The notes under the pieces: generated by a model
The model's input: the letters and a program-made list of their open reading frames with translations, nothing else
Database searches by the model: none
What the model was told of the DNA's origin: nothing
Shown: piece after piece, positions 1 to 64,000 of the stretch
How positions within the stretch are numbered: the stretch's first letter is position 1
How the letters are laid out: each line of letters opens with the position of its first letter
Source of the DNA: Micromonospora violae
GTDB lineage: Bacteria; Actinomycetota; Actinomycetes; Mycobacteriales; Micromonosporaceae
DNA length: 64,000 nucleotides
Direction of reading: 5' to 3'
Assembly (NCBI RefSeq): GCF_004217135.1
Contig: NZ_SHKK01000001.1
Location: 3,596,001-3,660,000, forward strand
Program-made: the position numbers and the translations under genes

Positions 1-1007
1 TGTGGGACACCACCGGCAACGAGGTGGTCAAGGCGCTCGCCGCCGAGCGGCGCAGCGCCGGCGGGGTGGCCAGCGGCATGGCGCTGACCCTGATCGTGGT
101 CGTGGACGAGAAGCGGGTCCGGGAGGCGGAGGCGGCGGCGACGATCGCCGCCGCCGCGCACCCGTGCCGGCTGGTGGTGGTGGTCCGCTCGGAGATCGAG
201 CGGGACCGCAACCGGCTGGACGCGGAGATCGTGGTCGGTGGTCGGCTCGGCCCGTGCGAGGCGGTGGTCACCCGGATGTACGGCCGGTTGGCCCTGCACG
301 CCGAGTCGGTCGTGATGCCGCTGCTCGTTCCCGACGTGCCGGTGGTCACCTGGTGGCACGGTGAGCCGCCGGCGGAGATCGCCACCGACTTCCTCGGGGT
401 GGTGGCCGACCGGAGGATCACCGACTCCGCCCAGGCCGCCGACCCGGTGGAGGCGCTGCGGCAGCGTGCCCGCGACTACGCCCCGGGCGACACCGACCTG
501 GCGTGGACCCGGATCACCCCGTGGCGCACCCTGGTCGCCGGGGCGTTCGACACCACCAACGAGCAGGTCACCGAGGCGACGATCGTCGCGCCGCCCACCG
601 ACCCGACGGCGCTGCTGATGGCCGGTTGGCTGTCCAGCCGGCTCGGCATCACCCCGCGCCGGGTGGACAGCAACGATGTCCCCCGCATGCGGGAGGTGCA
701 GCTCAGCTGCGCCAACGGCGATCAGCTGACGCTGACCCGCGAGGACAGCATGGCCGTGTTCCGGCGTACCGGCCAGGATGACCGGGCTCTGCCGCTGGTT
801 CGCCGCCCGCTCGGCGACGAACTGGCCGAGGAGCTGCGCCGGCTGGACGCCGACCAGGTGTACGCGGAGGCGCTGGGCGCGACGGTCGGGCTGCGGGGGT
901 TGGACCAGCGCCCCGCGCAGCGGGTCCACGTCTGGAAGGATCCGGCCACCGCGAAGCGCGCCGAGGCCGGGGTCACCGCGCACGCCAGCACGAGCGGCGA
1001 GGGCTGA
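1..1007 (+). CDS. opcA: Glucose-6-phosphate dehydrogenase assembly protein OpcA (5' end missing)
   Basis: OpcA is the actinobacterial and cyanobacterial factor that assembles and activates glucose-6-phosphate dehydrogenase, the entry enzyme of the oxidative pentose phosphate pathway. The reading frame is already open at base 3 (WDTTGNEVVKAL), so the first few tens of residues lie outside the window; 334 residues are visible. Family hallmarks are the N-terminal stretch GMALTLIVVVDE, the region VPVVTWWHGEPP and the C-terminal part ending after VHVWKDP. The gene lies upstream of pgl, as expected in a zwf-opcA-pgl cluster, with zwf presumably just outside the window. A GC-rich hairpin separates it from pgl. 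Confidence 0.93.
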   Translation, partial: WDTTGNEVVKALAAERRSAGGVASGMALTLIVVVDEKRVREAEAAATIAAAAHPCRLVVVVRSEIERDRNRLDAEIVVGGRLGPCEAVVTRMYGRLALHAESVVMPLLVPDVPVVTWWHGEPPAEIATDFLGVVADRRITDSAQAADPVEALRQRARDYAPGDTDLAWTRITPWRTLVAGAFDTTNEQVTEATIVAPPTDPTALLMAGWLSSRLGITPRRVDSNDVPRMREVQLSCANGDQLTLTREDSMAVFRRTGQDDRALPLVRRPLGDELAEELRRLDADQVYAEALGATVGLRGLDQRPAQRVHVWKDPATAKRAEAGVTAHASTSGEG

Positions 1008-1029
1008 GCCCCGCCGGGGCCACGACGTC

Positions 1030-1059
1030 GGGCAGGGCCGGTACACGCCGGCCCTGCCC
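1030..1059 (+). terminator. Hairpin between opcA and pgl
   Basis: A perfect 12-bp inverted repeat (GGGCAGGGCCGG and its complement) with a 6-nt loop lies 22 bp after the opcA stop. No T-run follows, so it may attenuate or protect the opcA message rather than terminate fully. Confidence 0.45.
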
Positions 1060-1150
1060 CGCAATCTCCGGGGTTTCCGCCCCACCACCTCGGGCAACCG
1101 CCCCGGGCACGACAGCGACCGCCCCGCGGTCGGGAAACGAAGGCGCAACC

Positions 1151-1921
1151 ATGAGTGAGGCGAGTGTCGCCGTGCACGCCGACGCCGACCTGCTGGCGCA
1201 GGCCGTGGCGGCCCGGCTGCTGGTGAAGCTGCTCGACGCCCAGGCCGACCGGGGCGAAGCCTCGGTGGTGCTCACCGGCGGTCGGATCGCCGCAGCCGTG
1301 TACCGGGCGGTGGCGACGCTGCCGGCCCGCGACGCGGTGGACTGGTCCCGGGTCGACGTGTGGTGGGGCGACGAGCGGTTCCTGCCCGCCGGTGATCCGG
1401 ACCGCAACGAGACCCAGGCCCGTGCCGCCCTGCTGGACGTGGTGCCCCTGGACCCGGCCCGGGTGCACGCGATGCCGGCCTCGGACGGCCCGGCCGGCAA
1501 CGACCCCGAGGCGGCGGCCGCCGCGTACGCGGAGGAGCTGGCCCGCGCCGCCCGGCCCGGGCACGCCACGCTGCCGCACTTCGACGTGCTGATGCTGGGC
1601 GTCGGCGAGGACGGCCACGTGGCGTCGGTCTTCCCCGAGCACCCGGTGGGCTACGAGACCCGGCCGGTCAGCGCGGTGCGGGGCAGCCCCAAGCCGCCGC
1701 CGACGCGGACCACCCTCACCCTGCCGGCGATCAACACCGCCGAGGAGGTCTGGCTGGTGGCCGGCGGCGCCGACAAGGCCCGCGCGGTGGGCATGGCGTT
1801 GGCCGGCGCCGGGCCGGTGCAGTTGCCAGCGGCCGGCGTACGCGGCGTGGACCGCACCCGCTGGCTGCTGGACCGGGCGGCGGCAGCCGACGTGCCCGCC
1901 CGACTGCGCAGCCTGCGCTGA
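1151..1921 (+). CDS. pgl: 6-phosphogluconolactonase
   Basis: Hydrolyses 6-phosphogluconolactone to 6-phosphogluconate in the oxidative pentose phosphate pathway, in the cytosol. The 256-residue protein has the typical length and the two signature blocks of the family: VDVWWGDERFLP near residue 75 and DVLMLGVGEDGHVASVFP near residue 145. The ATG is preceded by GAAGG. The gene follows opcA and its 3' end lies 10 bp from the convergent rbpA stop. Its place beside opcA fits joint function in NADPH production. Confidence 0.95.
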   Translation: MSEASVAVHADADLLAQAVAARLLVKLLDAQADRGEASVVLTGGRIAAAVYRAVATLPARDAVDWSRVDVWWGDERFLPAGDPDRNETQARAALLDVVPLDPARVHAMPASDGPAGNDPEAAAAAYAEELARAARPGHATLPHFDVLMLGVGEDGHVASVFPEHPVGYETRPVSAVRGSPKPPPTRTTLTLPAINTAEEVWLVAGGADKARAVGMALAGAGPVQLPAAGVRGVDRTRWLLDRAAAADVPARLRSLR

Positions 1922-1931
1922 GCGCGGCCCG

Positions 1932-2273
1932 CTACTCGCCGCGTCGGCGCCGCAGAGCGGCGAGCGCCTCGTTCAACAGGGCCTCCCCCTCCTCGGCGGT
2001 GCGCCGCTCCTTCACGTACGCCAGGTGGCTCTTGTACGGTTCGGCGCGGACGCGGCCGGGCGGGTTCTGGGCGTCCCGGCCGGCGGGCAGCCCGCAGCGG
2101 GGGCAGTCCCACAGGGAAGGCGGCTCGACGTCCGCGCTGATCCGGATGTCGACCCGGTGGTCGTTACGGCACCAGTAGGTGACGTCCTGTCGGGGGGCGG
2201 GTTGGTGCCGTTCGTCCGGGCGCATGGGTGCGGACCCGACTCGGGCTCCCCGGATAACGTTGCCACTCGGCAC
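1932..2273 (-). CDS. rbpA: RNA polymerase-binding protein RbpA
   Basis: RbpA is an actinobacteria-specific transcription activator that binds RNA polymerase and the principal sigma factor and stabilises the open complex. The 113-residue protein shows the family pattern: an N-terminal tail (GNVIRGARVGS), a zinc-type core with cysteines in YWCRNDH and WDCPRCGLPAG, and the C-terminal sigma-interacting region EPYKSHLAYVKERR. The start codon is GTG, with GGAG 9 nt upstream. It is convergent with pgl. Its presence is good evidence that the host is an actinobacterium. Confidence 0.96.
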   Translation of the reverse strand: MPSGNVIRGARVGSAPMRPDERHQPAPRQDVTYWCRNDHRVDIRISADVEPPSLWDCPRCGLPAGRDAQNPPGRVRAEPYKSHLAYVKERRTAEEGEALLNEALAALRRRRGE

Positions 2274-2344
2274 GGCTGCTCGCTCCTGTCGTCGGAGGGG
2301 ACCCGCCGTCTGAGGGGGTGAGCGGCGGGCGACGCGGTGCAGCG

Positions 2345-2389
2345 GAGAAAAGCCTGCGCGCGGCCCGTCGAGTGACGGACCGCGCGCAG
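2345..2389 (-). terminator. Intrinsic terminator after secG
   Basis: A 16-bp stem with one mismatch and a GAGT-type loop (2354-2369 with 2374-2389). Read on the minus strand it is followed by GCTTTTCTCC. It lies about 25 bp past the secG stop and should end the gap-pgk-tpiA-secG transcript. The T-run is only on the minus-strand side. Confidence 0.8.
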
Positions 2390-2412
2390 ATTGTACGACT
2401 AACTGAGCCTGC

Positions 2413-2673
2413 TCAGACGCCGCTGTTCATTTGGAGGCGCAGCCAGAGCCCGAGCCCGACGATCGCGGCGAACCAGACGACGCTCACCAGGACGGTGTAG
2501 CGGTCCAGGTTCTTCTCCGCGACCGAGGAGCCGGCGAGGCTGGAGCTGACGCCACCGCCGAACATGCTCGACAGACCGCCACCCTTGCCGCGGTGCAGCA
2601 GGATCAGCAGGGTGAGCAGAATGCTCGTGATGACCAGCAACACGATCAACGTGTATGCGAACCAGATCGGCAT
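2413..2673 (-). CDS. secG: Preprotein translocase subunit SecG
   Basis: A small inner subunit of the SecYEG protein-conducting channel. The 86-residue protein has two membrane segments (roughly residues 4-22 and 60-78), joined by the typical glycine-serine-rich loop containing GKGGGLSSMFGGG. The chosen ATG opens directly at the first membrane helix (MPIWFAYTLIVL) and has GAGAGGAA upstream. A start 17 codons further upstream is in frame but would add an unlikely hydrophilic extension. Position after tpiA is the usual actinobacterial arrangement. Confidence 0.93.
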   Translation of the reverse strand: MPIWFAYTLIVLLVITSILLTLLILLHRGKGGGLSSMFGGGVSSSLAGSSVAEKNLDRYTVLVSVVWFAAIVGLGLWLRLQMNSGV

Positions 2674-2769
2674 GGCTGGGGTCAGTTCCTCTCGTAGCGA
2701 TCCTCGCCCGGTCTGATCGGGCACGGCGGCACCGACCGGCGGACGGGCGGTGTCCAGGATACCGAGCGA

Positions 2770-3561
2770 TCAGCGGGCGAGGTGCTCCGGGAACCGGCAG
2801 ATCTGCGCGAATTCCTCCGCGTCCAGGCTGGCGCCCCCCACCAGGCCCCCGTCCACGTCCGATTGGCCCATGATCGAGGCGATGTTGGACGCCTTGACCG
2901 AGCCGCCGTAGAGGACCCGAACCTGGTCGGCCGTCTCCTGGTCGAAACGCTCCGCCAGCCGCTGACGCACCGCCCCACAGACCTCCTGGGCGTCGTCCGG
3001 GGTGGCGGTCTTGCCCGTGCCGATCGCCCAGACCGGCTCGTACGCGATCACGACCTGCCGCACCTGCTCCGGGGTGAGCCCGGCGAGGCCCCCGTCGAGC
3101 TGGTCGGAGCAGTGCGCCACATGGGTGCCCTGCTCGCGGATGTCCAGCCCCTCCCCCACGCAGAGGATCGGCGTCAAACCGTGCGTCAACGCCGCCTTGA
3201 CCTTGGCGTTGACCACCGTGTCGTCCTCGTGGTGGTAGGCCCGCCGCTCGGAGTGCCCGACCACCACGTAGGTGCAGCCGAGCTTGGCCAGCATCGGCCC
3301 GGAGATGTCCCCGGTGTACGCGCCGGACGCGTGCGGGGAGATGTCCTGCGCGCCGTAGCCGATCAGCAGCTTGTCCCCGTCCACCGCGGTCTGCACGGTG
3401 CGCAGGTCGGTGAAGGGCGGCAGCACGACCGTCTCGACGGCCGTGAGCTGCTTCTCGGTGAGGCTCGCCGCCAGCTTCTGCACCAGCAGGTTGGCCTCAA
3501 GGTGGTTGAGGTTCATCTTCCAGTTGCCGGCCATCAGCGGCCGGCGGGTGGTGCTCGACAT
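2770..3561 (-). CDS. tpiA: Triose-phosphate isomerase
   Basis: Interconverts dihydroxyacetone phosphate and glyceraldehyde 3-phosphate in glycolysis. The 263-residue TIM barrel carries the substrate-binding GNWKMN (Asn13, Lys15), the electrophilic His103 in VVGHSERR and the catalytic base Glu175 in [11 protein letters not shown]. The phosphate loop YGGSVK is also present. The ATG directly follows the TGA of pgk with no spacer, and the Shine-Dalgarno sequence GGAGAA lies inside the end of pgk, so the two genes are probably translationally coupled. Confidence 0.97.
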
Positions 3562-6026
<2,465 letters not shown>

Positions 6027-6029
6027 CTA

Positions 6030-7010
6030 TCAGACCACGAGCATGTCGGGCGTGACGGCTGCTTCCGTATCCGGGATGCCAAGGTCGCGCGCCCGCTTGT
6101 CGGCCAACGCCAGGAGCCGGCGGATCCGCCCCGCGATGGCGTCCTTGGTCAGCGGGGGGTCGGCCAGCGCGCCCAACTCCTCCAGCGACGCCTGCCGGTG
6201 CTCCAGGCGCAGCCGCCCGGCGTCGGTCAGGTGGTTGGGCGCCTCGTCGGCGAGGATCTCCAGCGCACGGGTGACCCGTGCGGCGGCGGCGACCGCCGCC
6301 CGCGCCGAACGGCGCAGGTTGGCGTCGTCGAAGTTGGCGAGCCGGTTGGCCGTGGCGCGCACCTCACGGCGTACCCGACGCTCCTCCCAGGCCAGCACGC
6401 TGGAGTGCGCGCCAATCCGGGTGAGCAGCGCGGCGATCGCGTCACCGTCCTTGACGACCACCCGGTCCACCCCACGCACCTCACGGTTCTTCGCGGTGAT
6501 GCCGATGCGGCGGGCCGCGCCGACCAGCGCCAACGCCGACTCCGGCCCCGGGCAGGTGATCTCCAACGCGCTGGAGCGGCCCGGCTCGGTGAGCGAGCCG
6601 TGGGCCATGAACGCGCCCCGCCACGCGGAGACCGCGCAGCAGACGTTGGCCGCCACCACGTGCGGGGGCAGCCCGCGCACCGGGCGACCCCGCACGTCGA
6701 GCAGGCCGGTCTGCCGCGCCAGGGCCTCGCCGTCCTTGACCACCCGCACGATGAAGTGGCTGCCCTTGCGCAGCCCACCGGAGGCCAGCACGTGGATCTC
6801 GCTGGGGTAGCCGTAGACCTCGGCGATCTCCCGGCGCAACCGCCGGGCCACCGCCCCGGTGTCCAGTTCAGCCTCCACCACCACGCGGCCGGAGACGATG
6901 TGCAGCCCGCCAGCGAAGCGCAGCAGCGCGGCCATCTCCGCCCGCCGGCAGCAGGGCTTGGGCACGTCGACCCGACTCAGCTCGTCCTTGACCGCGGCCG
7001 TCATCGCCAT
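6030..7010 (-). CDS. whiA: DNA-binding developmental regulator WhiA
   Basis: WhiA combines a degenerate LAGLIDADG homing-endonuclease fold with a C-terminal helix-turn-helix. In Streptomyces it works with WhiB to start sporulation septation. The 326-residue product matches closely: start [11 protein letters not shown], middle segment [17 protein letters not shown] and C-terminal region [14 protein letters not shown] with [14 protein letters not shown]. The ATG at 7010 has GAGGGG 7 nt upstream; another ATG two codons later is possible. It follows yvcK by 54 bp in the conserved rapZ-yvcK-whiA cluster. Confidence 0.96.
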
Positions 7011-7064
7011 TGTGCGTCCCCTCACGGACCTGTTCCGGCGTGTCGCCGGAGATTACGTACGTGT

Positions 7065-8132
7065 CTAACGATCGGCGCCCAGGACAGGCACCAGCGCGGC
7101 GCCCAGGGCAGCCGGATCATGGCGGGGAGTCCCGTCGACAACGGCGACGGGGGCGAGGACCAGGCGGGCACCCAGCGATTCTGCCGCACGTTCGACCGGT
7201 TCGGGGTCACCCACCGCCTTGGCGTCGGCGAGCACGAGATCCACCTTGAGCTCGGGAAGGTACCAGTGCAGCGCCGCGAGGTGGTCGGCGACGGAGAGCC
7301 CGAGGGTCTCCTTCTCCGCGGCGAGGTTCAACGTGACCAGCCGCCGGGCCGAGCTGGACACGATCGCGTCGGCCAGCTGCGGCACCAGCAGGTGTGGAAG
7401 CACACTCGTGTACCAACTGCCCGGCCCGAAGATCAACCAGTCGGCGGCCCGGATCGCCTCGATGGCCTCGGCGCAGGCCGGTGGGGCGCTCGGGGTGAGG
7501 CGCAGCGACTCGACCCGCCCGGTGGTCACGGCCACCTGGTGCTGGCCACGCACCGTGCGCACCTCGTCCGGGGCGGCCGCGTCGGCTCCGCGTACCCGCG
7601 CCTCGATGCCGACCGGTTGACGGGACATCGGCAACACCCGCCCGACCGCGCCGAGCATCGCGCCGGCGTGCTCCAGCGCGGCCACCGGGTCGCCGAGCAG
7701 CTCCATGAGACCGCAGAGCACCAGGTTGCCCACCGCGTGCCCGGTCAGACCGTCGGTGCCGGCCGACACCCCGTCGGTGCCGCGCGCGGGCACGCCGCCC
7801 CGCTCCGGGTCGTCGCCCGCCGCCGGGCCCAGGTCGGCCCCGTCGGATCGCGGCACCCCCACCGGTACGGCGGCGAAGCGGTGCTGGAACAGCCCGGCGC
7901 TGCGCCGGGTGGCCGGATGATCCCCGGCCAACGCCACCAGCGCCTGGCGCAGATCTCCCGGCGGCAGGCCACCCCGCTCGGCCCGCAGTCGGCCACTGGA
8001 CCCACCGTCGTCGCCCACCGTGACCACCGCGGTGATGTCGAGGTCGAGTTCGGGGGCGCAGTGGCGCAGCGCACGCAACGAGGCGGAGAGCCCGTGCCCG
8101 CCGCCGAACGCGACCACCCGCCGGGTCGTCAT
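7065..8132 (-). CDS. yvcK: YvcK/CofD-like gluconeogenesis and cell-shape factor
   Basis: Member of the YvcK (CuvA in mycobacteria) family, related to CofD phospho-lactate transferase. YvcK is needed for growth on gluconeogenic carbon and for normal cell wall synthesis, and binds UDP-sugars in Bacillus. The 355-residue protein begins with the nucleotide-binding VVAFGGGHGLSASLRAL and carries VTVGDDGGSSGRLR and a GPGSWYTSVLP block. The ATG overlaps the rapZ stop as ATGA. The link to glycolytic genes downstream fits a role in balancing carbon flow and envelope synthesis. Confidence 0.93.
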   Translation of the reverse strand: MTTRRVVAFGGGHGLSASLRALRHCAPELDLDITAVVTVGDDGGSSGRLRAERGGLPPGDLRQALVALAGDHPATRRSAGLFQHRFAAVPVGVPRSDGADLGPAAGDDPERGGVPARGTDGVSAGTDGLTGHAVGNLVLCGLMELLGDPVAALEHAGAMLGAVGRVLPMSRQPVGIEARVRGADAAAPDEVRTVRGQHQVAVTTGRVESLRLTPSAPPACAEAIEAIRAADWLIFGPGSWYTSVLPHLLVPQLADAIVSSSARRLVTLNLAAEKETLGLSVADHLAALHWYLPELKVDLVLADAKAVGDPEPVERAAESLGARLVLAPVAVVDGTPRHDPAALGAALVPVLGADR

Positions 8133-9061
8133 TCCCGCCCCAGGTCGCGGTGCTGGGCGTTCGCCGCCAGCCCGGAGTGACGCAGTCGGCTGGCCAACTC
8201 CTCGGCGATGGCCACACTGCGGTGCTTGCCACCGGTGCAGCCCACGGCGACCGTGAGGTAGCGCTTGCCCTCCCGCTCGAAGCCGGCCGTGGTGGCGTTG
8301 ACCAGGTCGGCGTACGAGGCGACGAACGCGTCCGCGCCCTCCTGGCCCAGCACGTACGCGCTGACCGCCTCCTCCCGCCCGGTGTGCTCACGCAGCTCCG
8401 GCACCCAGTACGGGTTGGGCAGGAAGCGGGCGTCCAGCACGAAATCGGCGTCCGGCGGCAGGCCGTACTTGAAGCCGAACGACAGCACCGTCACCCGCAG
8501 CCGACGGGCGTCCTCGCCGCCGAACAGCTCCTCGATGCGACGTCGGAGCTGGTTGACGTTCAGATGGCTGGTGTCGATGATCACGTCGGCCTGGTCGCGC
8601 GCCTCCTCCAGGAGGCCGCGCTCCACGGCGATGCCGTCGGCCAGCCGCCCGTCCCCCTGCAACGGGTGCGACCGCCGAACGCTCTCGAACCGACGGATCA
8701 GCACCTCGTCGTCGGCGTCAACGAAGACCACCCGGGGCGAGAACCCGCGCTCCTTGAGCTCCCGGATCGCCCCGGCCAGATCGGTGGAGAAGGCCCGCGA
8801 CCGCACGTCCAGCACCATCGCGGTACGCCGGGCCGCACCGCCCGCCTTGAAGGCCAGCTCGGCCATGTCCAGCATCAAGGCCTGCGGCAGGTTGTCCACG
8901 ACGTAGTAGCCGACGTTCTCCAACGCCCGGGCGACCGTGCTGCGGCCACCCCCGGAGACGCCGGTGACCACCACCAGGGTGGTCTCCGACTCGGCCGCCA
9001 ACTGCTCGTCATCGGCAGCCGTGCCGTCAATCCGGTCACCGGCTGTGCGCGCCTCGCTCAC
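8129..9061 (-). CDS. rapZ: RapZ-family nucleotide-binding protein
   Basis: RapZ is a P-loop protein with a C-terminal ligand-binding domain. In E. coli it guides RNase E to GlmZ and so controls glucosamine-6-phosphate synthesis; the actinobacterial role is less clear. The P-loop is VTGVSGGGRSTVARAL, with Arg instead of the usual Lys, as in actinobacterial homologues. The C-terminal block VAVGCTGGKHRSVAI is the family signature. I chose GTG at 9061 (310 residues, GGGGG 5 nt upstream) over an in-frame TTG at 9112. A TAGAGT box places the likely transcript start near 9112. Confidence 0.92.
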   Translation of the reverse strand: MSEARTAGDRIDGTAADDEQLAAESETTLVVVTGVSGGGRSTVARALENVGYYVVDNLPQALMLDMAELAFKAGGAARRTAMVLDVRSRAFSTDLAGAIRELKERGFSPRVVFVDADDEVLIRRFESVRRSHPLQGDGRLADGIAVERGLLEEARDQADVIIDTSHLNVNQLRRRIEELFGGEDARRLRVTVLSFGFKYGLPPDADFVLDARFLPNPYWVPELREHTGREEAVSAYVLGQEGADAFVASYADLVNATTAGFEREGKRYLTVAVGCTGGKHRSVAIAEELASRLRHSGLAANAQHRDLGRE

Positions 9062-9118
9062 CAGTACCCCCAAGCCGTGGCGCCGCGGCCACCCTCGGCC
9101 GCGATTGGTCAATCAGCG

Positions 9119-9124
9119 ACTCTA
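9119..9124 (-). promoter_or_regulatory. Likely -10 box for rapZ-yvcK-whiA
   Basis: Minus-strand TAGAGT, the TANNNT form common for principal-sigma promoters in actinobacteria. It predicts a transcript start near 9112 and a leader of about 50 nt before the rapZ GTG. Confidence 0.5.
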
Positions 9125-9210
9125 TCCCGCCAACGGCCCGCGGCCGGGCACCCGTGGCCGGGCGGCACCGACGGGCCGTTCGACGGTCGCCCTCCCGACA
9201 GCGCACACGC

Positions 9211-9238
9211 TTGATGACGATCAGTAATCGTCTATACG
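9211..9238 (+). promoter_or_regulatory. Promoter for the small GYD-like gene
   Basis: TTGATG at 9211-9216 and TATACG at 9233-9238, spaced 16 bp, in a notably AT-richer stretch. A short dyad (CGAT-CAGTA-ATCG) lies between the boxes. Confidence 0.55.
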
Positions 9239-9283
9239 CTCATTGCGATCACCGCAGGTCAAGGCCAACATATGGGAGGCGCG

Positions 9284-9628
9284 ATGCACGACCTGGCGGA
9301 CAAGAACAAATACGTTGGCTTCCTGTTCATGCGGATCAGCCCCGAGTACTTCGCCCTCGGCCGCGAAGGCATCCACGAGATCTCCGCCGAGCACGCCCGC
9401 GACCTGGGCCGCTTCGCCAAGCAGCTCACCCACGTCGTCTGCACCGGGGTGAACGGCAAGTACGACCAGGTCACCATGGTCGAAGCCGACACCCTCGAGG
9501 AGATCAACGCGGCGGCCACCGCCTTCCGGATGGGCAACAAGGCCCGCTACATCGAGATCGTCGACATCGTGGTCGGAATGAAGGCCCCGCCGCGCGGCCT
9601 GGCCAACCGGTCCAGCCAGCCCGGCTGA
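9284..9628 (+). CDS. Small conserved protein, possible GYD/dimeric alpha-beta barrel fold
   Basis: I do not recognise a named function. The 114-residue product has no signal peptide or membrane segment. The central pattern NGKYDQVTMVEADTLEEI followed by a helix and a closing strand (ARYIEIVDIVVGM) resembles GYD-domain and Lrp-ligand-type dimeric alpha-beta barrels, which often act as small sensors or oligomeric enzymes. The ATG at 9284 has GGGAGG 4 nt upstream; an ATG four codons earlier (9272) is the alternative. It stands alone between divergent rapZ and recQ with its own promoter. Confidence 0.6.
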   Translation: MHDLADKNKYVGFLFMRISPEYFALGREGIHEISAEHARDLGRFAKQLTHVVCTGVNGKYDQVTMVEADTLEEINAAATAFRMGNKARYIEIVDIVVGMKAPPRGLANRSSQPG

Positions 9629-9674
9629 CCACCACACCCGTGGGCGCACCCGGACCGGGTGCGCCGCACGGGCG

Positions 9675-9697
9675 CTGTCGGGGTCGGCTCGTAGACT
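9675..9697 (+). promoter_or_regulatory. RecA-independent damage-type promoter of recQ
   Basis: CTGTCGGGG (9675-9683), 8 bp, then TAGACT (9692-9697), which ends 6 bp before the recQ ATG. The layout matches the mycobacterial PafBC/RecA-NDp consensus TTGTCRGTG-N8-TANNNT; the 9-mer differs at three positions. The transcript is probably leaderless. Confidence 0.65.
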
Positions 9698-9703
9698 CCC
9701 CGG

Positions 9704-11548
<1,845 letters not shown>

Positions 11549-11566
11549 GCACACCTTTTGGGTATG

Positions 11567-11607
11567 CCGAAGGGCCGGGCCCCGGTGGTGGGGTCCGGCC
11601 CTTTCGG
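11567..11607. terminator. Shared terminator between recQ and the C39 peptidase gene
   Basis: A long imperfect hairpin (11567-11583 with 11590-11607, one bulge and one mismatch) in the 81-bp convergent spacer. It can fold on both strands. T-runs are short (CTTTCGGTTG on the plus side), so strength is uncertain. Confidence 0.7.
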
Positions 11608-11629
11608 TTGGTGTGTGGTGGTGCGGTTG

Positions 11630-12292
11630 TCAGCTGGTGGCGTAGCCGCGGGTGGCGATCCAGTCGGCGAGGTGTTCGACGCTGATCTGGTAGGCGGCCT
11701 GGTTGGGGTCGGCGGAGTCGGCGATGGTGACGGTGTTGCCGTTGTCGTGGTAGCCGACGACGCTGATGTAGTGCCCGCCCTCGTAGGAGTGGTTGACGCC
11801 GTTGGTGTCGGTGCTGGTCCCGGCGATGTTCGCGACCACGGCCCGCCCGTCGTCCACGGTGCGGACGATGTCGGTGCGCAGTTGGTCGGTCTGCTTCGCG
11901 TCGGCGTCCGGGGAGCTGATCTCGACGGAGTGGTAGGCGTCGGCCTTGCCGGTTTCCTTGTTCAGTACGGGGGTGATGTCGTTGATGGAGTTGGTGCCGG
12001 CCTCGGTGGTGCCCATCTCCTTGGCCATGTCGTCAACGTTGATGTCCTTGCCCTGCACGGACAGGGCGTTACGGGTCGCGGCGGGGCCGCAGTAGTAGAA
12101 GTTCGGCTGGGCTTCGTAGCGCACACCCAGCTCCCGCTCACCATGACCGCCCTTGCGGTCGGTCTGGGTCTGGGTGGTCGGCTTGGCGTCCGACGCGGCG
12201 TAGGCGGCGGTGACGGGGCCGGCGATGGCGCCGCCGGTGAACGCGAGACCAGCAGCGGTCAGGGCGGTCTTACGGATCAGATCGGTACGCAT
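11630..12292 (-). CDS. Secreted C39-like cysteine peptidase
   Basis: A 220-residue exported protein with an N-terminal signal peptide (hydrophobic stretch at residues 10-30, cleavage likely after AYA-ASD). The mature part matches the Peptidase_C39_2 type of papain-like fold: catalytic Cys68 in NFYYCGPAATRNAL, His174 in EGGHYISVVGYHD and Asp192 in TIADSAD. Substrate is unknown; there is no adjacent ABC exporter or bacteriocin precursor, so a free-standing extracellular protease is likelier than a leader peptidase. The ATG at 12292 has AGAGGAG 9 nt upstream. The upstream 695-bp spacer holds a repeat pair. Confidence 0.82.
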   Translation of the reverse strand: MRTDLIRKTALTAAGLAFTGGAIAGPVTAAYAASDAKPTTQTQTDRKGGHGERELGVRYEAQPNFYYCGPAATRNALSVQGKDINVDDMAKEMGTTEAGTNSINDITPVLNKETGKADAYHSVEISSPDADAKQTDQLRTDIVRTVDDGRAVVANIAGTSTDTNGVNHSYEGGHYISVVGYHDNGNTVTIADSADPNQAAYQISVEHLADWIATRGYATS

Positions 12293-12553
12293 GATGGCGT
12301 GCTCCTCTGCATCGGGGGATGCCCACACGACGTCCGGGGGGTGCGGGGCCGTGCGGGGGGAAGTTCACGGCAACGCCGGCGATCCGCAGGGACCTGCTCG
12401 GGCGTCGCAGGGGGTGTAACCGGGGCGGCCGGCCGGGTGTTCCCGGCGGCTGCCGCACCGGGCCGGGGGCCACGGTGGTCTGCCAGGTATAACGACCCCA
12501 CCCGGCCGGCGATTCCGCCGCCGGGGTGGCCCCGACCACCCGACACCCACCCC

Positions 12554-12697
12554 CAAACCCGACAAACCACCCGCCCGACGTGGTTGGCAAACCCGACACC
12601 GCGGGCACCGCGGGATGATCGACTCGCGTTTCAGGAAAACGCGGTATCCCACTGCCCGCAACACCCCGACATCCTGAAACCCGAGTCGATCACGCCC
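12554..12697. repeat. Palindrome-bearing repeat, copy 1
   Basis: First copy of a roughly 145-bp direct repeat with a 256-bp period. Its right half is an inverted repeat: GATCGACTCGCGTTTCAGGA (12617-12636) and its complement at 12672-12691, with 19 of 20 positions pairing. The left half starts CAAACCCGACAAACCACC. Confidence 0.85.
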
Positions 12698-12809
12698 ACC
12701 TGCGCCCGTCCGCGCGGTGGAACCCGAGGAGTCGGGGCAGAACCCGCCGCGCGAAACCGACACGGCCGACGAACGGGCTCACCGGCCCCGACCACCGCGA
12801 CAGACCGCT

Positions 12810-12954
12810 CAAACCCGACAAACCACCGGCCCGCCGTGGTTGGCGGACCCGACACGGCGGACACAGCGGCGTGATCGACTCGCGTTTCAGGAAAACGCGG
12901 GGTCCCGATGCCAGGGACACCCCGACATCATGAAAACCCGAGTCGATCACGCCC
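12810..12954. repeat. Palindrome-bearing repeat, copy 2
   Basis: Second copy, aligned to copy 1 with substitutions and a 1-bp indel. The arms are 12873-12892 and 12928-12948. A further partial piece (GACACCCCGACATCACGGGATC) follows at about 12967, just before the uvrC stop. Confidence 0.85.
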
Positions 12955-12987
12955 GCCGTTGCGCCGGGACACCCCGACATCACGGGA

Positions 12988-14994
12988 TCAGGTGCTGGGC
13001 TTCGCGTCCGGGCCGTCGCCGGCCTTCGTGTCCTTGTCCAGGGCGGTCAGGATCGCCTCGGCGGTGCGCCGGCCCACCCCCGGCACCTCGGTGATCTCTT
13101 CGACCGTCGCGGCCGAGAGTCGCTTGAGGGAACCGAAGTGCCGCAGCAGCGCTTTGCGACGCACCTCACCCAGGCCGGGTACGTGGTCCAGCGCCGACTC
13201 GGTCATCCGCTTGGAGCGGCGCTGCCGGTGGAAGGTGATGGCGAACCGGTGGGCCTCGTCACGCACCCGTTGCAGCAGGTAGAGCCCTTCCGAGGTGCGC
13301 GGAAGGATGACCGGGAACTCGTCGTCGGGGAGCCACACCTCCTCCAGCCGCTTGGCCAGCCCGCACAGGGCCACGTCGTCGATGCCCAGGTCGGCGAGGG
13401 CCTGCGCGGCGGCCGCGACCTGTGGGGCACCGCCGTCGACGACCACCAGTTGCGGCGGGTACGCGAATTTGCGTGGCCTGCCGGTGGTCGGATCGATCAG
13501 GACGCCGACCTGCGGCTCGACAGCGCCTTGAGCGGTGGCCGCATCGGGAGGGGTGGCCGCGTCGTCGGCCGACTCCACGCCCACCTCGCCGGTCTCGGCT
13601 CTGGCGTCCAGGTAGCGGGCGAAGCGGCGCCGGAGCACCTCGGACATCGCGGAGAGGTCGTCGGTGGCGCCCCGGACGATGAACCGCCGGTACTCGCTCT
13701 TGCGGGGCAACCCGTCCTCGAAGACCACCATGCTGGCCACCACGTCGGTGCCCTGGATCTGGGAGATGTCGAAACACTCGATGCGCAGCGGCGAGGTGCT
13801 CATGCCCAGCGCCTCGCTGATCTCGTCCAGTGCCTTGCCCCGGGTGGTCAGGTCACCGGAGCGCTTCAGCTTGTGCCGGGCCAACGCGTCCTTGGCGTTG
13901 CGCTCCACCGTCTCCATCAGGGAGCGCTTGTCGCCGCGCTGCGGCACCCGCAGCGACACCCGACTGCCCCGGTGGTCGGAGAGCCAGTCGGCCAGCGCGT
14001 CGGCATCCGCGGGCAGCTCGGGGACCAGCAGCTCCCGGGGGACGTCGGCTTCGCCGTGCTCGCCGCCGTAAACCTGGGTGCAGAAGTGGTGGACCAGGTC
14101 TCCGGTGGTCAGGTCCTCGGTCTTCTCCACCACCCAGCCGCGCTGGCCACGGACCCGGCCGTCGCGGACGTGGAAGACCTGCACGGCCGCTTCGAGCGGG
14201 TCGTCGGCGAAGGCGACGACGTCGGCGTCGGTGCCGTCGCCGAGCACCACGGTCTGCTTCTCCATGGCTCGGCGCAGTGCGGCCACGTCGTCGCGCAGCC
14301 GGGCGGCCCGCTCGAACTCCAACTGCTCGCTCGCCTCGGTCATCTCGCGTTCGATCTTGCGGACCATGGTGTCGGTGCGTCCGGCCATGAAGTCGCAGAA
14401 CCCGTCGACGATGGCCCGGTGTTCGTCGGCGGAGACGGTGCCGACGCACGGCGCCGAGCACTTACCGATGTAGCCCAGCAGGCAGGGACGCCCGACCTGA
14501 CCGGCCCGCTTGAACACCCCGGCGGAGCACGTCCGGGCGGGGAACACCCGCAGCAGCAGGTCGAGGGTTTCCCGGATGGCCCAGGCGTGCGAATAGGGGC
14601 CGAAGTAGCGCACGCCCTTGCGCTTGGCACCGCGCATCACCTGCAGCCGTGGGTACTCCTCGTCGAGGGTGACGGCGAGATAGGGGTACGACTTGTCGTC
14701 GCGGTAGCGGACGTTGAACCGGGGGTCGTACTGCTTGATCCAGGTGAATTCCTGCTGGAGCGCCTCGACCTCGGTGCCGACGGTGATCCAGTCCACCGAC
14801 TCCGCGGTGGTGACCATCTGGCGGGTGCGCTCGTGCAGGTTCCAGACGTCACCGAAGTAGGAGTTGAGTCGGCTGCGCAGGTTCCGTGCCTTGCCGACGT
14901 AGATCACCCGGCCGGTACCGTCGCGGAAGCGGTAGACCCCCGGGAGCTCCGGGATGGTGCCGGGTGCGGGACGGTAGGTCGAGGGGTCAGCCAC
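12988..14994 (-). CDS. uvrC: Excinuclease ABC subunit C
   Basis: Makes both incisions around UvrA/B-marked lesions. The 668-residue protein has an N-terminal GIY-YIG nuclease ([26 protein letters not shown]), a four-Cys cluster ([24 protein letters not shown]), a UVR domain binding UvrB ([15 protein letters not shown]), an RNase H-like second nuclease ([16 protein letters not shown]) and C-terminal helix-hairpin-helix motifs ([17 protein letters not shown]). GTG at 14994 lies 7 bp after TAGGCT, so the message is probably leaderless. An upstream in-frame start would lie at or before the transcript start and is unlikely. Confidence 0.96.
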
Positions 14995-15001
14995 GCCACC
15001 A

Positions 15002-15024
15002 AGCCTAGTCCGCAGCACCGACAG
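15002..15024 (-). promoter_or_regulatory. RecA-independent damage-type promoter of uvrC
   Basis: Minus strand CTGTCGGTG (15016-15024), 8 bp, TAGGCT (15002-15007). The 9-mer matches the mycobacterial PafBC motif TTGTCRGTG at 8 of 9 positions. The -10 ends 7 bp before the GTG start. Confidence 0.8.
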
Positions 15025-15055
15025 CCCAGCGCGGGCGCGTGATCCACTCCACGTC

Positions 15056-15100
15056 CCGGAGGTCGGGGTGTCGGCCCGGCACGGACACCCCGACCTCCGG
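15056..15100. terminator. 17-bp perfect palindrome between the Rieske gene and uvrC
   Basis: Stem CCGGAGGTCGGGGTGTC (15056-15072) and its exact complement (15084-15100) around an 11-nt loop. It could end the Rieske transcript. Its flanks (GTGATCCACTC before, GGAAACGCGG after) resemble the 145-bp repeats downstream of uvrC, so it may be a third, diverged member of that family. Confidence 0.6.
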
Positions 15101-15162
15101 AAACGCGGCTCGGCCTTGCCGCGGCGGGGCGGACCGGCCCGGTCCGCCGACCCCGCTACGGA

Positions 15163-15645
15163 TCAGGCCAGCGAGATCTGGTCGCCGGTGACCTTGATGT
15201 TCTTCGGCGGCAGCGGCTTGGTGGCCGGGCCGGCCTTCACGGAGCCGTCCTCGATCGAGAACCTGCTGCCGTGGCAGGTGCAGTTGATGGTGCCGCCGTC
15301 GACGTTCGTCACCGGGCAGTTCTGGTGCGTACAGATCGGGCTGAAGCCCTTGAACTGGCCGGCCGTCGGCTGGGTGATGACCACCCCGGCGGTGGTGAGG
15401 ACCTTGCCGCCCCCGACCGGGATGTCGGCGGTGGTGGCCACCGACTGGGCATTCTGCCGATCGCCGCCGCCGGCGTCTCCGGTGCTGGGCACGGCGGGGC
15501 CACCGCTGGTGGGTGCGGCGCTGCCACCACCGTCGTCGCTACCGCAGGCCGCCAGGACGACGGCCGCGCCGACCGCCCCGGCGCCGGTGAGCAGGGTACG
15601 ACGTGTCGGCGTACCCGAACCGGTCAACGCCTGATCGTCACTCAT
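15163..15645 (-). CDS. Rieske [2Fe-2S] lipoprotein
   Basis: A 160-residue exported iron-sulfur protein. The N-terminus has a Tat-type twin arginine (RRTLLTGAGAVG) and a lipobox LAAC with Cys34 as lipidated residue. A Gly/Ser/Pro-rich linker leads to the Rieske domain. The cluster ligands are Cys105 and His107 in CTHQNC, and Cys122 and His125 in CTCHGSRF, with Cys110 and Cys124 placed to form the usual disulfide. It is not fused to a cytochrome bc1 or oxygenase and no partner is nearby, so the electron partner is unknown. ATG at 15645 opens the Tat signal; the longer frame lacks support. Confidence 0.9.
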   Translation of the reverse strand: MSDDQALTGSGTPTRRTLLTGAGAVGAAVVLAACGSDDGGGSAAPTSGGPAVPSTGDAGGGDRQNAQSVATTADIPVGGGKVLTTAGVVITQPTAGQFKGFSPICTHQNCPVTNVDGGTINCTCHGSRFSIEDGSVKAGPATKPLPPKNIKVTGDQISLA

Positions 15646-15753
15646 GCCTCGCCTCTCTCTAGCCCGCTGCGCCGGTAGATGGCCGACACACTTCTCCACA
15701 CGGGCAACTGTGCCGGATGGTTCACGGCGGCACTCGTCCGACCCGGCAAATGG

Positions 15754-15788
15754 GGGTGGGGCGGGTCGTCAACCGACCCGCCCCACCC
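15754..15788 (-). terminator. Terminator hairpin after uvrA
   Basis: A perfect 15-bp stem (GGGTGGGGCGGGTCG and complement) with a 5-nt loop, 20 bp past the uvrA stop. The T-run on the minus side is weak (CCATTTGCC). Confidence 0.65.
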
Positions 15789-15807
15789 GAGAAACCACAG
15801 ACAGAGG

Positions 15808-18753
<2,946 letters not shown>

Positions 18754-18848
18754 GGTGCGTGTACTCCCGGGAGAAGATGAAGCGAAGGATGTGTCCCGCT
18801 CTGGGTGGTCTTGAGCGGTCGTGCGGGCGCGGAAAACGCGCCTCGGCA

Positions 18849-18871
18849 ACTCTAGCCCCGAGGTACGACAG
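18849..18871 (-). promoter_or_regulatory. RecA-independent damage-type promoter of uvrA
   Basis: Minus strand CTGTCGTAC (18863-18871), 8 bp, TAGAGT (18849-18854). Unlike the other repair genes here this gives a leader of about 90 nt. The last three positions of the 9-mer diverge from TTGTCRGTG. Confidence 0.6.
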
Positions 18872-18981
18872 TTTCCCTCGCCCGCACATTCCCCCAGCTC
18901 AGCGCGGTCGGCCGCGCCGCCGCGCACGCCCCGCCGACGGGCGTCCGATCAGTCGACGAGCACCCGGTCAGCAGCGCCCGG

Positions 18982-20052
18982 TCAGTAGCCGCCGGGCGTC
19001 GGCGGGCGGGTCGTCCGACGCCGGGCCGACCGCCACCCGCCGCGGCGCTCCGCCGCCACCCGGGCCTCCCGCCGTCGGCTCTCGTGGGCCACCTCTCCTT
19101 GCAGCCGCCGCCAGCTCTCCCACCGACGGGTGGAGAGCTCCCCGGTGTGCAGCGCCTCCCGGACCGCGCAGGCGGGTTCGCCGTCGTGACCGCAGTCGGC
19201 GTACCGGCAGCCCTCGGCCAGCCCGGCGATATCGGCGAACGCCTGGTCGAGCCCGGCCACCCCGTCCAGCAGGCCGACCGCCCGTACGCCCGGGGTGTCG
19301 ATCACCGCACCGCCGCCGGGGATGGGCACGAGGGCCCGCCAGGTGGTGGTGTGCCGACCCTTGCCGTCGACCCGTCGGATCGCCTGGGTGGGCATCATCA
19401 CCGCCCCGGCGAGGGCGTTGACCAGGCTCGACTTGCCCGCACCGGACGGGCCGAGCAGACCGAGCGTGCGGCCGTGCGCTACCTCGGCGCGCAGCGCGTC
19501 CAGGCCGAGGCCCTGTTCGGCGCTGACCGGCAGCACCGGCACCCCGGGGGCGACCTCGGCCAACTGGCGGGCCAGCGCGGTCGGGTCGGCCGCGAGGTCC
19601 GCCTTGGTCAGCACGACCAGCGGCCGGGCACCGGACTCGTGGGCCAGGGAGAGCAGCCGCTCGATCCGGCCCACGTCCGGCTCGGGGTGCACCGGCTCCA
19701 CCACGGCGGCGGCGTCGAGGTTGGCGGCCAGCACCTGGCCGCTGGCGTCCTTACCGGCGGTACGCCGGATCAGCGCGCCCCGCCGCGGCAGCACCGCCGC
19801 CACGGTGACGCGGCGGTCCGGCCAGTGGCTGAGCAGCACCCAGTCCCCGGCGCAGGGCAACGCGGACGGGTCCCGCGCGGCGGCGGTCAGTACCGCCCCG
19901 CCCAGGCTGGCCCGGACCGGGCCGACCGCGGTGAGCACCGTGCAGACCCCCCGGTCCACCCGGGCCACCCGACCCGGCTGGTGCTCGCCGCGGCGGGCGG
20001 CGTACGCCGCCCGCTCGGCGTTCCAGCCGAGGGCGGTCAAATCGATTGTCAT
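18982..20052 (-). CDS. rsgA: Ribosome small subunit-dependent GTPase A
   Basis: RsgA is a circularly permuted GTPase that checks late 30S maturation. In the 356-residue protein the G4 motif LTKAD (about residue 145) precedes G1 GPSGAGKSSLVNAL (about 205) and G3 DTPGVRAVGL (about 250), as expected for permutation. An N-terminal OB-fold precedes them, and a zinc site (CRYADCGHDGEPAC) follows. The C-terminus is rich in Arg, fitting rRNA contact. ATG has GAGGATG upstream. It is divergent from the maleylpyruvate isomerase-like gene. Confidence 0.94.
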   Translation of the reverse strand: MTIDLTALGWNAERAAYAARRGEHQPGRVARVDRGVCTVLTAVGPVRASLGGAVLTAAARDPSALPCAGDWVLLSHWPDRRVTVAAVLPRRGALIRRTAGKDASGQVLAANLDAAAVVEPVHPEPDVGRIERLLSLAHESGARPLVVLTKADLAADPTALARQLAEVAPGVPVLPVSAEQGLGLDALRAEVAHGRTLGLLGPSGAGKSSLVNALAGAVMMPTQAIRRVDGKGRHTTTWRALVPIPGGGAVIDTPGVRAVGLLDGVAGLDQAFADIAGLAEGCRYADCGHDGEPACAVREALHTGELSTRRWESWRRLQGEVAHESRRREARVAAERRGGWRSARRRTTRPPTPGGY

Positions 20053-20219
20053 GGCATCCTCATCGGTGTCGAAGCTGGCTGATGGCGGAACACGCGCGTG
20101 ACGTCCGGCATGATCACCACCTCCGTCCGATGTCCCGGTGCCGCGTCTGCCGCTGACGGTAGGTCCCGCGCCGACGCGCCGAAAGCGATTTCCCCGGCGA
20201 CGGCGCGCCGGCGGACCGC

Positions 20220-20225
20220 TAGGGT
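20220..20225 (+). promoter_or_regulatory. Leaderless -10 box TAGGGT
   Basis: TAGGGT ends 6 bp before the GTG of the maleylpyruvate isomerase-like gene, so transcription should start at or near the start codon. Confidence 0.55.
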
Positions 20226-20231
20226 CGACGG

Positions 20232-20948
20232 GTGACCACGGATCCGCTGCTGCTGATGGGCGAGGTGGACGCGGCCACCAGCCGACTACTCCGTACCGCC
20301 GCGTCTTTCGACGCCGCGGACCTGGCCGCCGCGTCGCTGCTGCCGGGCTGGACGCGCGGCCACGTGCTGGCGCATCTGGCGCGCAACGCCGACGGCTTCG
20401 TCAACCTGCTCACCGCGGCCCGCACCGGGGCGGCGCTGCCGATGTACGCCTCGTTGGAGGCCCGCGCGACGGACATCGAAGCTGGTTCGGGCCGACCACC
20501 GGCCGCGCACCTGGACGACCTGCGGCGTACGGCCGACCTGTTCGCCGAGGCGGTCGCGGCGATGCCGGTCGAGGCCTGGGCGGCGACGGTGCAGGCGCGG
20601 AAGGGCCCCTGGCCGGCCGCGCTGCTCGTCTGGGGTCGCCTGCGCGAGATCGAGGTGCACCACCTCGACCTGGCCGCCGACTACCGGGCTGCGCACTGGT
20701 CGAAGACGTTCGCCCACCGACTGTTGCGCGAGGCGGCAAGCCATCACGCGATGACGTCGACGCCGCCGTCGATGGTGCTCCGCCTCGACGGCAGCGAGCA
20801 TGAGGTGGTAATCGGCGAGCGCGTCGGCGCTCCGGTCGTCGCTGGTCCCGCCCCCGACCTCGCCGCCTGGCTGATCGGCCGCGCCGACGGCGCCCCGCTC
20901 TCCGTCACCCCCGACGGTCCCCTACCTACTCCACCGGAATGGATTTAG
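20232..20948 (+). CDS. Mycothiol-dependent maleylpyruvate isomerase-family protein
   Basis: Belongs to the MDMPI/DinB-like four-helix metalloprotein family, whose founding member isomerises maleylpyruvate with mycothiol; many members are uncharacterised mycothiol transferases. The 238-residue protein has the N-terminal LLPGWTRGHVLAHLARNADG block with a candidate metal His, a second histidine cluster in REIEVHHLDLAADY, and a small C-terminal domain. The start is GTG with a -10 box just upstream and no Shine-Dalgarno. The MBL hydrolase follows after 7 bp, so the two form an operon, perhaps for thiol-linked detoxification. Confidence 0.85.
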   Translation: MTTDPLLLMGEVDAATSRLLRTAASFDAADLAAASLLPGWTRGHVLAHLARNADGFVNLLTAARTGAALPMYASLEARATDIEAGSGRPPAAHLDDLRRTADLFAEAVAAMPVEAWAATVQARKGPWPAALLVWGRLREIEVHHLDLAADYRAAHWSKTFAHRLLREAASHHAMTSTPPSMVLRLDGSEHEVVIGERVGAPVVAGPAPDLAAWLIGRADGAPLSVTPDGPLPTPPEWI

Positions 20949-20955
20949 AAACGTC

Positions 20956-21609
20956 ATGACATACAGCGGAGACGTCACGAACGGCGGCGCACCGGCGGTA
21001 CGGGAGTTGGACGGGCTGACCATCAGCAAGCTGTCGGTGGGCCCGATGGACAACAACGCCTACCTGCTGCGCTGCACGGGCACCGGTGACCAGGTGCTGA
21101 TCGACGCCGCCAACGAGGCACCCCGGCTGCTCGAACTGATCGGTGACGGTGGTCTGACCGCCGTGGTGACGACCCACCAGCACATGGATCACTGGGTGGC
21201 GTTGGAGGAGGTCGTCGCCAAGACCGGCGCCCGGGCGCTGGTGCACGCCGATGACGCGGCGGGGCTGCCGATCGAGGCGGAGCAGCTGGCCGACGGCGAC
21301 ACCGTGGCGGTCGGCGACTGCACGCTGGAGGTCATCCACATCAAGGGGCACACCCCGGGTTCGATCGCACTGCTCTACCGCGACCCGGCCGGCACCCCGC
21401 ACCTTTTCACGGGCGACAGTCTCTTCCCCGGTGGGGTGGGCAACACCGACAAGGACCCGGAACGCTTCGCGGCGCTGATCGGCGACGTCGAGCACAAGCT
21501 GTTCGACCGGCTCCCGGACGAGACCTGGTTCTACCCGGGCCACGGCAAGGACAGCACCCTGGGCGCAGAACGCCCCGCCCTCCCCCAGTGGAAAGCCCGA
21601 GGCTGGTAA
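20956..21609 (+). CDS. Metallo-beta-lactamase fold hydrolase (glyoxalase II-like)
   Basis: A 217-residue binuclear-metal hydrolase. The metal motif is THQHMDHW near residue 75, with further ligands His in KGHTPGS, Asp in TGDSLFPGG and His in YPGHGKDS. The compact size and layout resemble hydroxyacylglutathione hydrolases, which cleave thioesters. Next to a mycothiol-dependent enzyme, a mycothiol thioester substrate is a reasonable guess, but that is inference. It ends in a convergent spacer holding a very stable hairpin. Confidence 0.88.
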   Translation: MTYSGDVTNGGAPAVRELDGLTISKLSVGPMDNNAYLLRCTGTGDQVLIDAANEAPRLLELIGDGGLTAVVTTHQHMDHWVALEEVVAKTGARALVHADDAAGLPIEAEQLADGDTVAVGDCTLEVIHIKGHTPGSIALLYRDPAGTPHLFTGDSLFPGGVGNTDKDPERFAALIGDVEHKLFDRLPDETWFYPGHGKDSTLGAERPALPQWKARGW

Positions 21610-21730
21610 CCCCCACCCACCCCGACCCACCCAACCCCGAAACCGGATCACCAACCGTCGACCAAGCACCACCAAGCCCAACAACCCCGTCGGCGGGCGG
21701 CGGCACGCCCCGCGCGACCCGGACCACGAC

Positions 21731-21806
21731 GGGGCGGGGGCCCGCCGCGCCCGGCGCAGGGATCAAGCCTGACCGCCCGGAGCCGGGCGCGGCGGGCCCC
21801 CGCCCC
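21731..21806. repeat. Conserved-loop hairpin, copy 1 (probable bidirectional terminator)
   Basis: A perfect 25-bp stem (21731-21755 with 21782-21806) around a 26-nt loop that starts GCAGGGATCAAGCCTGACC. The loop itself can form a 4-bp CAGG/CCTG helix around GATCAAG. It lies between the convergent MBL hydrolase and DedA genes, 40 bp from the DedA stop. The same loop, with one substitution, recurs at 53775-53800 inside a different stem. Confidence 0.85.
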
Positions 21807-21846
21807 CCACCGCAACCCGGCCCCGACCCCCGCAACAAACCAAACC

Positions 21847-22455
21847 TCAGCCAACGACAGCGAACAACCGCCGCCGCAAACCCAGCAGCACGCCAGCCGC
21901 CAGCACCAGCCCGACTCCCATGGTGACCAGCAGCGGGCTGGGGTGGCCCGGCAGCAGCCCGGCCACCGACCGGGAGGCGGTGCCCAGGACGAGGTAGAGA
22001 CCGGCCCAGGCGGCCGCGCCGAGGGCCGCGCAGCCGAGAAATCGGCGGTACGACATCCGCAGCCCGCCGGCGGCCAGTGGCAGCAGCGCGTTGAAGACGG
22101 GCAGGAACGGGGCGACGACCATCATCCGACCGCCGCCGCGGCGCAGGATTCCCTCCGCCGCTGTCCAGCGGGTCTCGCCGATCCAGCCGCCGACGCGACT
22201 GTGCCGCAGTCGGTCGGCGTAGCGACGGCCGACCAGGAAGCTCAGCGACCAGCCGGCCAGGCAGCCGACCAGCACCGCGGTGAAGGTGGCCAGCCCGGTG
22301 GTGGGGCGGCCGACCCCGACGGCGGCGAGGATCGCGACGTCGCCGGGGATGAGGACACCCAGCAGGGGTACGGCGTCGAAGAGCATGACGAGCCCGAGCG
22401 CACCCATCAGCAGCAGAACCGGTAGTTCTCCGATCTGGGTCAGCCATTGCGTCAT
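21847..22455 (-). CDS. DedA-family membrane protein, divergent
   Basis: A 202-residue integral membrane protein of the DedA/VTT family; members flip or sense undecaprenyl phosphate and other lipids. The N-terminal re-entrant segment is recognisable (LLGVLIPGDVAILAAV). In the second half, where the family normally has GRF-P-x-R, this protein reads APFLPVFNALLPLAAGG, so both conserved arginines are absent. About five membrane segments can be drawn. It lies 101 bp after the methyltransferase on the same strand. Confidence 0.83.
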   Translation of the reverse strand: MTQWLTQIGELPVLLLMGALGLVMLFDAVPLLGVLIPGDVAILAAVGVGRPTTGLATFTAVLVGCLAGWSLSFLVGRRYADRLRHSRVGGWIGETRWTAAEGILRRGGGRMMVVAPFLPVFNALLPLAAGGLRMSYRRFLGCAALGAAAWAGLYLVLGTASRSVAGLLPGHPSPLLVTMGVGLVLAAGVLLGLRRRLFAVVG

Positions 22456-22556
22456 GCGTCGACGCTATGGCCGCCACGCCACTTCGGACATCGGGTCGCA
22501 GCCCCCAGTGACCCCTGGTATCGGCCTCGGGGTCGCCCCTGAGTCGGGGTTTGGTC

Positions 22557-23252
22557 TCAGGCGGGGCGCAGCACCTGCACGTGGCGTAGCGACGAGTCGA
22601 CCGAGGGTTCGGTGGTGGGCACCGGGTAGTCGGCCAGCACGGCCAGCCGGTCCGTCGGTAGGTGTCCCCGGCCGGGGTCGCCGACCAGCACGTCGGCACC
22701 GGCGGCGGCGACCCGTTGCAGGTAGGGCAGCATCCGGTCGGCCATCTCGCGGTCGTAGAAGACGTCTCCGGCGAGCACCAGGTCGGCCGTCGCCTCGGTG
22801 CTGTCGAGCAGGTCGTTCCCGGTGGCGTCGACGGCGACCTGGTTGGCCCGCGCGTTGAGGGTGACGGCGGCGACGGCGTACGGGTCGATGTCGTTGGCGG
22901 TCACCTCCGCCGCACCGGCCAGCGCGGCGGCGATGGCCACCAGTCCGGACCCGGCGGCGAGGTCGAGCACCCGGCGGCCGAGGGCCAACTCCGGGTGGTC
23001 GAGCAGGTGGCGGGCCAGGGCCTGCCCTCCGGCCCAGGCGGAGGCCCAGTACGGTGCCGGCAGCGCGTGGCCGGCGGCGGCCTCCATTCTGGCCCACCAG
23101 ACGATGGCGTCCTCGGCCAGGTGCAGCCGCACCTCGGGGACGAACGGGGTGGGCATCAACCGGAGCCGGTCCAGACCGGAGCCGGGCGCGTCGATTTCGC
23201 GTTCCAACTCGGTCAGCGCGTGGGCTGCGGCATCCCTCATCGGCGCAAGCAT
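22557..23252 (-). CDS. Class I SAM-dependent methyltransferase (ETFB/PrmA-like)
   Basis: A Rossmann-fold methyltransferase of the family that includes electron-transfer-flavoprotein-beta lysine methyltransferase and PrmA. Motif I is [19 protein letters not shown], followed by the acidic [11 protein letters not shown]; the catalytic region [15 protein letters not shown] replaces the usual post-motif. Substrate is not predictable. Start is uncertain: ATG at 23252 (231 residues), ATG at 23240 or GTG at 23306 are all possible and none has a clear Shine-Dalgarno. Confidence 0.82.
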
Positions 23253-23423
23253 GCCGCAGCGGCGGTCGGTCGGGGTGGGTTTCGCATGCCGCCGCGCAGA
23301 GTTCACTCGAAGACCTACGGCACTTCGGCCAGCGAATCGGGGTTTTGCCCGTTACTGTCGAACAGGTACGGGCGATCATCGGCCAGCGGCCGAGGGTCAG
23401 CCGCTTTGAACAGGGAGAGATGC

Positions 23424-23627
23424 ATGGCAACCGGCACGGTTAAGTGGTTCAACTCGGAAAAGGGCTTCGGCTTCATCGAGCAGGACGGTGGAGGGCCGGA
23501 CGTGTTCGTCCACTACTCCGCCATCGCGACGAGCGGCTACCGGGAGCTCAACGAGGGCCAGAAGGTCGAGTTCGAGGTGACCCAGGGGCAGAAGGGTCCG
23601 CAGGCGGACAACGTCCGCCCGATGTAG
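23424..23627 (+). CDS. Cold-shock protein, CspA family
   Basis: A 67-residue single cold-shock domain, an RNA chaperone. RNP1 (KGFGFIEQ) and RNP2 (VFVHYSAI) motifs are intact. ATG has GGGAGAG 5 nt upstream. A weak promoter (TTGCCC 23345-23350, TACGGG 23367-23372, 16-bp spacer) would give a leader of about 45 nt, short compared with the thermosensing leader of E. coli cspA. It is the only monocistronic plus gene in this stretch and ends at a bidirectional hairpin. Confidence 0.96.
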
Positions 23628-23639
23628 CTCCGTGCCGGT

Positions 23640-23666
23640 GACGGCGGCCGGTGTCCGGCCGCCGTC
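23640..23666. terminator. Bidirectional hairpin between the cold-shock and MFS genes
   Basis: A perfect 12-bp stem (GACGGCGGCCGG and complement) with a 3-nt loop in the convergent spacer. There is no T-run on either side. Confidence 0.65.
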
Positions 23667-23675
23667 GCAGCGCAC

Positions 23676-24956
23676 TCAAGACGCCGCCGGGGCGGCGGGC
23701 AGGTCCCGCCGCCTCCGGATTGGCCCTACCAGCAGAATCACCGGGGTGAGCGCCAGCCAGGCGGTCATCACGACAATTGCCGTCCGGGCGCCGTAATGTG
23801 CGCCGATCGCACCGGCCAGCACGGCTGCCGATGGGATCGTGCCGTAGTTGAGCAGCTGCATGCTCACTGTCACCCGGCCCAGCAGGTGGTGCGGTGTGTA
23901 CGTCTGCCGGAAGGCGCCTTTCACCACGTTGCCGATGGCCACCCCCAGGCCGATCAGCACGCCGCCGAGGGCCGGCCAGGTCAGTCCGGTGCCGGGCGCG
24001 GCGAGTGGGATGAGCAGCGCGGGCGGGCCGGTGAGCGCCGCCGCGATCAGCAGCGCCCGCGCGGTGCCGCAGCGCTGGGCCACGGTGGTGGCGAGCAGCG
24101 CTCCGATGATCCCGCCGACGCTCATCACCCCGACGAGCCCGCCCACCAGGCCCGGTTCGAGGCGCAGGTCGCGGGTCAGGAAGACCACCAGGACCGCCTG
24201 GTAGCCGGTCAGCCCGATGTTGCTGGCCGCGCCGAAGACCGTGAGCACCCGCAGGTACGGGTCCCGGATGACGAAACGCAGCCCTTCGGTGATGTCCTGG
24301 CGCAGCGATCGGGTCCGCTCCGACGGGCGTACGCGGGGTTCGCGGGTGCGGATGCGCAGCAGGAACCCGGCGGACAGCAGGAACGTGAGCGCGTCCAGGA
24401 GCAGTGCGGCGACAGCGCCGATGAGCTGGGCGATCAGGCCGGCGAGCCCGGGTCCGACGACGTAGCTCACGGTCTGGGTCGCCTGGAGTTTGGCGTTGCC
24501 CTCGGGGAGTTGCCCCGGTCGCAGCAGCACCGGCAGGTAGACCTGGTCGGCGGTTTCGAAGAAGACCCGCGCGGTGCCCGCGCTGAGGGCGACCACCAGC
24601 AGCTGCGCGACGGTGAGCCGGTCCAGCAGGGCGGCCAGCGGCACGCTGAGGAAGGCCGCCGCGCAGAGCAGGTCGCAGACCACCATCACCGCTCGACGGG
24701 GCAGTCGGTCGACCCACGCGCCGGCTGGCAGGCCGATCAGCAACCAGGGCAGCCAGGTCGCGGCGGCGAGCACCGCCACCTGGAAGGTGCCGGCGTCGAG
24801 GACGGCGACCGCGACCAGCGGTAGCGCGACGGTGGTGACGTTGCTGCCGATGCTGCTGACCGCTTGACCGGCCCAGAGCAGCCGGAAGTCGCGGTGTCGC
24901 AGCAGCCCTGTGGTGGGCCGGGTGTCGGTGGGGTCGTCGCGGGTGGCGGTGGTCAC
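23676..24956 (-). CDS. MFS transporter (enterobactin exporter/MDR type)
   Basis: A 426-residue major facilitator with about 12 membrane segments, of the EntS/MFS_3 type common in drug and siderophore export. The N-terminus is LLRHRDFRLLWAGQAVSSIGSNVT and a loop 2-3 motif AGAWVDRLPRRAVMV is present. GTG at 24956 overlaps the arsR stop as GTGA; the longer open frame upstream lies inside arsR and is not coding. Substrate unknown. It is probably controlled by the coupled ArsR-type repressor. Confidence 0.9.
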   Translation of the reverse strand: MTTATRDDPTDTRPTTGLLRHRDFRLLWAGQAVSSIGSNVTTVALPLVAVAVLDAGTFQVAVLAAATWLPWLLIGLPAGAWVDRLPRRAVMVVCDLLCAAAFLSVPLAALLDRLTVAQLLVVALSAGTARVFFETADQVYLPVLLRPGQLPEGNAKLQATQTVSYVVGPGLAGLIAQLIGAVAALLLDALTFLLSAGFLLRIRTREPRVRPSERTRSLRQDITEGLRFVIRDPYLRVLTVFGAASNIGLTGYQAVLVVFLTRDLRLEPGLVGGLVGVMSVGGIIGALLATTVAQRCGTARALLIAAALTGPPALLIPLAAPGTGLTWPALGGVLIGLGVAIGNVVKGAFRQTYTPHHLLGRVTVSMQLLNYGTIPSAAVLAGAIGAHYGARTAIVVMTAWLALTPVILLVGPIRRRRDLPAAPAAS

Positions 24957-25528
24957 GGTCGGGCCGGTACACCGTGGACGAACACGAAGACCGGCCGACG
25001 GTCGGCGTCGTCGTCGGGCACGTCGCGGTCGGCCCAGCGGGTGAGGAGGTCGATCATCTCGCGGCTCAGCTCGGCCAGTTCCTCGGGTGTGAGGTGCAGC
25101 CAATGGTCGGTGGAGAACGGCGCGTCGTTCCAACTGGCCTGGGTGGTCTCGGCGGCGGCGTGCCAGGCCCGGGCCAGGGCCACGTGCCGGTCCAGGTTGA
25201 GCGAGGTGGCGGCGTCGGCCACCGCCCGGGAGGCCGGGTCGGTTTCGAAGTCGGTGTTGGACCAGCGCAGCCCCCGGGCGACCAGGCGCCACCACCGCTC
25301 GCGCCGGTCGCGGGCCAGCTCGGGCGCCTCGGTGACCAGGTCCGCGGCGGCCAGGACCTTGAGGTGGTGACTGACGTTCGCGGGGGCCTGGTCGGTGCGC
25401 TCGGCGAGCAGCCCGACGGTGGACGGCCCGTGGACCTTGAGCACGTCCATCAGCCGCCGGCGCAGCGGATGGGACATGGCGGCCAACACCCGGGAGTCGG
25501 TGATCTGGCGTACGTGAGGGCTGTCCAT
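24953..25528 (-). CDS. ArsR-family transcriptional regulator
   Basis: A 191-residue winged-helix regulator. The HTH is clear: MSHPLRRRLMDVLKVHGPSTVGLLAER followed by the recognition helix ANVSHHLKVLAAADLV. There is no ArsR metal-binding Cys pattern; the long C-terminal part suggests a non-metal ligand, as in the HTH_20 subfamily paired with MFS exporters. ATG at 25528 begins the conserved region. It forms a two-gene operon with the MFS gene, and two tandem palindromes lie just upstream. Confidence 0.9.
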   Translation of the reverse strand: MDSPHVRQITDSRVLAAMSHPLRRRLMDVLKVHGPSTVGLLAERTDQAPANVSHHLKVLAAADLVTEAPELARDRRERWWRLVARGLRWSNTDFETDPASRAVADAATSLNLDRHVALARAWHAAAETTQASWNDAPFSTDHWLHLTPEELAELSREMIDLLTRWADRDVPDDDADRRPVFVFVHGVPARP

Positions 25529-25546
25529 GGCAACAGGATGCCTTAT

Positions 25547-25574
25547 GCAAGAAACATTGCGCAAGAGCTGTTGC
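25547..25574. promoter_or_regulatory. Tandem operator for the ArsR-type regulator
   Basis: Two abutting 14-bp imperfect palindromes of form GCAA-N6-TTGC: GCAAGAAACATTGC (25547-25560) and GCAAGAGCTGTTGC (25561-25574), 19 bp upstream of the arsR ATG. The region is AT-rich for this genome and fits an autoregulated operator. Confidence 0.7.
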
Positions 25575-25623
25575 GAAAGTCGGGCAGGGAGGGGCGGCCG
25601 GGCGGCCACCGGCCGCCCCTCGC

Positions 25624-26496
25624 TCAGGCGGCCAGCCGTCGGGCCAGCTCGTCGGCGACCTGCTTGGCCATGGTGGGTGGAATAGCCGCGGCGATCTTCT
25701 CCGGCGTCAGCGAGGCCAGCACGCCCTGGACGATCGCCGGCTCGTCGGTGAAGTCCCGGTTGGACAGCGCGGTCAGCGCCGTCTGCAACGCGGCGACCTG
25801 GGCGGAGATCGATTTCAGGGTCGGGTGCGCCGGGGTGTAGTTGGCGACGGTGGCATCCTCACCCATCGCCATCCGGGTGTAGATCTGCCCGACCGGGTTA
25901 CGGCCATCCAACCTGGTGAGGTTTTTGTGGACGGTCGCCAGCCAGTTGTGTTCTTCGGGGGTCATGTCGTCCTCCAGGAGTCCGATGGAACTGAGGTAGC
26001 GGCGGAACAGGGGCCGCTGGTCGCGACCCGCCTTGATGGCGTCGCGGAAGAAGCTGAAGTGGGTGTGCCAGCGGTGTGAGCTGTCGCCGCTGGTGCGCTT
26101 GCCGAGGCGATCCCACCGCTTCACCGTGGTGCCGTCGGGGCTGTAGATGATCTCCCGAATGTCCCGGGTGTCGGCCGCGTTCGCGGTGCACTGCGCCACG
26201 CACCAGACCGAAAAGCTGCGCAGGGTGTTCGTCCGACCACCGATTCGTACATCGAACTGGCCGACGTCCAGCGCCGCCGCGTCGAGGGTCAGCCCGGCCC
26301 GGTCGCGGGGCGACTCCACCACCGAGTAGTCATTGGCGACCACCCGGTCCGATCCGCAGTGGTAGCCGCCCCGGTGGGCGGGGTCGCCGACGATGCCGAC
26401 CTCGGCCGGGTCCAGGTCGTCTGGCCCCGGGGCGTTGTCGAGGTGATCGAGGAGCAGGCTTCGGACGGCCAGAAGATTAGCCGGGGCCCGGGTCAT
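25624..26496 (-). CDS. Hypothetical protein with an M15-like (D-Ala-D-Ala peptidase fold) N-terminal domain
   Basis: A 290-residue cytosolic-looking protein with no signal peptide. Residues 35-150 carry a histidine and acid pattern like that of the M15/hedgehog zinc peptidase fold: HRGGYHCG (His41, His46), AALDVG (Asp77) and HRWHTHFSFF (His144, His146). The C-terminal part is helical and Ala-rich, with a phage tail-lysin flavour (KSISAQVAALQTALTAL). Similar proteins occur beside phage-type lysins, but there is no other phage gene here. Activity is unproven. ATG has AAGGGGG upstream. Confidence 0.6.
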   Translation of the reverse strand: MTRAPANLLAVRSLLLDHLDNAPGPDDLDPAEVGIVGDPAHRGGYHCGSDRVVANDYSVVESPRDRAGLTLDAAALDVGQFDVRIGGRTNTLRSFSVWCVAQCTANAADTRDIREIIYSPDGTTVKRWDRLGKRTSGDSSHRWHTHFSFFRDAIKAGRDQRPLFRRYLSSIGLLEDDMTPEEHNWLATVHKNLTRLDGRNPVGQIYTRMAMGEDATVANYTPAHPTLKSISAQVAALQTALTALSNRDFTDEPAIVQGVLASLTPEKIAAAIPPTMAKQVADELARRLAA

Positions 26497-26654
26497 GGGG
26501 TCCCCCTTTCCGAGAGGCGGGGACCGGGCGCGACGTCACACCGTGTGCGCGGTGGTGGGCTGCGGACGAGCCCGGTCTACTGGTGCACGGCGCCGGGCGT
26601 TGGCTCAACCATAGCCCGACTTTCCGGCAAACGCCCAGCTCAAGACGGGTCTGT

Positions 26655-28358
26655 TCAAACTGGAGGTTGCGGCGGGGCAGAGTGGACGATGGGCAGCCGC
26701 AGCGCCGAGGGGTACGCCGGGTCATGCAGAACCTGCCGCCAACCGGCACGCAGCGTCACCGCCGCGCCGAGAGGTTCCCCGGTGCCGGGGTTACGGGCCC
26801 ACCGGGGATGGGCGCCACCGGAGACCTGCACCCGCAGGCGGTGCCCGCCCGCGAACCGGTACGCGATCGGCCAGAGCGGCACCGGCACCCGCAGCACCCC
26901 GTACCGGTCGGCCGGGAAGCGTTCGGGCGTGACCCGCACCAGCCCGTCGCACACGTTCCACGAGCGACCCCGACGGTCCACGTCGCACAGCCGAACGAAG
27001 ACGTCCAGGTACGGCAGGTCACTGCGGACGTAGATCTCGGCGCGGACCGGACCGATCACCTCGACCGGCCCGGTCAGCGGGGCGCTGGTGTAGGTCAGCA
27101 CGTCCGGGCGGGCCTCGACGGGCCGGTTGTCCACCCGACCGGCCCGCTTGGCGACCAGCAGTGGCCCTCCCAACGACGGGGTGGGGTCGGCGGGGTCGTA
27201 GCGGAACCTGTCCGGGCTCGACGCGACCGGGTCCCGCGCCGCCAACTCGCCACCGGGGTGCAGGTGCCAGCTGGTCTCGACCGCCGGTGGCGGCCAGTCC
27301 GGCAGGTTCCGCCAGCCGCCGCCGGCACCGCTGACGTACAGCCGGACAGGCGGCCGAGCGGGCGGCAGGGCGGGCGGCAGGGCGGGCTGCTCCTGTGCGC
27401 CTGGTCGAGGCGCGGTCGGCAGGTGCTCGTCGAGCCAGGCCAGACCCTCGCGCAGCGCGGCCACGAACAACCCCGGGCTGCCGTGCGTCCACGGGCCGAT
27501 CACCAGGCGCGGCGGTGTTCCGGCGGCGCGCAGCACGGCGTGATCGTCGAGCTGGGCGGGCAGGAAGATGTCATGCCAACCCGTGACCATGATCACCGGC
27601 GCCCGCACCTTCGGGACCTGGTCGGCGAAGACCCGCCTCCGCCAGTACGCGGCCTGCGGGGTGTGGTGGCGCAGCCACTCCTGGAAGAACGGGATGGTCA
27701 CCCCGGTGGCCACCCGGTCGGCGTCGGCCAGGGGAAGGTGCCGCAGCGCGTCGGCCAGCCGGGGTTGCCCCCGCTTGAGTTCCCACTGCCGGGCCAGCCA
27801 CGGCACGGTCTGCGCGTGCAGCAGTTCCGCCCAGGTCAGCACGGTGTCCAGGGCGAAGGACTCCCCCGCGTACGTCGAGTCCCGGGTGGCCGACGCGGTC
27901 ACCACGGCGACCATCGCACGCAGGTCCTCGCCGGCGTCGGCGGCCAGCGCCCACTGCGTGAAGCCCTGGTAGCTGACCCCGAACATGCCGAGTCGTCCGG
28001 CCCACCAGGGCTGACGGCGCAGCCAGTCGAGGGTGTCCACGCCATCGTCGCGCTCGTGCACCAGCGGGGCGAACGTTCCACCGGAGCCGCCGGTGCCCCG
28101 GCACGACTGGATCACCACGTGTCGACCCCGCGCGGCGAGCAGCCGACCGAGCAGCCGCAGTGGTCCACCGCGCCCGTACGGGGTACGGATCAGCACGGTC
28201 GGCGCGTCGCGCCCGCCCGGGGCGTAGTGATCGGTGCGCAGCACCACACCGTCGCGGGTCCGCACCGGCAGGTCACGGGTGACCCGCACCGAGCCGCAGC
28301 GGGCCGGTGGCAGGCGCAGCGCGGTGCCGGCCAGGTGGGTGACGAGCCGGTGTGGCAC
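26655..28358 (-). CDS. CocE/NonD-family alpha/beta hydrolase
   Basis: A 567-residue serine hydrolase of the X-Pro dipeptidyl-peptidase S15/CocE family, which cleaves esters or N-terminal peptides. The nucleophile motif is GMFGVSYQGFTQWA (about residue 130); an Asp in TGWHDIFLP and His in GPWTHGSPG complete the likely triad. The C-terminal jelly-roll domain (from about residue 340) is the family's third domain, with VTPERFPADR and GGHRLRVQVSG. Start is GTG, 3 bp after the marR stop, so the two are co-transcribed. Substrate is unknown. Confidence 0.92.
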   Translation of the reverse strand: MPHRLVTHLAGTALRLPPARCGSVRVTRDLPVRTRDGVVLRTDHYAPGGRDAPTVLIRTPYGRGGPLRLLGRLLAARGRHVVIQSCRGTGGSGGTFAPLVHERDDGVDTLDWLRRQPWWAGRLGMFGVSYQGFTQWALAADAGEDLRAMVAVVTASATRDSTYAGESFALDTVLTWAELLHAQTVPWLARQWELKRGQPRLADALRHLPLADADRVATGVTIPFFQEWLRHHTPQAAYWRRRVFADQVPKVRAPVIMVTGWHDIFLPAQLDDHAVLRAAGTPPRLVIGPWTHGSPGLFVAALREGLAWLDEHLPTAPRPGAQEQPALPPALPPARPPVRLYVSGAGGGWRNLPDWPPPAVETSWHLHPGGELAARDPVASSPDRFRYDPADPTPSLGGPLLVAKRAGRVDNRPVEARPDVLTYTSAPLTGPVEVIGPVRAEIYVRSDLPYLDVFVRLCDVDRRGRSWNVCDGLVRVTPERFPADRYGVLRVPVPLWPIAYRFAGGHRLRVQVSGGAHPRWARNPGTGEPLGAAVTLRAGWRQVLHDPAYPSALRLPIVHSAPPQPPV

Positions 28359-28361
28359 CGG

Positions 28362-28877
28362 TCAGCCCGACGGGCGACGGGAGGGCTCGGGCCGGGCGGC
28401 GCGCACGGCGTCCCGGTGCGCCCGCACCGACTCACTCATCTGCGCCATGAACCGGTGCACCACCTCCAGCTCGTCCTCATCGAAGCGGGCCATCACCGTG
28501 TCGGTGCGGGCGCCCAACGGCTGGAAGAACTCCATGGCCAGGGCGGCGCCCTGGTCGGCGTAGTGCAGCAGCACCTTGCGCCGGTCGACGGTGTCCCGGT
28601 CCCGGCGGATGTGCCCGGCCCGTTCCAGCCGGTCGATCAGGGCGGTGACCGAGCCGGAGGAGAGGTTCAGCTGCTCACCGAGGCGGCCGGGAGTGATCGG
28701 GTCGCCGAGCAGCTCGGCGTCCATCACCGCGATCAACGCCTGCAGGTCGGTCGGGTTGAGGCCGTGCAGGTTGGCGAAGGCGTGGCCGACCTGCTGGGCG
28801 TCCACCGCGTACCGCCGCAGGTTGTTGGTGATCTCGGCGACCAGCTGCTCGCGGCGCGTGTCACGCCGTCGGTACAT
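28362..28877 (-). CDS. MarR-family transcriptional regulator
   Basis: A 171-residue winged-helix regulator: TPGRLGEQLNLSSGSVTALIDRLERAGHIRRDRDTVDRRKVLLH is spread over the wing and recognition helix. ATG at 28877 opens the domain (MYRRRDTRREQLV); the frame is open back to a TTG at 28982 but that would cover the operator region. It is divergent from the MMPL transporter and heads the marR-cocE operon. A palindrome over the MMPL -10 box is its probable target. Confidence 0.9.
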   Translation of the reverse strand: MYRRRDTRREQLVAEITNNLRRYAVDAQQVGHAFANLHGLNPTDLQALIAVMDAELLGDPITPGRLGEQLNLSSGSVTALIDRLERAGHIRRDRDTVDRRKVLLHYADQGAALAMEFFQPLGARTDTVMARFDEDELEVVHRFMAQMSESVRAHRDAVRAARPEPSRRPSG

Positions 28878-28927
28878 GCCGTGTGTCGCCACCTCGCGCC
28901 GCTCTTTCCCATCGTCGGTCCCCCGGG

Positions 28928-28969
28928 TTGCAGCATAGAACAGCCCTGGATAATCTCGGTTATCAAGAT
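28928..28969 (+). promoter_or_regulatory. MMPL promoter with overlapping MarR-type operator
   Basis: TTGCAG (28928-28933), 17-bp spacer, TAATCT (28951-28956). The near-palindrome ATCTCGGTTATCAAGAT (28953-28969) starts inside the -10 box, where a bound repressor would block RNA polymerase. Confidence 0.7.
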
Positions 28970-29002
28970 ACTCGTTTTCCAAAGGACCATGAGGTCAGCC
29001 TG

Positions 29003-31126
29003 ATGTCTGTGTTCACCAGAGTCGCGCGTGGCCGACTGGCCGCCTGGCTCACCGTGGCCGTCGCGATCGTCGTCGGCGCGGCCGTCTTCGCGACGCCCCA
29101 GCCGGACAACCCGGCGCCGGTCTCCGCCACCGGCCTGTCCGTGCAGTGGCAGTCGACCCAGGTGCAGCGTCTCCAGGACCAGCTGCCCTCCCGCGACGTG
29201 CAGCCGGCCATCGTGGTGATCAACCGAGGCGACGGCGGCGCGCTGAGCGAGGCCGACCGGGCCACCATCGGCGCTCGCGCCGACGACCTGCGCCGCTTCG
29301 CGGTGGGCGGGCAGGTCAGCCCGGCCCAGGTCGCCCCGGACGGCACGGTGGCCCTCGTCGCCGTACCCCTGGACAACGGCGGTGGGCAGGAGGCGGTCAC
29401 CGACACCGTGACCCAACTGCGCACCACCCTGGCGGACCTGCCCAACGGGCTGACCGCCGACGTGACCGGCGCCCCGGCCTTCACCGCCGACCTCGCCTCG
29501 GTGTTCGACGGCGCCGACATCACCCTGCTCGCGGTGACCGCAGCCGTGGTCGCGCTGCTCCTGCTGATCACCTACCGCAGCCCGTTCCTGTGGATCGTGC
29601 CGCTGCTCGTGGTCGCCGCGACCGAGCAGCTCACCCTGCGCGCGGTGGACGTCATCGTGCCGGGCGTCGGCATCCACCTCCAGCAGGGGCAGGTCACCGG
29701 CATCGCCAGCGTGCTGGTGTTCGGCGCCGCCACCGACTACGCGTTGCTGCTCATCGCCCGCTACCGGGAGGAACTGCGCCGCGAGGAGGACCGGTTCCGG
29801 GCGATGCGCGCCGCGCTGCGCCGCACCGCGGAGCCCATCCTCGCCAGTGGCGGCACCGTCGTCCTCGGCGTCCTCACCCTGCTGCTCAGTGAGCAGGAGA
29901 CCAACCGGGCGCTGGCGGTCGCCTGCGCCACCGGTGTGCTCTTCGCCATGCTCTCCGCCCTGTTCGTGCTCCCCGCTGTGCTGGTGCTCTTCGGTCGCGG
30001 CCTGTTCTGGCCGTTCGTACCCCGCGTCGGCGGTCCGGTCCGCGAGGGTCGACTCTGGGGCCGACTCGGCGCCGTGGTGCAACGCCGCCCGGTGGTGGTC
30101 GCGATCCTCGCCGTCCTGCTGCTCGGCGGCATGGCACTGGGTGGGCTCGGCATCCGCACCGGCCTGTCCGAGACCGAACAGTTCCGCGCCGAACCCGAGG
30201 CGGTGACCGGGGCGCAGACCCTCGCGCGGGCCTTCCCCGCCGGCAGCACTCAACCCGTCGCCGTGATCACCACCCCGGCGGCGGTGCGGGCGGTCACCGA
30301 CGCCGCCACCGCGGTGCCCGGCATCGCCTCGGCGCGCCCCGGCGACGCCGGCGAGGCCGTCGCCCAGGTCGACGTGGTCCTCGACGCCGAACCCGGCACC
30401 ACCGCCTCGGACCGCGCGATCGAGGCGCTGCGCGCGGCGGTCGCCGCGGTGCCCGGCTCCGCGCCACCGGCCGCCGCCGGCGCCGACGCCCCGTCCGGGG
30501 CGATCGTCGGTGGCTCGGTGGCCGCCACGTACGACTCCGACGAGGCCAACGACCGTGACCTGCGACTCATCCTGCCGATCATCCTGCTGCTGGTCGGTGC
30601 CGTGCTCGTGCTCCTGCTCCGCGGCCTGCTCGCACCGCTGCTGCTGGTGCTCACCGTGATCGCGTCGTTCTTCGCCAGCCTCGGCGCGGCCTGGCTGCTC
30701 TTCGACCACGTGCTGGGCTTCCCCGCCCTGGACAGCGGTGTGCTGCTGCTCGCCTTCGTGTTCCTGGTGGCGCTCGGCGTGGACTACAACATCTTCCTGG
30801 TCACCCGTGCCCGGGAGGACGCCCGCAGCGCCGGCACCAGCGCCGGGATGCTCTCCGCCCTGCGGGTCACCGGCGGTGTGATCACCAGCGCCGGGGTGCT
30901 GCTCGCCGCGGTCTTCGCCGTGCTCGGCGTGCTGCCGCTGATCACCCTGACGCAGATCGGCATCATCGTCTGCATCGGTGTGCTCCTCGACACCCTGCTG
31001 GTCCGCACGGTCCTGGTGCCGGCGTTGGCGTTCGTGCTCGGAAACCGCTTCTGGTGGCCTGGCCGCATCGCCCGCGATCCGGTGGCGGCCACCCCCACGG
31101 CACCGGAGCCGGCAACCACGCCCTAG
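29003..31126 (+). CDS. MMPL-family (RND) membrane transporter
   Basis: A 707-residue RND-type transporter with the MMPL layout: one N-terminal helix, an extracytoplasmic loop, five helices containing GAATDYALLLIARYREEL, then a repeat of the pattern with GVDYNIFLVTRAREDA in the second half. The Asp-Tyr pairs in these helices are the proton-relay residues of the family. ATG at 29003 has GAGG 8 nt upstream; the open frame further upstream lies in the promoter. Probably exports a hydrophobic compound or lipid under control of the divergent MarR. Its TAG stop lies in CTAG shared with the next gene's stop. Confidence 0.92.
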   Translation: MSVFTRVARGRLAAWLTVAVAIVVGAAVFATPQPDNPAPVSATGLSVQWQSTQVQRLQDQLPSRDVQPAIVVINRGDGGALSEADRATIGARADDLRRFAVGGQVSPAQVAPDGTVALVAVPLDNGGGQEAVTDTVTQLRTTLADLPNGLTADVTGAPAFTADLASVFDGADITLLAVTAAVVALLLLITYRSPFLWIVPLLVVAATEQLTLRAVDVIVPGVGIHLQQGQVTGIASVLVFGAATDYALLLIARYREELRREEDRFRAMRAALRRTAEPILASGGTVVLGVLTLLLSEQETNRALAVACATGVLFAMLSALFVLPAVLVLFGRGLFWPFVPRVGGPVREGRLWGRLGAVVQRRPVVVAILAVLLLGGMALGGLGIRTGLSETEQFRAEPEAVTGAQTLARAFPAGSTQPVAVITTPAAVRAVTDAATAVPGIASARPGDAGEAVAQVDVVLDAEPGTTASDRAIEALRAAVAAVPGSAPPAAAGADAPSGAIVGGSVAATYDSDEANDRDLRLILPIILLLVGAVLVLLLRGLLAPLLLVLTVIASFFASLGAAWLLFDHVLGFPALDSGVLLLAFVFLVALGVDYNIFLVTRAREDARSAGTSAGMLSALRVTGGVITSAGVLLAAVFAVLGVLPLITLTQIGIIVCIGVLLDTLLVRTVLVPALAFVLGNRFWWPGRIARDPVAATPTAPEPATTP

Positions 31127-32541
31127 CCGGGCTCGACCGGGCGGCGGTCCACCGGCGACGGCCGCCCGGTCTCATCCACCGGCGGCTGCCGGTCCCCCAC
31201 CGCCCGGTCCCGGGTCGCCCAGGCCACCATGAACACCACCGTCCAGAGCACCCCGAGCAGCACCGCCGCGGCGGTCCCGCTCGCCGTGTCCAACCCCAGG
31301 TAGAGCCGCGCGCCACCGATCCCGAAAACCCCCGCCGCGGCGGCGGTCCAGGCGGCCACGGCCACCGGCCAGCGGGCGCTGCGCGACACCAGCCAGGCCA
31401 GAGTGCAGAAACTCGCCGCGACCACGGCGTTCTGCGTCGAGAGCGCGGCCACCTCACCGCCGCCCGGGGCGGTCCCGTTCGGGCCGGTCAGCTCGGCCAC
31501 CACGGCCAGCACCACCAGCGGCACGAACGCGCCCACCGTGCCGACCACGCTGAGCAGATCCGCCCGCCAGGGCCGGTTGCGCCACGCCAGCACCGCCGCT
31601 ACCAGCGCCACCAACAGGATCAGCACCGACCCGCGCACCACCGACACCACGACCAGGGTGGCATCTTCGGCGCCCGGGGTACGGCGGGCGGCGAACCACC
31701 CGGCGATGGCACCGTCCAGCGCGGCCAGCCCACTGTTGCGAACCGCCACCGACAGCAGACCAGCGATGGCCAACCCGGCGGCGAACAGCAACAGCAGCCC
31801 GGCGGCCAGGTTGAGCAGCAACGTCCAGGCCGGGCCGACCCGCATGGCCACCAGGAAGAACAGCACCCCGTAGCGGGCGGTGAGCCACCGCACCGGGGGC
31901 AGCGCGCCGGCCCGGGACAGCAGCGCGCGTACCGGGTCCGGGTTACGTCCCAGCCACCGGCCGACGAGCACCACCCCCACCAGGCCGGCCAGCAGCAGGA
32001 ACGCCACCCCGGAGGCCCGCCCGAGCAGCCGGGAGACCGTGTCGTACGACTCACCGGCCAGGTGACCGAGCAGCACCGAGCCGCCCACCCAGGTCACCAC
32101 CCCGGCCAGGTTCCACAGGAAGAACCGCCGGTACGGCAGGCCCGCCGCGCCGGCCAGCCGGGGTACCAGCGTGCGGGCGAAAGCCACCCACCGGGCGGCG
32201 AACACCCCCCGCCCACCGAGGCGGGCGAGCATGGTGTCGGCGCGGGCCCACCGCTCGGGCCCCACCCGGTGCCCCAGCCCGGCGCGCAGCCGAGGGCCGT
32301 AGCGCCGACCGGCGCGAAAGGCCAGCCCATCACCGAGGACCGCCGCGACGATCATCGCGAGCAGCGCCGGCCCGAGCCGCAAGGTACCGTTGTAGGTGAG
32401 GAAGCCGACGAGCAGCAGGGTAGCCTCACCCGGCACGAGCAGGCCGAAGATCACCGCGGTCTCGCCCGCCACGATCAGCGCGGCGACCAGGTAGATCCAC
32501 ACGGTGGGCAGACCCTGCACCCAGGTCAGCAGGTCGTGCAC
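31123..32541 (-). CDS. DedA-PAP2 fusion membrane protein with degenerate PAP2 site
   Basis: A 472-residue membrane protein. Residues 1-200 are DedA/VTT-like with [19 protein letters not shown] and the arginines kept in [19 protein letters not shown]. Residues 250-440 have the helix pattern of a PAP2 lipid phosphatase, but the catalytic signatures are gone: the PSGH position reads ALSTQNAV, and the SR-x5-H-x3-D block reads [15 protein letters not shown]. The RP of the first motif is also not apparent. It may bind or flip lipids without hydrolysing them. Start is GTG. It ends convergent with the MMPL gene, sharing a CTAG. Confidence 0.85.
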
Positions 32542-32641
32542 TCAGGCCCCCGGGACACGGGAGCCAGCATGCCAGCCGGGGGAACCACCGGCACAGCAGT
32601 TTCACCATAGATCAGGGGCACCTGGGGGTGACCCCGACGCA

Positions 32642-32659
32642 GCCTGCGCGAGCGCAGGC
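32642..32659 (+). other. Short hairpin just upstream of typA
   Basis: GCCTGCGCGAGCGCAGGC folds into a tight stem-loop about 15 bp before the typA ATG, next to the Shine-Dalgarno region GGAAGGAT. It could affect translation or be an accidental GC-rich dyad. Confidence 0.35.
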
Positions 32660-32674
32660 GGAAGGATAGAGGGT

Positions 32675-34543
<1,869 letters not shown>

Positions 34544-34560
34544 CCCACCAGCACCCGACA

Positions 34561-34606
34561 CCGGGCGCGTCGGCCGCTTGCGGCCGACGCGCCCGGCTGC
34601 TTTCCC
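34561..34606 (+). terminator. Terminator after typA
   Basis: A perfect 16-bp stem (34561-34576 with 34581-34596) and CTTG loop, followed by CTGCTTTCCC, 17 bp past the typA stop. Confidence 0.8.
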
Positions 34607-34642
34607 ACCACGGGTACCCGAACCCACCCACCCGTGATCCGC

Positions 34643-34648
34643 TACGGT
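34643..34648 (+). promoter_or_regulatory. Leaderless -10 box TACGGT
   Basis: TACGGT ends 7 bp before the ATG of the serine hydrolase gene, giving a probable leaderless transcript. Confidence 0.5.
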
Positions 34649-34655
34649 CACCGGC

Positions 34656-35504
34656 ATGACCTGGGATGATCTCAACGCCCACCTGGACCGGGTGCCCGGC
34701 ACCGTCTCCGCGTACGTGGGGCGGCTCGACGCGCCCCCGACCTGGACCCGCCACCCGCACGCCGCCCACTACGCCGCGAGCACCATGAAGGTGGCGGTGC
34801 TCGCCGCGCTGCACCGCGCCGCCGAGGCCGGCGCCCTGGACCTGGACGCCCCGGTCCCGGTCGTCAACGACTTCGACTCCGCCCAGCCGGGCGCACCCCG
34901 CTTCGCCTGCGCGCAGCACTACGACAACGACGACGCCGTGTGGGACCGCCTCGGCGGCACCGCGTCGCTGCGCTGGCTGGCCGACCGGATGATCGTGCGT
35001 TCCAGCAACCTCGCGACCAACCTGGTCATCGGCACCGTCGGACTGCCCGCGGTCGCCGAGGTCTGGGCACTCGCCGGGGCCCGCACCAGCGTCACCGGCC
35101 GCGGCATCGAGGACTTCGCCGCCCGCGACGCCGGTATCACCAACACCGTCACCGCCGCCGACCTGGCCACCCTGCTCGGCGCGTTGGCCACCGGGGCCAC
35201 CACCCCCGGCCCGCTCGCCTCGCCAGCCGCCTGCACCACCATGCTGGACGTCCTGCTCGCCCAGGAGCACCGCGACGACCTCGCCGCCGGCCTCCCCGAG
35301 GGCACCCGCATCGCCCACAAGAACGGTTGGGTCCGCGGCGTCCGCCACGGCGCCGGCGTGGTCCTGCCCGACGACGCCCCGCCGTACCTGATCGCCGTCT
35401 GCACCACCACCGACCTGGACGGCAGCGACGAGGTGGAGGACGACGCCTGTCTGCTGCTCGCGCACATCTCGGCGCAGGTCTGGGCCGCCCGCCACCAACT
35501 CTGA
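34656..35504 (+). CDS. Class A beta-lactamase-like serine hydrolase
   Basis: A 282-residue penicillin-recognising serine enzyme fold. Nucleophile motif is STMK (Ser42, Lys45), the second motif SSN is in MIVRSSNLATN, and the KTG position reads HKNG. The Ser-x-x-Lys and S-x-N match class A beta-lactamases, but there is no signal peptide and no E166-type Omega loop that I can recognise, so a cytosolic esterase or peptidase is likelier than drug resistance. It lies alone between typA and the phosphatase. Confidence 0.83.
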   Translation: MTWDDLNAHLDRVPGTVSAYVGRLDAPPTWTRHPHAAHYAASTMKVAVLAALHRAAEAGALDLDAPVPVVNDFDSAQPGAPRFACAQHYDNDDAVWDRLGGTASLRWLADRMIVRSSNLATNLVIGTVGLPAVAEVWALAGARTSVTGRGIEDFAARDAGITNTVTAADLATLLGALATGATTPGPLASPAACTTMLDVLLAQEHRDDLAAGLPEGTRIAHKNGWVRGVRHGAGVVLPDDAPPYLIAVCTTTDLDGSDEVEDDACLLLAHISAQVWAARHQL

Positions 35505-35583
35505 CGCCACCGCCCGACTAGGGGCCTGGCCCTCCGACTCAGCAAGCCGCTGCCGACCGTCACGGCCAGCGCCGGTGCACCGG

Positions 35584-36381
35584 TCACTCCAGCAGCTGCG
35601 CCCGCAGTGCCCTGAGGTCGGAGTCGGTGAGCCCCAGCCCGTCGCGCAGGTACGCGTCGAACGAGCCGTGCACCCGACGCACCTCGGCGTAACCGGCGTC
35701 GAGGTACTCGGGGCGAACCTCCAGCACCGGCAGCACCGCGTCGACGTCCAGCCCGGGACTGCGCCGACGCATCGCCTCGACGATCACCGCCCGCAGGCTG
35801 TCGGTCATCTCGTTGTTGCGCAGGTAGTCGGCGCGGATCGCCGCCTCGTCCACCCCGAGCGCCGTCAACAGGATGACGGTCAGCCAACCGGTGCGGTCCT
35901 TGCCGGCCGAGCAGTGGTAGAGCAGCGGCAGGTTCTCCGGCTGGGCCGCCAACCGCACCGCCTCGGCGAAACCGACCCGCGCCGACTCACCCGTGACGAA
36001 CCAACGGTAGATCGCCGCCATCGCCCCCGCCGTGCCCCGCCGGGCCAGCTCCGCGTACGCGTCCAGGTCGTGACCGAGCAGCACCGCCGCCACGTACGTG
36101 AAGACCGGGTGCGCCGGGTCGTGCACCGGCAGGCGCACCACCCGTGGCTCACCGGGGAGCCGGTCCTGCGGGGCGACCGTGATCTCCGTGGCGTCGCGCA
36201 GATCCAGCACGCACGCCGGCCCCACCTTCGCCAGCACCGGTAGGTCCTCGTCGGTCAACCGGCCCAACGCCGGAGTGCGGATCAACTGCCCGAGGCGTAC
36301 CCGCCGCCCGTCCGCGCCCACGAGCCCACCCAGGTCACGCGCGTTCGGTGCACCCACCAGCCCCCAGCCCTGCCCGGTCAT
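35584..36381 (-). CDS. Tyrosine-protein phosphatase (DSP/Y_phosphatase3 type)
   Basis: A 265-residue phosphatase with the Cys-x5-Arg signature HCSAGKDRTGW (Cys157, Arg163) and N-terminal NARDLGGL, which places it in the family of mycobacterial PtpB and bacterial inositol/tyrosine phosphatases. The general acid is likely in the loop before residue 130. ATG has GGAGGGGAG upstream. It is divergent from the dipeptide epimerase with only 44 bp between the starts. Possible substrates are phosphotyrosine or phosphoinositides; not decided by sequence. Confidence 0.9.
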   Translation of the reverse strand: MTGQGWGLVGAPNARDLGGLVGADGRRVRLGQLIRTPALGRLTDEDLPVLAKVGPACVLDLRDATEITVAPQDRLPGEPRVVRLPVHDPAHPVFTYVAAVLLGHDLDAYAELARRGTAGAMAAIYRWFVTGESARVGFAEAVRLAAQPENLPLLYHCSAGKDRTGWLTVILLTALGVDEAAIRADYLRNNEMTDSLRAVIVEAMRRRSPGLDVDAVLPVLEVRPEYLDAGYAEVRRVHGSFDAYLRDGLGLTDSDLRALRAQLLE

Positions 36382-36412
36382 CCGGTCTCCCCTCCCACGG
36401 TGAACCTCCGTA

Positions 36413-36418
36413 TAGGGT
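36413..36418 (+). promoter_or_regulatory. Leaderless -10 box TAGGGT
   Basis: TAGGGT ends 7 bp before the ATG of the dipeptide epimerase gene. Confidence 0.5.
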
Positions 36419-36425
36419 GCCCCAC

Positions 36426-37523
36426 ATGACGATCTCGGCGGTACGCACCCACCAGGTTTCCGCCCCCTTACACACCCCGTTCGTCACCGCACTGCGCCGT
36501 ACCACCACAGTGGACACCCTGGTGGTCGAAATCGTCGACAGCGACGGCCGATCCGGCTTCGGCGAGGCGCCTCAGGTCTGGCAGGTCACCGGCGCGTCGG
36601 TCGCCGGCGCGCAGGCGTGCGTCCGCGAACTGCTCGGCCCACAGCTGATCGGCCGCGACCCGGACGACCTGGTGGCCCGCTGCGCCGAGGTGCAGCGCGC
36701 GGTGGTCGGCAACGAGGCCGCGAAGGCGGCGGTGGACGTCGCCCTGCACGACCTCGCGGCCCGACGGCTGGGCGTACCCCTGGTGCGGTTGCTCGGGGGC
36801 ACCAGGCTGCGGGTGCCGACGGACGTCACACTCGCGGCGGGCGACGCCGTGGATCTGGCGGCCACGGCACGGCAGCGGCAGGCCGACGGCTTCGGCGTGC
36901 TCAAGGTGAAGGTTGGCACCGACGCGGCCGGCGACCTGGACCGGGTGCGCGCGGTACGGGCGGCCGTCGGCCCCGGCACCCGGGTCCGGCTGGACGCCAA
37001 CCAGGGCTGGACGCCCCGGGAGGCGGTCCGAGTGATCCGGGGCATCGAGGACGCCGGGCTCGACGTGGAGCTGGTCGAACAGCCGGTGGCCCGCTGGGAC
37101 CTGGACGGGCTGGCCTGGGTCAGCGACCGGGTGTCGGTGCCGATCCTGGCCGACGAGGCGGTCTTCGGGGTCCGCGACCTGGTGGAGGTGATCCGTCGTC
37201 GGGCCGCCGACCTGGTCAACGTCAAGCTGGCCAAGTGCGGTGGGCTGCATCCGGCCCGCACCCTCCTCGACCTGGCCACCGCCCACGGGCTCGGCACGGT
37301 GGTCGGTTCGATGATGGAGAGCCAGGTCGGCATCGGGGCGGCGGCGAGCCTGGTCGCCGCGTACGGCACCACCGCGGTCGCCGACCTGGACGCCGCCTGG
37401 TGGCTGGCCTGGTCACCGGTGCAGGGCGGCATTCGCTACGACGGGGCGACCGTGGTGCTGCCGGATGCCCCTGGCCTGGGCATCTCCGGCCTGACTGAAG
37501 CAAAAGTGCAGACCCGCGGTTGA
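36426..37523 (+). CDS. L-Ala-D/L-Glu epimerase-like enzyme (enolase superfamily, YkfB type)
   Basis: A 365-residue enolase-superfamily protein of the dipeptide epimerase branch, which converts L-Ala-D-Glu from murein to L-Ala-L-Glu. Catalytic Lys residues are in FGVLKVKVG (the KxK motif) and VNVKLAKCGG; metal ligands are in RLDANQGW, VELVEQPV and ILADEAVF. The stop overlaps the first ATG of the next gene by one base. Beside an NlpC/P60 peptidase it mirrors ykfB-ykfC of Bacillus, so cell-wall peptide recycling is the likely role. Confidence 0.9.
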   Translation: MTISAVRTHQVSAPLHTPFVTALRRTTTVDTLVVEIVDSDGRSGFGEAPQVWQVTGASVAGAQACVRELLGPQLIGRDPDDLVARCAEVQRAVVGNEAAKAAVDVALHDLAARRLGVPLVRLLGGTRLRVPTDVTLAAGDAVDLAATARQRQADGFGVLKVKVGTDAAGDLDRVRAVRAAVGPGTRVRLDANQGWTPREAVRVIRGIEDAGLDVELVEQPVARWDLDGLAWVSDRVSVPILADEAVFGVRDLVEVIRRRAADLVNVKLAKCGGLHPARTLLDLATAHGLGTVVGSMMESQVGIGAAASLVAAYGTTAVADLDAAWWLAWSPVQGGIRYDGATVVLPDAPGLGISGLTEAKVQTRG

Positions 37524-37582
37524 TGCTCGTCGGTTTCTTTCATAGGGTTCCGCTGGACAGCCGGCACGATCTGGGGGTTGAC

Positions 37583-38539
37583 GTGGAGCTGCAACCGGGC
37601 CGCGAGGCCGTCATCCGGGTCGCCGTGGCGACGCTGTGGACCTCCCCCGAGGCGGTCCGCCCGGTCGACCGCCCAGCGCTGACCGCCGGCGCCGACATCC
37701 CCACCTGGGTCTCCGGCCTCGACACCGATCAGCAGGTCGGCGACTGCGTGCTGAGCCAACTCCTGCTCGGCGAACGGGTCCTGGTCAGCGAGCTACGCCC
37801 CGACGGCTGGGCCCGGGTCGTCGCCGTCGAACAACCGGCCGCCAAGCTGGACCCCCGCGGCTACCCGGGCTGGCTCCCCGCCGAGCAGTTGGCGGTGCTC
37901 GACCCGACCCACACCAGCACCGACGACGCCCTGGTGGTGGACGCCACGGTCACCGGGCTGCACGCCGCCCCGAACGGACCGGTGGTCCTGCCTGGCGTCG
38001 TCGTCGGCACCCGCCTCGTCCCGGCCGGTTCCGCGCACGACGGCTGGCGGCCGGTGCACGTCCCCGGTCGGTCCACGCCGCTCTGGCTACCCGACGCCCA
38101 CCTGGTTTCGGCGTCGGCCGCGTCGCCGAGCGCCGAGCAGGCGCTCGCGGTGGCACAGCGGCTGCTGGACGTCGTCTACATCTGGGGCGGTCTCTCCGCG
38201 CACGGCATCGACTGCTCGGGGCTGGTGCATCTGGCCTGGCGCCGGTTCGGGGTGCTGCTCCCCCGCGACGCCGACGACCAGGCCGTGGCCACCACCCCAC
38301 TGCCGTTGGGCGCGGAACGCCCCGGCGATCTCTACTTCTTCGCCCGACCCGGCCGCAAGATCCACCACATCGGCATCGTCACGGCCACCCCCGGCGACGA
38401 TGGCGAGCGCCGGATGCTGCACGCCTGCTACCGGCGGCGGCGGGTCATCGAGGAGCCGCTGCCGGACGACCGGACGGCAACCCTGGTGGGTGCCCACCGG
38501 GTCGCACCGGCCGGGCGCGCGCCCGCACCCGGCCGGTGA
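37583..38539 (+). CDS. NlpC/P60 family peptidase with SH3 domains (YkfC type)
   Basis: A 318-residue cysteine peptidase. Two SH3b-like domains cover about residues 8-180 (VLVSELRPDGWARVV is typical), followed by NlpC/P60 with catalytic Cys in GIDCSGLVHLAWRRFG and His in KIHHIGIVTA. No signal peptide is seen, matching cytosolic YkfC, which cleaves gamma-D-Glu-diamino acid bonds in murein peptides. GTG at 37583 has GGGGG 5 nt upstream; an ATG at 37523, overlapping the epimerase stop, is the alternative. It forms an operon with the epimerase. Confidence 0.88.
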   Translation: MELQPGREAVIRVAVATLWTSPEAVRPVDRPALTAGADIPTWVSGLDTDQQVGDCVLSQLLLGERVLVSELRPDGWARVVAVEQPAAKLDPRGYPGWLPAEQLAVLDPTHTSTDDALVVDATVTGLHAAPNGPVVLPGVVVGTRLVPAGSAHDGWRPVHVPGRSTPLWLPDAHLVSASAASPSAEQALAVAQRLLDVVYIWGGLSAHGIDCSGLVHLAWRRFGVLLPRDADDQAVATTPLPLGAERPGDLYFFARPGRKIHHIGIVTATPGDDGERRMLHACYRRRRVIEEPLPDDRTATLVGAHRVAPAGRAPAPGR

Positions 38540-38543
38540 CCGG

Positions 38544-39542
38544 TCAGCGTCGCGCGTCGGCCAACTCGCGACGCCGGTCCCGGGAGGACTTGATCAGGCT
38601 GGCGGCCGTGGCGACGCCCAGGGTGCCGATGATGACCAGCAGCGACAGCCAGATCGGGATGTGCGGCGCCCAACCGACGTGCTCGCCACCGTTGATGAAC
38701 GGCAGGTTGTTGTCGGCCAACGCCTCCAGCACCAACTTGACCCCGATGAAGCCGAGCACGACGGCCAGGCCGTAGCTCAGGTAGATCAGCCGGTCGAGCA
38801 GGCCACCGAGCAGGAAGTAGAGCTGACGAAGGCCCATCAGCGCGAAGACGTTCGCGGTGAAGACGAGGTACGGCTCCTGGGTGATGCCGAAGATCGCCGG
38901 GATCGAGTCCAGTGCGAAGATCAGGTCCGTGGTGCCGATGGCGATCATCACGATCAGCATCGGGGTGAACAGCCGCCGACCGGCCGCGTGGGTGGTGAGC
39001 TTCGCGCCGTCGTAGTCCTTGGAGATCGGCAGCGCCTTGCGGCTCCACCGGATCAGCACGTTCTCGGAGAACTCGTCCTCGTCCGGCTCGCCCTGCCGGG
39101 CCAGGTTCACCGCCGTGTAGATCAGGAACGCGCCGAAGATGTAGAAAACCCAGGAGAACTGCGTGATCAGCGCCGCACCCGCGGCGATGAACCCGCCCCG
39201 CATCACCAGCGCCAGCACGATGCCGACGAGCAGCACCTTCTGCTGGTACTGCCGAGGCACCCCGAAGCGGGCCATGATGATCACGAAGACGAACAGGTTG
39301 TCCACCGAGAGGCTGTACTCGGTGAGCCAGCCGGTGTAGAACTGGCCGGCCGCGCTGGCCCCGGAGGCCAGCCAGACCCCCACGCCGAAGATCAGGGCGA
39401 GACCGACGTAGAAGGCGACCCAGAGGCTCGACTCGCGCACACTGGGCTCGTGCGGGCGCCGACCGATGATCAACAGGTCGACGAGCAGGACCACAGTCAG
39501 GGCGACGAGCGTCCCCGCCCACACCAATCCGGACACGTCCAA
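38544..39542 (-). CDS. terC: TerC-family membrane protein, Mn-riboswitch controlled
   Basis: A 332-residue protein with eight or nine membrane helices and the TerC signatures EYSLSVDNLFVF and FALDSIPAIFG, whose Asp residues are thought to bind metal. Several TerC homologues export Mn2+ or load it onto secreted enzymes. The best start is a TTG at 39542 with GGAGG 8 nt upstream; an ATG 7 nt earlier is out of frame and a GTG two codons in is possible. A yybP-ykoY element in its leader supports a manganese role. Confidence 0.92.
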   Translation of the reverse strand: MDVSGLVWAGTLVALTVVLLVDLLIIGRRPHEPSVRESSLWVAFYVGLALIFGVGVWLASGASAAGQFYTGWLTEYSLSVDNLFVFVIIMARFGVPRQYQQKVLLVGIVLALVMRGGFIAAGAALITQFSWVFYIFGAFLIYTAVNLARQGEPDEDEFSENVLIRWSRKALPISKDYDGAKLTTHAAGRRLFTPMLIVMIAIGTTDLIFALDSIPAIFGITQEPYLVFTANVFALMGLRQLYFLLGGLLDRLIYLSYGLAVVLGFIGVKLVLEALADNNLPFINGGEHVGWAPHIPIWLSLLVIIGTLGVATAASLIKSSRDRRRELADARR

Positions 39543-39629
39543 CGTTCATTCCTCCGGCAGACACGCGGCGTCGGGCACACCGTACGCCCCCGTGCGGGCC
39601 GGTGTGCCGTGTCGCTCACTCTGGTGACT

Positions 39630-39755
39630 GTCGGAGGTCTCTTCCGCCGTCGCCCCACAGCGGGGCGACGACCTACGGGGCCGGGTCGGGCCGCCGTGGT
39701 TCCGGCGATCGACCGTGCTGACGACTCCGTTGCGGGGGAATACTCCCCTCCTCGG
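39630..39755 (-). promoter_or_regulatory. yybP-ykoY manganese riboswitch upstream of terC
   Basis: On the minus strand the conserved pieces occur in order: GAGGAGGGGAGTA (39741-39753), GTCGTCA (about 39718-39724), a GC-rich P4-type arm, and AGAGACCTCCGA (about 39631-39642). GGAGG at the 5' end can pair with CCTCC at the 3' end as P1. The spacing and motifs match the published Mn2+-sensing yybP-ykoY aptamer. About 90 nt separate it from the terC start and hold a strong hairpin near 39560-39600 that may be the expression platform. Confidence 0.85.
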
Positions 39756-39835
39756 TGACCATTGTTGCCCACCACGGCGCGTGATCACACCCCGGGCCGC
39801 CGGTGGTGCTGCCCACCCGCTCGGACGTCACACCG

Positions 39836-39851
39836 CCTAGGGTTTCCTAGG
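39836..39851. other. CCTAGG-GTTT-CCTAGG inverted repeat
   Basis: A 6-bp dyad with a 4-nt loop, 4 bp past the nadR stop and upstream of the terC promoter region. It may be a weak nadR terminator or a protein site; no proof either way. Confidence 0.35.
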
Positions 39852-39854
39852 AGG

Positions 39855-40976
39855 CTAGTGCGGGTCGGGTGCGACGATCGGGTCGGTGAGCGACCAGCCC
39901 GCGGCGAGCAGGTCGTCGCAGGCCCGCACCGCCCGGGCCAACCGCTCGGCATGCGAACCTCGCAGCTCCACCACCGGGACCCCGCACCCCGCCAGCTCGG
40001 CCCGGAACCGCTCGGTCATCCAGGCCCGCAGGTGCTCACCGTCACGCAGCCCGTCATCGTCGAACGGCACCTCCCGGTGATCCGTCAGCAGATACAGTGC
40101 CGGCCGGCGAGCCGCCGCCCGCACCTCCTCCGACGCGCTGCCCAGGTAACGCTCCTCCCACACCGCCGTCGCCCGGGCGTCGGTGTCGCAGAGCAGCAAC
40201 GGCCCGCTCGTCCGGGCTGCCGCGTCCTCCGCCGCCTGCTGCTCGCGGACCACAGCGCGGAAGTCGTCCCGGTCCCAGGTGACGTCGAAGACGGTCGCCT
40301 CCCGGGATCGCTCGCGCAACCGGGCCAGCTTGCGAGCGGTCAACTCCCGGCCGTACTCCGGCACCCAGGACGTGCCGTAGTGCCCGGCGAGCGCCGCCGC
40401 CATCGTCGTGGTCCCGGTCGACTCGGCCCCGACCACCACCACCCGCCGGACGAACCACGCCCGCACCGGCGGGCTCAGCCACCGCCAGTGACCCGCCGGG
40501 TCCGCGCGCACGGCCGTCCCGGACACCGGCACGGCCCGCCGATCCAGATCCACCGACACGGGTACGGCATCGAAGCGGCGCGCCAGCTCAGCGCCGTACG
40601 CCTCGGAGGAGAAGACCGCGTCCACCGGCCTCGCCCCGACCGCCTCGCGGAACACCGCGCAGTGCGCGTCCCAGACGGCCGGATCGGCGTAGTCCACCGG
40701 GTGGTCGTCGTACCGGCCGACGAACCGGACCCACGGCGTGTCCGCATGCACCTCCCGCAGCCAGTCGAGGCGCAGCGGGAGAGGGATGGACTCCCGACGC
40801 GAGGGCGCCACGACGACCGTCACCTCGGCGCACCGGGCCGCGGCGGCCCCGATCAGCGCGTGGTGCCCGGCGTGCGGTGGATAGAACTTGCCCACCACCA
40901 TCCCGTGCCCGAACTCCGCGTTCGAGCGCTCCGGTGCGCGGGGCGCCGGCGGACGGCCGGATGTCTCGCCGCTCAC
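39855..40976 (-). CDS. nadR: NadR-like NMN adenylyltransferase / nicotinamide riboside kinase
   Basis: A 373-residue bifunctional NAD salvage enzyme. The N-terminal nucleotidyltransferase has GKFYPPHAGHHALIG and a later SSEAYG; the C-terminal kinase starts at about residue 180 with VVVVGAESTGTTTMAAAL, where Thr occupies the Walker A Lys position. The E. coli repressor HTH domain is absent. GTG overlaps the pnuC stop as GTGA. With pnuC it forms a nicotinamide riboside uptake and conversion operon. Confidence 0.9.
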   Translation of the reverse strand: MSGETSGRPPAPRAPERSNAEFGHGMVVGKFYPPHAGHHALIGAAAARCAEVTVVVAPSRRESIPLPLRLDWLREVHADTPWVRFVGRYDDHPVDYADPAVWDAHCAVFREAVGARPVDAVFSSEAYGAELARRFDAVPVSVDLDRRAVPVSGTAVRADPAGHWRWLSPPVRAWFVRRVVVVGAESTGTTTMAAALAGHYGTSWVPEYGRELTARKLARLRERSREATVFDVTWDRDDFRAVVREQQAAEDAAARTSGPLLLCDTDARATAVWEERYLGSASEEVRAAARRPALYLLTDHREVPFDDDGLRDGEHLRAWMTERFRAELAGCGVPVVELRGSHAERLARAVRACDDLLAAGWSLTDPIVAPDPH

Positions 40977-41629
40977 GCGGTGACCCGGGCCGGACCGGGC
41001 GGGACCACGCTCGACCGGTCAGCCCGGCGCAGGTCGGCCCGCCAGGCCCGCAACCCGAGGACGCAGAGAGCGAGAAAGACCAGGTAGAGGGCGGCGGTCA
41101 GGTGCAGCCCCTTGTACGCGTACAACGGGATGTAGATGAGGTCGGCGGCGATCCAGAGCCACCAACTCTCCACCCGCTTGCGGGTCTGCCCGTACGTGGC
41201 CAGCAGGGACAACGCCGTGGTCAACGCGTCCGGCAGCGGCACGGTCGAGTCGGTGGCCCGGTCCAGCAGCACCCAGAGCCCGCCGGTGAGCAGCGCCCCG
41301 GCGGCGGCCAGCGCCAGCCACTCCCGTCGCCCCGTGCGGCTCACCGTGAGCCGGCTGCGCCGCTCGCCGCCGAACAGCCAGTGCCACCAGCCGTAGCAGC
41401 CCAGCGCGACGTAGACGACCTGGAGCCCCGCGTCGGCGTACAGCCCGGCGGTCCAGAACAGCAGCATGAGCAGCAGCACGTTGGCGATGCCGATCGGCCA
41501 GTTGGCGATCTTTTGCCGGGCCACCAGCCAGACGTTGAGCACGCCGGTCGCGAACCCCAACAGCTCCGCCCAGGTGGTGCCGGTACCGGCCACCTCGAAC
41601 GCGGTGCCGGTGAGCCAGTCAATGATCAT
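40973..41629 (-). CDS. pnuC: Nicotinamide riboside transporter PnuC
   Basis: A 218-residue membrane protein with seven predicted helices. Family features are the start region TWAELLGFATGVLNVWLV, the substrate-site WPIGIANVLLL, and WLWIAADLIYIPLYAYKGLHLTA spread over the last helices with the conserved W-x3-D. PnuC imports nicotinamide riboside by facilitated diffusion, trapped by phosphorylation by the NadR kinase encoded next. It is divergent from the ABM gene with 82 bp between. Confidence 0.93.
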   Translation of the reverse strand: MIIDWLTGTAFEVAGTGTTWAELLGFATGVLNVWLVARQKIANWPIGIANVLLLMLLFWTAGLYADAGLQVVYVALGCYGWWHWLFGGERRSRLTVSRTGRREWLALAAAGALLTGGLWVLLDRATDSTVPLPDALTTALSLLATYGQTRKRVESWWLWIAADLIYIPLYAYKGLHLTAALYLVFLALCVLGLRAWRADLRRADRSSVVPPGPARVTA

Positions 41630-41711
41630 GAAGCCACCCTAGGTGCCTCGCCGTCGGCGGAACAGGCCCCTCGACACCGACTGCCCGGAACGCCGTGGCA
41701 GGCTGTCCGAC

Positions 41712-42005
41712 ATGGTGCTTGAAGTCGCGCTGATCGACGTACTACCCGGACACGAGGACGCGTTCGCCGCCGCGTACGCCGAGGGTCACCCGGTGCTCGC
41801 CGGCGCGACCGGCTGCCGGTCCGTGCGAATGACCCGAGGGATCGAGTCACCGAGCCGCTTCGTGCTGCTCGTCGAATGGGACTCGGTCGAGGCGCACGAG
41901 CAGAACTTCCGCGCCACCGAACGGTTCGAGCAGTGGCGGGCGCTGATCGGCCCCCACTTCGCCGGGCCGCCCGTGGTCGAACACTTCCTCGACGTACCGG
42001 CCTGA
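41712..42005 (+). CDS. Antibiotic biosynthesis monooxygenase (ABM) domain protein
   Basis: A 97-residue dimeric alpha-beta barrel. The start VLEVALIDVLPGHEDAFAAAY, the middle SPSRFVLLVEWDSVEAHEQN and the end FRATERFEQWRALIGPHF follow the ABM pattern seen in heme-degrading or quinone-forming monooxygenases and in many small enzymes of unknown substrate. No cofactor residue can be assigned. ATG at 41712 starts the domain. It is divergent from pnuC and convergent with the DUF5753 regulator. Confidence 0.85.
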   Translation: MVLEVALIDVLPGHEDAFAAAYAEGHPVLAGATGCRSVRMTRGIESPSRFVLLVEWDSVEAHEQNFRATERFEQWRALIGPHFAGPPVVEHFLDVPA

Positions 42006-42127
42006 GCCAAGCTGTCGTACCCCGCGGTTATCGTGCCGTCGCACGCGCCGGCCGCCGGTCCCGACGGGCTCGGGGGCGCCGGGCCCGGTGGCCGCGCGGG
42101 CGCGTCACCGTCGGCACCGGTCAACCG

Positions 42128-42985
42128 TCACTCGCCGACGCGACGGGCCAGCACGGTGACCGTCTCCTCCGGTGACAGCGCCGCGGCCAGCAGCGCCTCG
42201 GTCATCCGCTCATAGCGGTCGACGTCGAGCACGGTGGCCAGCCGGACGTCGGTGGTCAACGCTTCAAGCATCACCGTGCGCGGGTCCGCCGGGTCGGGAA
42301 AGGCATAACAGGAGTACGGGGTGAGCGGATGCAGCCCGCCACCGGCCGCCCCGCGGGGCAACAGCCGCACCGTGACGTGGGACAGCCCGGTCACGGCGAC
42401 CAGATGCCGCAGCTGTTCGCGCCAGACCGCCTCCGGCAGGTCACCCCTGTCGCAGACCGCCTCGGCGAGCACGGCGGTGTAGCGCGGCGGGTAGGCCCGC
42501 CGCAGCACCTCCTGCCGCAGCGCCCGGGCCCGCACCTCGGCCTCCACGTCGACCTCCGGCGTGAGCTGGGCGCTGGCCGTGACCAGTACCCGGGCGTACG
42601 CGGGCGTCTGGAGCAACCCCGGCACCACCGACGGCTGGTACTCGACGATGTCGGCGGCCCCCGCCTCCAACTCGGCGTAGGTGCGCTGCCGTTCGCTCAT
42701 CTCGCCCAGCGTCTTCCACCAGCCGCGACTGGTCGCCGCGTCCCGGGCGATGACGATCAGCGCCTCCCGGGCGGGCGTGGGCACCTTGTAGACGTCCAGC
42801 AGGTCGAGCACGTCGGCGAGGTCCGGACGACTCTGACCCAGCTCGATGCGGGACAGCTTCGACGTCGAGGCCCAACCCAACCGGTCGCAGACCTGCTCCA
42901 GGGTCAGCGACTCGCGCCGACGGAGCTGGCGCAGCTCAGCGCCGAGACGTGCACGTCGAATGACAGGACTTGTTGGCAGCGGCAT
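42128..42985 (-). CDS. XRE-family regulator with DUF5753 domain
   Basis: A 285-residue actinobacterial regulator: N-terminal HTH (LGAELRQLRRRESLTLEQV, recognition part WASTSKLSRIELGQSRP) and C-terminal DUF5753 (YEPSV-like VEYQPSVVPGLLQTPAYARVL). Such proteins are usually paired with a small DUF397 protein in a toxin-antitoxin-like or developmental module; no DUF397 gene is visible on either side. ATG at 42985 has GGGGAGG 6 nt upstream. The open frame beyond it is not coding. Confidence 0.92.
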   Translation of the reverse strand: MPLPTSPVIRRARLGAELRQLRRRESLTLEQVCDRLGWASTSKLSRIELGQSRPDLADVLDLLDVYKVPTPAREALIVIARDAATSRGWWKTLGEMSERQRTYAELEAGAADIVEYQPSVVPGLLQTPAYARVLVTASAQLTPEVDVEAEVRARALRQEVLRRAYPPRYTAVLAEAVCDRGDLPEAVWREQLRHLVAVTGLSHVTVRLLPRGAAGGGLHPLTPYSCYAFPDPADPRTVMLEALTTDVRLATVLDVDRYERMTEALLAAALSPEETVTVLARRVGE

Positions 42986-43166
42986 CCCGGCCTCCCCACC
43001 GAGGGAGACTACGCAGGACGGTAACCCAGTGCAATAGTTCGCTCGCACACCGCAATCGAGGCATTCGGTGCCGCCACCCGGACGGGCCGGTCGTACGCCT
43101 CGTCGTGGCAGGTCAGCGGCGGTTGCCGGCCGGGCAGTCGGGCCTCCCGGCCGGCGCTGCGGGGTA

Positions 43167-43535
43167 TCAGGGTCGGTAGGTGCCGAAGGACCAGACGTTG
43201 CCGGCCAGGTCGCGGGCGGCGTAGTCACGGGAACCGTAGTCGGTGTCGAACGGCTCCCGGGTGATCTCGGCACCGGCCGCGCGGGCCTGGGCGCAGTGCG
43301 CGTCGACGTCCGCCACGGCCACGTAGACCGACCAGTCGTCGTCGGCCGGGCGAGGTCTGCTGTCGGCCCGAGCACCCAACATGATCATGCCGGTGTCGAG
43401 GATCAGCTCCGCGTGCGCGACCGTGCCGTCCGGCGCCTCGTGCACGGCGTGCACCCGGAAACCGAAGGCGGCGCCGAGCCAGTCGATCGCGGCCCGGGGA
43501 TCGGGATAACGGAAGATCGGATAGATGGTTCGCAT
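43167..43535 (-). CDS. VOC/glyoxalase-family protein
   Basis: A 122-residue vicinal-oxygen-chelate protein of the bleomycin-resistance/glyoxalase type: YPIFRYPDPRAAIDWLGAAFGF at the start, DGTVAHAELIL in the middle, and the C-terminal VADVDAHCAQARAAGAEI and DLAGNVWSFGTY. One fold is formed by two beta-alpha-beta-beta-beta units; substrate unknown. ATG at 43535 begins the domain. It lies downstream of the AraC gene, same strand, separated by 118 bp that hold a tandem 27-bp duplication. Confidence 0.88.
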   Translation of the reverse strand: MRTIYPIFRYPDPRAAIDWLGAAFGFRVHAVHEAPDGTVAHAELILDTGMIMLGARADSRPRPADDDWSVYVAVADVDAHCAQARAAGAEITREPFDTDYGSRDYAARDLAGNVWSFGTYRP

Positions 43536-43595
43536 GACCCGATTCTGCGGCCGGCGACGCGGATCCGGATTGGACGAATGTGACCTCGGCCGGCT

Positions 43596-43649
43596 GCCAT
43601 CGCGACCGCCGGTCAACCGGTCGCCATCGCCACCGCCGGTCAACCGGTC
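43596..43649. repeat. Two tandem 27-bp units
   Basis: Units 43596-43622 and 43623-43649 differ at one base (CGCGACC versus CGCCACC). Each contains the palindrome CCGGTCAACCGG. They lie between the AraC-type gene and the VOC gene start. Confidence 0.85.
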
Positions 43650-43653
43650 GTCG

Positions 43654-44472
43654 TCACCGGGCGGCGAGCAGCGCGGCCGGCGTCGCCCCCGCGAACTGGT
43701 GGAAGTCCCGGATCAGGTGGGACTGGTCGTAGTAACCGCAGCCCGCCGCCACCGCGGCCCAGTCGACCGCCCGCCCGGTCGCCCCGAACTGGGTCGACAC
43801 GGCGTGCGCCTGCTGGAAACGCAGCAGCCGGGCGGCCATCTTGGGCGGCAACCCGACCTCCTGCCGGAACCGGGACGCGAGGTGCCGCCGGCTCCAGCCC
43901 AACTCGTCGGCGAGCACACCGACGCTTCCCCGCCCGCCGCTGGTCACGAGCCACCGCCACGCCCAGTCGAGTCGCGGGTCCACCGGCGGGGACGCCGCCA
44001 GCCGGCCGGCGAGCACCCGGTCGAGCAGGGCGAACCGCTCCGGCCAGCCGGGGGCCTCGGCGAGCTGGCCGCGCAACCGGTCCAACCAGCGACCCGGGAG
44101 CTGCCCCACGCCGACGGCCCGGTTGGTCAGCTCGCTCAGTGGCAGGCCGAGGAGCCGGCGCGCGGTCAGGGGGGCGAGCAGCAACTCGACGCCCTCCCCC
44201 ACACCCAGCGTGCGGGTGGTGCACCAACTGTCGAAGGTGCCGGCCACGAACGAGTCGACAGCGGTGACGCCGCGCTCCGCGCTGCGCGGGTCGGTCACGT
44301 CCAGCGGCGCGCCCCAGCCCAGGATCAGCACCACGAAGACGCCCGCCGACTCCCGACGCACCAGAGGCACGTCCGCCCGTTCCCGGTAGCCCACGTACCG
44401 GTCGACGAACGGCCGCAGGCTGGCGTCGGGCAGCCCGAGGACGACCTCACCGATCGGCACGACCGCCGTCAA
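43654..44472 (-). CDS. AraC-family transcriptional regulator
   Basis: A 272-residue regulator with an N-terminal sensor part and a C-terminal AraC double HTH: SVGVLADELGWSRRHLASRFRQEVG for the first helix pair and VAAGCGYYDQSHLIRDFHQFAG for the second. The N-terminus resembles DUF6597-type cupin regulators (DASLRPFVDRYVGYRE). Start is a TTG at 44472 with AAGGGTGG upstream, or GTG at 44460. It likely controls the VOC gene downstream; the tandem repeats between them are candidate sites. Confidence 0.88.
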   Translation of the reverse strand: MTAVVPIGEVVLGLPDASLRPFVDRYVGYRERADVPLVRRESAGVFVVLILGWGAPLDVTDPRSAERGVTAVDSFVAGTFDSWCTTRTLGVGEGVELLLAPLTARRLLGLPLSELTNRAVGVGQLPGRWLDRLRGQLAEAPGWPERFALLDRVLAGRLAASPPVDPRLDWAWRWLVTSGGRGSVGVLADELGWSRRHLASRFRQEVGLPPKMAARLLRFQQAHAVSTQFGATGRAVDWAAVAAGCGYYDQSHLIRDFHQFAGATPAALLAAR

Positions 44473-44547
44473 CCGGGCCCACCCTTCGGATGCCCCGGCC
44501 GGCCGGACCCGAGCGGAACGCTGGGCGTGGCCGACCGGGGAAGGCCG

Positions 44548-46653
44548 TCACTTCACGCCGGCGGCGTCCATGCCGCGCAGCTCCTTCTTCAGGTCGGAGA
44601 CCTCGTCGCGGATCCGGGCCGCCAACTCGAACTGCAGCTCGCGGGCGGCGGCCAACATCTGGTCGTTGAGCTCCTGGATGAGCTGGGCGAGGTCGGCGCG
44701 GGCCATCCCCTCCCGCGAGGTGGTGGCGGCGGACCGGCTCCGGCTGCGGGTCTCCTTGACCGGCGCCTTACCGCGGGAGAGCTGACGCACCGCCCCCCCG
44801 ACCCGGGAGTTCTCCGTGTCCTCCGCTTCGCGGTAGATGTCGTCCAAGATGTCGTGGATCTTCTTGCGCAGCGGCTCCGGGCTGATGCCGTGCGCCTCGT
44901 TGTGCGCGATCTGCTTGGCCCGACGCCGGTCGGTCTCGTCGATCGCCGCCGCCATCGACGGGGTGATCTTGTCGGCGTACATGTGCACCTGACCGGAGAC
45001 GTTACGGGCGGCCCGCCCGATGGTCTGGATCAGCGACCGGCCGCTGCGCAGGAAGCCCTCCTTGTCGGCGTCGAGGATCGCCACCAGCGACACCTCGGGC
45101 AGGTCCAGACCTTCGCGGAGCAGGTTGATGCCGACGAGCACGTCGTAGTCGCCCTTGCGCAGCTCACGCAGCAGCTCCACCCGGCGCAACGTGTCGACCT
45201 CCGAGTGCAGGTAGCGCACCCGGATGCCGTTCTCCAGCAGGTAGTCGGACAGGTCCTCGGCCATCTTCTTGGTCAGCGTGGTGACCAGCACCCGCTCATC
45301 CCGGTCGGTCCGCAGCTTGATCTCGTGCATCAGGTCGTCGATCTGGCCCTTGGTCGGCTTGATCACGACCTCCGGGTCGACCAGACCGGTGGGTCGGATC
45401 ACCTGCTCGACGAACTCGCCCTGAGCCTGCTCCATCTCCCAGGTGCCGGGCGTCGCGGAGAGGAAGACCATCTGGCCGACCCGCTCCAGGAACTCGTCGA
45501 AGCGCAACGGCCGGTTGTCGGCCGCGCTGGGCAGCCGGAAGCCGTGGTCGATGAGCATCCGCTTGCGCGACGCGTCGCCCTCGTACATGCCGCCGATCTG
45601 CGGAATGGTCACGTGCGACTCGTCGACCACGGTGAGGAAGTCGTCGGGGAAGTAGTCGAGCAGGCAGTGCGGCGGGCTGCCGGGCAACCGCCCGTCCATG
45701 TGCATCGAGTAGTTCTCGATGCCGGAGCAGAAGCCCACCTGCCGCATCATCTCGATGTCGTACGTGGTGCGCATCCGCAGCCGCTGCGCCTCCAGCAGCT
45801 TGCCCTGCCGCTCCAGCTCGGCGAGCCGCTCGGCCAACTCCACCTCGATGTCGCGGATCGCCCGTTCCATCCGCTCCGGACCCGCCGCGTAGTGCGTGGC
45901 CGGGAAGATCACCAGCTGGTCGACCTCGCGGACCACGTCACCGGTCAACGGGTTGAGGTAGTAGAGCTTCTCCACCTCGTCGCCGAAGAGCTCGATGCGG
46001 ACCGCCAACTCCTCGTACGCCGGGATGATCTCCAGGGTGTCGCCGCGGACCCGGAAGGTGCCGCGCTGGAAGGCCATGTCGTTGCGGCTGTACTGGATAT
46101 CGACCAGCCGGCGCAGCAGCTGGTCCCGGTCGAGCTCCTGGCCGACCTGCACCTTCACCGCCCGGTCGAGGTATTCCTCCGGGGTGCCGAGACCGTAGAT
46201 CGCCGAGACGGTCGCCACCACGATCACGTCGCGGCGGGTGAGCAGCGACATCGTCGCCGAATGCCGCAGCCGCTCCACCTCCTCGTTGATCGAGGAATCC
46301 TTCTCGATGTAGGTGTCGGTCTGCGGGATGTAGGCCTCAGGCTGGTAGTAGTCGTAGTACGACACGAAGTATTCGACGGCGTTGTGCGGCAGCAGCTCGC
46401 TGAACTCCTTGGCCAACTGCGCACAGAGCGTCTTGTTCGGGGCGAGCACCAGGGTGGGGCGTTGCAGCCGCTCGATCAGCCACGCCGTGGTGGCGCTCTT
46501 GCCGGTGCCGGTCGCGCCGAGCAGCACGCTGTTGCGGTCGCCGCGCCGAACCCGACGCTCAAGGTCGTCGATCGCGGTCGGTTGGTCGCCAGCCGGCTGG
46601 AACTCACTGACGACCTGGAAACGGCTGTCGAGCCGGGGAATGTCGAGCGCCAT
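44548..46653 (-). CDS. uvrB: Excinuclease ABC subunit B
   Basis: Damage-verifying helicase-like subunit of nucleotide excision repair. The 701-residue protein has Walker [17 protein letters not shown], the beta-hairpin region [25 protein letters not shown] box [11 protein letters not shown], motif [12 protein letters not shown] and a C-terminal UVR domain ([24 protein letters not shown]) that binds UvrC. ATG lies 7 bp after TACCGT, so the message is probably leaderless. Long open frames on the opposite strand are shadows. Confidence 0.97.
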
Positions 46654-46660
46654 GCCATCA

Positions 46661-46683
46661 ACGGTACGCCGCAGGTCCGACAG
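46661..46683 (-). promoter_or_regulatory. RecA-independent damage-type promoter of uvrB
   Basis: Minus strand CTGTCGGAC (46675-46683), 8 bp, TACCGT (46661-46666), 7 bp to the ATG. The 9-mer matches TTGTCRGTG at 6 of 9 positions. Confidence 0.65.
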
Positions 46684-46952
46684 GAACGGCGGTCACGGCG
46701 GGTACGTGATCGGCTTCAATATTCCCATTGTGTGGCCCATGTCACCGGGACTACCCTCTTCATGTAGGCCGCTCGCGGCGGCCGACCGGGCCGGTGGCCA
46801 GGCCGTCATCACGGCCGGTCGCCCCCGGCACTGCGGTCGCAGCACCCGGCGCGTCCGGCGTGCGCACCCGTGTGGTCGCGCGTGAGGCGCAGACCGGCCG
46901 CCGCGAGCGCCCCTGCTCGTCACCCCGGTGCCTCCTCGCCCGTTTCCTCTCG

Positions 46953-48533
46953 GTGGACACCTCTGCGACCCCGGCGCCCGACACCGCCCGCACCGGCCCG
47001 GCCGGCGGCGCCTCGACGGCCAGCCGGCCCACCGGCGCCCGCGAGGCCACCCACGGCGACGACGTCCCGGACACCACCGACACCACCGGCCCGGCCCCGG
47101 CCGGCCGCCGTCGGCGTACGGTGCTGCTGTTGCTCGCTCTGACGGCGGTGACGTCCGCGACGGCGCTGGTGCTCGGGTTGTTGAGCTGGGCGCCCGAACC
47201 GCCCGAGCCGGCCCGGCCGCTGACCGTGGCAGAGGGCGAGCGGCTGGCCGCCGTACGGGTCACCAACCTGCGCGATCTCCGCGCCGGCGTCCGCGTCACG
47301 GCCGGCACCGGCGCGGCCCGCATCGAGCTGGTCGGGTGGGTGGACTGGTCCCGGTCGCTGCTCTACCTCGACGTGGGCGGACCGGGCGCGGGCGCGGAAC
47401 GCGGGCTGCTGCAGAAGAGCGGTCGGGTGCTGGTGATCCGGCCCGACCCGGCGGCGGTGCCCACTCCCGCCGCACCACCGCTGGTGCCCCCGGCGGACCG
47501 CTGGCGGCTGCACCGACTGGCACCCGGGGCACACCTGGCACCGGTACTCGACCTGCTCCTCGATCTCGCCGCCGACCGCCCCGATGCGACCCGCACGGCA
47601 CCGTCGGACGGCGCGCGGTGGCTCGCCCGGGAGGCCGCGCCGGTCGGCCCACTGGACGTCATAGCGGCACCCCTGCCTACCCGCGCGCCGGCCGCCACCA
47701 CGGCGTCCGGCGCCCCCAGCGCCGCGACGCCCGCCCCGGACGGGCAGACCCGGTACTGGCTCGACCAGGACGCCCGGCTGCACAAGCTGGTGACCCAGCT
47801 ACCCGGCACCGGCCCGGTCACGATGATCTTCAACCGGGCGGACCGGCCAACCCTACGACCGGTCGACGCGCTCGGCGGCCGGCCCGGCCTGCCCCGGGCG
47901 CTGACCGACGCCGAGCAGCGCCGGTTGGACCGGTTGCCGGCCCGGCTCCGCGCCCAGGGTGGCGCCACGGTGACGCTGACCGCGCCGACGGGCACCGACA
48001 CGAACCTGCGCGGCGCGGGCTGGGTGAGCTGGACCGCGCGTACCGCGTACCTCGCGGTCGCCGACCTCGGCGTACCTGATCGTCGGGTCCTGCTGCGACG
48101 CGACGCCGCCGGCCTGGCCCGGACAGAGCTGCCGGCGGTCGCTGTCGGCGGGAGCACCGCGGAGGCCCCGGCCCGGCCGCCGCTGCCGGCCCCGTCCGGG
48201 GGCTGGAGGGTCTCCCGACCCGGCCAGGACGACCTGAGCGTGCTGGTCGACGCCGCGGTAACCGCCGGGTCGGTCGGGCACCGTGGCGCGGCCGTGCGGG
48301 TACGCGACGACGTCGCCGCCGGACGGACCGTGGACGTCATCGAGTCGGGTCCGGCCCGAGCGCGGCTGCGCTACTGGATCGACCGGGACGGATTCCTGCG
48401 CCGGCTCGAGTTGCGTACCGACGCCGGCGCCTGGGCACACCTGGATCTTCAACCCGCCGTCGTACCCCGACTGGCTGCCAACCCCCGGCCCGCCGCCCCT
48501 CGGCCGCCGGCTCCTCGGCCCGGTACCCGCTGA
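46953..48533 (+). CDS. Membrane-anchored protein with two LolA/LppX-like domains
   Basis: I do not recognise a named family. The 526-residue product has an N-terminal low-complexity Pro/Thr/Ala region, one membrane helix (RTVLLLLALTAVTSATALVL) and an extracytoplasmic part made of two related halves of about 200 residues. Each half starts with LT-x-AE, has a WVDWSR/WVSWTA strand, a PPL-P-W-R block and ends with RYWLDQDARLHKL or RYWIDRDGFLRRL. That ending resembles LppX/LprG-like lipid carriers. Start is unsure: GTG at 46953 or earlier GTGs. It ends 2 bp from coaE, convergent. Confidence 0.72.
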   Translation: MDTSATPAPDTARTGPAGGASTASRPTGAREATHGDDVPDTTDTTGPAPAGRRRRTVLLLLALTAVTSATALVLGLLSWAPEPPEPARPLTVAEGERLAAVRVTNLRDLRAGVRVTAGTGAARIELVGWVDWSRSLLYLDVGGPGAGAERGLLQKSGRVLVIRPDPAAVPTPAAPPLVPPADRWRLHRLAPGAHLAPVLDLLLDLAADRPDATRTAPSDGARWLAREAAPVGPLDVIAAPLPTRAPAATTASGAPSAATPAPDGQTRYWLDQDARLHKLVTQLPGTGPVTMIFNRADRPTLRPVDALGGRPGLPRALTDAEQRRLDRLPARLRAQGGATVTLTAPTGTDTNLRGAGWVSWTARTAYLAVADLGVPDRRVLLRRDAAGLARTELPAVAVGGSTAEAPARPPLPAPSGGWRVSRPGQDDLSVLVDAAVTAGSVGHRGAAVRVRDDVAAGRTVDVIESGPARARLRYWIDRDGFLRRLELRTDAGAWAHLDLQPAVVPRLAANPRPAAPRPPAPRPGTR

Positions 48534-48535
48534 CC

Positions 48536-49717
48536 TCAGGGCTGCCAGTCGGTCTGCGCGGCCCACTGCTCGGCCCGCAGGTACTCCTCGTCGAACCACG
48601 GGTTCCGGGCCGTGCCGGACTCGCCGGCCTCCGGTGCCGCGTCGACCAGGTCGCGCTTGAGCAGCAGGTACGCCGCCCGCTGATCCGGGTCGGCACGCAG
48701 GTAGTCGCGCACCAGCAGCGCGTAGCGCCAACCCGGCGAGTCCGCCACCCGCACGTGCAGCCGAACCGGGCGGCCCGGGTCCGCGCTGCCGTGCAGCCGC
48801 TTCTCCCACCGCCCGCTGCCGGCCGGGCGCGGGTCATCCCACCACTGCCCCGGTACCCGGGGAAAACCGGCGTTCGCCAGCCGATCGGCCAACGGCCCGT
48901 CAGCGTCGGCGAGGCTGGAGACCGCCACCTGCACGTCGATGACGTTCTGCGCGGCCAGGCCGGGCACCGCCGTCGAACCGATGTGATCGACCCGTAGGGC
49001 GGCCGAGCCGAGCGCGTGCTGGATCCGGGCGGCCAGCCGCGCGTACTGCTGCGGCCAGCTCGGGTCGGCCCCGGCCACCTCGACCGGGCGGGGCGGGACC
49101 ACCCGCCGCTGGCGCAGGTTGTCCTCGTAGGGCACCAGCCGCTGTTTCCAGAGCGCGTCGACGGCGTCGTGCAGCGTGGCGAGGGTCCCGTCGTTGGTCA
49201 GCACCACGTCCGCGGCCGCCCGGCGGCGGGCGTCGTCGGCCTGGGCGGCGATCCTCCGCTCGGCCTCCGCGCGACTCATCCCCCGGTCGCGCGCCAGCCG
49301 CTCCAGCCGGGTCGGCACGGCCGTCTGCACCACGACCACCAGGTGGTACGTCGGCGCGAGGCCCACCTCGACCAGCAGCGGCACGTCGTTGACGACGATC
49401 GCGTCGGGCGCCGCCGCGGCGGCCAGCTCCGCGGTGCGGGCCCGGACCCGGGGGTGGGTGATCGCCTCCAACCGACGTCGGGCCGTCTCGTCGGCGAACA
49501 CCACCGCACCCAACGCGGCACGGTCCAGTGCGCCGTCGGCGTCCAGCACCGCGTCGGAGAAGGCGGCGACGACCTCGGCCAGCCCGTCCGTGCCCTGCGC
49601 GACCACCTCCCGGGCCACCCGGTCGGCGTCGATGAGCACCGCGCCCCGCTCGACGAGACGCGCGGCCACCGCGCTCTTGCCCGACCCGATCCCGCCGGTC
49701 AACCCCACCCTCAGCAC
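48536..49717 (-). CDS. coaE: Dephospho-CoA kinase fused to a GrpB/UPF0157 domain
   Basis: Catalyses the last step of coenzyme A synthesis. Residues 1-200 are the kinase: LRVGLTGGIGSGKSAVAARL (Walker A), IDADRVAREV and EAITHPRVR. Residues 220-393 are a GrpB (UPF0157) domain of the nucleotidyltransferase fold: VDHIGSTAVPGLAAQNVIDVQVAV. The fusion is normal for actinobacteria, including Mycobacterium, where the C-terminal part aids folding. GTG at 49717 gives MLRVGLTGG; the longer frame starts with TTG and has no signal. Confidence 0.95.
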   Translation of the reverse strand: MLRVGLTGGIGSGKSAVAARLVERGAVLIDADRVAREVVAQGTDGLAEVVAAFSDAVLDADGALDRAALGAVVFADETARRRLEAITHPRVRARTAELAAAAAPDAIVVNDVPLLVEVGLAPTYHLVVVVQTAVPTRLERLARDRGMSRAEAERRIAAQADDARRRAAADVVLTNDGTLATLHDAVDALWKQRLVPYEDNLRQRRVVPPRPVEVAGADPSWPQQYARLAARIQHALGSAALRVDHIGSTAVPGLAAQNVIDVQVAVSSLADADGPLADRLANAGFPRVPGQWWDDPRPAGSGRWEKRLHGSADPGRPVRLHVRVADSPGWRYALLVRDYLRADPDQRAAYLLLKRDLVDAAPEAGESGTARNPWFDEEYLRAEQWAAQTDWQP

Positions 49718-49801
49718 CCGGACAGTCAACCGGATCCACAAGCCCGTCGCCAAACCCGGCTCGGGCCTGCGGCTCAGCCCCGGTGTGCGGCGGGTACGGC
49801 G

Positions 49802-49844
49802 AGGGCCCCGCCCCCAACGATCCGGAGATCGCGGGGACGGGGCC
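49802..49844 (-). terminator. Terminator after rpsA
   Basis: GGGCCCCGCCCC (49802-49813) pairs with GGGGACGGGGCCC (49832-49844), with one bulge, 17 bp past the rpsA stop. No clear T-run. Confidence 0.6.
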
Positions 49845-49861
49845 CGTCGTCGTTCAGCGGG

Positions 49862-51373
49862 TCACTTACCGCCGGCGAGCTTCTCCCGCAGTGCGGCGAG
49901 CGCCTCGTCGGTGGCCAGGGTGCCGGCCGGCTCCTCGGCCTGCCGGCTCGGGGCCGGGCTGGACGAGGAGGTGGTGCCACCGCCACCGGTGCCGCCAGCG
50001 GCCGGAACGGCCGGAGTCGGGTTGGCGGCAGCCTCGGCGTCGGCGGCCCGAGAGGTCTGCACCTGCTTGGTGTGGGCCTCCCAGCGCTGACGAGCCTCGG
50101 CGTACTGGTTCTCCCAGGTCTCGCGCTGCTTGTCGTACCCCTCGAGCCACTCGCCCGTCTCCGGGTCGAAGCCCTCGGGGTAGATGTAGTTGCCCTCGGT
50201 GTCGTACGTCGCGGCCATGCCGTAGAGGGTCGGGTCGAAGTGCTCCTCGCCCTCGACGAAGCCCTCGTTGGCCTGCTTGAGCGACAGCGAGATCCGGCGG
50301 CGCTCCAGGTCGATGTCGATGACCTTGACCATGACCTCGGAACCAACCTGGACGACCTGCTCCGGGATCTCCACGTGGCGCTCGGCCAGCTCGGAGATGT
50401 GGACCAGACCCTCGATGCCGTCGTCCACCCGGACGAACGCACCGAACGGCACCAGCTTGGTGACCTTACCCGGAACGATCTGCTGGATCGCGTGGGTGCG
50501 GGCGAACTGCCGCCACGGGTCCTCCTGGGTCGCCTTCAGCGACAGCGAGACCCGCTCGCGGTCCAGGTCGACGTCCAGGACCTCGACCTCGACCTCCTGG
50601 CCCACCTCGACGACCTCGGACGGGTGGTCGATGTGCTTCCAGGACAGCTCGGAGACGTGCACCAGACCGTCGACGCCGCCCAGGTCCACGAAGGCGCCGA
50701 AGTTGACGATCGAGGACACGACGCCCTTGCGGACCTGGCCCTTCTGCAGCTTGTTGAGGAACTCGGTGCGCACCTCGGACTGCGTCTGCTCCAGCCAGGC
50801 CCGGCGGGACAGGACCACGTTGTTGCGGTTCTTGTCCAGCTCGATGATCTTGGCCTCGAGCTCCCGCCCGACGTACGGCTGCAGGTCGCGCACACGACGC
50901 ATCTCGACCAGGGACGCGGGCAGGAAGCCGCGCAGCCCGATGTCGAGGATGAGGCCGCCCTTGACCACCTCGATGACCGAACCGCGGACGACGCCGTCCT
51001 CGTCCTTGATCTTCTCGATCGTGCCCCAGGCCCGCTCGTACTGTGCCCGCTTCTTGGAGAGGATCAGACGACCCTCCTTGTCCTCCTTCTGGAGGACAAG
51101 GGCCTCGATGTGGTCGCCAACCGTCACAACCTCGGCGGGGTCCACGTCGTGCTTGATCGACAACTCCCGAGAGGGGATGACACCCTCGGTCTTGTAGCCG
51201 ATGTCGAGCAGGACCTCGTCCCGATCGACCTTGACGACGGTGCCTTCGACAATGTCGCCGTCGTTGAAGTACTTGATGGTCTCGTCGATCGCGGCGAGGA
51301 AAGCCTCCTCGGAACCGAGATCGTCGTGGGTGACCCGGGTGGCGCTCGAGGGGGCCTCGATGCTGCTCGTCAT
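49862..51373 (-). CDS. rpsA: 30S ribosomal protein S1
   Basis: Binds mRNA at the ribosome during initiation. The 503-residue protein has four S1 (OB-fold) repeats: about residues 35-105 (DGDIVEGTVVKVDRDEVLLDIGYK), 120-190, 205-275 (KGVVSSIVNFGAFVDLGGVDG) and 290-362 (GKVTKLVPFGAFVRVDDG), then an acidic Pro/Gly tail. Four repeats are normal for actinobacteria, against six in E. coli. ATG at 51373 starts MTSSIEAPSS. The long leader spans a likely promoter near 51554-51584. Confidence 0.96.
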   Translation of the reverse strand: MTSSIEAPSSATRVTHDDLGSEEAFLAAIDETIKYFNDGDIVEGTVVKVDRDEVLLDIGYKTEGVIPSRELSIKHDVDPAEVVTVGDHIEALVLQKEDKEGRLILSKKRAQYERAWGTIEKIKDEDGVVRGSVIEVVKGGLILDIGLRGFLPASLVEMRRVRDLQPYVGRELEAKIIELDKNRNNVVLSRRAWLEQTQSEVRTEFLNKLQKGQVRKGVVSSIVNFGAFVDLGGVDGLVHVSELSWKHIDHPSEVVEVGQEVEVEVLDVDLDRERVSLSLKATQEDPWRQFARTHAIQQIVPGKVTKLVPFGAFVRVDDGIEGLVHISELAERHVEIPEQVVQVGSEVMVKVIDIDLERRRISLSLKQANEGFVEGEEHFDPTLYGMAATYDTEGNYIYPEGFDPETGEWLEGYDKQRETWENQYAEARQRWEAHTKQVQTSRAADAEAAANPTPAVPAAGGTGGGGTTSSSSPAPSRQAEEPAGTLATDEALAALREKLAGGK

Positions 51374-51553
51374 GTGGGCGGTTGCTCCGGTCGGTGGGTT
51401 GTCACAGCAGGCTGGTGTGTCGCGGTGACCTGTTCGCGCCAGCGGATCCGTCGCCGGGCACACCGAACGATCGCCTAGTGAGATCATGATGTGACTCCGT
51501 CGACCGCGCACCTGCTCCCTGCCGAGGCAACACGATCCGCGAGCGCATCGTCT

Positions 51554-51584
51554 AGCCTACCGTGCGCATTACCACAGCGTGCAA
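51554..51584 (-). promoter_or_regulatory. Likely rpsA promoter
   Basis: Minus strand TTGCAC (51579-51584), 19-bp spacer, TAGGCT (51554-51559). A transcript start near 51548 would give an rpsA leader of about 175 nt, long enough for the S1 autoregulation known in other bacteria. Confidence 0.5.
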
Positions 51585-51742
51585 GCCCTCCCGGGTTCTC
51601 TCCGTGCGATGACCTGCGAAAGCCGAACAATCGCCCGGAAACCACCCCTGCTGTCTCCTGCGTCACAGCAGCCCCAGCCGTCCCGCCGGCCGGTCACGCA
51701 GATCGTGGACGCGTCGCCGTACCCAATGAGGCGGGTGGGGCC

Positions 51743-51748
51743 TAGCGT
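51743..51748 (+). promoter_or_regulatory. Leaderless -10 box TAGCGT
   Basis: TAGCGT ends 6 bp before the GTG of the methyltransferase gene. Confidence 0.5.
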
Positions 51749-51754
51749 GAGCGC

Positions 51755-52561
51755 GTGGATGACGACAGCCGGGTGACCCGGCGCCGGGTGGGTGACGCCG
51801 AGGCCCGGCGCGCCAACCGCGGCTGGTGGGACACCGACGCCGACGACTACCAGGCCGAACACGGCGCGTTCCTCGGCGACGTGGACTTCGTGTGGTGTCC
51901 CGAGGGCCTGCGTGAGGCCGACGCCCGACTGCTCGGCGACGTGTCGGGGCAACGGGTGCTGGAGGTGGGCGCCGGCGCCGCGGCCGCCGCCCGCTGGCTC
52001 GCCACCCAGGGTGCCCGGCCGGTCGCCTTCGACCTGTCCGCCGGCATGTTGCGGCACGCGGCCGAGGCCGCCGACCGCACCGGGGTACGCGTACCGCTGG
52101 TGCAGGCCGACGCGCTCGCCCTACCCTTCGCCGACCGGTCGTTCGACGTCGCCTGCACCGCGTTCGGCGCGATCCCGTTCGTGGACGACTCGGCGGCGCT
52201 GCTCGCCGAAGTGCACCGGGTGCTGCGCCCGGGCGGCCGGTGGGTGTTCTCGGTGACCCACCCGATGCGGTGGATCTTCCTCGACGACCCGGGCGAGGGC
52301 GGCCTGACCGCGGTGCACTCGTACTTCGACCGCTCCCCCTACGTGGAGCAGGACGAGACCGGCGTGGCCACCTACGTCGAGCAGCACCGCACCCTCGGCG
52401 ACCGGATCCGCGAGCTGGTCGGCGCCGGGTTCCGGCTGCTGGACCTGGTGGAGCCGGAGTGGCCGGAGGGGCACGAGGGGATCTGGGGGCAGTGGAGCCC
52501 ACTGCGCGGACGACTCTTCCCCGGCACCGCCATCTTCGTCACCGAGAAGCCCGCCGGGTGA
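51755..52561 (+). CDS. Class I SAM-dependent methyltransferase (Methyltransf_11 type)
   Basis: A 268-residue methyltransferase with motif I QRVLEVGAGAAAAARWL, motif II VAFDLSAGML, motif III region LVQADALALPFADRSFDV and post-motif AEVHRVLRPGGRWVFS. The N-terminal RRANRGWWDTDADDYQAEHGAFLG and the tail LFPGTAIFVTEKP are typical of actinobacterial homologues of unknown substrate. GTG start with a -10 box 6 bp upstream. It is divergent from rpsA and followed by the Uma2 gene after 57 bp. Confidence 0.9.
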   Translation: MDDDSRVTRRRVGDAEARRANRGWWDTDADDYQAEHGAFLGDVDFVWCPEGLREADARLLGDVSGQRVLEVGAGAAAAARWLATQGARPVAFDLSAGMLRHAAEAADRTGVRVPLVQADALALPFADRSFDVACTAFGAIPFVDDSAALLAEVHRVLRPGGRWVFSVTHPMRWIFLDDPGEGGLTAVHSYFDRSPYVEQDETGVATYVEQHRTLGDRIRELVGAGFRLLDLVEPEWPEGHEGIWGQWSPLRGRLFPGTAIFVTEKPAG

Positions 52562-52605
52562 GCGCGTCGCACCCGTGGTCCGACCTGGTAGCCATCGATC
52601 GCCGG

Positions 52606-52611
52606 TAGGCT
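52606..52611 (+). promoter_or_regulatory. Leaderless -10 box TAGGCT
   Basis: TAGGCT ends 7 bp before the ATG of the Uma2 gene. Confidence 0.5.
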
Positions 52612-52618
52612 CGACTCC

Positions 52619-53221
52619 ATGAGCGCCGAGCCCATCCCGACACCACCTGGCCCCTGGTGTCCGGATCCGATGCGGCAGCAGCGTGCCGACTACACGCTGG
52701 AGGACCTGCTCACCCTGCCGGACGACGCCCCCCGCGTCGAACTCGTCGACGGAGTTATCCAGGTGACACCCTCCCCCACCCTGGGCCATCAAGACATCTC
52801 ACTGCTGCTGGCGCACTGGCTGCTGCAACACGTACCGGCCGACCTCCGGGTCGTGCAGGCCGTCGGAGTCGGGCTGAGTCCCAATACGAGCCGGCAGCCG
52901 GACGTGCTCCTACGGCGGGCCGGAGTGGCTCCCTCCCAGTCCGTCCTCCGGCCTGCGGACGTGGTGCTCGCCGTGGAGATCGTCTCGCCGGGCACGCGAC
53001 GGATCGACCGGTTCGCGAAACCCGGTGAGTACGCCGCGGCCGGCATCCCGTTCTACTGGCGGATCGAGCAGGACCCGGTGCACGTCTACGCGTACCGGAT
53101 CGGCGACCGGGTGGGGCCGGGCGGCGAGCGGCAGTACGAGCTGGTCGCCGACGGTGCCGACGTGATCGAGCTGGCCGAGCCGTTCGACATCAAGCTGCCG
53201 GTCGCGGAGATCACCCCGTAG
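52619..53221 (+). CDS. Uma2-family putative endonuclease (DUF820)
   Basis: A 200-residue PD-(D/E)xK fold protein. The nuclease elements are Glu in APRVELVDGVIQV (about residue 40), Asp in SRQPDVLL (about 98) and the Glu-x-x-Ser strand VLAVEIVSPGTRRIDR (about 120), followed by KPGEYAAAGIPFYWRIE. Uma2 proteins are abundant in cyanobacteria and actinobacteria; biological role is unknown and nuclease activity is inferred from the fold. ATG is clear and its promoter is leaderless. Confidence 0.9.
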   Translation: MSAEPIPTPPGPWCPDPMRQQRADYTLEDLLTLPDDAPRVELVDGVIQVTPSPTLGHQDISLLLAHWLLQHVPADLRVVQAVGVGLSPNTSRQPDVLLRRAGVAPSQSVLRPADVVLAVEIVSPGTRRIDRFAKPGEYAAAGIPFYWRIEQDPVHVYAYRIGDRVGPGGERQYELVADGADVIELAEPFDIKLPVAEITP

Positions 53222-53257
53222 TCGTTTCGCCCCGGCCGGCTCGGGTAGCCGAGCGCC

Positions 53258-53605
53258 ATGAGCAGAAGCGACGATGGCCGCGACACCTACCGGGAGTTCA
53301 CCGAGGCGGTGAACATGAAACCCGGTGAGCTGTCCACCTGGCTGGAGACCGACGAGTCGAAGCAGGTCGGCTGGCACAAGGGCGGTCGTACGGGTGGTGG
53401 CGAGTCCGTCGGGCACGAATCCGGTCGGAAGATCATCAACCTGCTCCGCCGCAAACGCGGTGACCTGTCCGAGGGCGACTACCAGCACATGCGCAAGGTC
53501 GTCGGCTACGTACGCCGGCACATGGCGCAGCGCCCCTCCGGCAACGTCCGCGACACCAAGTGGCGCTGGTCCCTCATGAACTGGGGCCACGACCCCCTCA
53601 AGTAA
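53258..53605 (+). CDS. DUF3140 domain protein
   Basis: A 115-residue basic protein. The order of blocks fits DUF3140: FTEAVNMKPGELSTWLETDESKQVG is spread over the first third, then ESVGHESGRKIINLLRRK, DLSEGDYQHMRKVVGYVRRH and a C-terminal DTKWRWSLMNWGHDP. A similar domain occurs with DNA-binding and plasmid-related proteins; function is unknown. A TAGCCG sequence lies 6 bp before the ATG, a weak match to a leaderless -10 box. Confidence 0.85.
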   Translation: MSRSDDGRDTYREFTEAVNMKPGELSTWLETDESKQVGWHKGGRTGGGESVGHESGRKIINLLRRKRGDLSEGDYQHMRKVVGYVRRHMAQRPSGNVRDTKWRWSLMNWGHDPLK

Positions 53606-53620
53606 CCACCACCGAGCCAA

Positions 53621-53750
53621 ACCAGATCACGCCCGCACGCCGTCGGCCGCAACCAGCATGACCGGATCCAACCCTCACTGCGACGGCCGCGACCTGCATG
53701 ACCAGATCACACCCCCACGGCGACGGCCGCGACCAGATCGACCGGGTCAG
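53621..53750. repeat. 40-bp tandem repeat
   Basis: Two full units (53641-53680 and 53681-53720) and partial units on both sides (53621-53640 and 53721-53750). Each full unit runs CGACGGCCGCGACC, then CATGACC, GATC and a C-rich end. It fills the spacer after the DUF3140 gene. Confidence 0.85.
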
Positions 53751-53824
53751 GGTTTCCGGGGCAGCCCGACCCGCGCAGGGATCAAGCCTGACCGCCCGAA
53801 GCGGGTCGGGCTGCCCCGGAAACC
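53751..53824. repeat. Conserved-loop hairpin, copy 2 (probable bidirectional terminator)
   Basis: A perfect 24-bp stem (53751-53774 with 53801-53824) around a 26-nt loop (53775-53800) equal to the loop at 21756-21781 except for one base. It lies 23 bp past the polA stop in a convergent spacer. The stem sequence is unrelated to that of copy 1. Confidence 0.85.
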
Positions 53825-53846
53825 CCCCACCGAAACCAACCAGAAA

Positions 53847-56546
53847 TCAGTGATCAGCGCTGTTCCAGTCCCGGCCCAGACCGACCGACACCTCCAGCGG
53901 CACCGACAGCGGGTACGCCCCGCCCATCTCCCGCCGGACCAGCGCCTCCACCGCCTCCCGCTCACCCGGGGCGACCTCGAAGACCAACTCGTCGTGCACC
54001 TGCAACAGCATCCGTGAGCGCAGACCGGCCTCGCCGAGCGCGGTGTCGACGTGCAGCATGGCCACCTTGATGATGTCGGCGGCGGAACCCTGGATGGGGG
54101 CGTTGAGCGCCATCCGCTCGGCGATGTCACGGCGCTGCCGGTTGTCGCTGACCAGGTCGGGGAGGTAACGCCGGCGACCCAGGATGGTCGAGGTGTAGCC
54201 GTCCTGACGGGCCCTTGCGACCACCTGCTGGAGGTAGTCGCGCACCCCGCCGAAGCCGGCGAAGTAGTTCTCCATCAGCCCGCGCGCCTCTTCGGTACTG
54301 ATGCTGAGCTGCTGGGACAGGCCGAAGGCGCTGAGCCCGTACGCCAGACCGTAGTTCATTGCCTTGATCTTGCGGCGCTGGTCGGGGGTGACCTCGTCGA
54401 GTGGCACCCCGAAGACCGACGAGGCGGTGGCGGCGTGGAAGTCCGCGCCGGAGTTGAACGCGTCGATCAGCGCGTCGTCCGAGCTGAGGTGCGCCATGAT
54501 GCGCATCTCGATCTGGCTGTAGTCGGCGGTGAGCAGGCACTCGTAGCCCTCCCCCACCACGAAGGCCCGCCGGATGCGACGGCCCTCCTCGGTGCGGATC
54601 GGGATGTTCTGCAGGTTCGGCTCGGTGGAGGAGAGCCGACCGGTGGCCGCCACCGTCTGGTTGAAGGTGGTGTGGATCCGACCGTCGTCGGAGACCGACT
54701 TGAGCAGCCCGTCGACTGTCGACTTGAGCTTGGCCACGTCCCGGTGGCGCAGCAGGTGGGCCAACACCGCATGCGGCTGCTGCGCGTAGAGCCACTGCAG
54801 GGCGTCGGCGTCGGTGGTGTAACCCGTCTTGATCTTCTTGGTCTTCGGCAGACCCAGCTCGGTGAAGAGGATCTCCTGCAACTGCTTGGGTGAGCCGAGG
54901 TTGAACTCCCGACCCACCGCCTCGTACGCCCCCTGCGCGGCGGCCTTCACCTCGGCGGCGAAGTGGGCCTCCAGCTCGGACAGGTAGTCGGTGTCGGCGG
55001 CGATGCCGGTGCTCTCCATGGTGGCCAGCACCCGCATCAACGGCAGCTCCACGCCGGCCATCAGCCGGGCGGACTGCTCGCCGTCGCGGGACAGCTCGGC
55101 GTCGATCGCGTCGGCCAGGTCGAGCGTGGCCCGGGCCTGCAGCATCAGGTTCTGCTCGGCCACCCCTTCGTCGCCGAGCCCGTCGAGGGTGAGCTGGCCG
55201 GACTCCGGGACGTCGACCCGCAGCTCCCGGTGCAGGTAGCGCAGCGCCAGGTCGGTCAGGTCGTAGGACCGCTGGTCGGGGCGGGCCAGGTACGCGGCGA
55301 TCTGGGTGTCGCGGACGATTCCGGTCAGCTGCCAGCCGTGCGCCGCGCAGGCCAGCACGGCCGGCTTGCTGTCGTGCAGCACCTTGGGGCGCTGCGCGTC
55401 GGCCAACCAGCCGGCCAGGGCGCCCTCGTCGGTCGGGTCGAGCCGCGCCGGGTCGACCCAGGCCGCCGCGCCACCGGCGGTGGCCAGCGCGAGACCGGTG
55501 ATCGAGGCGGTGTGCCGGCGGTTGGGGCCGGTGTCGAGTTTGACCGCCAGCCCGACCGGGGTGCCGGTCGGGACGTGCGCGCTCAGCCATCCGGCCAACG
55601 CGCCGGGCTCGGTGAGCACCTCGCCAGCGAGGTCGAAACCGGACTCGGCCTCCGGCTCGACCGCCTCCAGGTACTGGTAGAGCCGGTCGCGCAGGATGCG
55701 GAACTCCAGGGTGTCGAAGACCTGGTGCACCGCCTCCCGGTCCCAGCCCGTCCAGCGGGTGTCCTCCGGGCGCAGCGGCAGCTCCAGGTCGGCGATCAGG
55801 CGGTTGATCTCGTAGTTGCGGATCACGTCGGCGAGCCGCTCGCGCAGGCTGTCGCCGGCCTTGCCCTTGATCTCGTCGGCTCGGGCGATCACGCCCTCCA
55901 CCCCGCCGTACGTGGTGATCCACTTGGCGGCGGTCTTCGGGCCGACGCCCGGGATGCCGGGCAGGTTGTCGCTGGTCTCGCCGACCAGCGCGGCGAGGTC
56001 GCGGTACTGCTGGGGCGCGACGCCGTACTTCGCCTCGATCGCGGCCGGGTCCATCCGGGCCAGGTCGGAGACGCCCTTGCGCGGGTAGAGGACGGTGATC
56101 TGGTCGTCGACCAGCTGGAACGCGTCGCGGTCACCGCTGCTGATCAGCACCGACATGCCCTGGTCGCGGGCCTGGCAGGCGAGCGTGGCGATCACGTCGT
56201 CGGCCTCGAAGCCCTCTTTCTCGACCACCGGGATCTGCAGCGCGGCCAGGACCTCCTTGACCAGGCTGACCTGACCCTTGAAGTCGGTCGGGGTCTCGCT
56301 GCGGCCGGCCTTGTACTCCGCGTACTTGTCGGTGCGGAAGGACCGGCGGGAGACGTCGAAGGCCACCACGATGTGGGTGGGCTGCTCGTCGCGCAGCACG
56401 TTGATCAGCATCGAGGTGAAGCCGTACACCGCGTTGGTCGGCTGCCCCGTCGTGGTGGAGAAGTTCTCCACCGGCAGGGCGAAGAACGCCCGGTATGCCA
56501 TGGAGTGTCCGTCGACGAGAAGAAGGCGCGGTGTCGTAGCTGTCAC
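53847..56546 (-). CDS. polA: DNA polymerase I
   Basis: Fills repair gaps and removes RNA primers. The 899-residue protein has an N-terminal 5'-nuclease (LLLVDGHSMAYRAFF, VVAFDVSRRSFR, LPGIPGVGPKTAAKW), a middle 3'-5' exonuclease-like domain without recognisable metal residues at ExoI (reads VGLAVKLDTGPN), and a polymerase domain with motif A TADYSQIEMRIMAHLS, the O helix RRKIKAMNYGLAYGLS and motif C VHDELVFEV. Loss of proofreading is usual in actinobacterial PolI. GTG at 56546 lies 7 bp after a damage-type -10 box. Confidence 0.97.
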   Translation of the reverse strand: MTATTPRLLLVDGHSMAYRAFFALPVENFSTTTGQPTNAVYGFTSMLINVLRDEQPTHIVVAFDVSRRSFRTDKYAEYKAGRSETPTDFKGQVSLVKEVLAALQIPVVEKEGFEADDVIATLACQARDQGMSVLISSGDRDAFQLVDDQITVLYPRKGVSDLARMDPAAIEAKYGVAPQQYRDLAALVGETSDNLPGIPGVGPKTAAKWITTYGGVEGVIARADEIKGKAGDSLRERLADVIRNYEINRLIADLELPLRPEDTRWTGWDREAVHQVFDTLEFRILRDRLYQYLEAVEPEAESGFDLAGEVLTEPGALAGWLSAHVPTGTPVGLAVKLDTGPNRRHTASITGLALATAGGAAAWVDPARLDPTDEGALAGWLADAQRPKVLHDSKPAVLACAAHGWQLTGIVRDTQIAAYLARPDQRSYDLTDLALRYLHRELRVDVPESGQLTLDGLGDEGVAEQNLMLQARATLDLADAIDAELSRDGEQSARLMAGVELPLMRVLATMESTGIAADTDYLSELEAHFAAEVKAAAQGAYEAVGREFNLGSPKQLQEILFTELGLPKTKKIKTGYTTDADALQWLYAQQPHAVLAHLLRHRDVAKLKSTVDGLLKSVSDDGRIHTTFNQTVAATGRLSSTEPNLQNIPIRTEEGRRIRRAFVVGEGYECLLTADYSQIEMRIMAHLSSDDALIDAFNSGADFHAATASSVFGVPLDEVTPDQRRKIKAMNYGLAYGLSAFGLSQQLSISTEEARGLMENYFAGFGGVRDYLQQVVARARQDGYTSTILGRRRYLPDLVSDNRQRRDIAERMALNAPIQGSAADIIKVAMLHVDTALGEAGLRSRMLLQVHDELVFEVAPGEREAVEALVRREMGGAYPLSVPLEVSVGLGRDWNSADH

Positions 56547-56553
56547 GGCAGCG

Positions 56554-56576
56554 ACTCTAGTCCGTCGCACCGACAT
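56554..56576 (-). promoter_or_regulatory. RecA-independent damage-type promoter of polA
   Basis: Minus strand ATGTCGGTG (56568-56576), 8 bp, TAGAGT (56554-56559), 7 bp to the GTG. The 9-mer matches TTGTCRGTG at 8 of 9 positions. Confidence 0.8.
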
Positions 56577-56631
56577 CCCCGGCCCTCGGCACGGGGTGCC
56601 GCGCGGTCGAGACGACCGCCGCCCCGAACGC

Positions 56632-56671
56632 CGGCGGCCGGCCACCCCCGCGAGGGGAGGACCGGCCGCCG
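56632..56671 (-). terminator. Terminator after the liv operon
   Basis: CGGCGGCCGG (56632-56641) pairs with CCGGCCGCCG (56662-56671), and an inner CCCC/GGGG stem can extend it. It lies 10 bp past the livF stop. No T-run. Confidence 0.65.
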
Positions 56672-56681
56672 TCCGGGTGGC

Positions 56682-57395
56682 TCAGGCCACGCCGAGGTAC
56701 GCCTCCTTGACCGACGGATCGTGCAGCAGGTCCTGACCGGACCCCTCCTTCACGATCCGACCGGTCTCCAGCACGTAGCCGCGGTGTGCCCGCGACAACG
56801 CCTGCTGGGCGTTCTGCTCCACCAGCAGGATCGTGGTGCCCTGCTGGTTGATCTCCGTGATGATGTCGAAGATCTGCCGGATCACCAGCGGGGCCAACCC
56901 CATCGACGGCTCGTCGAGCAGCAGCAGCTTCGGTCGGCTCATCAGCGCCCGACCGACCGCGAGCATCTGCTGCTCGCCGCCGGAGAGGGTGCCACCGGCC
57001 TGCTTGCGCCGCTCGGCCAGGCGCGGGAAGAGGGTCAGCACCCGGTCCAGGTCGGCGGCGATGCCGGCGGAGTCCCGCCGGGTGTACGCCCCCATGTCCA
57101 GGTTCTCCATCACCGTCATACCCGGGAAGATCTGCCGCCCCTCCGGCGACTGACACAGCCCCCGGACCACCCGCAGGTCGGCCCGGAGCTTGCTGATGTC
57201 CTCACCGTTGAACGTGATCTTCCCGCCGGACAGCGACCGGGTTCCGGAGATGGCCCGCATGGTGGTGGTCTTCCCGGCGCCGTTCGCGCCGATCAGGGCC
57301 ACCACCTCACCCTCGTTGACGGTGAGGCTGATCCCGTGCAGCGCCTCGATCCGGCCGTACGCGACGGCCACGTTCTCCATCTCAAGCAGCGTCAT
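56682..57395 (-). CDS. livF: Branched-chain amino acid ABC transporter ATP-binding protein LivF
   Basis: A 237-residue ABC ATPase with Walker A LIGANGAGKTTTMRAI, signature LSGGEQQMLAVGRAL, Walker B LLLLDEPSMGLAP and switch His in the region TTILLVEQNAQQAL. The sequence matches LivF of HAAT transporters rather than LivG (short LivF C-terminus ending EAYLG). ATG has GGGGGAG upstream and overlaps the end of livG by 14 bp. Last gene of livKHMGF. Confidence 0.95.
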   Translation of the reverse strand: MTLLEMENVAVAYGRIEALHGISLTVNEGEVVALIGANGAGKTTTMRAISGTRSLSGGKITFNGEDISKLRADLRVVRGLCQSPEGRQIFPGMTVMENLDMGAYTRRDSAGIAADLDRVLTLFPRLAERRKQAGGTLSGGEQQMLAVGRALMSRPKLLLLDEPSMGLAPLVIRQIFDIITEINQQGTTILLVEQNAQQALSRAHRGYVLETGRIVKEGSGQDLLHDPSVKEAYLGVA

Positions 57396-58323
57396 CGGCG
57401 GGCTCCCCCAGGTACGCGGCGATCACCTTCGGATCGCGGCTGACCTCCGCGGGCGCACCCTCGGCGATCTTGCGGCCGAACTCCAGCACCACGATCCGGT
57501 CGGTGACTCCCATGACCAGCCGCATGTCGTGCTCGATGAGCAGGACGGTCAGCCCCATGTCACGGATATTGCGGATCAGGGTGAGGAGCTCCTCCTTCTC
57601 CGCCGGGTTGAAGCCGGCGGCCGGCTCGTCCAGGCAGATCAGCTTCGGCTCGGTGGCCAACGCGCGGGCGATCTCCAACCGACGCTGGTAGCCGTACGGC
57701 AGGTTGCGCGCCTCGTCGTTGGCCCGGTCGGCGATCCCGACGAAGCGGAGCAGCTCGAGCGCCTTGTTCTCGGCCGCCCGCTCCTCCAGGATGTGCCGGG
57801 ACAGGCCGAAGATCTTGGCGGCCGAGAGGCGCACCTGCTGCCAGGTCCGGACGATCCCGGACGCGGCGGTGACCTTCGGCAACTCCTCCGGCCTGGGCCG
57901 CACCCGGTAGAGCCGGAACAGCGCCCCGGGCACGCTCGTCTTGTGCCGGGAGTCGGTCCCGACCATCACGTTCTCGAGCGCCGTCATCTCCGGGAAGAGC
58001 CGGATGTTCTGGAACGTCCGGGAGATGCCCAACTGGCTGATCTGGTGCGGCTTGCGGCCGGTCACCCGCTGGCCGCGGAACCGGACCGCACCGGACGTCG
58101 GCTTGTAGACCCCGGTCATCACGTTGAAGCTGGTGGTCTTGCCGGCGCCGTTGGGCCCGATGAGGCCGAGAATCTCGCCCTCGTAGATCTGGAAATTGAT
58201 CTTATCGAGGGCGACCACGCCGCCGAAGCGGAGCGTGACGTCGTCGACTTCGAGCAGGACCGTCCGCGGGCCCGCCTGAGTCGGGATCTTCGGCGTGCTG
58301 GTGCTGGTGGTCTGGTCAGACAT
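57382..58323 (-). CDS. livG: Branched-chain amino acid ABC transporter ATP-binding protein LivG
   Basis: A 313-residue ABC ATPase, longer than typical LivG (about 255), through an N-terminal extension of about 20 residues and an insert before the signature region. Walker A is LIGPNGAGKTTSFNVM, the signature position reads LPYGYQRRLEIARALA, which is the LivG form, and Walker B is LICLDEPAAGFNP. The C-terminal GRKIAEGAPAEVSRDPKVIAAYLGE is diagnostic. ATG lies inside the livM end with an 8-bp overlap. Confidence 0.95.
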   Translation of the reverse strand: MSDQTTSTSTPKIPTQAGPRTVLLEVDDVTLRFGGVVALDKINFQIYEGEILGLIGPNGAGKTTSFNVMTGVYKPTSGAVRFRGQRVTGRKPHQISQLGISRTFQNIRLFPEMTALENVMVGTDSRHKTSVPGALFRLYRVRPRPEELPKVTAASGIVRTWQQVRLSAAKIFGLSRHILEERAAENKALELLRFVGIADRANDEARNLPYGYQRRLEIARALATEPKLICLDEPAAGFNPAEKEELLTLIRNIRDMGLTVLLIEHDMRLVMGVTDRIVVLEFGRKIAEGAPAEVSRDPKVIAAYLGEPADDAA

Positions 58324-59473
58324 GAGCGGGCGCCTCCTCTGCCTCTGCCGCGCGGTCCTTCAACTCGCGGGCACGCCGCCGGCTCGGGACCAGGCCCTGC
58401 GGACGCAGGATCATCACCAGCACCATGGCCAGACCGAACACCAGCCAGCGGTAGTCGGCGAAGTCACGGAACCGCTCGGGCAGGTACGCCAGCAACACGG
58501 CGCCGAGCGAGACGCCGATCATGTTGCCGGAGCCACCGACCACCACCATGGCCACGAACAGGATGGACAGGTTCGCGTTGAACTGGGTCGGGTCGATGAA
58601 CGCGTTCCGGCTGCCGAACAGGAAGCCCGACAGGCCACCGAGCGCCGCACCGATGGCGAACGCCCAGAGCTTGAACTTGAACGGGTACACGCCCATCACC
58701 GCGGCGGCGTCCTCGTCCTCCCGCACGGCCAACCAGGCCCGGCCGACCCGGCTGTGCTCCAGCCGACGGACCAGGAACACCATGATCAGCACGAACGTGA
58801 TCGCCAACCAGTACCAGGGCTTCGCGTCGATCAGACCGAAGACCTTGTTGTCCGGCGACGGCGCGCCCTCCGGGCCGGGGATGGCCGAGATGCCGACCGG
58901 GCCGTTGGTCAGCCCGGTGGCGTTACGGGCCACGATCCGGATGATCTCGCCGAAGCCCAGCGTCACGATGGCCAGGTAGTCACCGCGCAGGCGCAGCGTC
59001 GGCCAACCCAGCAGCACCCCGGAGATCATCGTCAGCACGATCGCGATGAACAGGCAGATCGCCCAGGTCACCGCCCAGGTCGGCGGCAGGTTGAACTCCT
59101 GCTGGATCCACTTCACCACCGGCGAGTTCACCGAACCGAACAGCGCCACGCTGTACGCCCCGATGGCGAAGAAGCCGATGTAGCCCAGGTCGAGCAGGCC
59201 GGCGAGACCGACCACCACGTTCAGGCCGATCGCGACCAGCACGTAGATGGCACAGACGAAGAGCACACCCGCCCAGTTGTTACCACCCTCGATCGAGTCG
59301 GTACGCAACCAGGTCAGACCCGGGATGCCCAGCAACGGCAGGTAATAGAGGATCGCCACGAAGGCGACCAGCCCGAGGGCCTGCTGCCACTTCGTCAGCG
59401 CCCGCCAGCGGTCGCCGATGGCGTGCAGCACGCCGACCCGGCGGCTGTCTGCGGAGCGAATCTTGTCGATCAT
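58316..59473 (-). CDS. livM: Branched-chain amino acid ABC transporter permease LivM
   Basis: A 385-residue permease with about nine membrane helices. Typical LivM blocks are NVVVGLAGLLDLGYIGFFAIGAY, the EAA-like loop GFGEIIRIVARNATGLTNG, and the C-terminal VVGGSGNMIGVSLGAVLLAYLP. A soluble N-terminal stretch of about 30 residues precedes the first helix. ATG overlaps the livH stop as ATGA, so the two permeases are translationally coupled. Confidence 0.95.
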   Translation of the reverse strand: MIDKIRSADSRRVGVLHAIGDRWRALTKWQQALGLVAFVAILYYLPLLGIPGLTWLRTDSIEGGNNWAGVLFVCAIYVLVAIGLNVVVGLAGLLDLGYIGFFAIGAYSVALFGSVNSPVVKWIQQEFNLPPTWAVTWAICLFIAIVLTMISGVLLGWPTLRLRGDYLAIVTLGFGEIIRIVARNATGLTNGPVGISAIPGPEGAPSPDNKVFGLIDAKPWYWLAITFVLIMVFLVRRLEHSRVGRAWLAVREDEDAAAVMGVYPFKFKLWAFAIGAALGGLSGFLFGSRNAFIDPTQFNANLSILFVAMVVVGGSGNMIGVSLGAVLLAYLPERFRDFADYRWLVFGLAMVLVMILRPQGLVPSRRRARELKDRAAEAEEAPAHV

Positions 59474-60453
59474 GCGCGGGCCCTCCCGAGCGACTCACCC
59501 AACAGGCCGGTGGGCCGGAACATCAGCACCACGATCAGCACCACGAAGGCGATGACGTCCTCCCAGTTGGACGCGAAGAGCGTGGCGCCGTAAACCTCGA
59601 CGATGCCGAGGAAGAGACCACCCAGCAGCGCGCCGCGCAGGTTGCCGATGCCACCGAGCACGGCGGCGGTGAACGCCTTCAGGCCGAGCACGAAGCCGAT
59701 GCTGTTCTGGGTGAACCCGAACCGCATGCTCCACAACAGCGCCGCGGCGCCGGCCATGATGCCACCGAGCACGAAGATCAGCATGATCACGCGCTCCTGG
59801 TTGACACCCATCAGCGCGGCCGTCTCCGGGTTCTGGGCCACCGCCCGCACACCCCGGCCGTACCGGGTGCGGTTGATGAACCAGTCCAGCACGGCCATCA
59901 TCGCCACGGCCGCCACAAAGACGATCAACTGGATGTTCGTGATCGCGGTGTTGCCGATGGTGAACAGGGTTTCCTGCTGAATGATCGTCGGCATACCGAC
60001 GATCTGCCGGGGCCGGCCGAACACATCCGGCAACGCACCACCGAGCAGCTTGGGCAGCACCTGCCCGAAGAGCTCCACGAACACCAGCGACAGACCGATC
60101 GCGGTGATCAGGAAGATCAGCGGCGGCGCGTTCTTGCGACGCAACGGCCGGTACGCGACCCGTTCGAGCGCCAGAGCCGTACCGCCCGAGGCGGCCGCCG
60201 CGACGACCAGTCCGAGCACCAGGAACAGGATCGCCTGGCCGACCGGCGGGTTATTTTCGACCCCGAGCTGGTTCCAGAGGATCAGCACCGCGAAGGTACC
60301 GACCATGAACACCTCGGAGTGGGCGAAGTTGATGAGGCGAAGAACGCCATAGACGAGGGTGTAGCCGAGGGCGATCAGGGCATAGATCGCACCCTTGGAC
60401 AGGCCGTCGACCGTGTGCTGGCCGAGATGGCCGATCAGTTCATCGAAATGCAC
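59470..60453 (-). CDS. livH: Branched-chain amino acid ABC transporter permease LivH
   Basis: A 327-residue permease with about eight helices. LivH blocks are TVDGLSKGAIYALIALGYTLVYG, INFAHSEVFMVGTFA, the loop RTRYGRGVRAVAQNPETAALMGVN and the end GGIGNLRGALLGGLFLGIVE. GTG at 60453 has AAGGAG 7 nt upstream; the open frame before it runs through the hairpin and is not coding. It follows livK after a 69-bp spacer holding a strong stem-loop. Confidence 0.95.
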   Translation of the reverse strand: MHFDELIGHLGQHTVDGLSKGAIYALIALGYTLVYGVLRLINFAHSEVFMVGTFAVLILWNQLGVENNPPVGQAILFLVLGLVVAAAASGGTALALERVAYRPLRRKNAPPLIFLITAIGLSLVFVELFGQVLPKLLGGALPDVFGRPRQIVGMPTIIQQETLFTIGNTAITNIQLIVFVAAVAMMAVLDWFINRTRYGRGVRAVAQNPETAALMGVNQERVIMLIFVLGGIMAGAAALLWSMRFGFTQNSIGFVLGLKAFTAAVLGGIGNLRGALLGGLFLGIVEVYGATLFASNWEDVIAFVVLIVVLMFRPTGLLGESLGRARA

Positions 60454-60471
60454 CGGGGGTCTCCTTGAATC

Positions 60472-60508
60472 GAATGCGGCCGGGGTGTGGTACACCCCGG
60501 CCGCATTC
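60472..60508 (-). terminator. Intra-operon hairpin between livK and livH
   Basis: A perfect 17-bp stem (60472-60488 with 60492-60508) and 3-nt loop. There is no T-run. It likely stabilises the livK message or partly stops transcription, giving more binding protein than permease. Confidence 0.8.
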
Positions 60509-60522
60509 CATTGCGTGGGGCG

Positions 60523-61674
60523 TCAGTTGAGCTTGAGCTCCTGCAGCGCTTCGATGGACTCGCCCTTGATCTGGTAGGCCCAGATGACGACCTTGGTCGG
60601 GTCGACGTCACCCTTGGAGTCGAACTTGATGTACTTCGACACACCCTGCTTGTCGTACGACTTCACGAACGCGAGGATGTCCGCCCGGGTCTTCTTGCCA
60701 GCCTTGAAGGCGTCCAGGTAGATCTGCGCGCCGTCGAAGCCCTCCGCACCGTAGGAGCCCGGCGGGATGTTGTACTCCTTCTGGTAGTCAGCCGAGAAGG
60801 TGCCGCCAGCCTTGTCAGCCGGGAGGCAGGGGCAGGTGATGATCGCGCCCTCGGCACCGCCGGAGGCACCCTTCGGGAACGCGGTGTCGTAGAGACCGTC
60901 CGGGCCCACGAACTTGGCGGTGACGCCAGCGGCACGCATCTGCTTCACCAGCGGAGCGGCCTCACGGGTGTAACCGCCGTAGAAGACGAAGTCGGCCTGC
61001 GCGGACTTGATCTTGGAGATGGTGGCGTCGAACTGCGCCTGCCGCTCCTGGATCTTGTCCTTGTTCACGACCAGCGGGCCGAGCTGCTTGCCCAGCTCCT
61101 CGGTGATGCCCGCGCCGTACGCGCTGGCGTCATCGACCATGAAGACCTTCTGCGCGTTCTGGGACTTCATGTAGCTGGCCACGGCACCGGCCTGGGTGCC
61201 GTCGTGACCGACCACCCGGTAGAAGGACGTGTTGCCCTTCTGGGTCAGGTCCGTGCGGGTCGCCGACGGGCTGACCATCGCCAGGCCGGCAGCCTGGTAG
61301 ATCGGCATCGTCGCGTCCGACTCACCGGAGAAGTGACCACCGATGACACCGAGGAACGAGTTGTCCCCCGCGATCTGGTTCGCGAACGGGGTCGCCACCG
61401 CAGGGTCACCCTGGGTGTCGAACTCCTGCATGGTGACCTTGCAGTCCGGGTTCGCCGCGTTGAACTGCTTCACGGCCAGCTTCGCGCCGTTGAGCGACGG
61501 GATCACCAGACCCGCGTTGTCACCCGTGAACGCACCGAAGATCGCAATCTTGCCACCGCAGTCGCCCGACGCGGTCCCACCATCGCCGCCACCGGAATCC
61601 TGGCAACCAGCCGCAACCACCAGGGTCGCGGCGAGCGCTACGGTACCCAGCGCCCGTACATAGCTTCGCCTCAC
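60523..61674 (-). CDS. livK: Branched-chain amino acid-binding lipoprotein LivK
   Basis: A 383-residue type I periplasmic-binding lipoprotein. The N-terminus has a signal peptide ending in lipobox VVAAGC, followed by a Gly/Ser linker. The ligand-binding fold starts at GGKIAIFGAFTGDNAGLV and has FLGVIGGHFSGESDATMPIYQ and VFMVDDASAYGAGI. GTG at 61674 has AGGA 5 nt upstream. First gene of livKHMGF. Substrate (Leu/Ile/Val or another amino acid) is not fixed by the sequence alone. Confidence 0.93.
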   Translation of the reverse strand: MRRSYVRALGTVALAATLVVAAGCQDSGGGDGGTASGDCGGKIAIFGAFTGDNAGLVIPSLNGAKLAVKQFNAANPDCKVTMQEFDTQGDPAVATPFANQIAGDNSFLGVIGGHFSGESDATMPIYQAAGLAMVSPSATRTDLTQKGNTSFYRVVGHDGTQAGAVASYMKSQNAQKVFMVDDASAYGAGITEELGKQLGPLVVNKDKIQERQAQFDATISKIKSAQADFVFYGGYTREAAPLVKQMRAAGVTAKFVGPDGLYDTAFPKGASGGAEGAIITCPCLPADKAGGTFSADYQKEYNIPPGSYGAEGFDGAQIYLDAFKAGKKTRADILAFVKSYDKQGVSKYIKFDSKGDVDPTKVVIWAYQIKGESIEALQELKLN

Positions 61675-62037
61675 GGCTTCCTGACCTCCTCGAGATACGG
61701 ACGCGGCTGACCCGACGTGACGGCGACAGCAGCTGACCGCAATTCCACCCACCCCGCAGGGATGCCCCCTGCGTTACGGCTCGTGATGGCGGAGCGTACC
61801 GACACGACATACCGTCCCGGAAGGCCTGAAGGCGGGGTCTGCGAAACCGTTACGAAGACGTGGGCAATCATGTCGATGCCCGTAACAGGTGAATCCGCCA
61901 GTTGGTCCTTAAACCGTCGCCCAGTCGGAGTCCACCCGCGCCCAGCCGGACCACGCACACCCGTCAAATAGCCGACTGACCTGCGGAAACGTCAGCCGAC
62001 CACACTGTGGGAAAAGGCATCACCGCGACATCGACGG
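61675..62037. other. Spacer upstream of livK
   Basis: 363 bp without a gene. It should hold the livK promoter, since the operon starts here. I see no confident -35/-10 pair and no repeat. The short open frames are not convincing. Confidence 0.5.
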
Positions 62038-63222
62038 TCAGGCCCCCGAGCCGGCCGCCCACCACAACCCGGCCCGCGTGCCGTCGTCCGCCGCCAACCA
62101 CCACCGGTCACCCACCGCCACCAGCGTCACGTCCCGATCAACGCCGGCCGGCACATCCAGTGGCATCGTCGCCTCCCGCCACGACCCACCACGGTCGGTC
62201 GACACCCACACCGAATGCCGCGCCCCATCCGTCACCGCGGCGAACAGGCTGCCTTCGGACGACACCAGCGACCCCACCCCCGGCACCCCGCCCCCAGCCC
62301 GCCGCCCGAACGTCCCGACGGCGACCCAACCCGCGGCCTCCTGCCGCCACACGCCGAACGTCCCCCCGCGCAGCCCGACCGCCACCGGCACACCATCGGC
62401 CAGCACCACCCGCTGCAACTCCTCGTACTCCGAACCGCCGGGCAACACCGTGCGCCGCCACGACCGGCCATCCGGTGACGACCACACCGCCGGGTCACGG
62501 TCGATCCGGCCCGCCGGCAGCAAACCACCGACCGCCAGCCACCCCGACGGCGTCGCCACCGCGTCGAACGCCCAGGTCACCCCCACCGCGTCACTGGCCA
62601 GCTCGGGCGCACCCTCGACCAGCGCGAACTCCGCCGCGTCCGGTGCCGCCACCCAGGACGCGGCACCCGCCGACCGGTTACCGACGATCAACCAACCCTG
62701 CGGACCGGCCGCCAGGCGGGACACGTTCACCGCCGTCGGCCCGCCGTACGTCTCGAACGGCGCCTGCACCTCGACCAACGCGCCGTCGGCCACCTGCCGC
62801 CACGTGCTCACCCGCGGATAGCCGTGCGCACCGCCGACCTTCGCGCCGATCAGCGCCACCTGCCCGTCGCGGCAGGCCGCCGACAGGAACACATTCTGCC
62901 GCCCGTAGAAGGAATCCGGACGCACCGACAGCACCGTCCACGTCGTACCATCCACGCTGGTCCAGGCCGCCGGACGAGTGCCACCCTCGGCGTCGACGAC
63001 GCCACCGACCACGAACCACCGGCCCGCGCACGAGGCCGCGTCCCGCACCAGCGGGCGACCCGGGCCGCCCGGCGGCGCCGGCAACGTCAGCGCCTGCCAA
63101 CCCGGCCGCAGCGGCGCGGCGGCGGTCGTCGACCCCGCACCGCTCTGCGCGCCCGGCCCGTCGCACCCCGCGAGCAGCAGCGCGACGAGGCCGAACACCG
63201 CGATCACCCGTCGGACGGACAC
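62038..63222 (-). CDS. Lipoprotein with BNR/Asp-box beta-propeller repeats
   Basis: A 394-residue exported lipoprotein: signal peptide VFGLVALLLAGC with lipidated Cys at about residue 20. The mature part carries sialidase-type Asp boxes (S-x-D-x-G-x-x-W), seen as SVDGTTW, SPDGRSW and STDRGGSW, and similar strands between them, so a beta-propeller is likely. No sialidase catalytic triad is visible; a binding role is more probable. GTG start lies 6 bp after TAGCAT, so the message may be leaderless. Confidence 0.78.
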   Translation of the reverse strand: MSVRRVIAVFGLVALLLAGCDGPGAQSGAGSTTAAAPLRPGWQALTLPAPPGGPGRPLVRDAASCAGRWFVVGGVVDAEGGTRPAAWTSVDGTTWTVLSVRPDSFYGRQNVFLSAACRDGQVALIGAKVGGAHGYPRVSTWRQVADGALVEVQAPFETYGGPTAVNVSRLAAGPQGWLIVGNRSAGAASWVAAPDAAEFALVEGAPELASDAVGVTWAFDAVATPSGWLAVGGLLPAGRIDRDPAVWSSPDGRSWRRTVLPGGSEYEELQRVVLADGVPVAVGLRGGTFGVWRQEAAGWVAVGTFGRRAGGGVPGVGSLVSSEGSLFAAVTDGARHSVWVSTDRGGSWREATMPLDVPAGVDRDVTLVAVGDRWWLAADDGTRAGLWWAAGSGA

Positions 63223-63228
63223 CCGTCG

Positions 63229-63234
63229 ATGCTA
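63229..63234 (-). promoter_or_regulatory. Leaderless -10 box TAGCAT
   Basis: Minus strand TAGCAT, ending 6 bp before the lipoprotein GTG; gives the gene its own promoter in the 66-bp gap after pdtaR. Confidence 0.5.
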
Positions 63235-63288
63235 ACCACCACACACCACGCAGGATGCCCCGGAACTGGCCGTTGTCACCGGGACCGC

Positions 63289-63903
63289 TCAGACGGTCGG
63301 TTGCTGCGACACCTCGCCACCGGCGGTCTCCGCGAGGATCCGCTCGGCGACCTCCTTCATGGTCATCCGGTGGTCCATCGCGGTGCGCTGGATCCACTTG
63401 AACGCCTGCGGCTCGGTCATCCCGTACGTGGTCATCAGCGCGCCCTTGGCGCGCTCCACCGACTTACGGATCTCCAGGCGGTCGGTCAGGCTCGCGACCT
63501 CCGCCTCCAGGGCCGCGACCTCCGAGTACCGCGACAGCGCGATCTCCACCGCCGGGACCAGGTCACTCTTCTGGAAGGGCTTCACCAGGTACGCCATCGC
63601 GCCCGCCGCCCGCGCCCGCTCCACCAGATCACGCTGGCTGAACGCGGTCAGAATGATCACCGGGGCGATCCGGGCACCGGCGATGCGCTCGGCGGCGGCC
63701 AGCCCATCCATGATCGGCATCTTGATGTCGAGGATGACGAGATCGGGCTTCAACTCCTCGGCGAGGCGCACGGCCGTCTCACCGTCACCGGCCTCCCCCA
63801 CCACCTCGTAACCCTCTTCGACCAGCATCTCGGCGAGGTCCAGCCGGATCAGCGCCTCGTCCTCGGCGATCAGTACGCGCCTGCGCTCGGCATCCGTCGG
63901 CAT
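63289..63903 (-). CDS. pdtaR: ANTAR-domain response regulator PdtaR
   Basis: A 204-residue response regulator with an RNA-binding output. The receiver has VLIAEDEALIRLDLAEML, phospho-acceptor Asp in VILDIKMPIMDG, and Lys in AYLVKPFQKSD. The ANTAR domain follows (SVERAKGALMTTYGMTEPQA, then KWIQRTAMDHRMTMKEVAERI). PdtaR pairs with the histidine kinase PdtaS elsewhere and acts as a transcription antiterminator. ATG at 63903 is chosen; GTGs at 63912 and 63927 are in frame. Its place beside liv and polA matches Streptomyces order. Confidence 0.94.
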   Translation of the reverse strand: MPTDAERRRVLIAEDEALIRLDLAEMLVEEGYEVVGEAGDGETAVRLAEELKPDLVILDIKMPIMDGLAAAERIAGARIAPVIILTAFSQRDLVERARAAGAMAYLVKPFQKSDLVPAVEIALSRYSEVAALEAEVASLTDRLEIRKSVERAKGALMTTYGMTEPQAFKWIQRTAMDHRMTMKEVAERILAETAGGEVSQQPTV

Positions 63904-64000
63904 CTCAGCCACCAGCCCTACCCCCACCAGTCATAAGCCGACACCAACCCGACCGGGTGTCGCCGCCCTCAGCGTAGTAGGTAACCTATGGGAGGCCACC

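Follow-up and report, generated by a model that had tools for sequence, protein, structure and literature searches.

Conserved-loop hairpins of Micromonospora as candidates for a REP/RPE-like palindromic element dispersed in actinobacteria

In the main text of Di Nocera et al. (2013, PMC3733652) CGTC-tagged REPs are described as dispersed palindromes near ORF ends, located between convergent or unidirectional genes and often less than 20 bp from the stop codon. Some copies lie inside ORFs, the distribution is patchy, and each palindrome has a 5′ tag and a 3-nt tail, which is mostly CCA; the stems are of 8–9 bp, the loops are of 4–5 nt, and no dedicated transposase is known (PMC3733652). REP-type repeats have hitherto been sorted by such tags, stems and short loops, and the string ‘actinobact’ is absent from the main text of that paper (PMC3733652). 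Rickettsia palindromic elements (RPE) are, by their description, hairpin-forming repeats that are inserted in frame in coding genes and tolerated there. A further class is made of the GTAG REPs mobilised by RAYT, and RAYT recognition of REPs has polarity.

The element analysed here is like the CGTC-tagged REPs, as the main text presents them, in its place near 3′ ORF ends in convergent and unidirectional spacers, in its in-ORF copies and in its patchiness; the tag-like and CCA-like flanks enriched in Micromonospora recall their tag and tail. Unlike them, it has stems of 14–27 bp and a structured, conserved loop of 26 nt, and since these lengths lie outside the CGTC REP definition given there, we do not file it as a CGTC REP. 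The original prediction that no described family matches is to be qualified, in that the place, the tag-like and tail-like flanks and the in-gene insertions resemble REP/RPE. The likeness to RPE is the in-frame hairpin itself; however, in the present element the loop is fixed and the stem is freer, most loci are outside genes and the phylum is different. With the RAYT-mobilised GTAG REPs it shares a tag-like sequence 5′ of the hairpin on the strand that seems to matter, but its stems are long and variable and several carriers have no Y1_Tnp match (G047 and G048 have some). Like intrinsic terminators, it is a GC-rich hairpin often placed just past stops; unlike them, it has a conserved loop, in-gene copies, generally no T run, and a mismatch pattern on the other strand.

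The window is a stretch of 64,000 nucleotides of Micromonospora violae (contig NZ_SHKK01000001.1, positions 3,596,001 to 3,660,000), and it contains two hairpins (Table 1). The stem of copy 1 is without mismatch over 25 bp, as was predicted; that of copy 2 is perfect as well, but it is one pair longer than the predicted 24 bp. The single-base difference between the two 26-nt loops, the position of both copies in convergent spacers (by our gene calls) and the similar sequences to the right of the stems, CCACCGCAACC and CCACCGAAACC, are confirmed. A minus-strand stop is indeed near both stems, and its distances of 40 and 21 nt are close to the 23–40 bp given before. The loop 19-mer occurs twice in the window versus a mean of 0.01 in 100 shuffles, and the folding z-scores of the hairpins are −7.7 to −10.3. 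Chance or simple duplication is ruled out by these shuffles together with the 16 genome copies and the covariation described below. The two stems had been called unrelated, but for each of them there are similar stems elsewhere in the genus (GGGTTTCCGGGGCAGCCCGACCCGC-like and GGGnnnGGGGCGACCGTGCCCGGC-like); stems of no visible kinship around the same loop do occur between genera and between Trueperella copies.

Table 1. Features of the two hairpins and of the adjoining genes, in window coordinates.
Feature	Position	Strand	Basis
Copy 1 left flank, GGACCACGAC, tag-like (CGAC), 5′ of hairpin	21721..21730	+	flank motif count
Copy 1 5′ arm, 25 bp	21731..21755	+	perfect stem, folding
Copy 1 loop, 26 nt, conserved, GCAGGGATCAAGCCTGACCGCCCGGA	21756..21781	+	19-mer count, copies elsewhere in genome
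Copy 1 3′ arm, 25 bp	21782..21806	+	perfect stem, folding
Copy 1 right tail, CCACCGCAACCC	21807..21818	+	CCA and CCGCAACC counts over Micromonospora locus representatives
VTT domain gene adjoining copy 1	21847..22455	-	stop 40 nt from stem
Copy 2 left flank, GACCGGGTCA	53740..53749	+	sequence, flank motif count
Copy 2 5′ arm, 25 bp	53750..53774	+	perfect stem
Copy 2 loop, 26 nt, conserved; end GAA where copy 1 has GGA	53775..53800	+	loop comparison
Copy 2 3′ arm, 25 bp	53801..53825	+	perfect stem
Copy 2 right tail, CCCACCGAAACC	53826..53837	+	sequence, flank motif count
polA (DNA polymerase I) adjoining copy 2	53847..56501	-	stop 21 nt from stem

In the M. violae genome, a single contig of 7.14 Mb, the loop core occurs 16 times with an exact match over 19 nt. 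All 16 copies have a stem, which in 12 is without mismatch over the scored 18–25 bp and in 4 has one. All are at loci that are also present in other species, so the movement of the element seems slow. Fourteen of them are found at 3.62–6.48 Mb of the contig, perhaps the origin-proximal half, and the remaining two at 0.74 Mb. Few copies, broken stems or identity of the whole element had been named as signs of chance or recent duplication; we find instead 16 copies in the genome, stems kept in 156 of 161 unique hairpins, and stems that are not identical between loci.

Within the genus the loop core is present in 55 of 61 sampled genomes, with no match of the reversed-pattern control. The search across Micromonosporaceae proposed with the original prediction covered 300 genomes of 44 genera and gives a match in 155 genomes and 17 genera, one mismatch being allowed (the reversed pattern has 7 matches among the matches listed). 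In the class sample 5 of 394 genomes have a match, both by pattern and by an RNA model with which 13 candidates were scored per genome. The scan of genome contigs for the loop yields at least 120 loci. With at most two mismatches, carriers beyond the genus include, among the matches listed, Actinoplanes, Plantactinospora, Catenuloplanes and Hamadaea. Carriers beyond the family include Trueperella bonasi (8 copies), an Actinomycetaceae MAG (4) and genomes G164 (16) and G223 (2), and a MAG labelled only Actinomycetes has 7 copies, at the same threshold.

Carriers outside Micromonospora have an identical or nearly identical loop on a different stem, which ranges from GC-rich to AT-rich. With regard to the MITE criterion of conserved ends, the arms have no conservation between genera. 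Outside the family one of 24 scored stems is perfect, and weak stems occur at 7 further places. None of the Trueperella copies shown have a common stem except one tandem pair, and about half of their stems are short or unconvincing (L300, L305, L315 and one of L324). Five other genomes of the genus of G164 are without copies; in G424, of these five the nearest to G164 by msrB, the place of the three tandem copies of G164 is taken by a short spacer without the element. In the Actinomycetaceae MAG, AT-rich stems are seen at L057 (= L314), L299, L304 and L310. Inverted close pairs of copies, 0.2–1.5 kb apart (for example in L005, L009, G621, G629 and G590), have the order minus then plus among the matches listed, and close pairs in the same direction are also present (G164, G452, G456). 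At L009:2850-3075 several partial tandem copies of the right flank of the element (GGCGGTGGTTGCGGTGGG...) lie beside a full copy.

Stem lengths of the 156 scored hairpins have their mode at 24 bp, and most of the loops are of 26 nt; the other five of the 161 unique hairpins, found by their loop and poor in stem, are excluded from the mismatch count. In an alignment of 58 copies, out of 75 candidate sequences, 84.5% of the cells of the hairpin including the inner loop pairs are paired, versus at most 44.4% when the pairing is slid. The covariation check, also proposed originally, gives a score of 0.614 versus at most 0.168 slid and 0.147 shuffled, and 0 of 500 shuffles reach it. The stem changes in compensated pairs. 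The loop can fold to a small inner hairpin. One of its pairs is changed from C-G to G-C in 3 of 58 sequences (variants from Trueperella and G223), and another is non-standard in 23 of 58. Two more pairs of the inner hairpin read A·C on the GGGATCAAG strand, called here the + strand (58/58 and 48/58). These pairs are G·U on the other strand and, taken alone, would favour it.

Since most copies were gathered through an exact or near-exact loop match, only the polA and methyltransferase loci, which were found via their genes, serve to assess how conserved the loop is. Past polA, the spacer was read in all 61 genomes. The loop is present in 16 of them (12 exact, three with one mismatch and one with two) and missing in 45; the outer stem alone is found in two, arm fragments are seen by eye in a few, one contig ends after 49 nt, and the rest have no trace. 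The 16 copies have 0.024 differences per site in the loop, and 0.10 and 0.13 in the arms. In the polA genes of the same 16 genomes the values are 0.22 at third and 0.035 at first and second codon positions.

The PF02636 methyltransferase gene has one or two elements in 25 of 30 loci, with 40 loops, all in open frame, and none in the other 5; these loci are the best matches to a query carrying both inserts, so that 25/30 is not a prevalence. The loops are in frame in both orientations, and at site 1 of L245 the loop is reversed. Third codon positions of the loops give 0.000 at both sites versus 0.241 in a nearby stretch of 50 codons. For the two arms the third-position values at site 1 are 0.000 and 0.044; those at site 2 are 0.134 and 0.075. 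The loop is under nucleotide-level constraint both past a gene and inside a gene. The central claim of the original prediction, a conserved and putatively recognised loop on a stem constrained mainly in its pairing, is supported by the sequence tests. In L241 and L249 the methyltransferase gene has, next to a complete in-frame copy, partial duplications of the arms that code for repeats of GVSGEP-like peptides.

The element is present or absent at the same site between species, also in frame within the gene, and it is partially deleted in some methyltransferase relatives. A search with the RNA model and default filters over 91 loci taken by their flanking gene gives 56 matches, all with E ≤ 6e-13, and no match between 6e-13 and 1. 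At the polA and methyltransferase loci the copies are intact, truncated or absent, and no full-length degenerate copy is found.

The neighbour genes are diverse, polA being one example. The right neighbour ends towards the element in 36 of 48 locus representatives, and in 19 of these 36 the stem is at most 25 nt from the stop; a left-hand stop is equally close in 3 of 27. Of the 48, 19 are convergent, and the others are tandem (16 ‘- el -’ and 8 ‘+ el +’), divergent (2) or unclear (3). The gene calls come from a codon-usage script in which the methyltransferase ORF goes undetected, and the two copies within this ORF therefore enter the counts as intergenic. In Trueperella 5 of 8 copies clearly follow the past-stop rule; in the Actinomycetaceae MAG the L057 copy departs from it, being flanked by divergent genes.

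The flanks on the + strand are C-rich. Of 37 Micromonospora locus representatives, 19 have CG[TA]C at most 7 nt from the stem (2.07 expected, motif and windows being chosen after seeing the flanks), and 9 have exactly CGTC (0.65 expected, with windows chosen in the same way). On the other side, CCA occurs in the first 5 nt of the tail in 19 of the 37 (4.69 expected, for a motif likewise chosen after seeing the flanks), and CCGCAACC with at most one mismatch in 14 (1.67 expected). The GTAG tag is present in none of the 37, and inspection by eye shows it in no more than a few copies of Actinoplanes; a CGTC-type tag is not evident by eye in the Trueperella copies. No T run follows the stem in the flanks read by eye, except in L057 (TTTT on one side). 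Degenerate repeats (GACGGCCGCGACC...CATGACC) are seen by eye immediately to the left of copy 2, at 53600–53749 of the window.

The mismatches in the stems distinguish the two strands. Read on the GGGATCAAG strand, G·T and A·C mismatches are 45 to 7 in the genus (123 unique hairpins), 17 to 2 in other Micromonosporaceae (42 hairpins) and 13 to 4 outside the family (24 hairpins); the three sets are disjoint, and the genus set includes a few loci of the unplaced strain KJ-029. Counted as distinct locus events over all sets, the ratio is 45 to 8. By arrangement it is 13 to 2 at convergent and 25 to 3 at ‘- el -’ loci; the asymmetry is not visible in the small numbers of the ‘+ el +’ (3 to 2) and in-gene (1 to 1) loci. 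The mismatch pattern thus favours the + strand hairpin, which seems to be the working form and looks like the selected one. This strand is antisense to the gene which the element usually follows, which argues against an mRNA terminator.

Mutation bias was considered as a cause of the G·T excess. The polarised stem changes comprise 18 C>T, 4 G>A, 8 A>G and 3 T>C, with 27 unpolarised. In the flanks a C>T bias of this kind is not seen, the ratio of C>T to G>A being 0.74 and 0.81. A>G is favoured over T>C also in the left flank (2.18), which the ratio in the stem (8 to 3) does not exceed; the polarised counts therefore leave room for a strand-biased C>T mutation specific to the palindrome. An excess of G·A over C·T was dropped as evidence, since the ratio of C>A to G>T in the flanks, 1.8–1.9, matches it at least in part. 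An orientation with respect to the replication strand was also dropped, as the copies in 3.6–6.5 Mb of the contig are 7 to 7 by eye.

At about an even chance, we suggest that the hairpins belong to a REP/RPE-like palindromic element that is dispersed in actinobacteria and would be read through its loop by a trans-acting factor. The element would have a length of about 75–100 bp. Its Micromonospora form would begin with a short tag on the 5′ side, followed by an arm of some 24 bp, the structured loop of 26 nt, the other arm and a tail rich in C. Recognition would be via the apical loop of the + strand hairpin, in single-stranded or cruciform DNA, and the stem would serve only to present this loop. 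The recogniser may be a trans-acting protein common to the carriers, neither a Y1/RAYT transposase nor a reverse transcriptase. Insertion would tend to take place immediately after a stop codon, in the orientation in which the + strand is antisense to the gene ending there, and copies with a failed loop or stem would tend to be deleted, not left to decay. Of the three options offered originally, a terminator class with a protein-bound loop, a mobile hairpin and a structured RNA family, the mobile hairpin fits best. Against this stands the strong selection of the loop in place, which is not expected of purely selfish DNA, as well as the arm third positions at site 1 of the methyltransferase, which are also nearly invariant, and the stems outside the family, of which one of 24 scored is perfect. 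We hold as tentative and rather doubtful a more specific form, in which the palindromes are a mobile class identified by the apical loop alone. A factor that is neither Y1 nor reverse transcriptase would then read the + hairpin as single-stranded or cruciform DNA via the 26-nt structured loop, accept any self-complementary stem and enforce the loop at every site, even at synonymous in-gene positions, across actinobacterial orders.

Alternatively, the mRNA of the adjacent gene may end in the hairpin, with a protein binding the loop for termination, 3′-end protection or decay control. The place and orientation past the stop, with 19 of 36 stems within 25 nt and likewise 5 of 8 Trueperella copies, the diversity of neighbours such as polA, the loop pairs that are G·U in the mRNA sense and the conserved loop at polA all suit such a 3′-end RNA element. 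We nevertheless consider it unlikely: mismatches in the mRNA sense are mostly A·C and not G·U (25 to 3 at the ‘- el -’ tandem loci), copies within the ORF keep the loop equally conserved in both orientations, the flanks read have no T run except in L057, and the polA spacer is without the loop in 45 of 61 genomes. The terminator class of the original prediction is disfavoured by the same in-frame copies and missing T runs and by mismatches that favour the antisense strand.

That a + strand RNA hairpin halts antisense transcripts before they enter the gene from its 3′ end is improbable. The favoured strand is indeed antisense to the gene ending at the element, at convergent and ‘- el -’ loci alike, the element is often right at the gene end and the + strand flanks are C-rich, but the in-gene copies are in both orientations and the invariant loop is left unexplained. 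Equally improbable in our view is that a loop-bound factor shields the long palindrome from cutting or deletion, so that copies with a changed loop are lost and the loop is conserved without benefit to the host. This would agree with the finding of no full-length degenerate copy at the two gene-sampled loci, with the deletion derivatives at polA and in the methyltransferase gene and with a loop conserved past and inside genes; however, there is no candidate protector, and short loop-less palindromes persist (L207, L208). A bidirectional terminator fails for the tandem and in-gene copies.

For the mobile palindrome read through its loop, no mobilising enzyme was found among the candidates considered. 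Y1_Tnp (PF01797) has no match in the carriers G000 (the M. violae genome), G045, G164, G223 and G452–G455, and has matches in the carriers G047 and G048 and in the non-carriers G009 and G011. No reverse transcriptase above cut-off is present in the M. violae genome, G045, G047, G164, G223 and G453–G455; Trueperella G452 has one match below cut-off with an internal stop, and the carrier G048 has four. As several carriers are without both enzymes, neither RAYT/Y1 nor reverse transcriptase is supported as the mobiliser, although G048 has both. A common neighbour gene is not supported either, since the neighbours of distant carriers look varied (by eye, on partial translations). No fresh insertion with clean borders or target duplication was found; at the polA and G164/G424 sites the spacers diverge, so a target duplication is not readable there.

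A known RNA family is not supported: Rfam has 0 matches in the window at gathering score, and in 12 loci of the M. violae genome it finds only a tRNA; at a permissive threshold there are two weak miRNA matches. The tRNA genes are just two in these 12 loci, far from the hairpins. Likewise, a phage or plasmid origin is rejected, with 0 exact 20-mers in viral contigs; the matches in plasmids and phages have chance-level E-values (0.6–8), and the 15 16-mer matches in viral contigs are without stem and look like chance. A keyword and sequence search of titles and abstract starts in the open literature found no earlier description of the element; a 14-mer occurs in one silkworm microRNA paper, and its complement is not found.

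In this element the loop is the unit of identity, which is conserved over families while the stems are replaced, also at third codon positions in a gene. This conservation points to a widespread factor that would read hairpin loops strand-specifically. The system offers a handle on it, with a fixed bait, simple mutants, and carrier and non-carrier species in one genus, and bears on a testable question, namely what mobilises transposase-less REP-like repeats. Last, the window has another repeat: 12554–12682 and 12810–12938 are 129-nt direct repeats, 86% identical, which overlap an inverted repeat.
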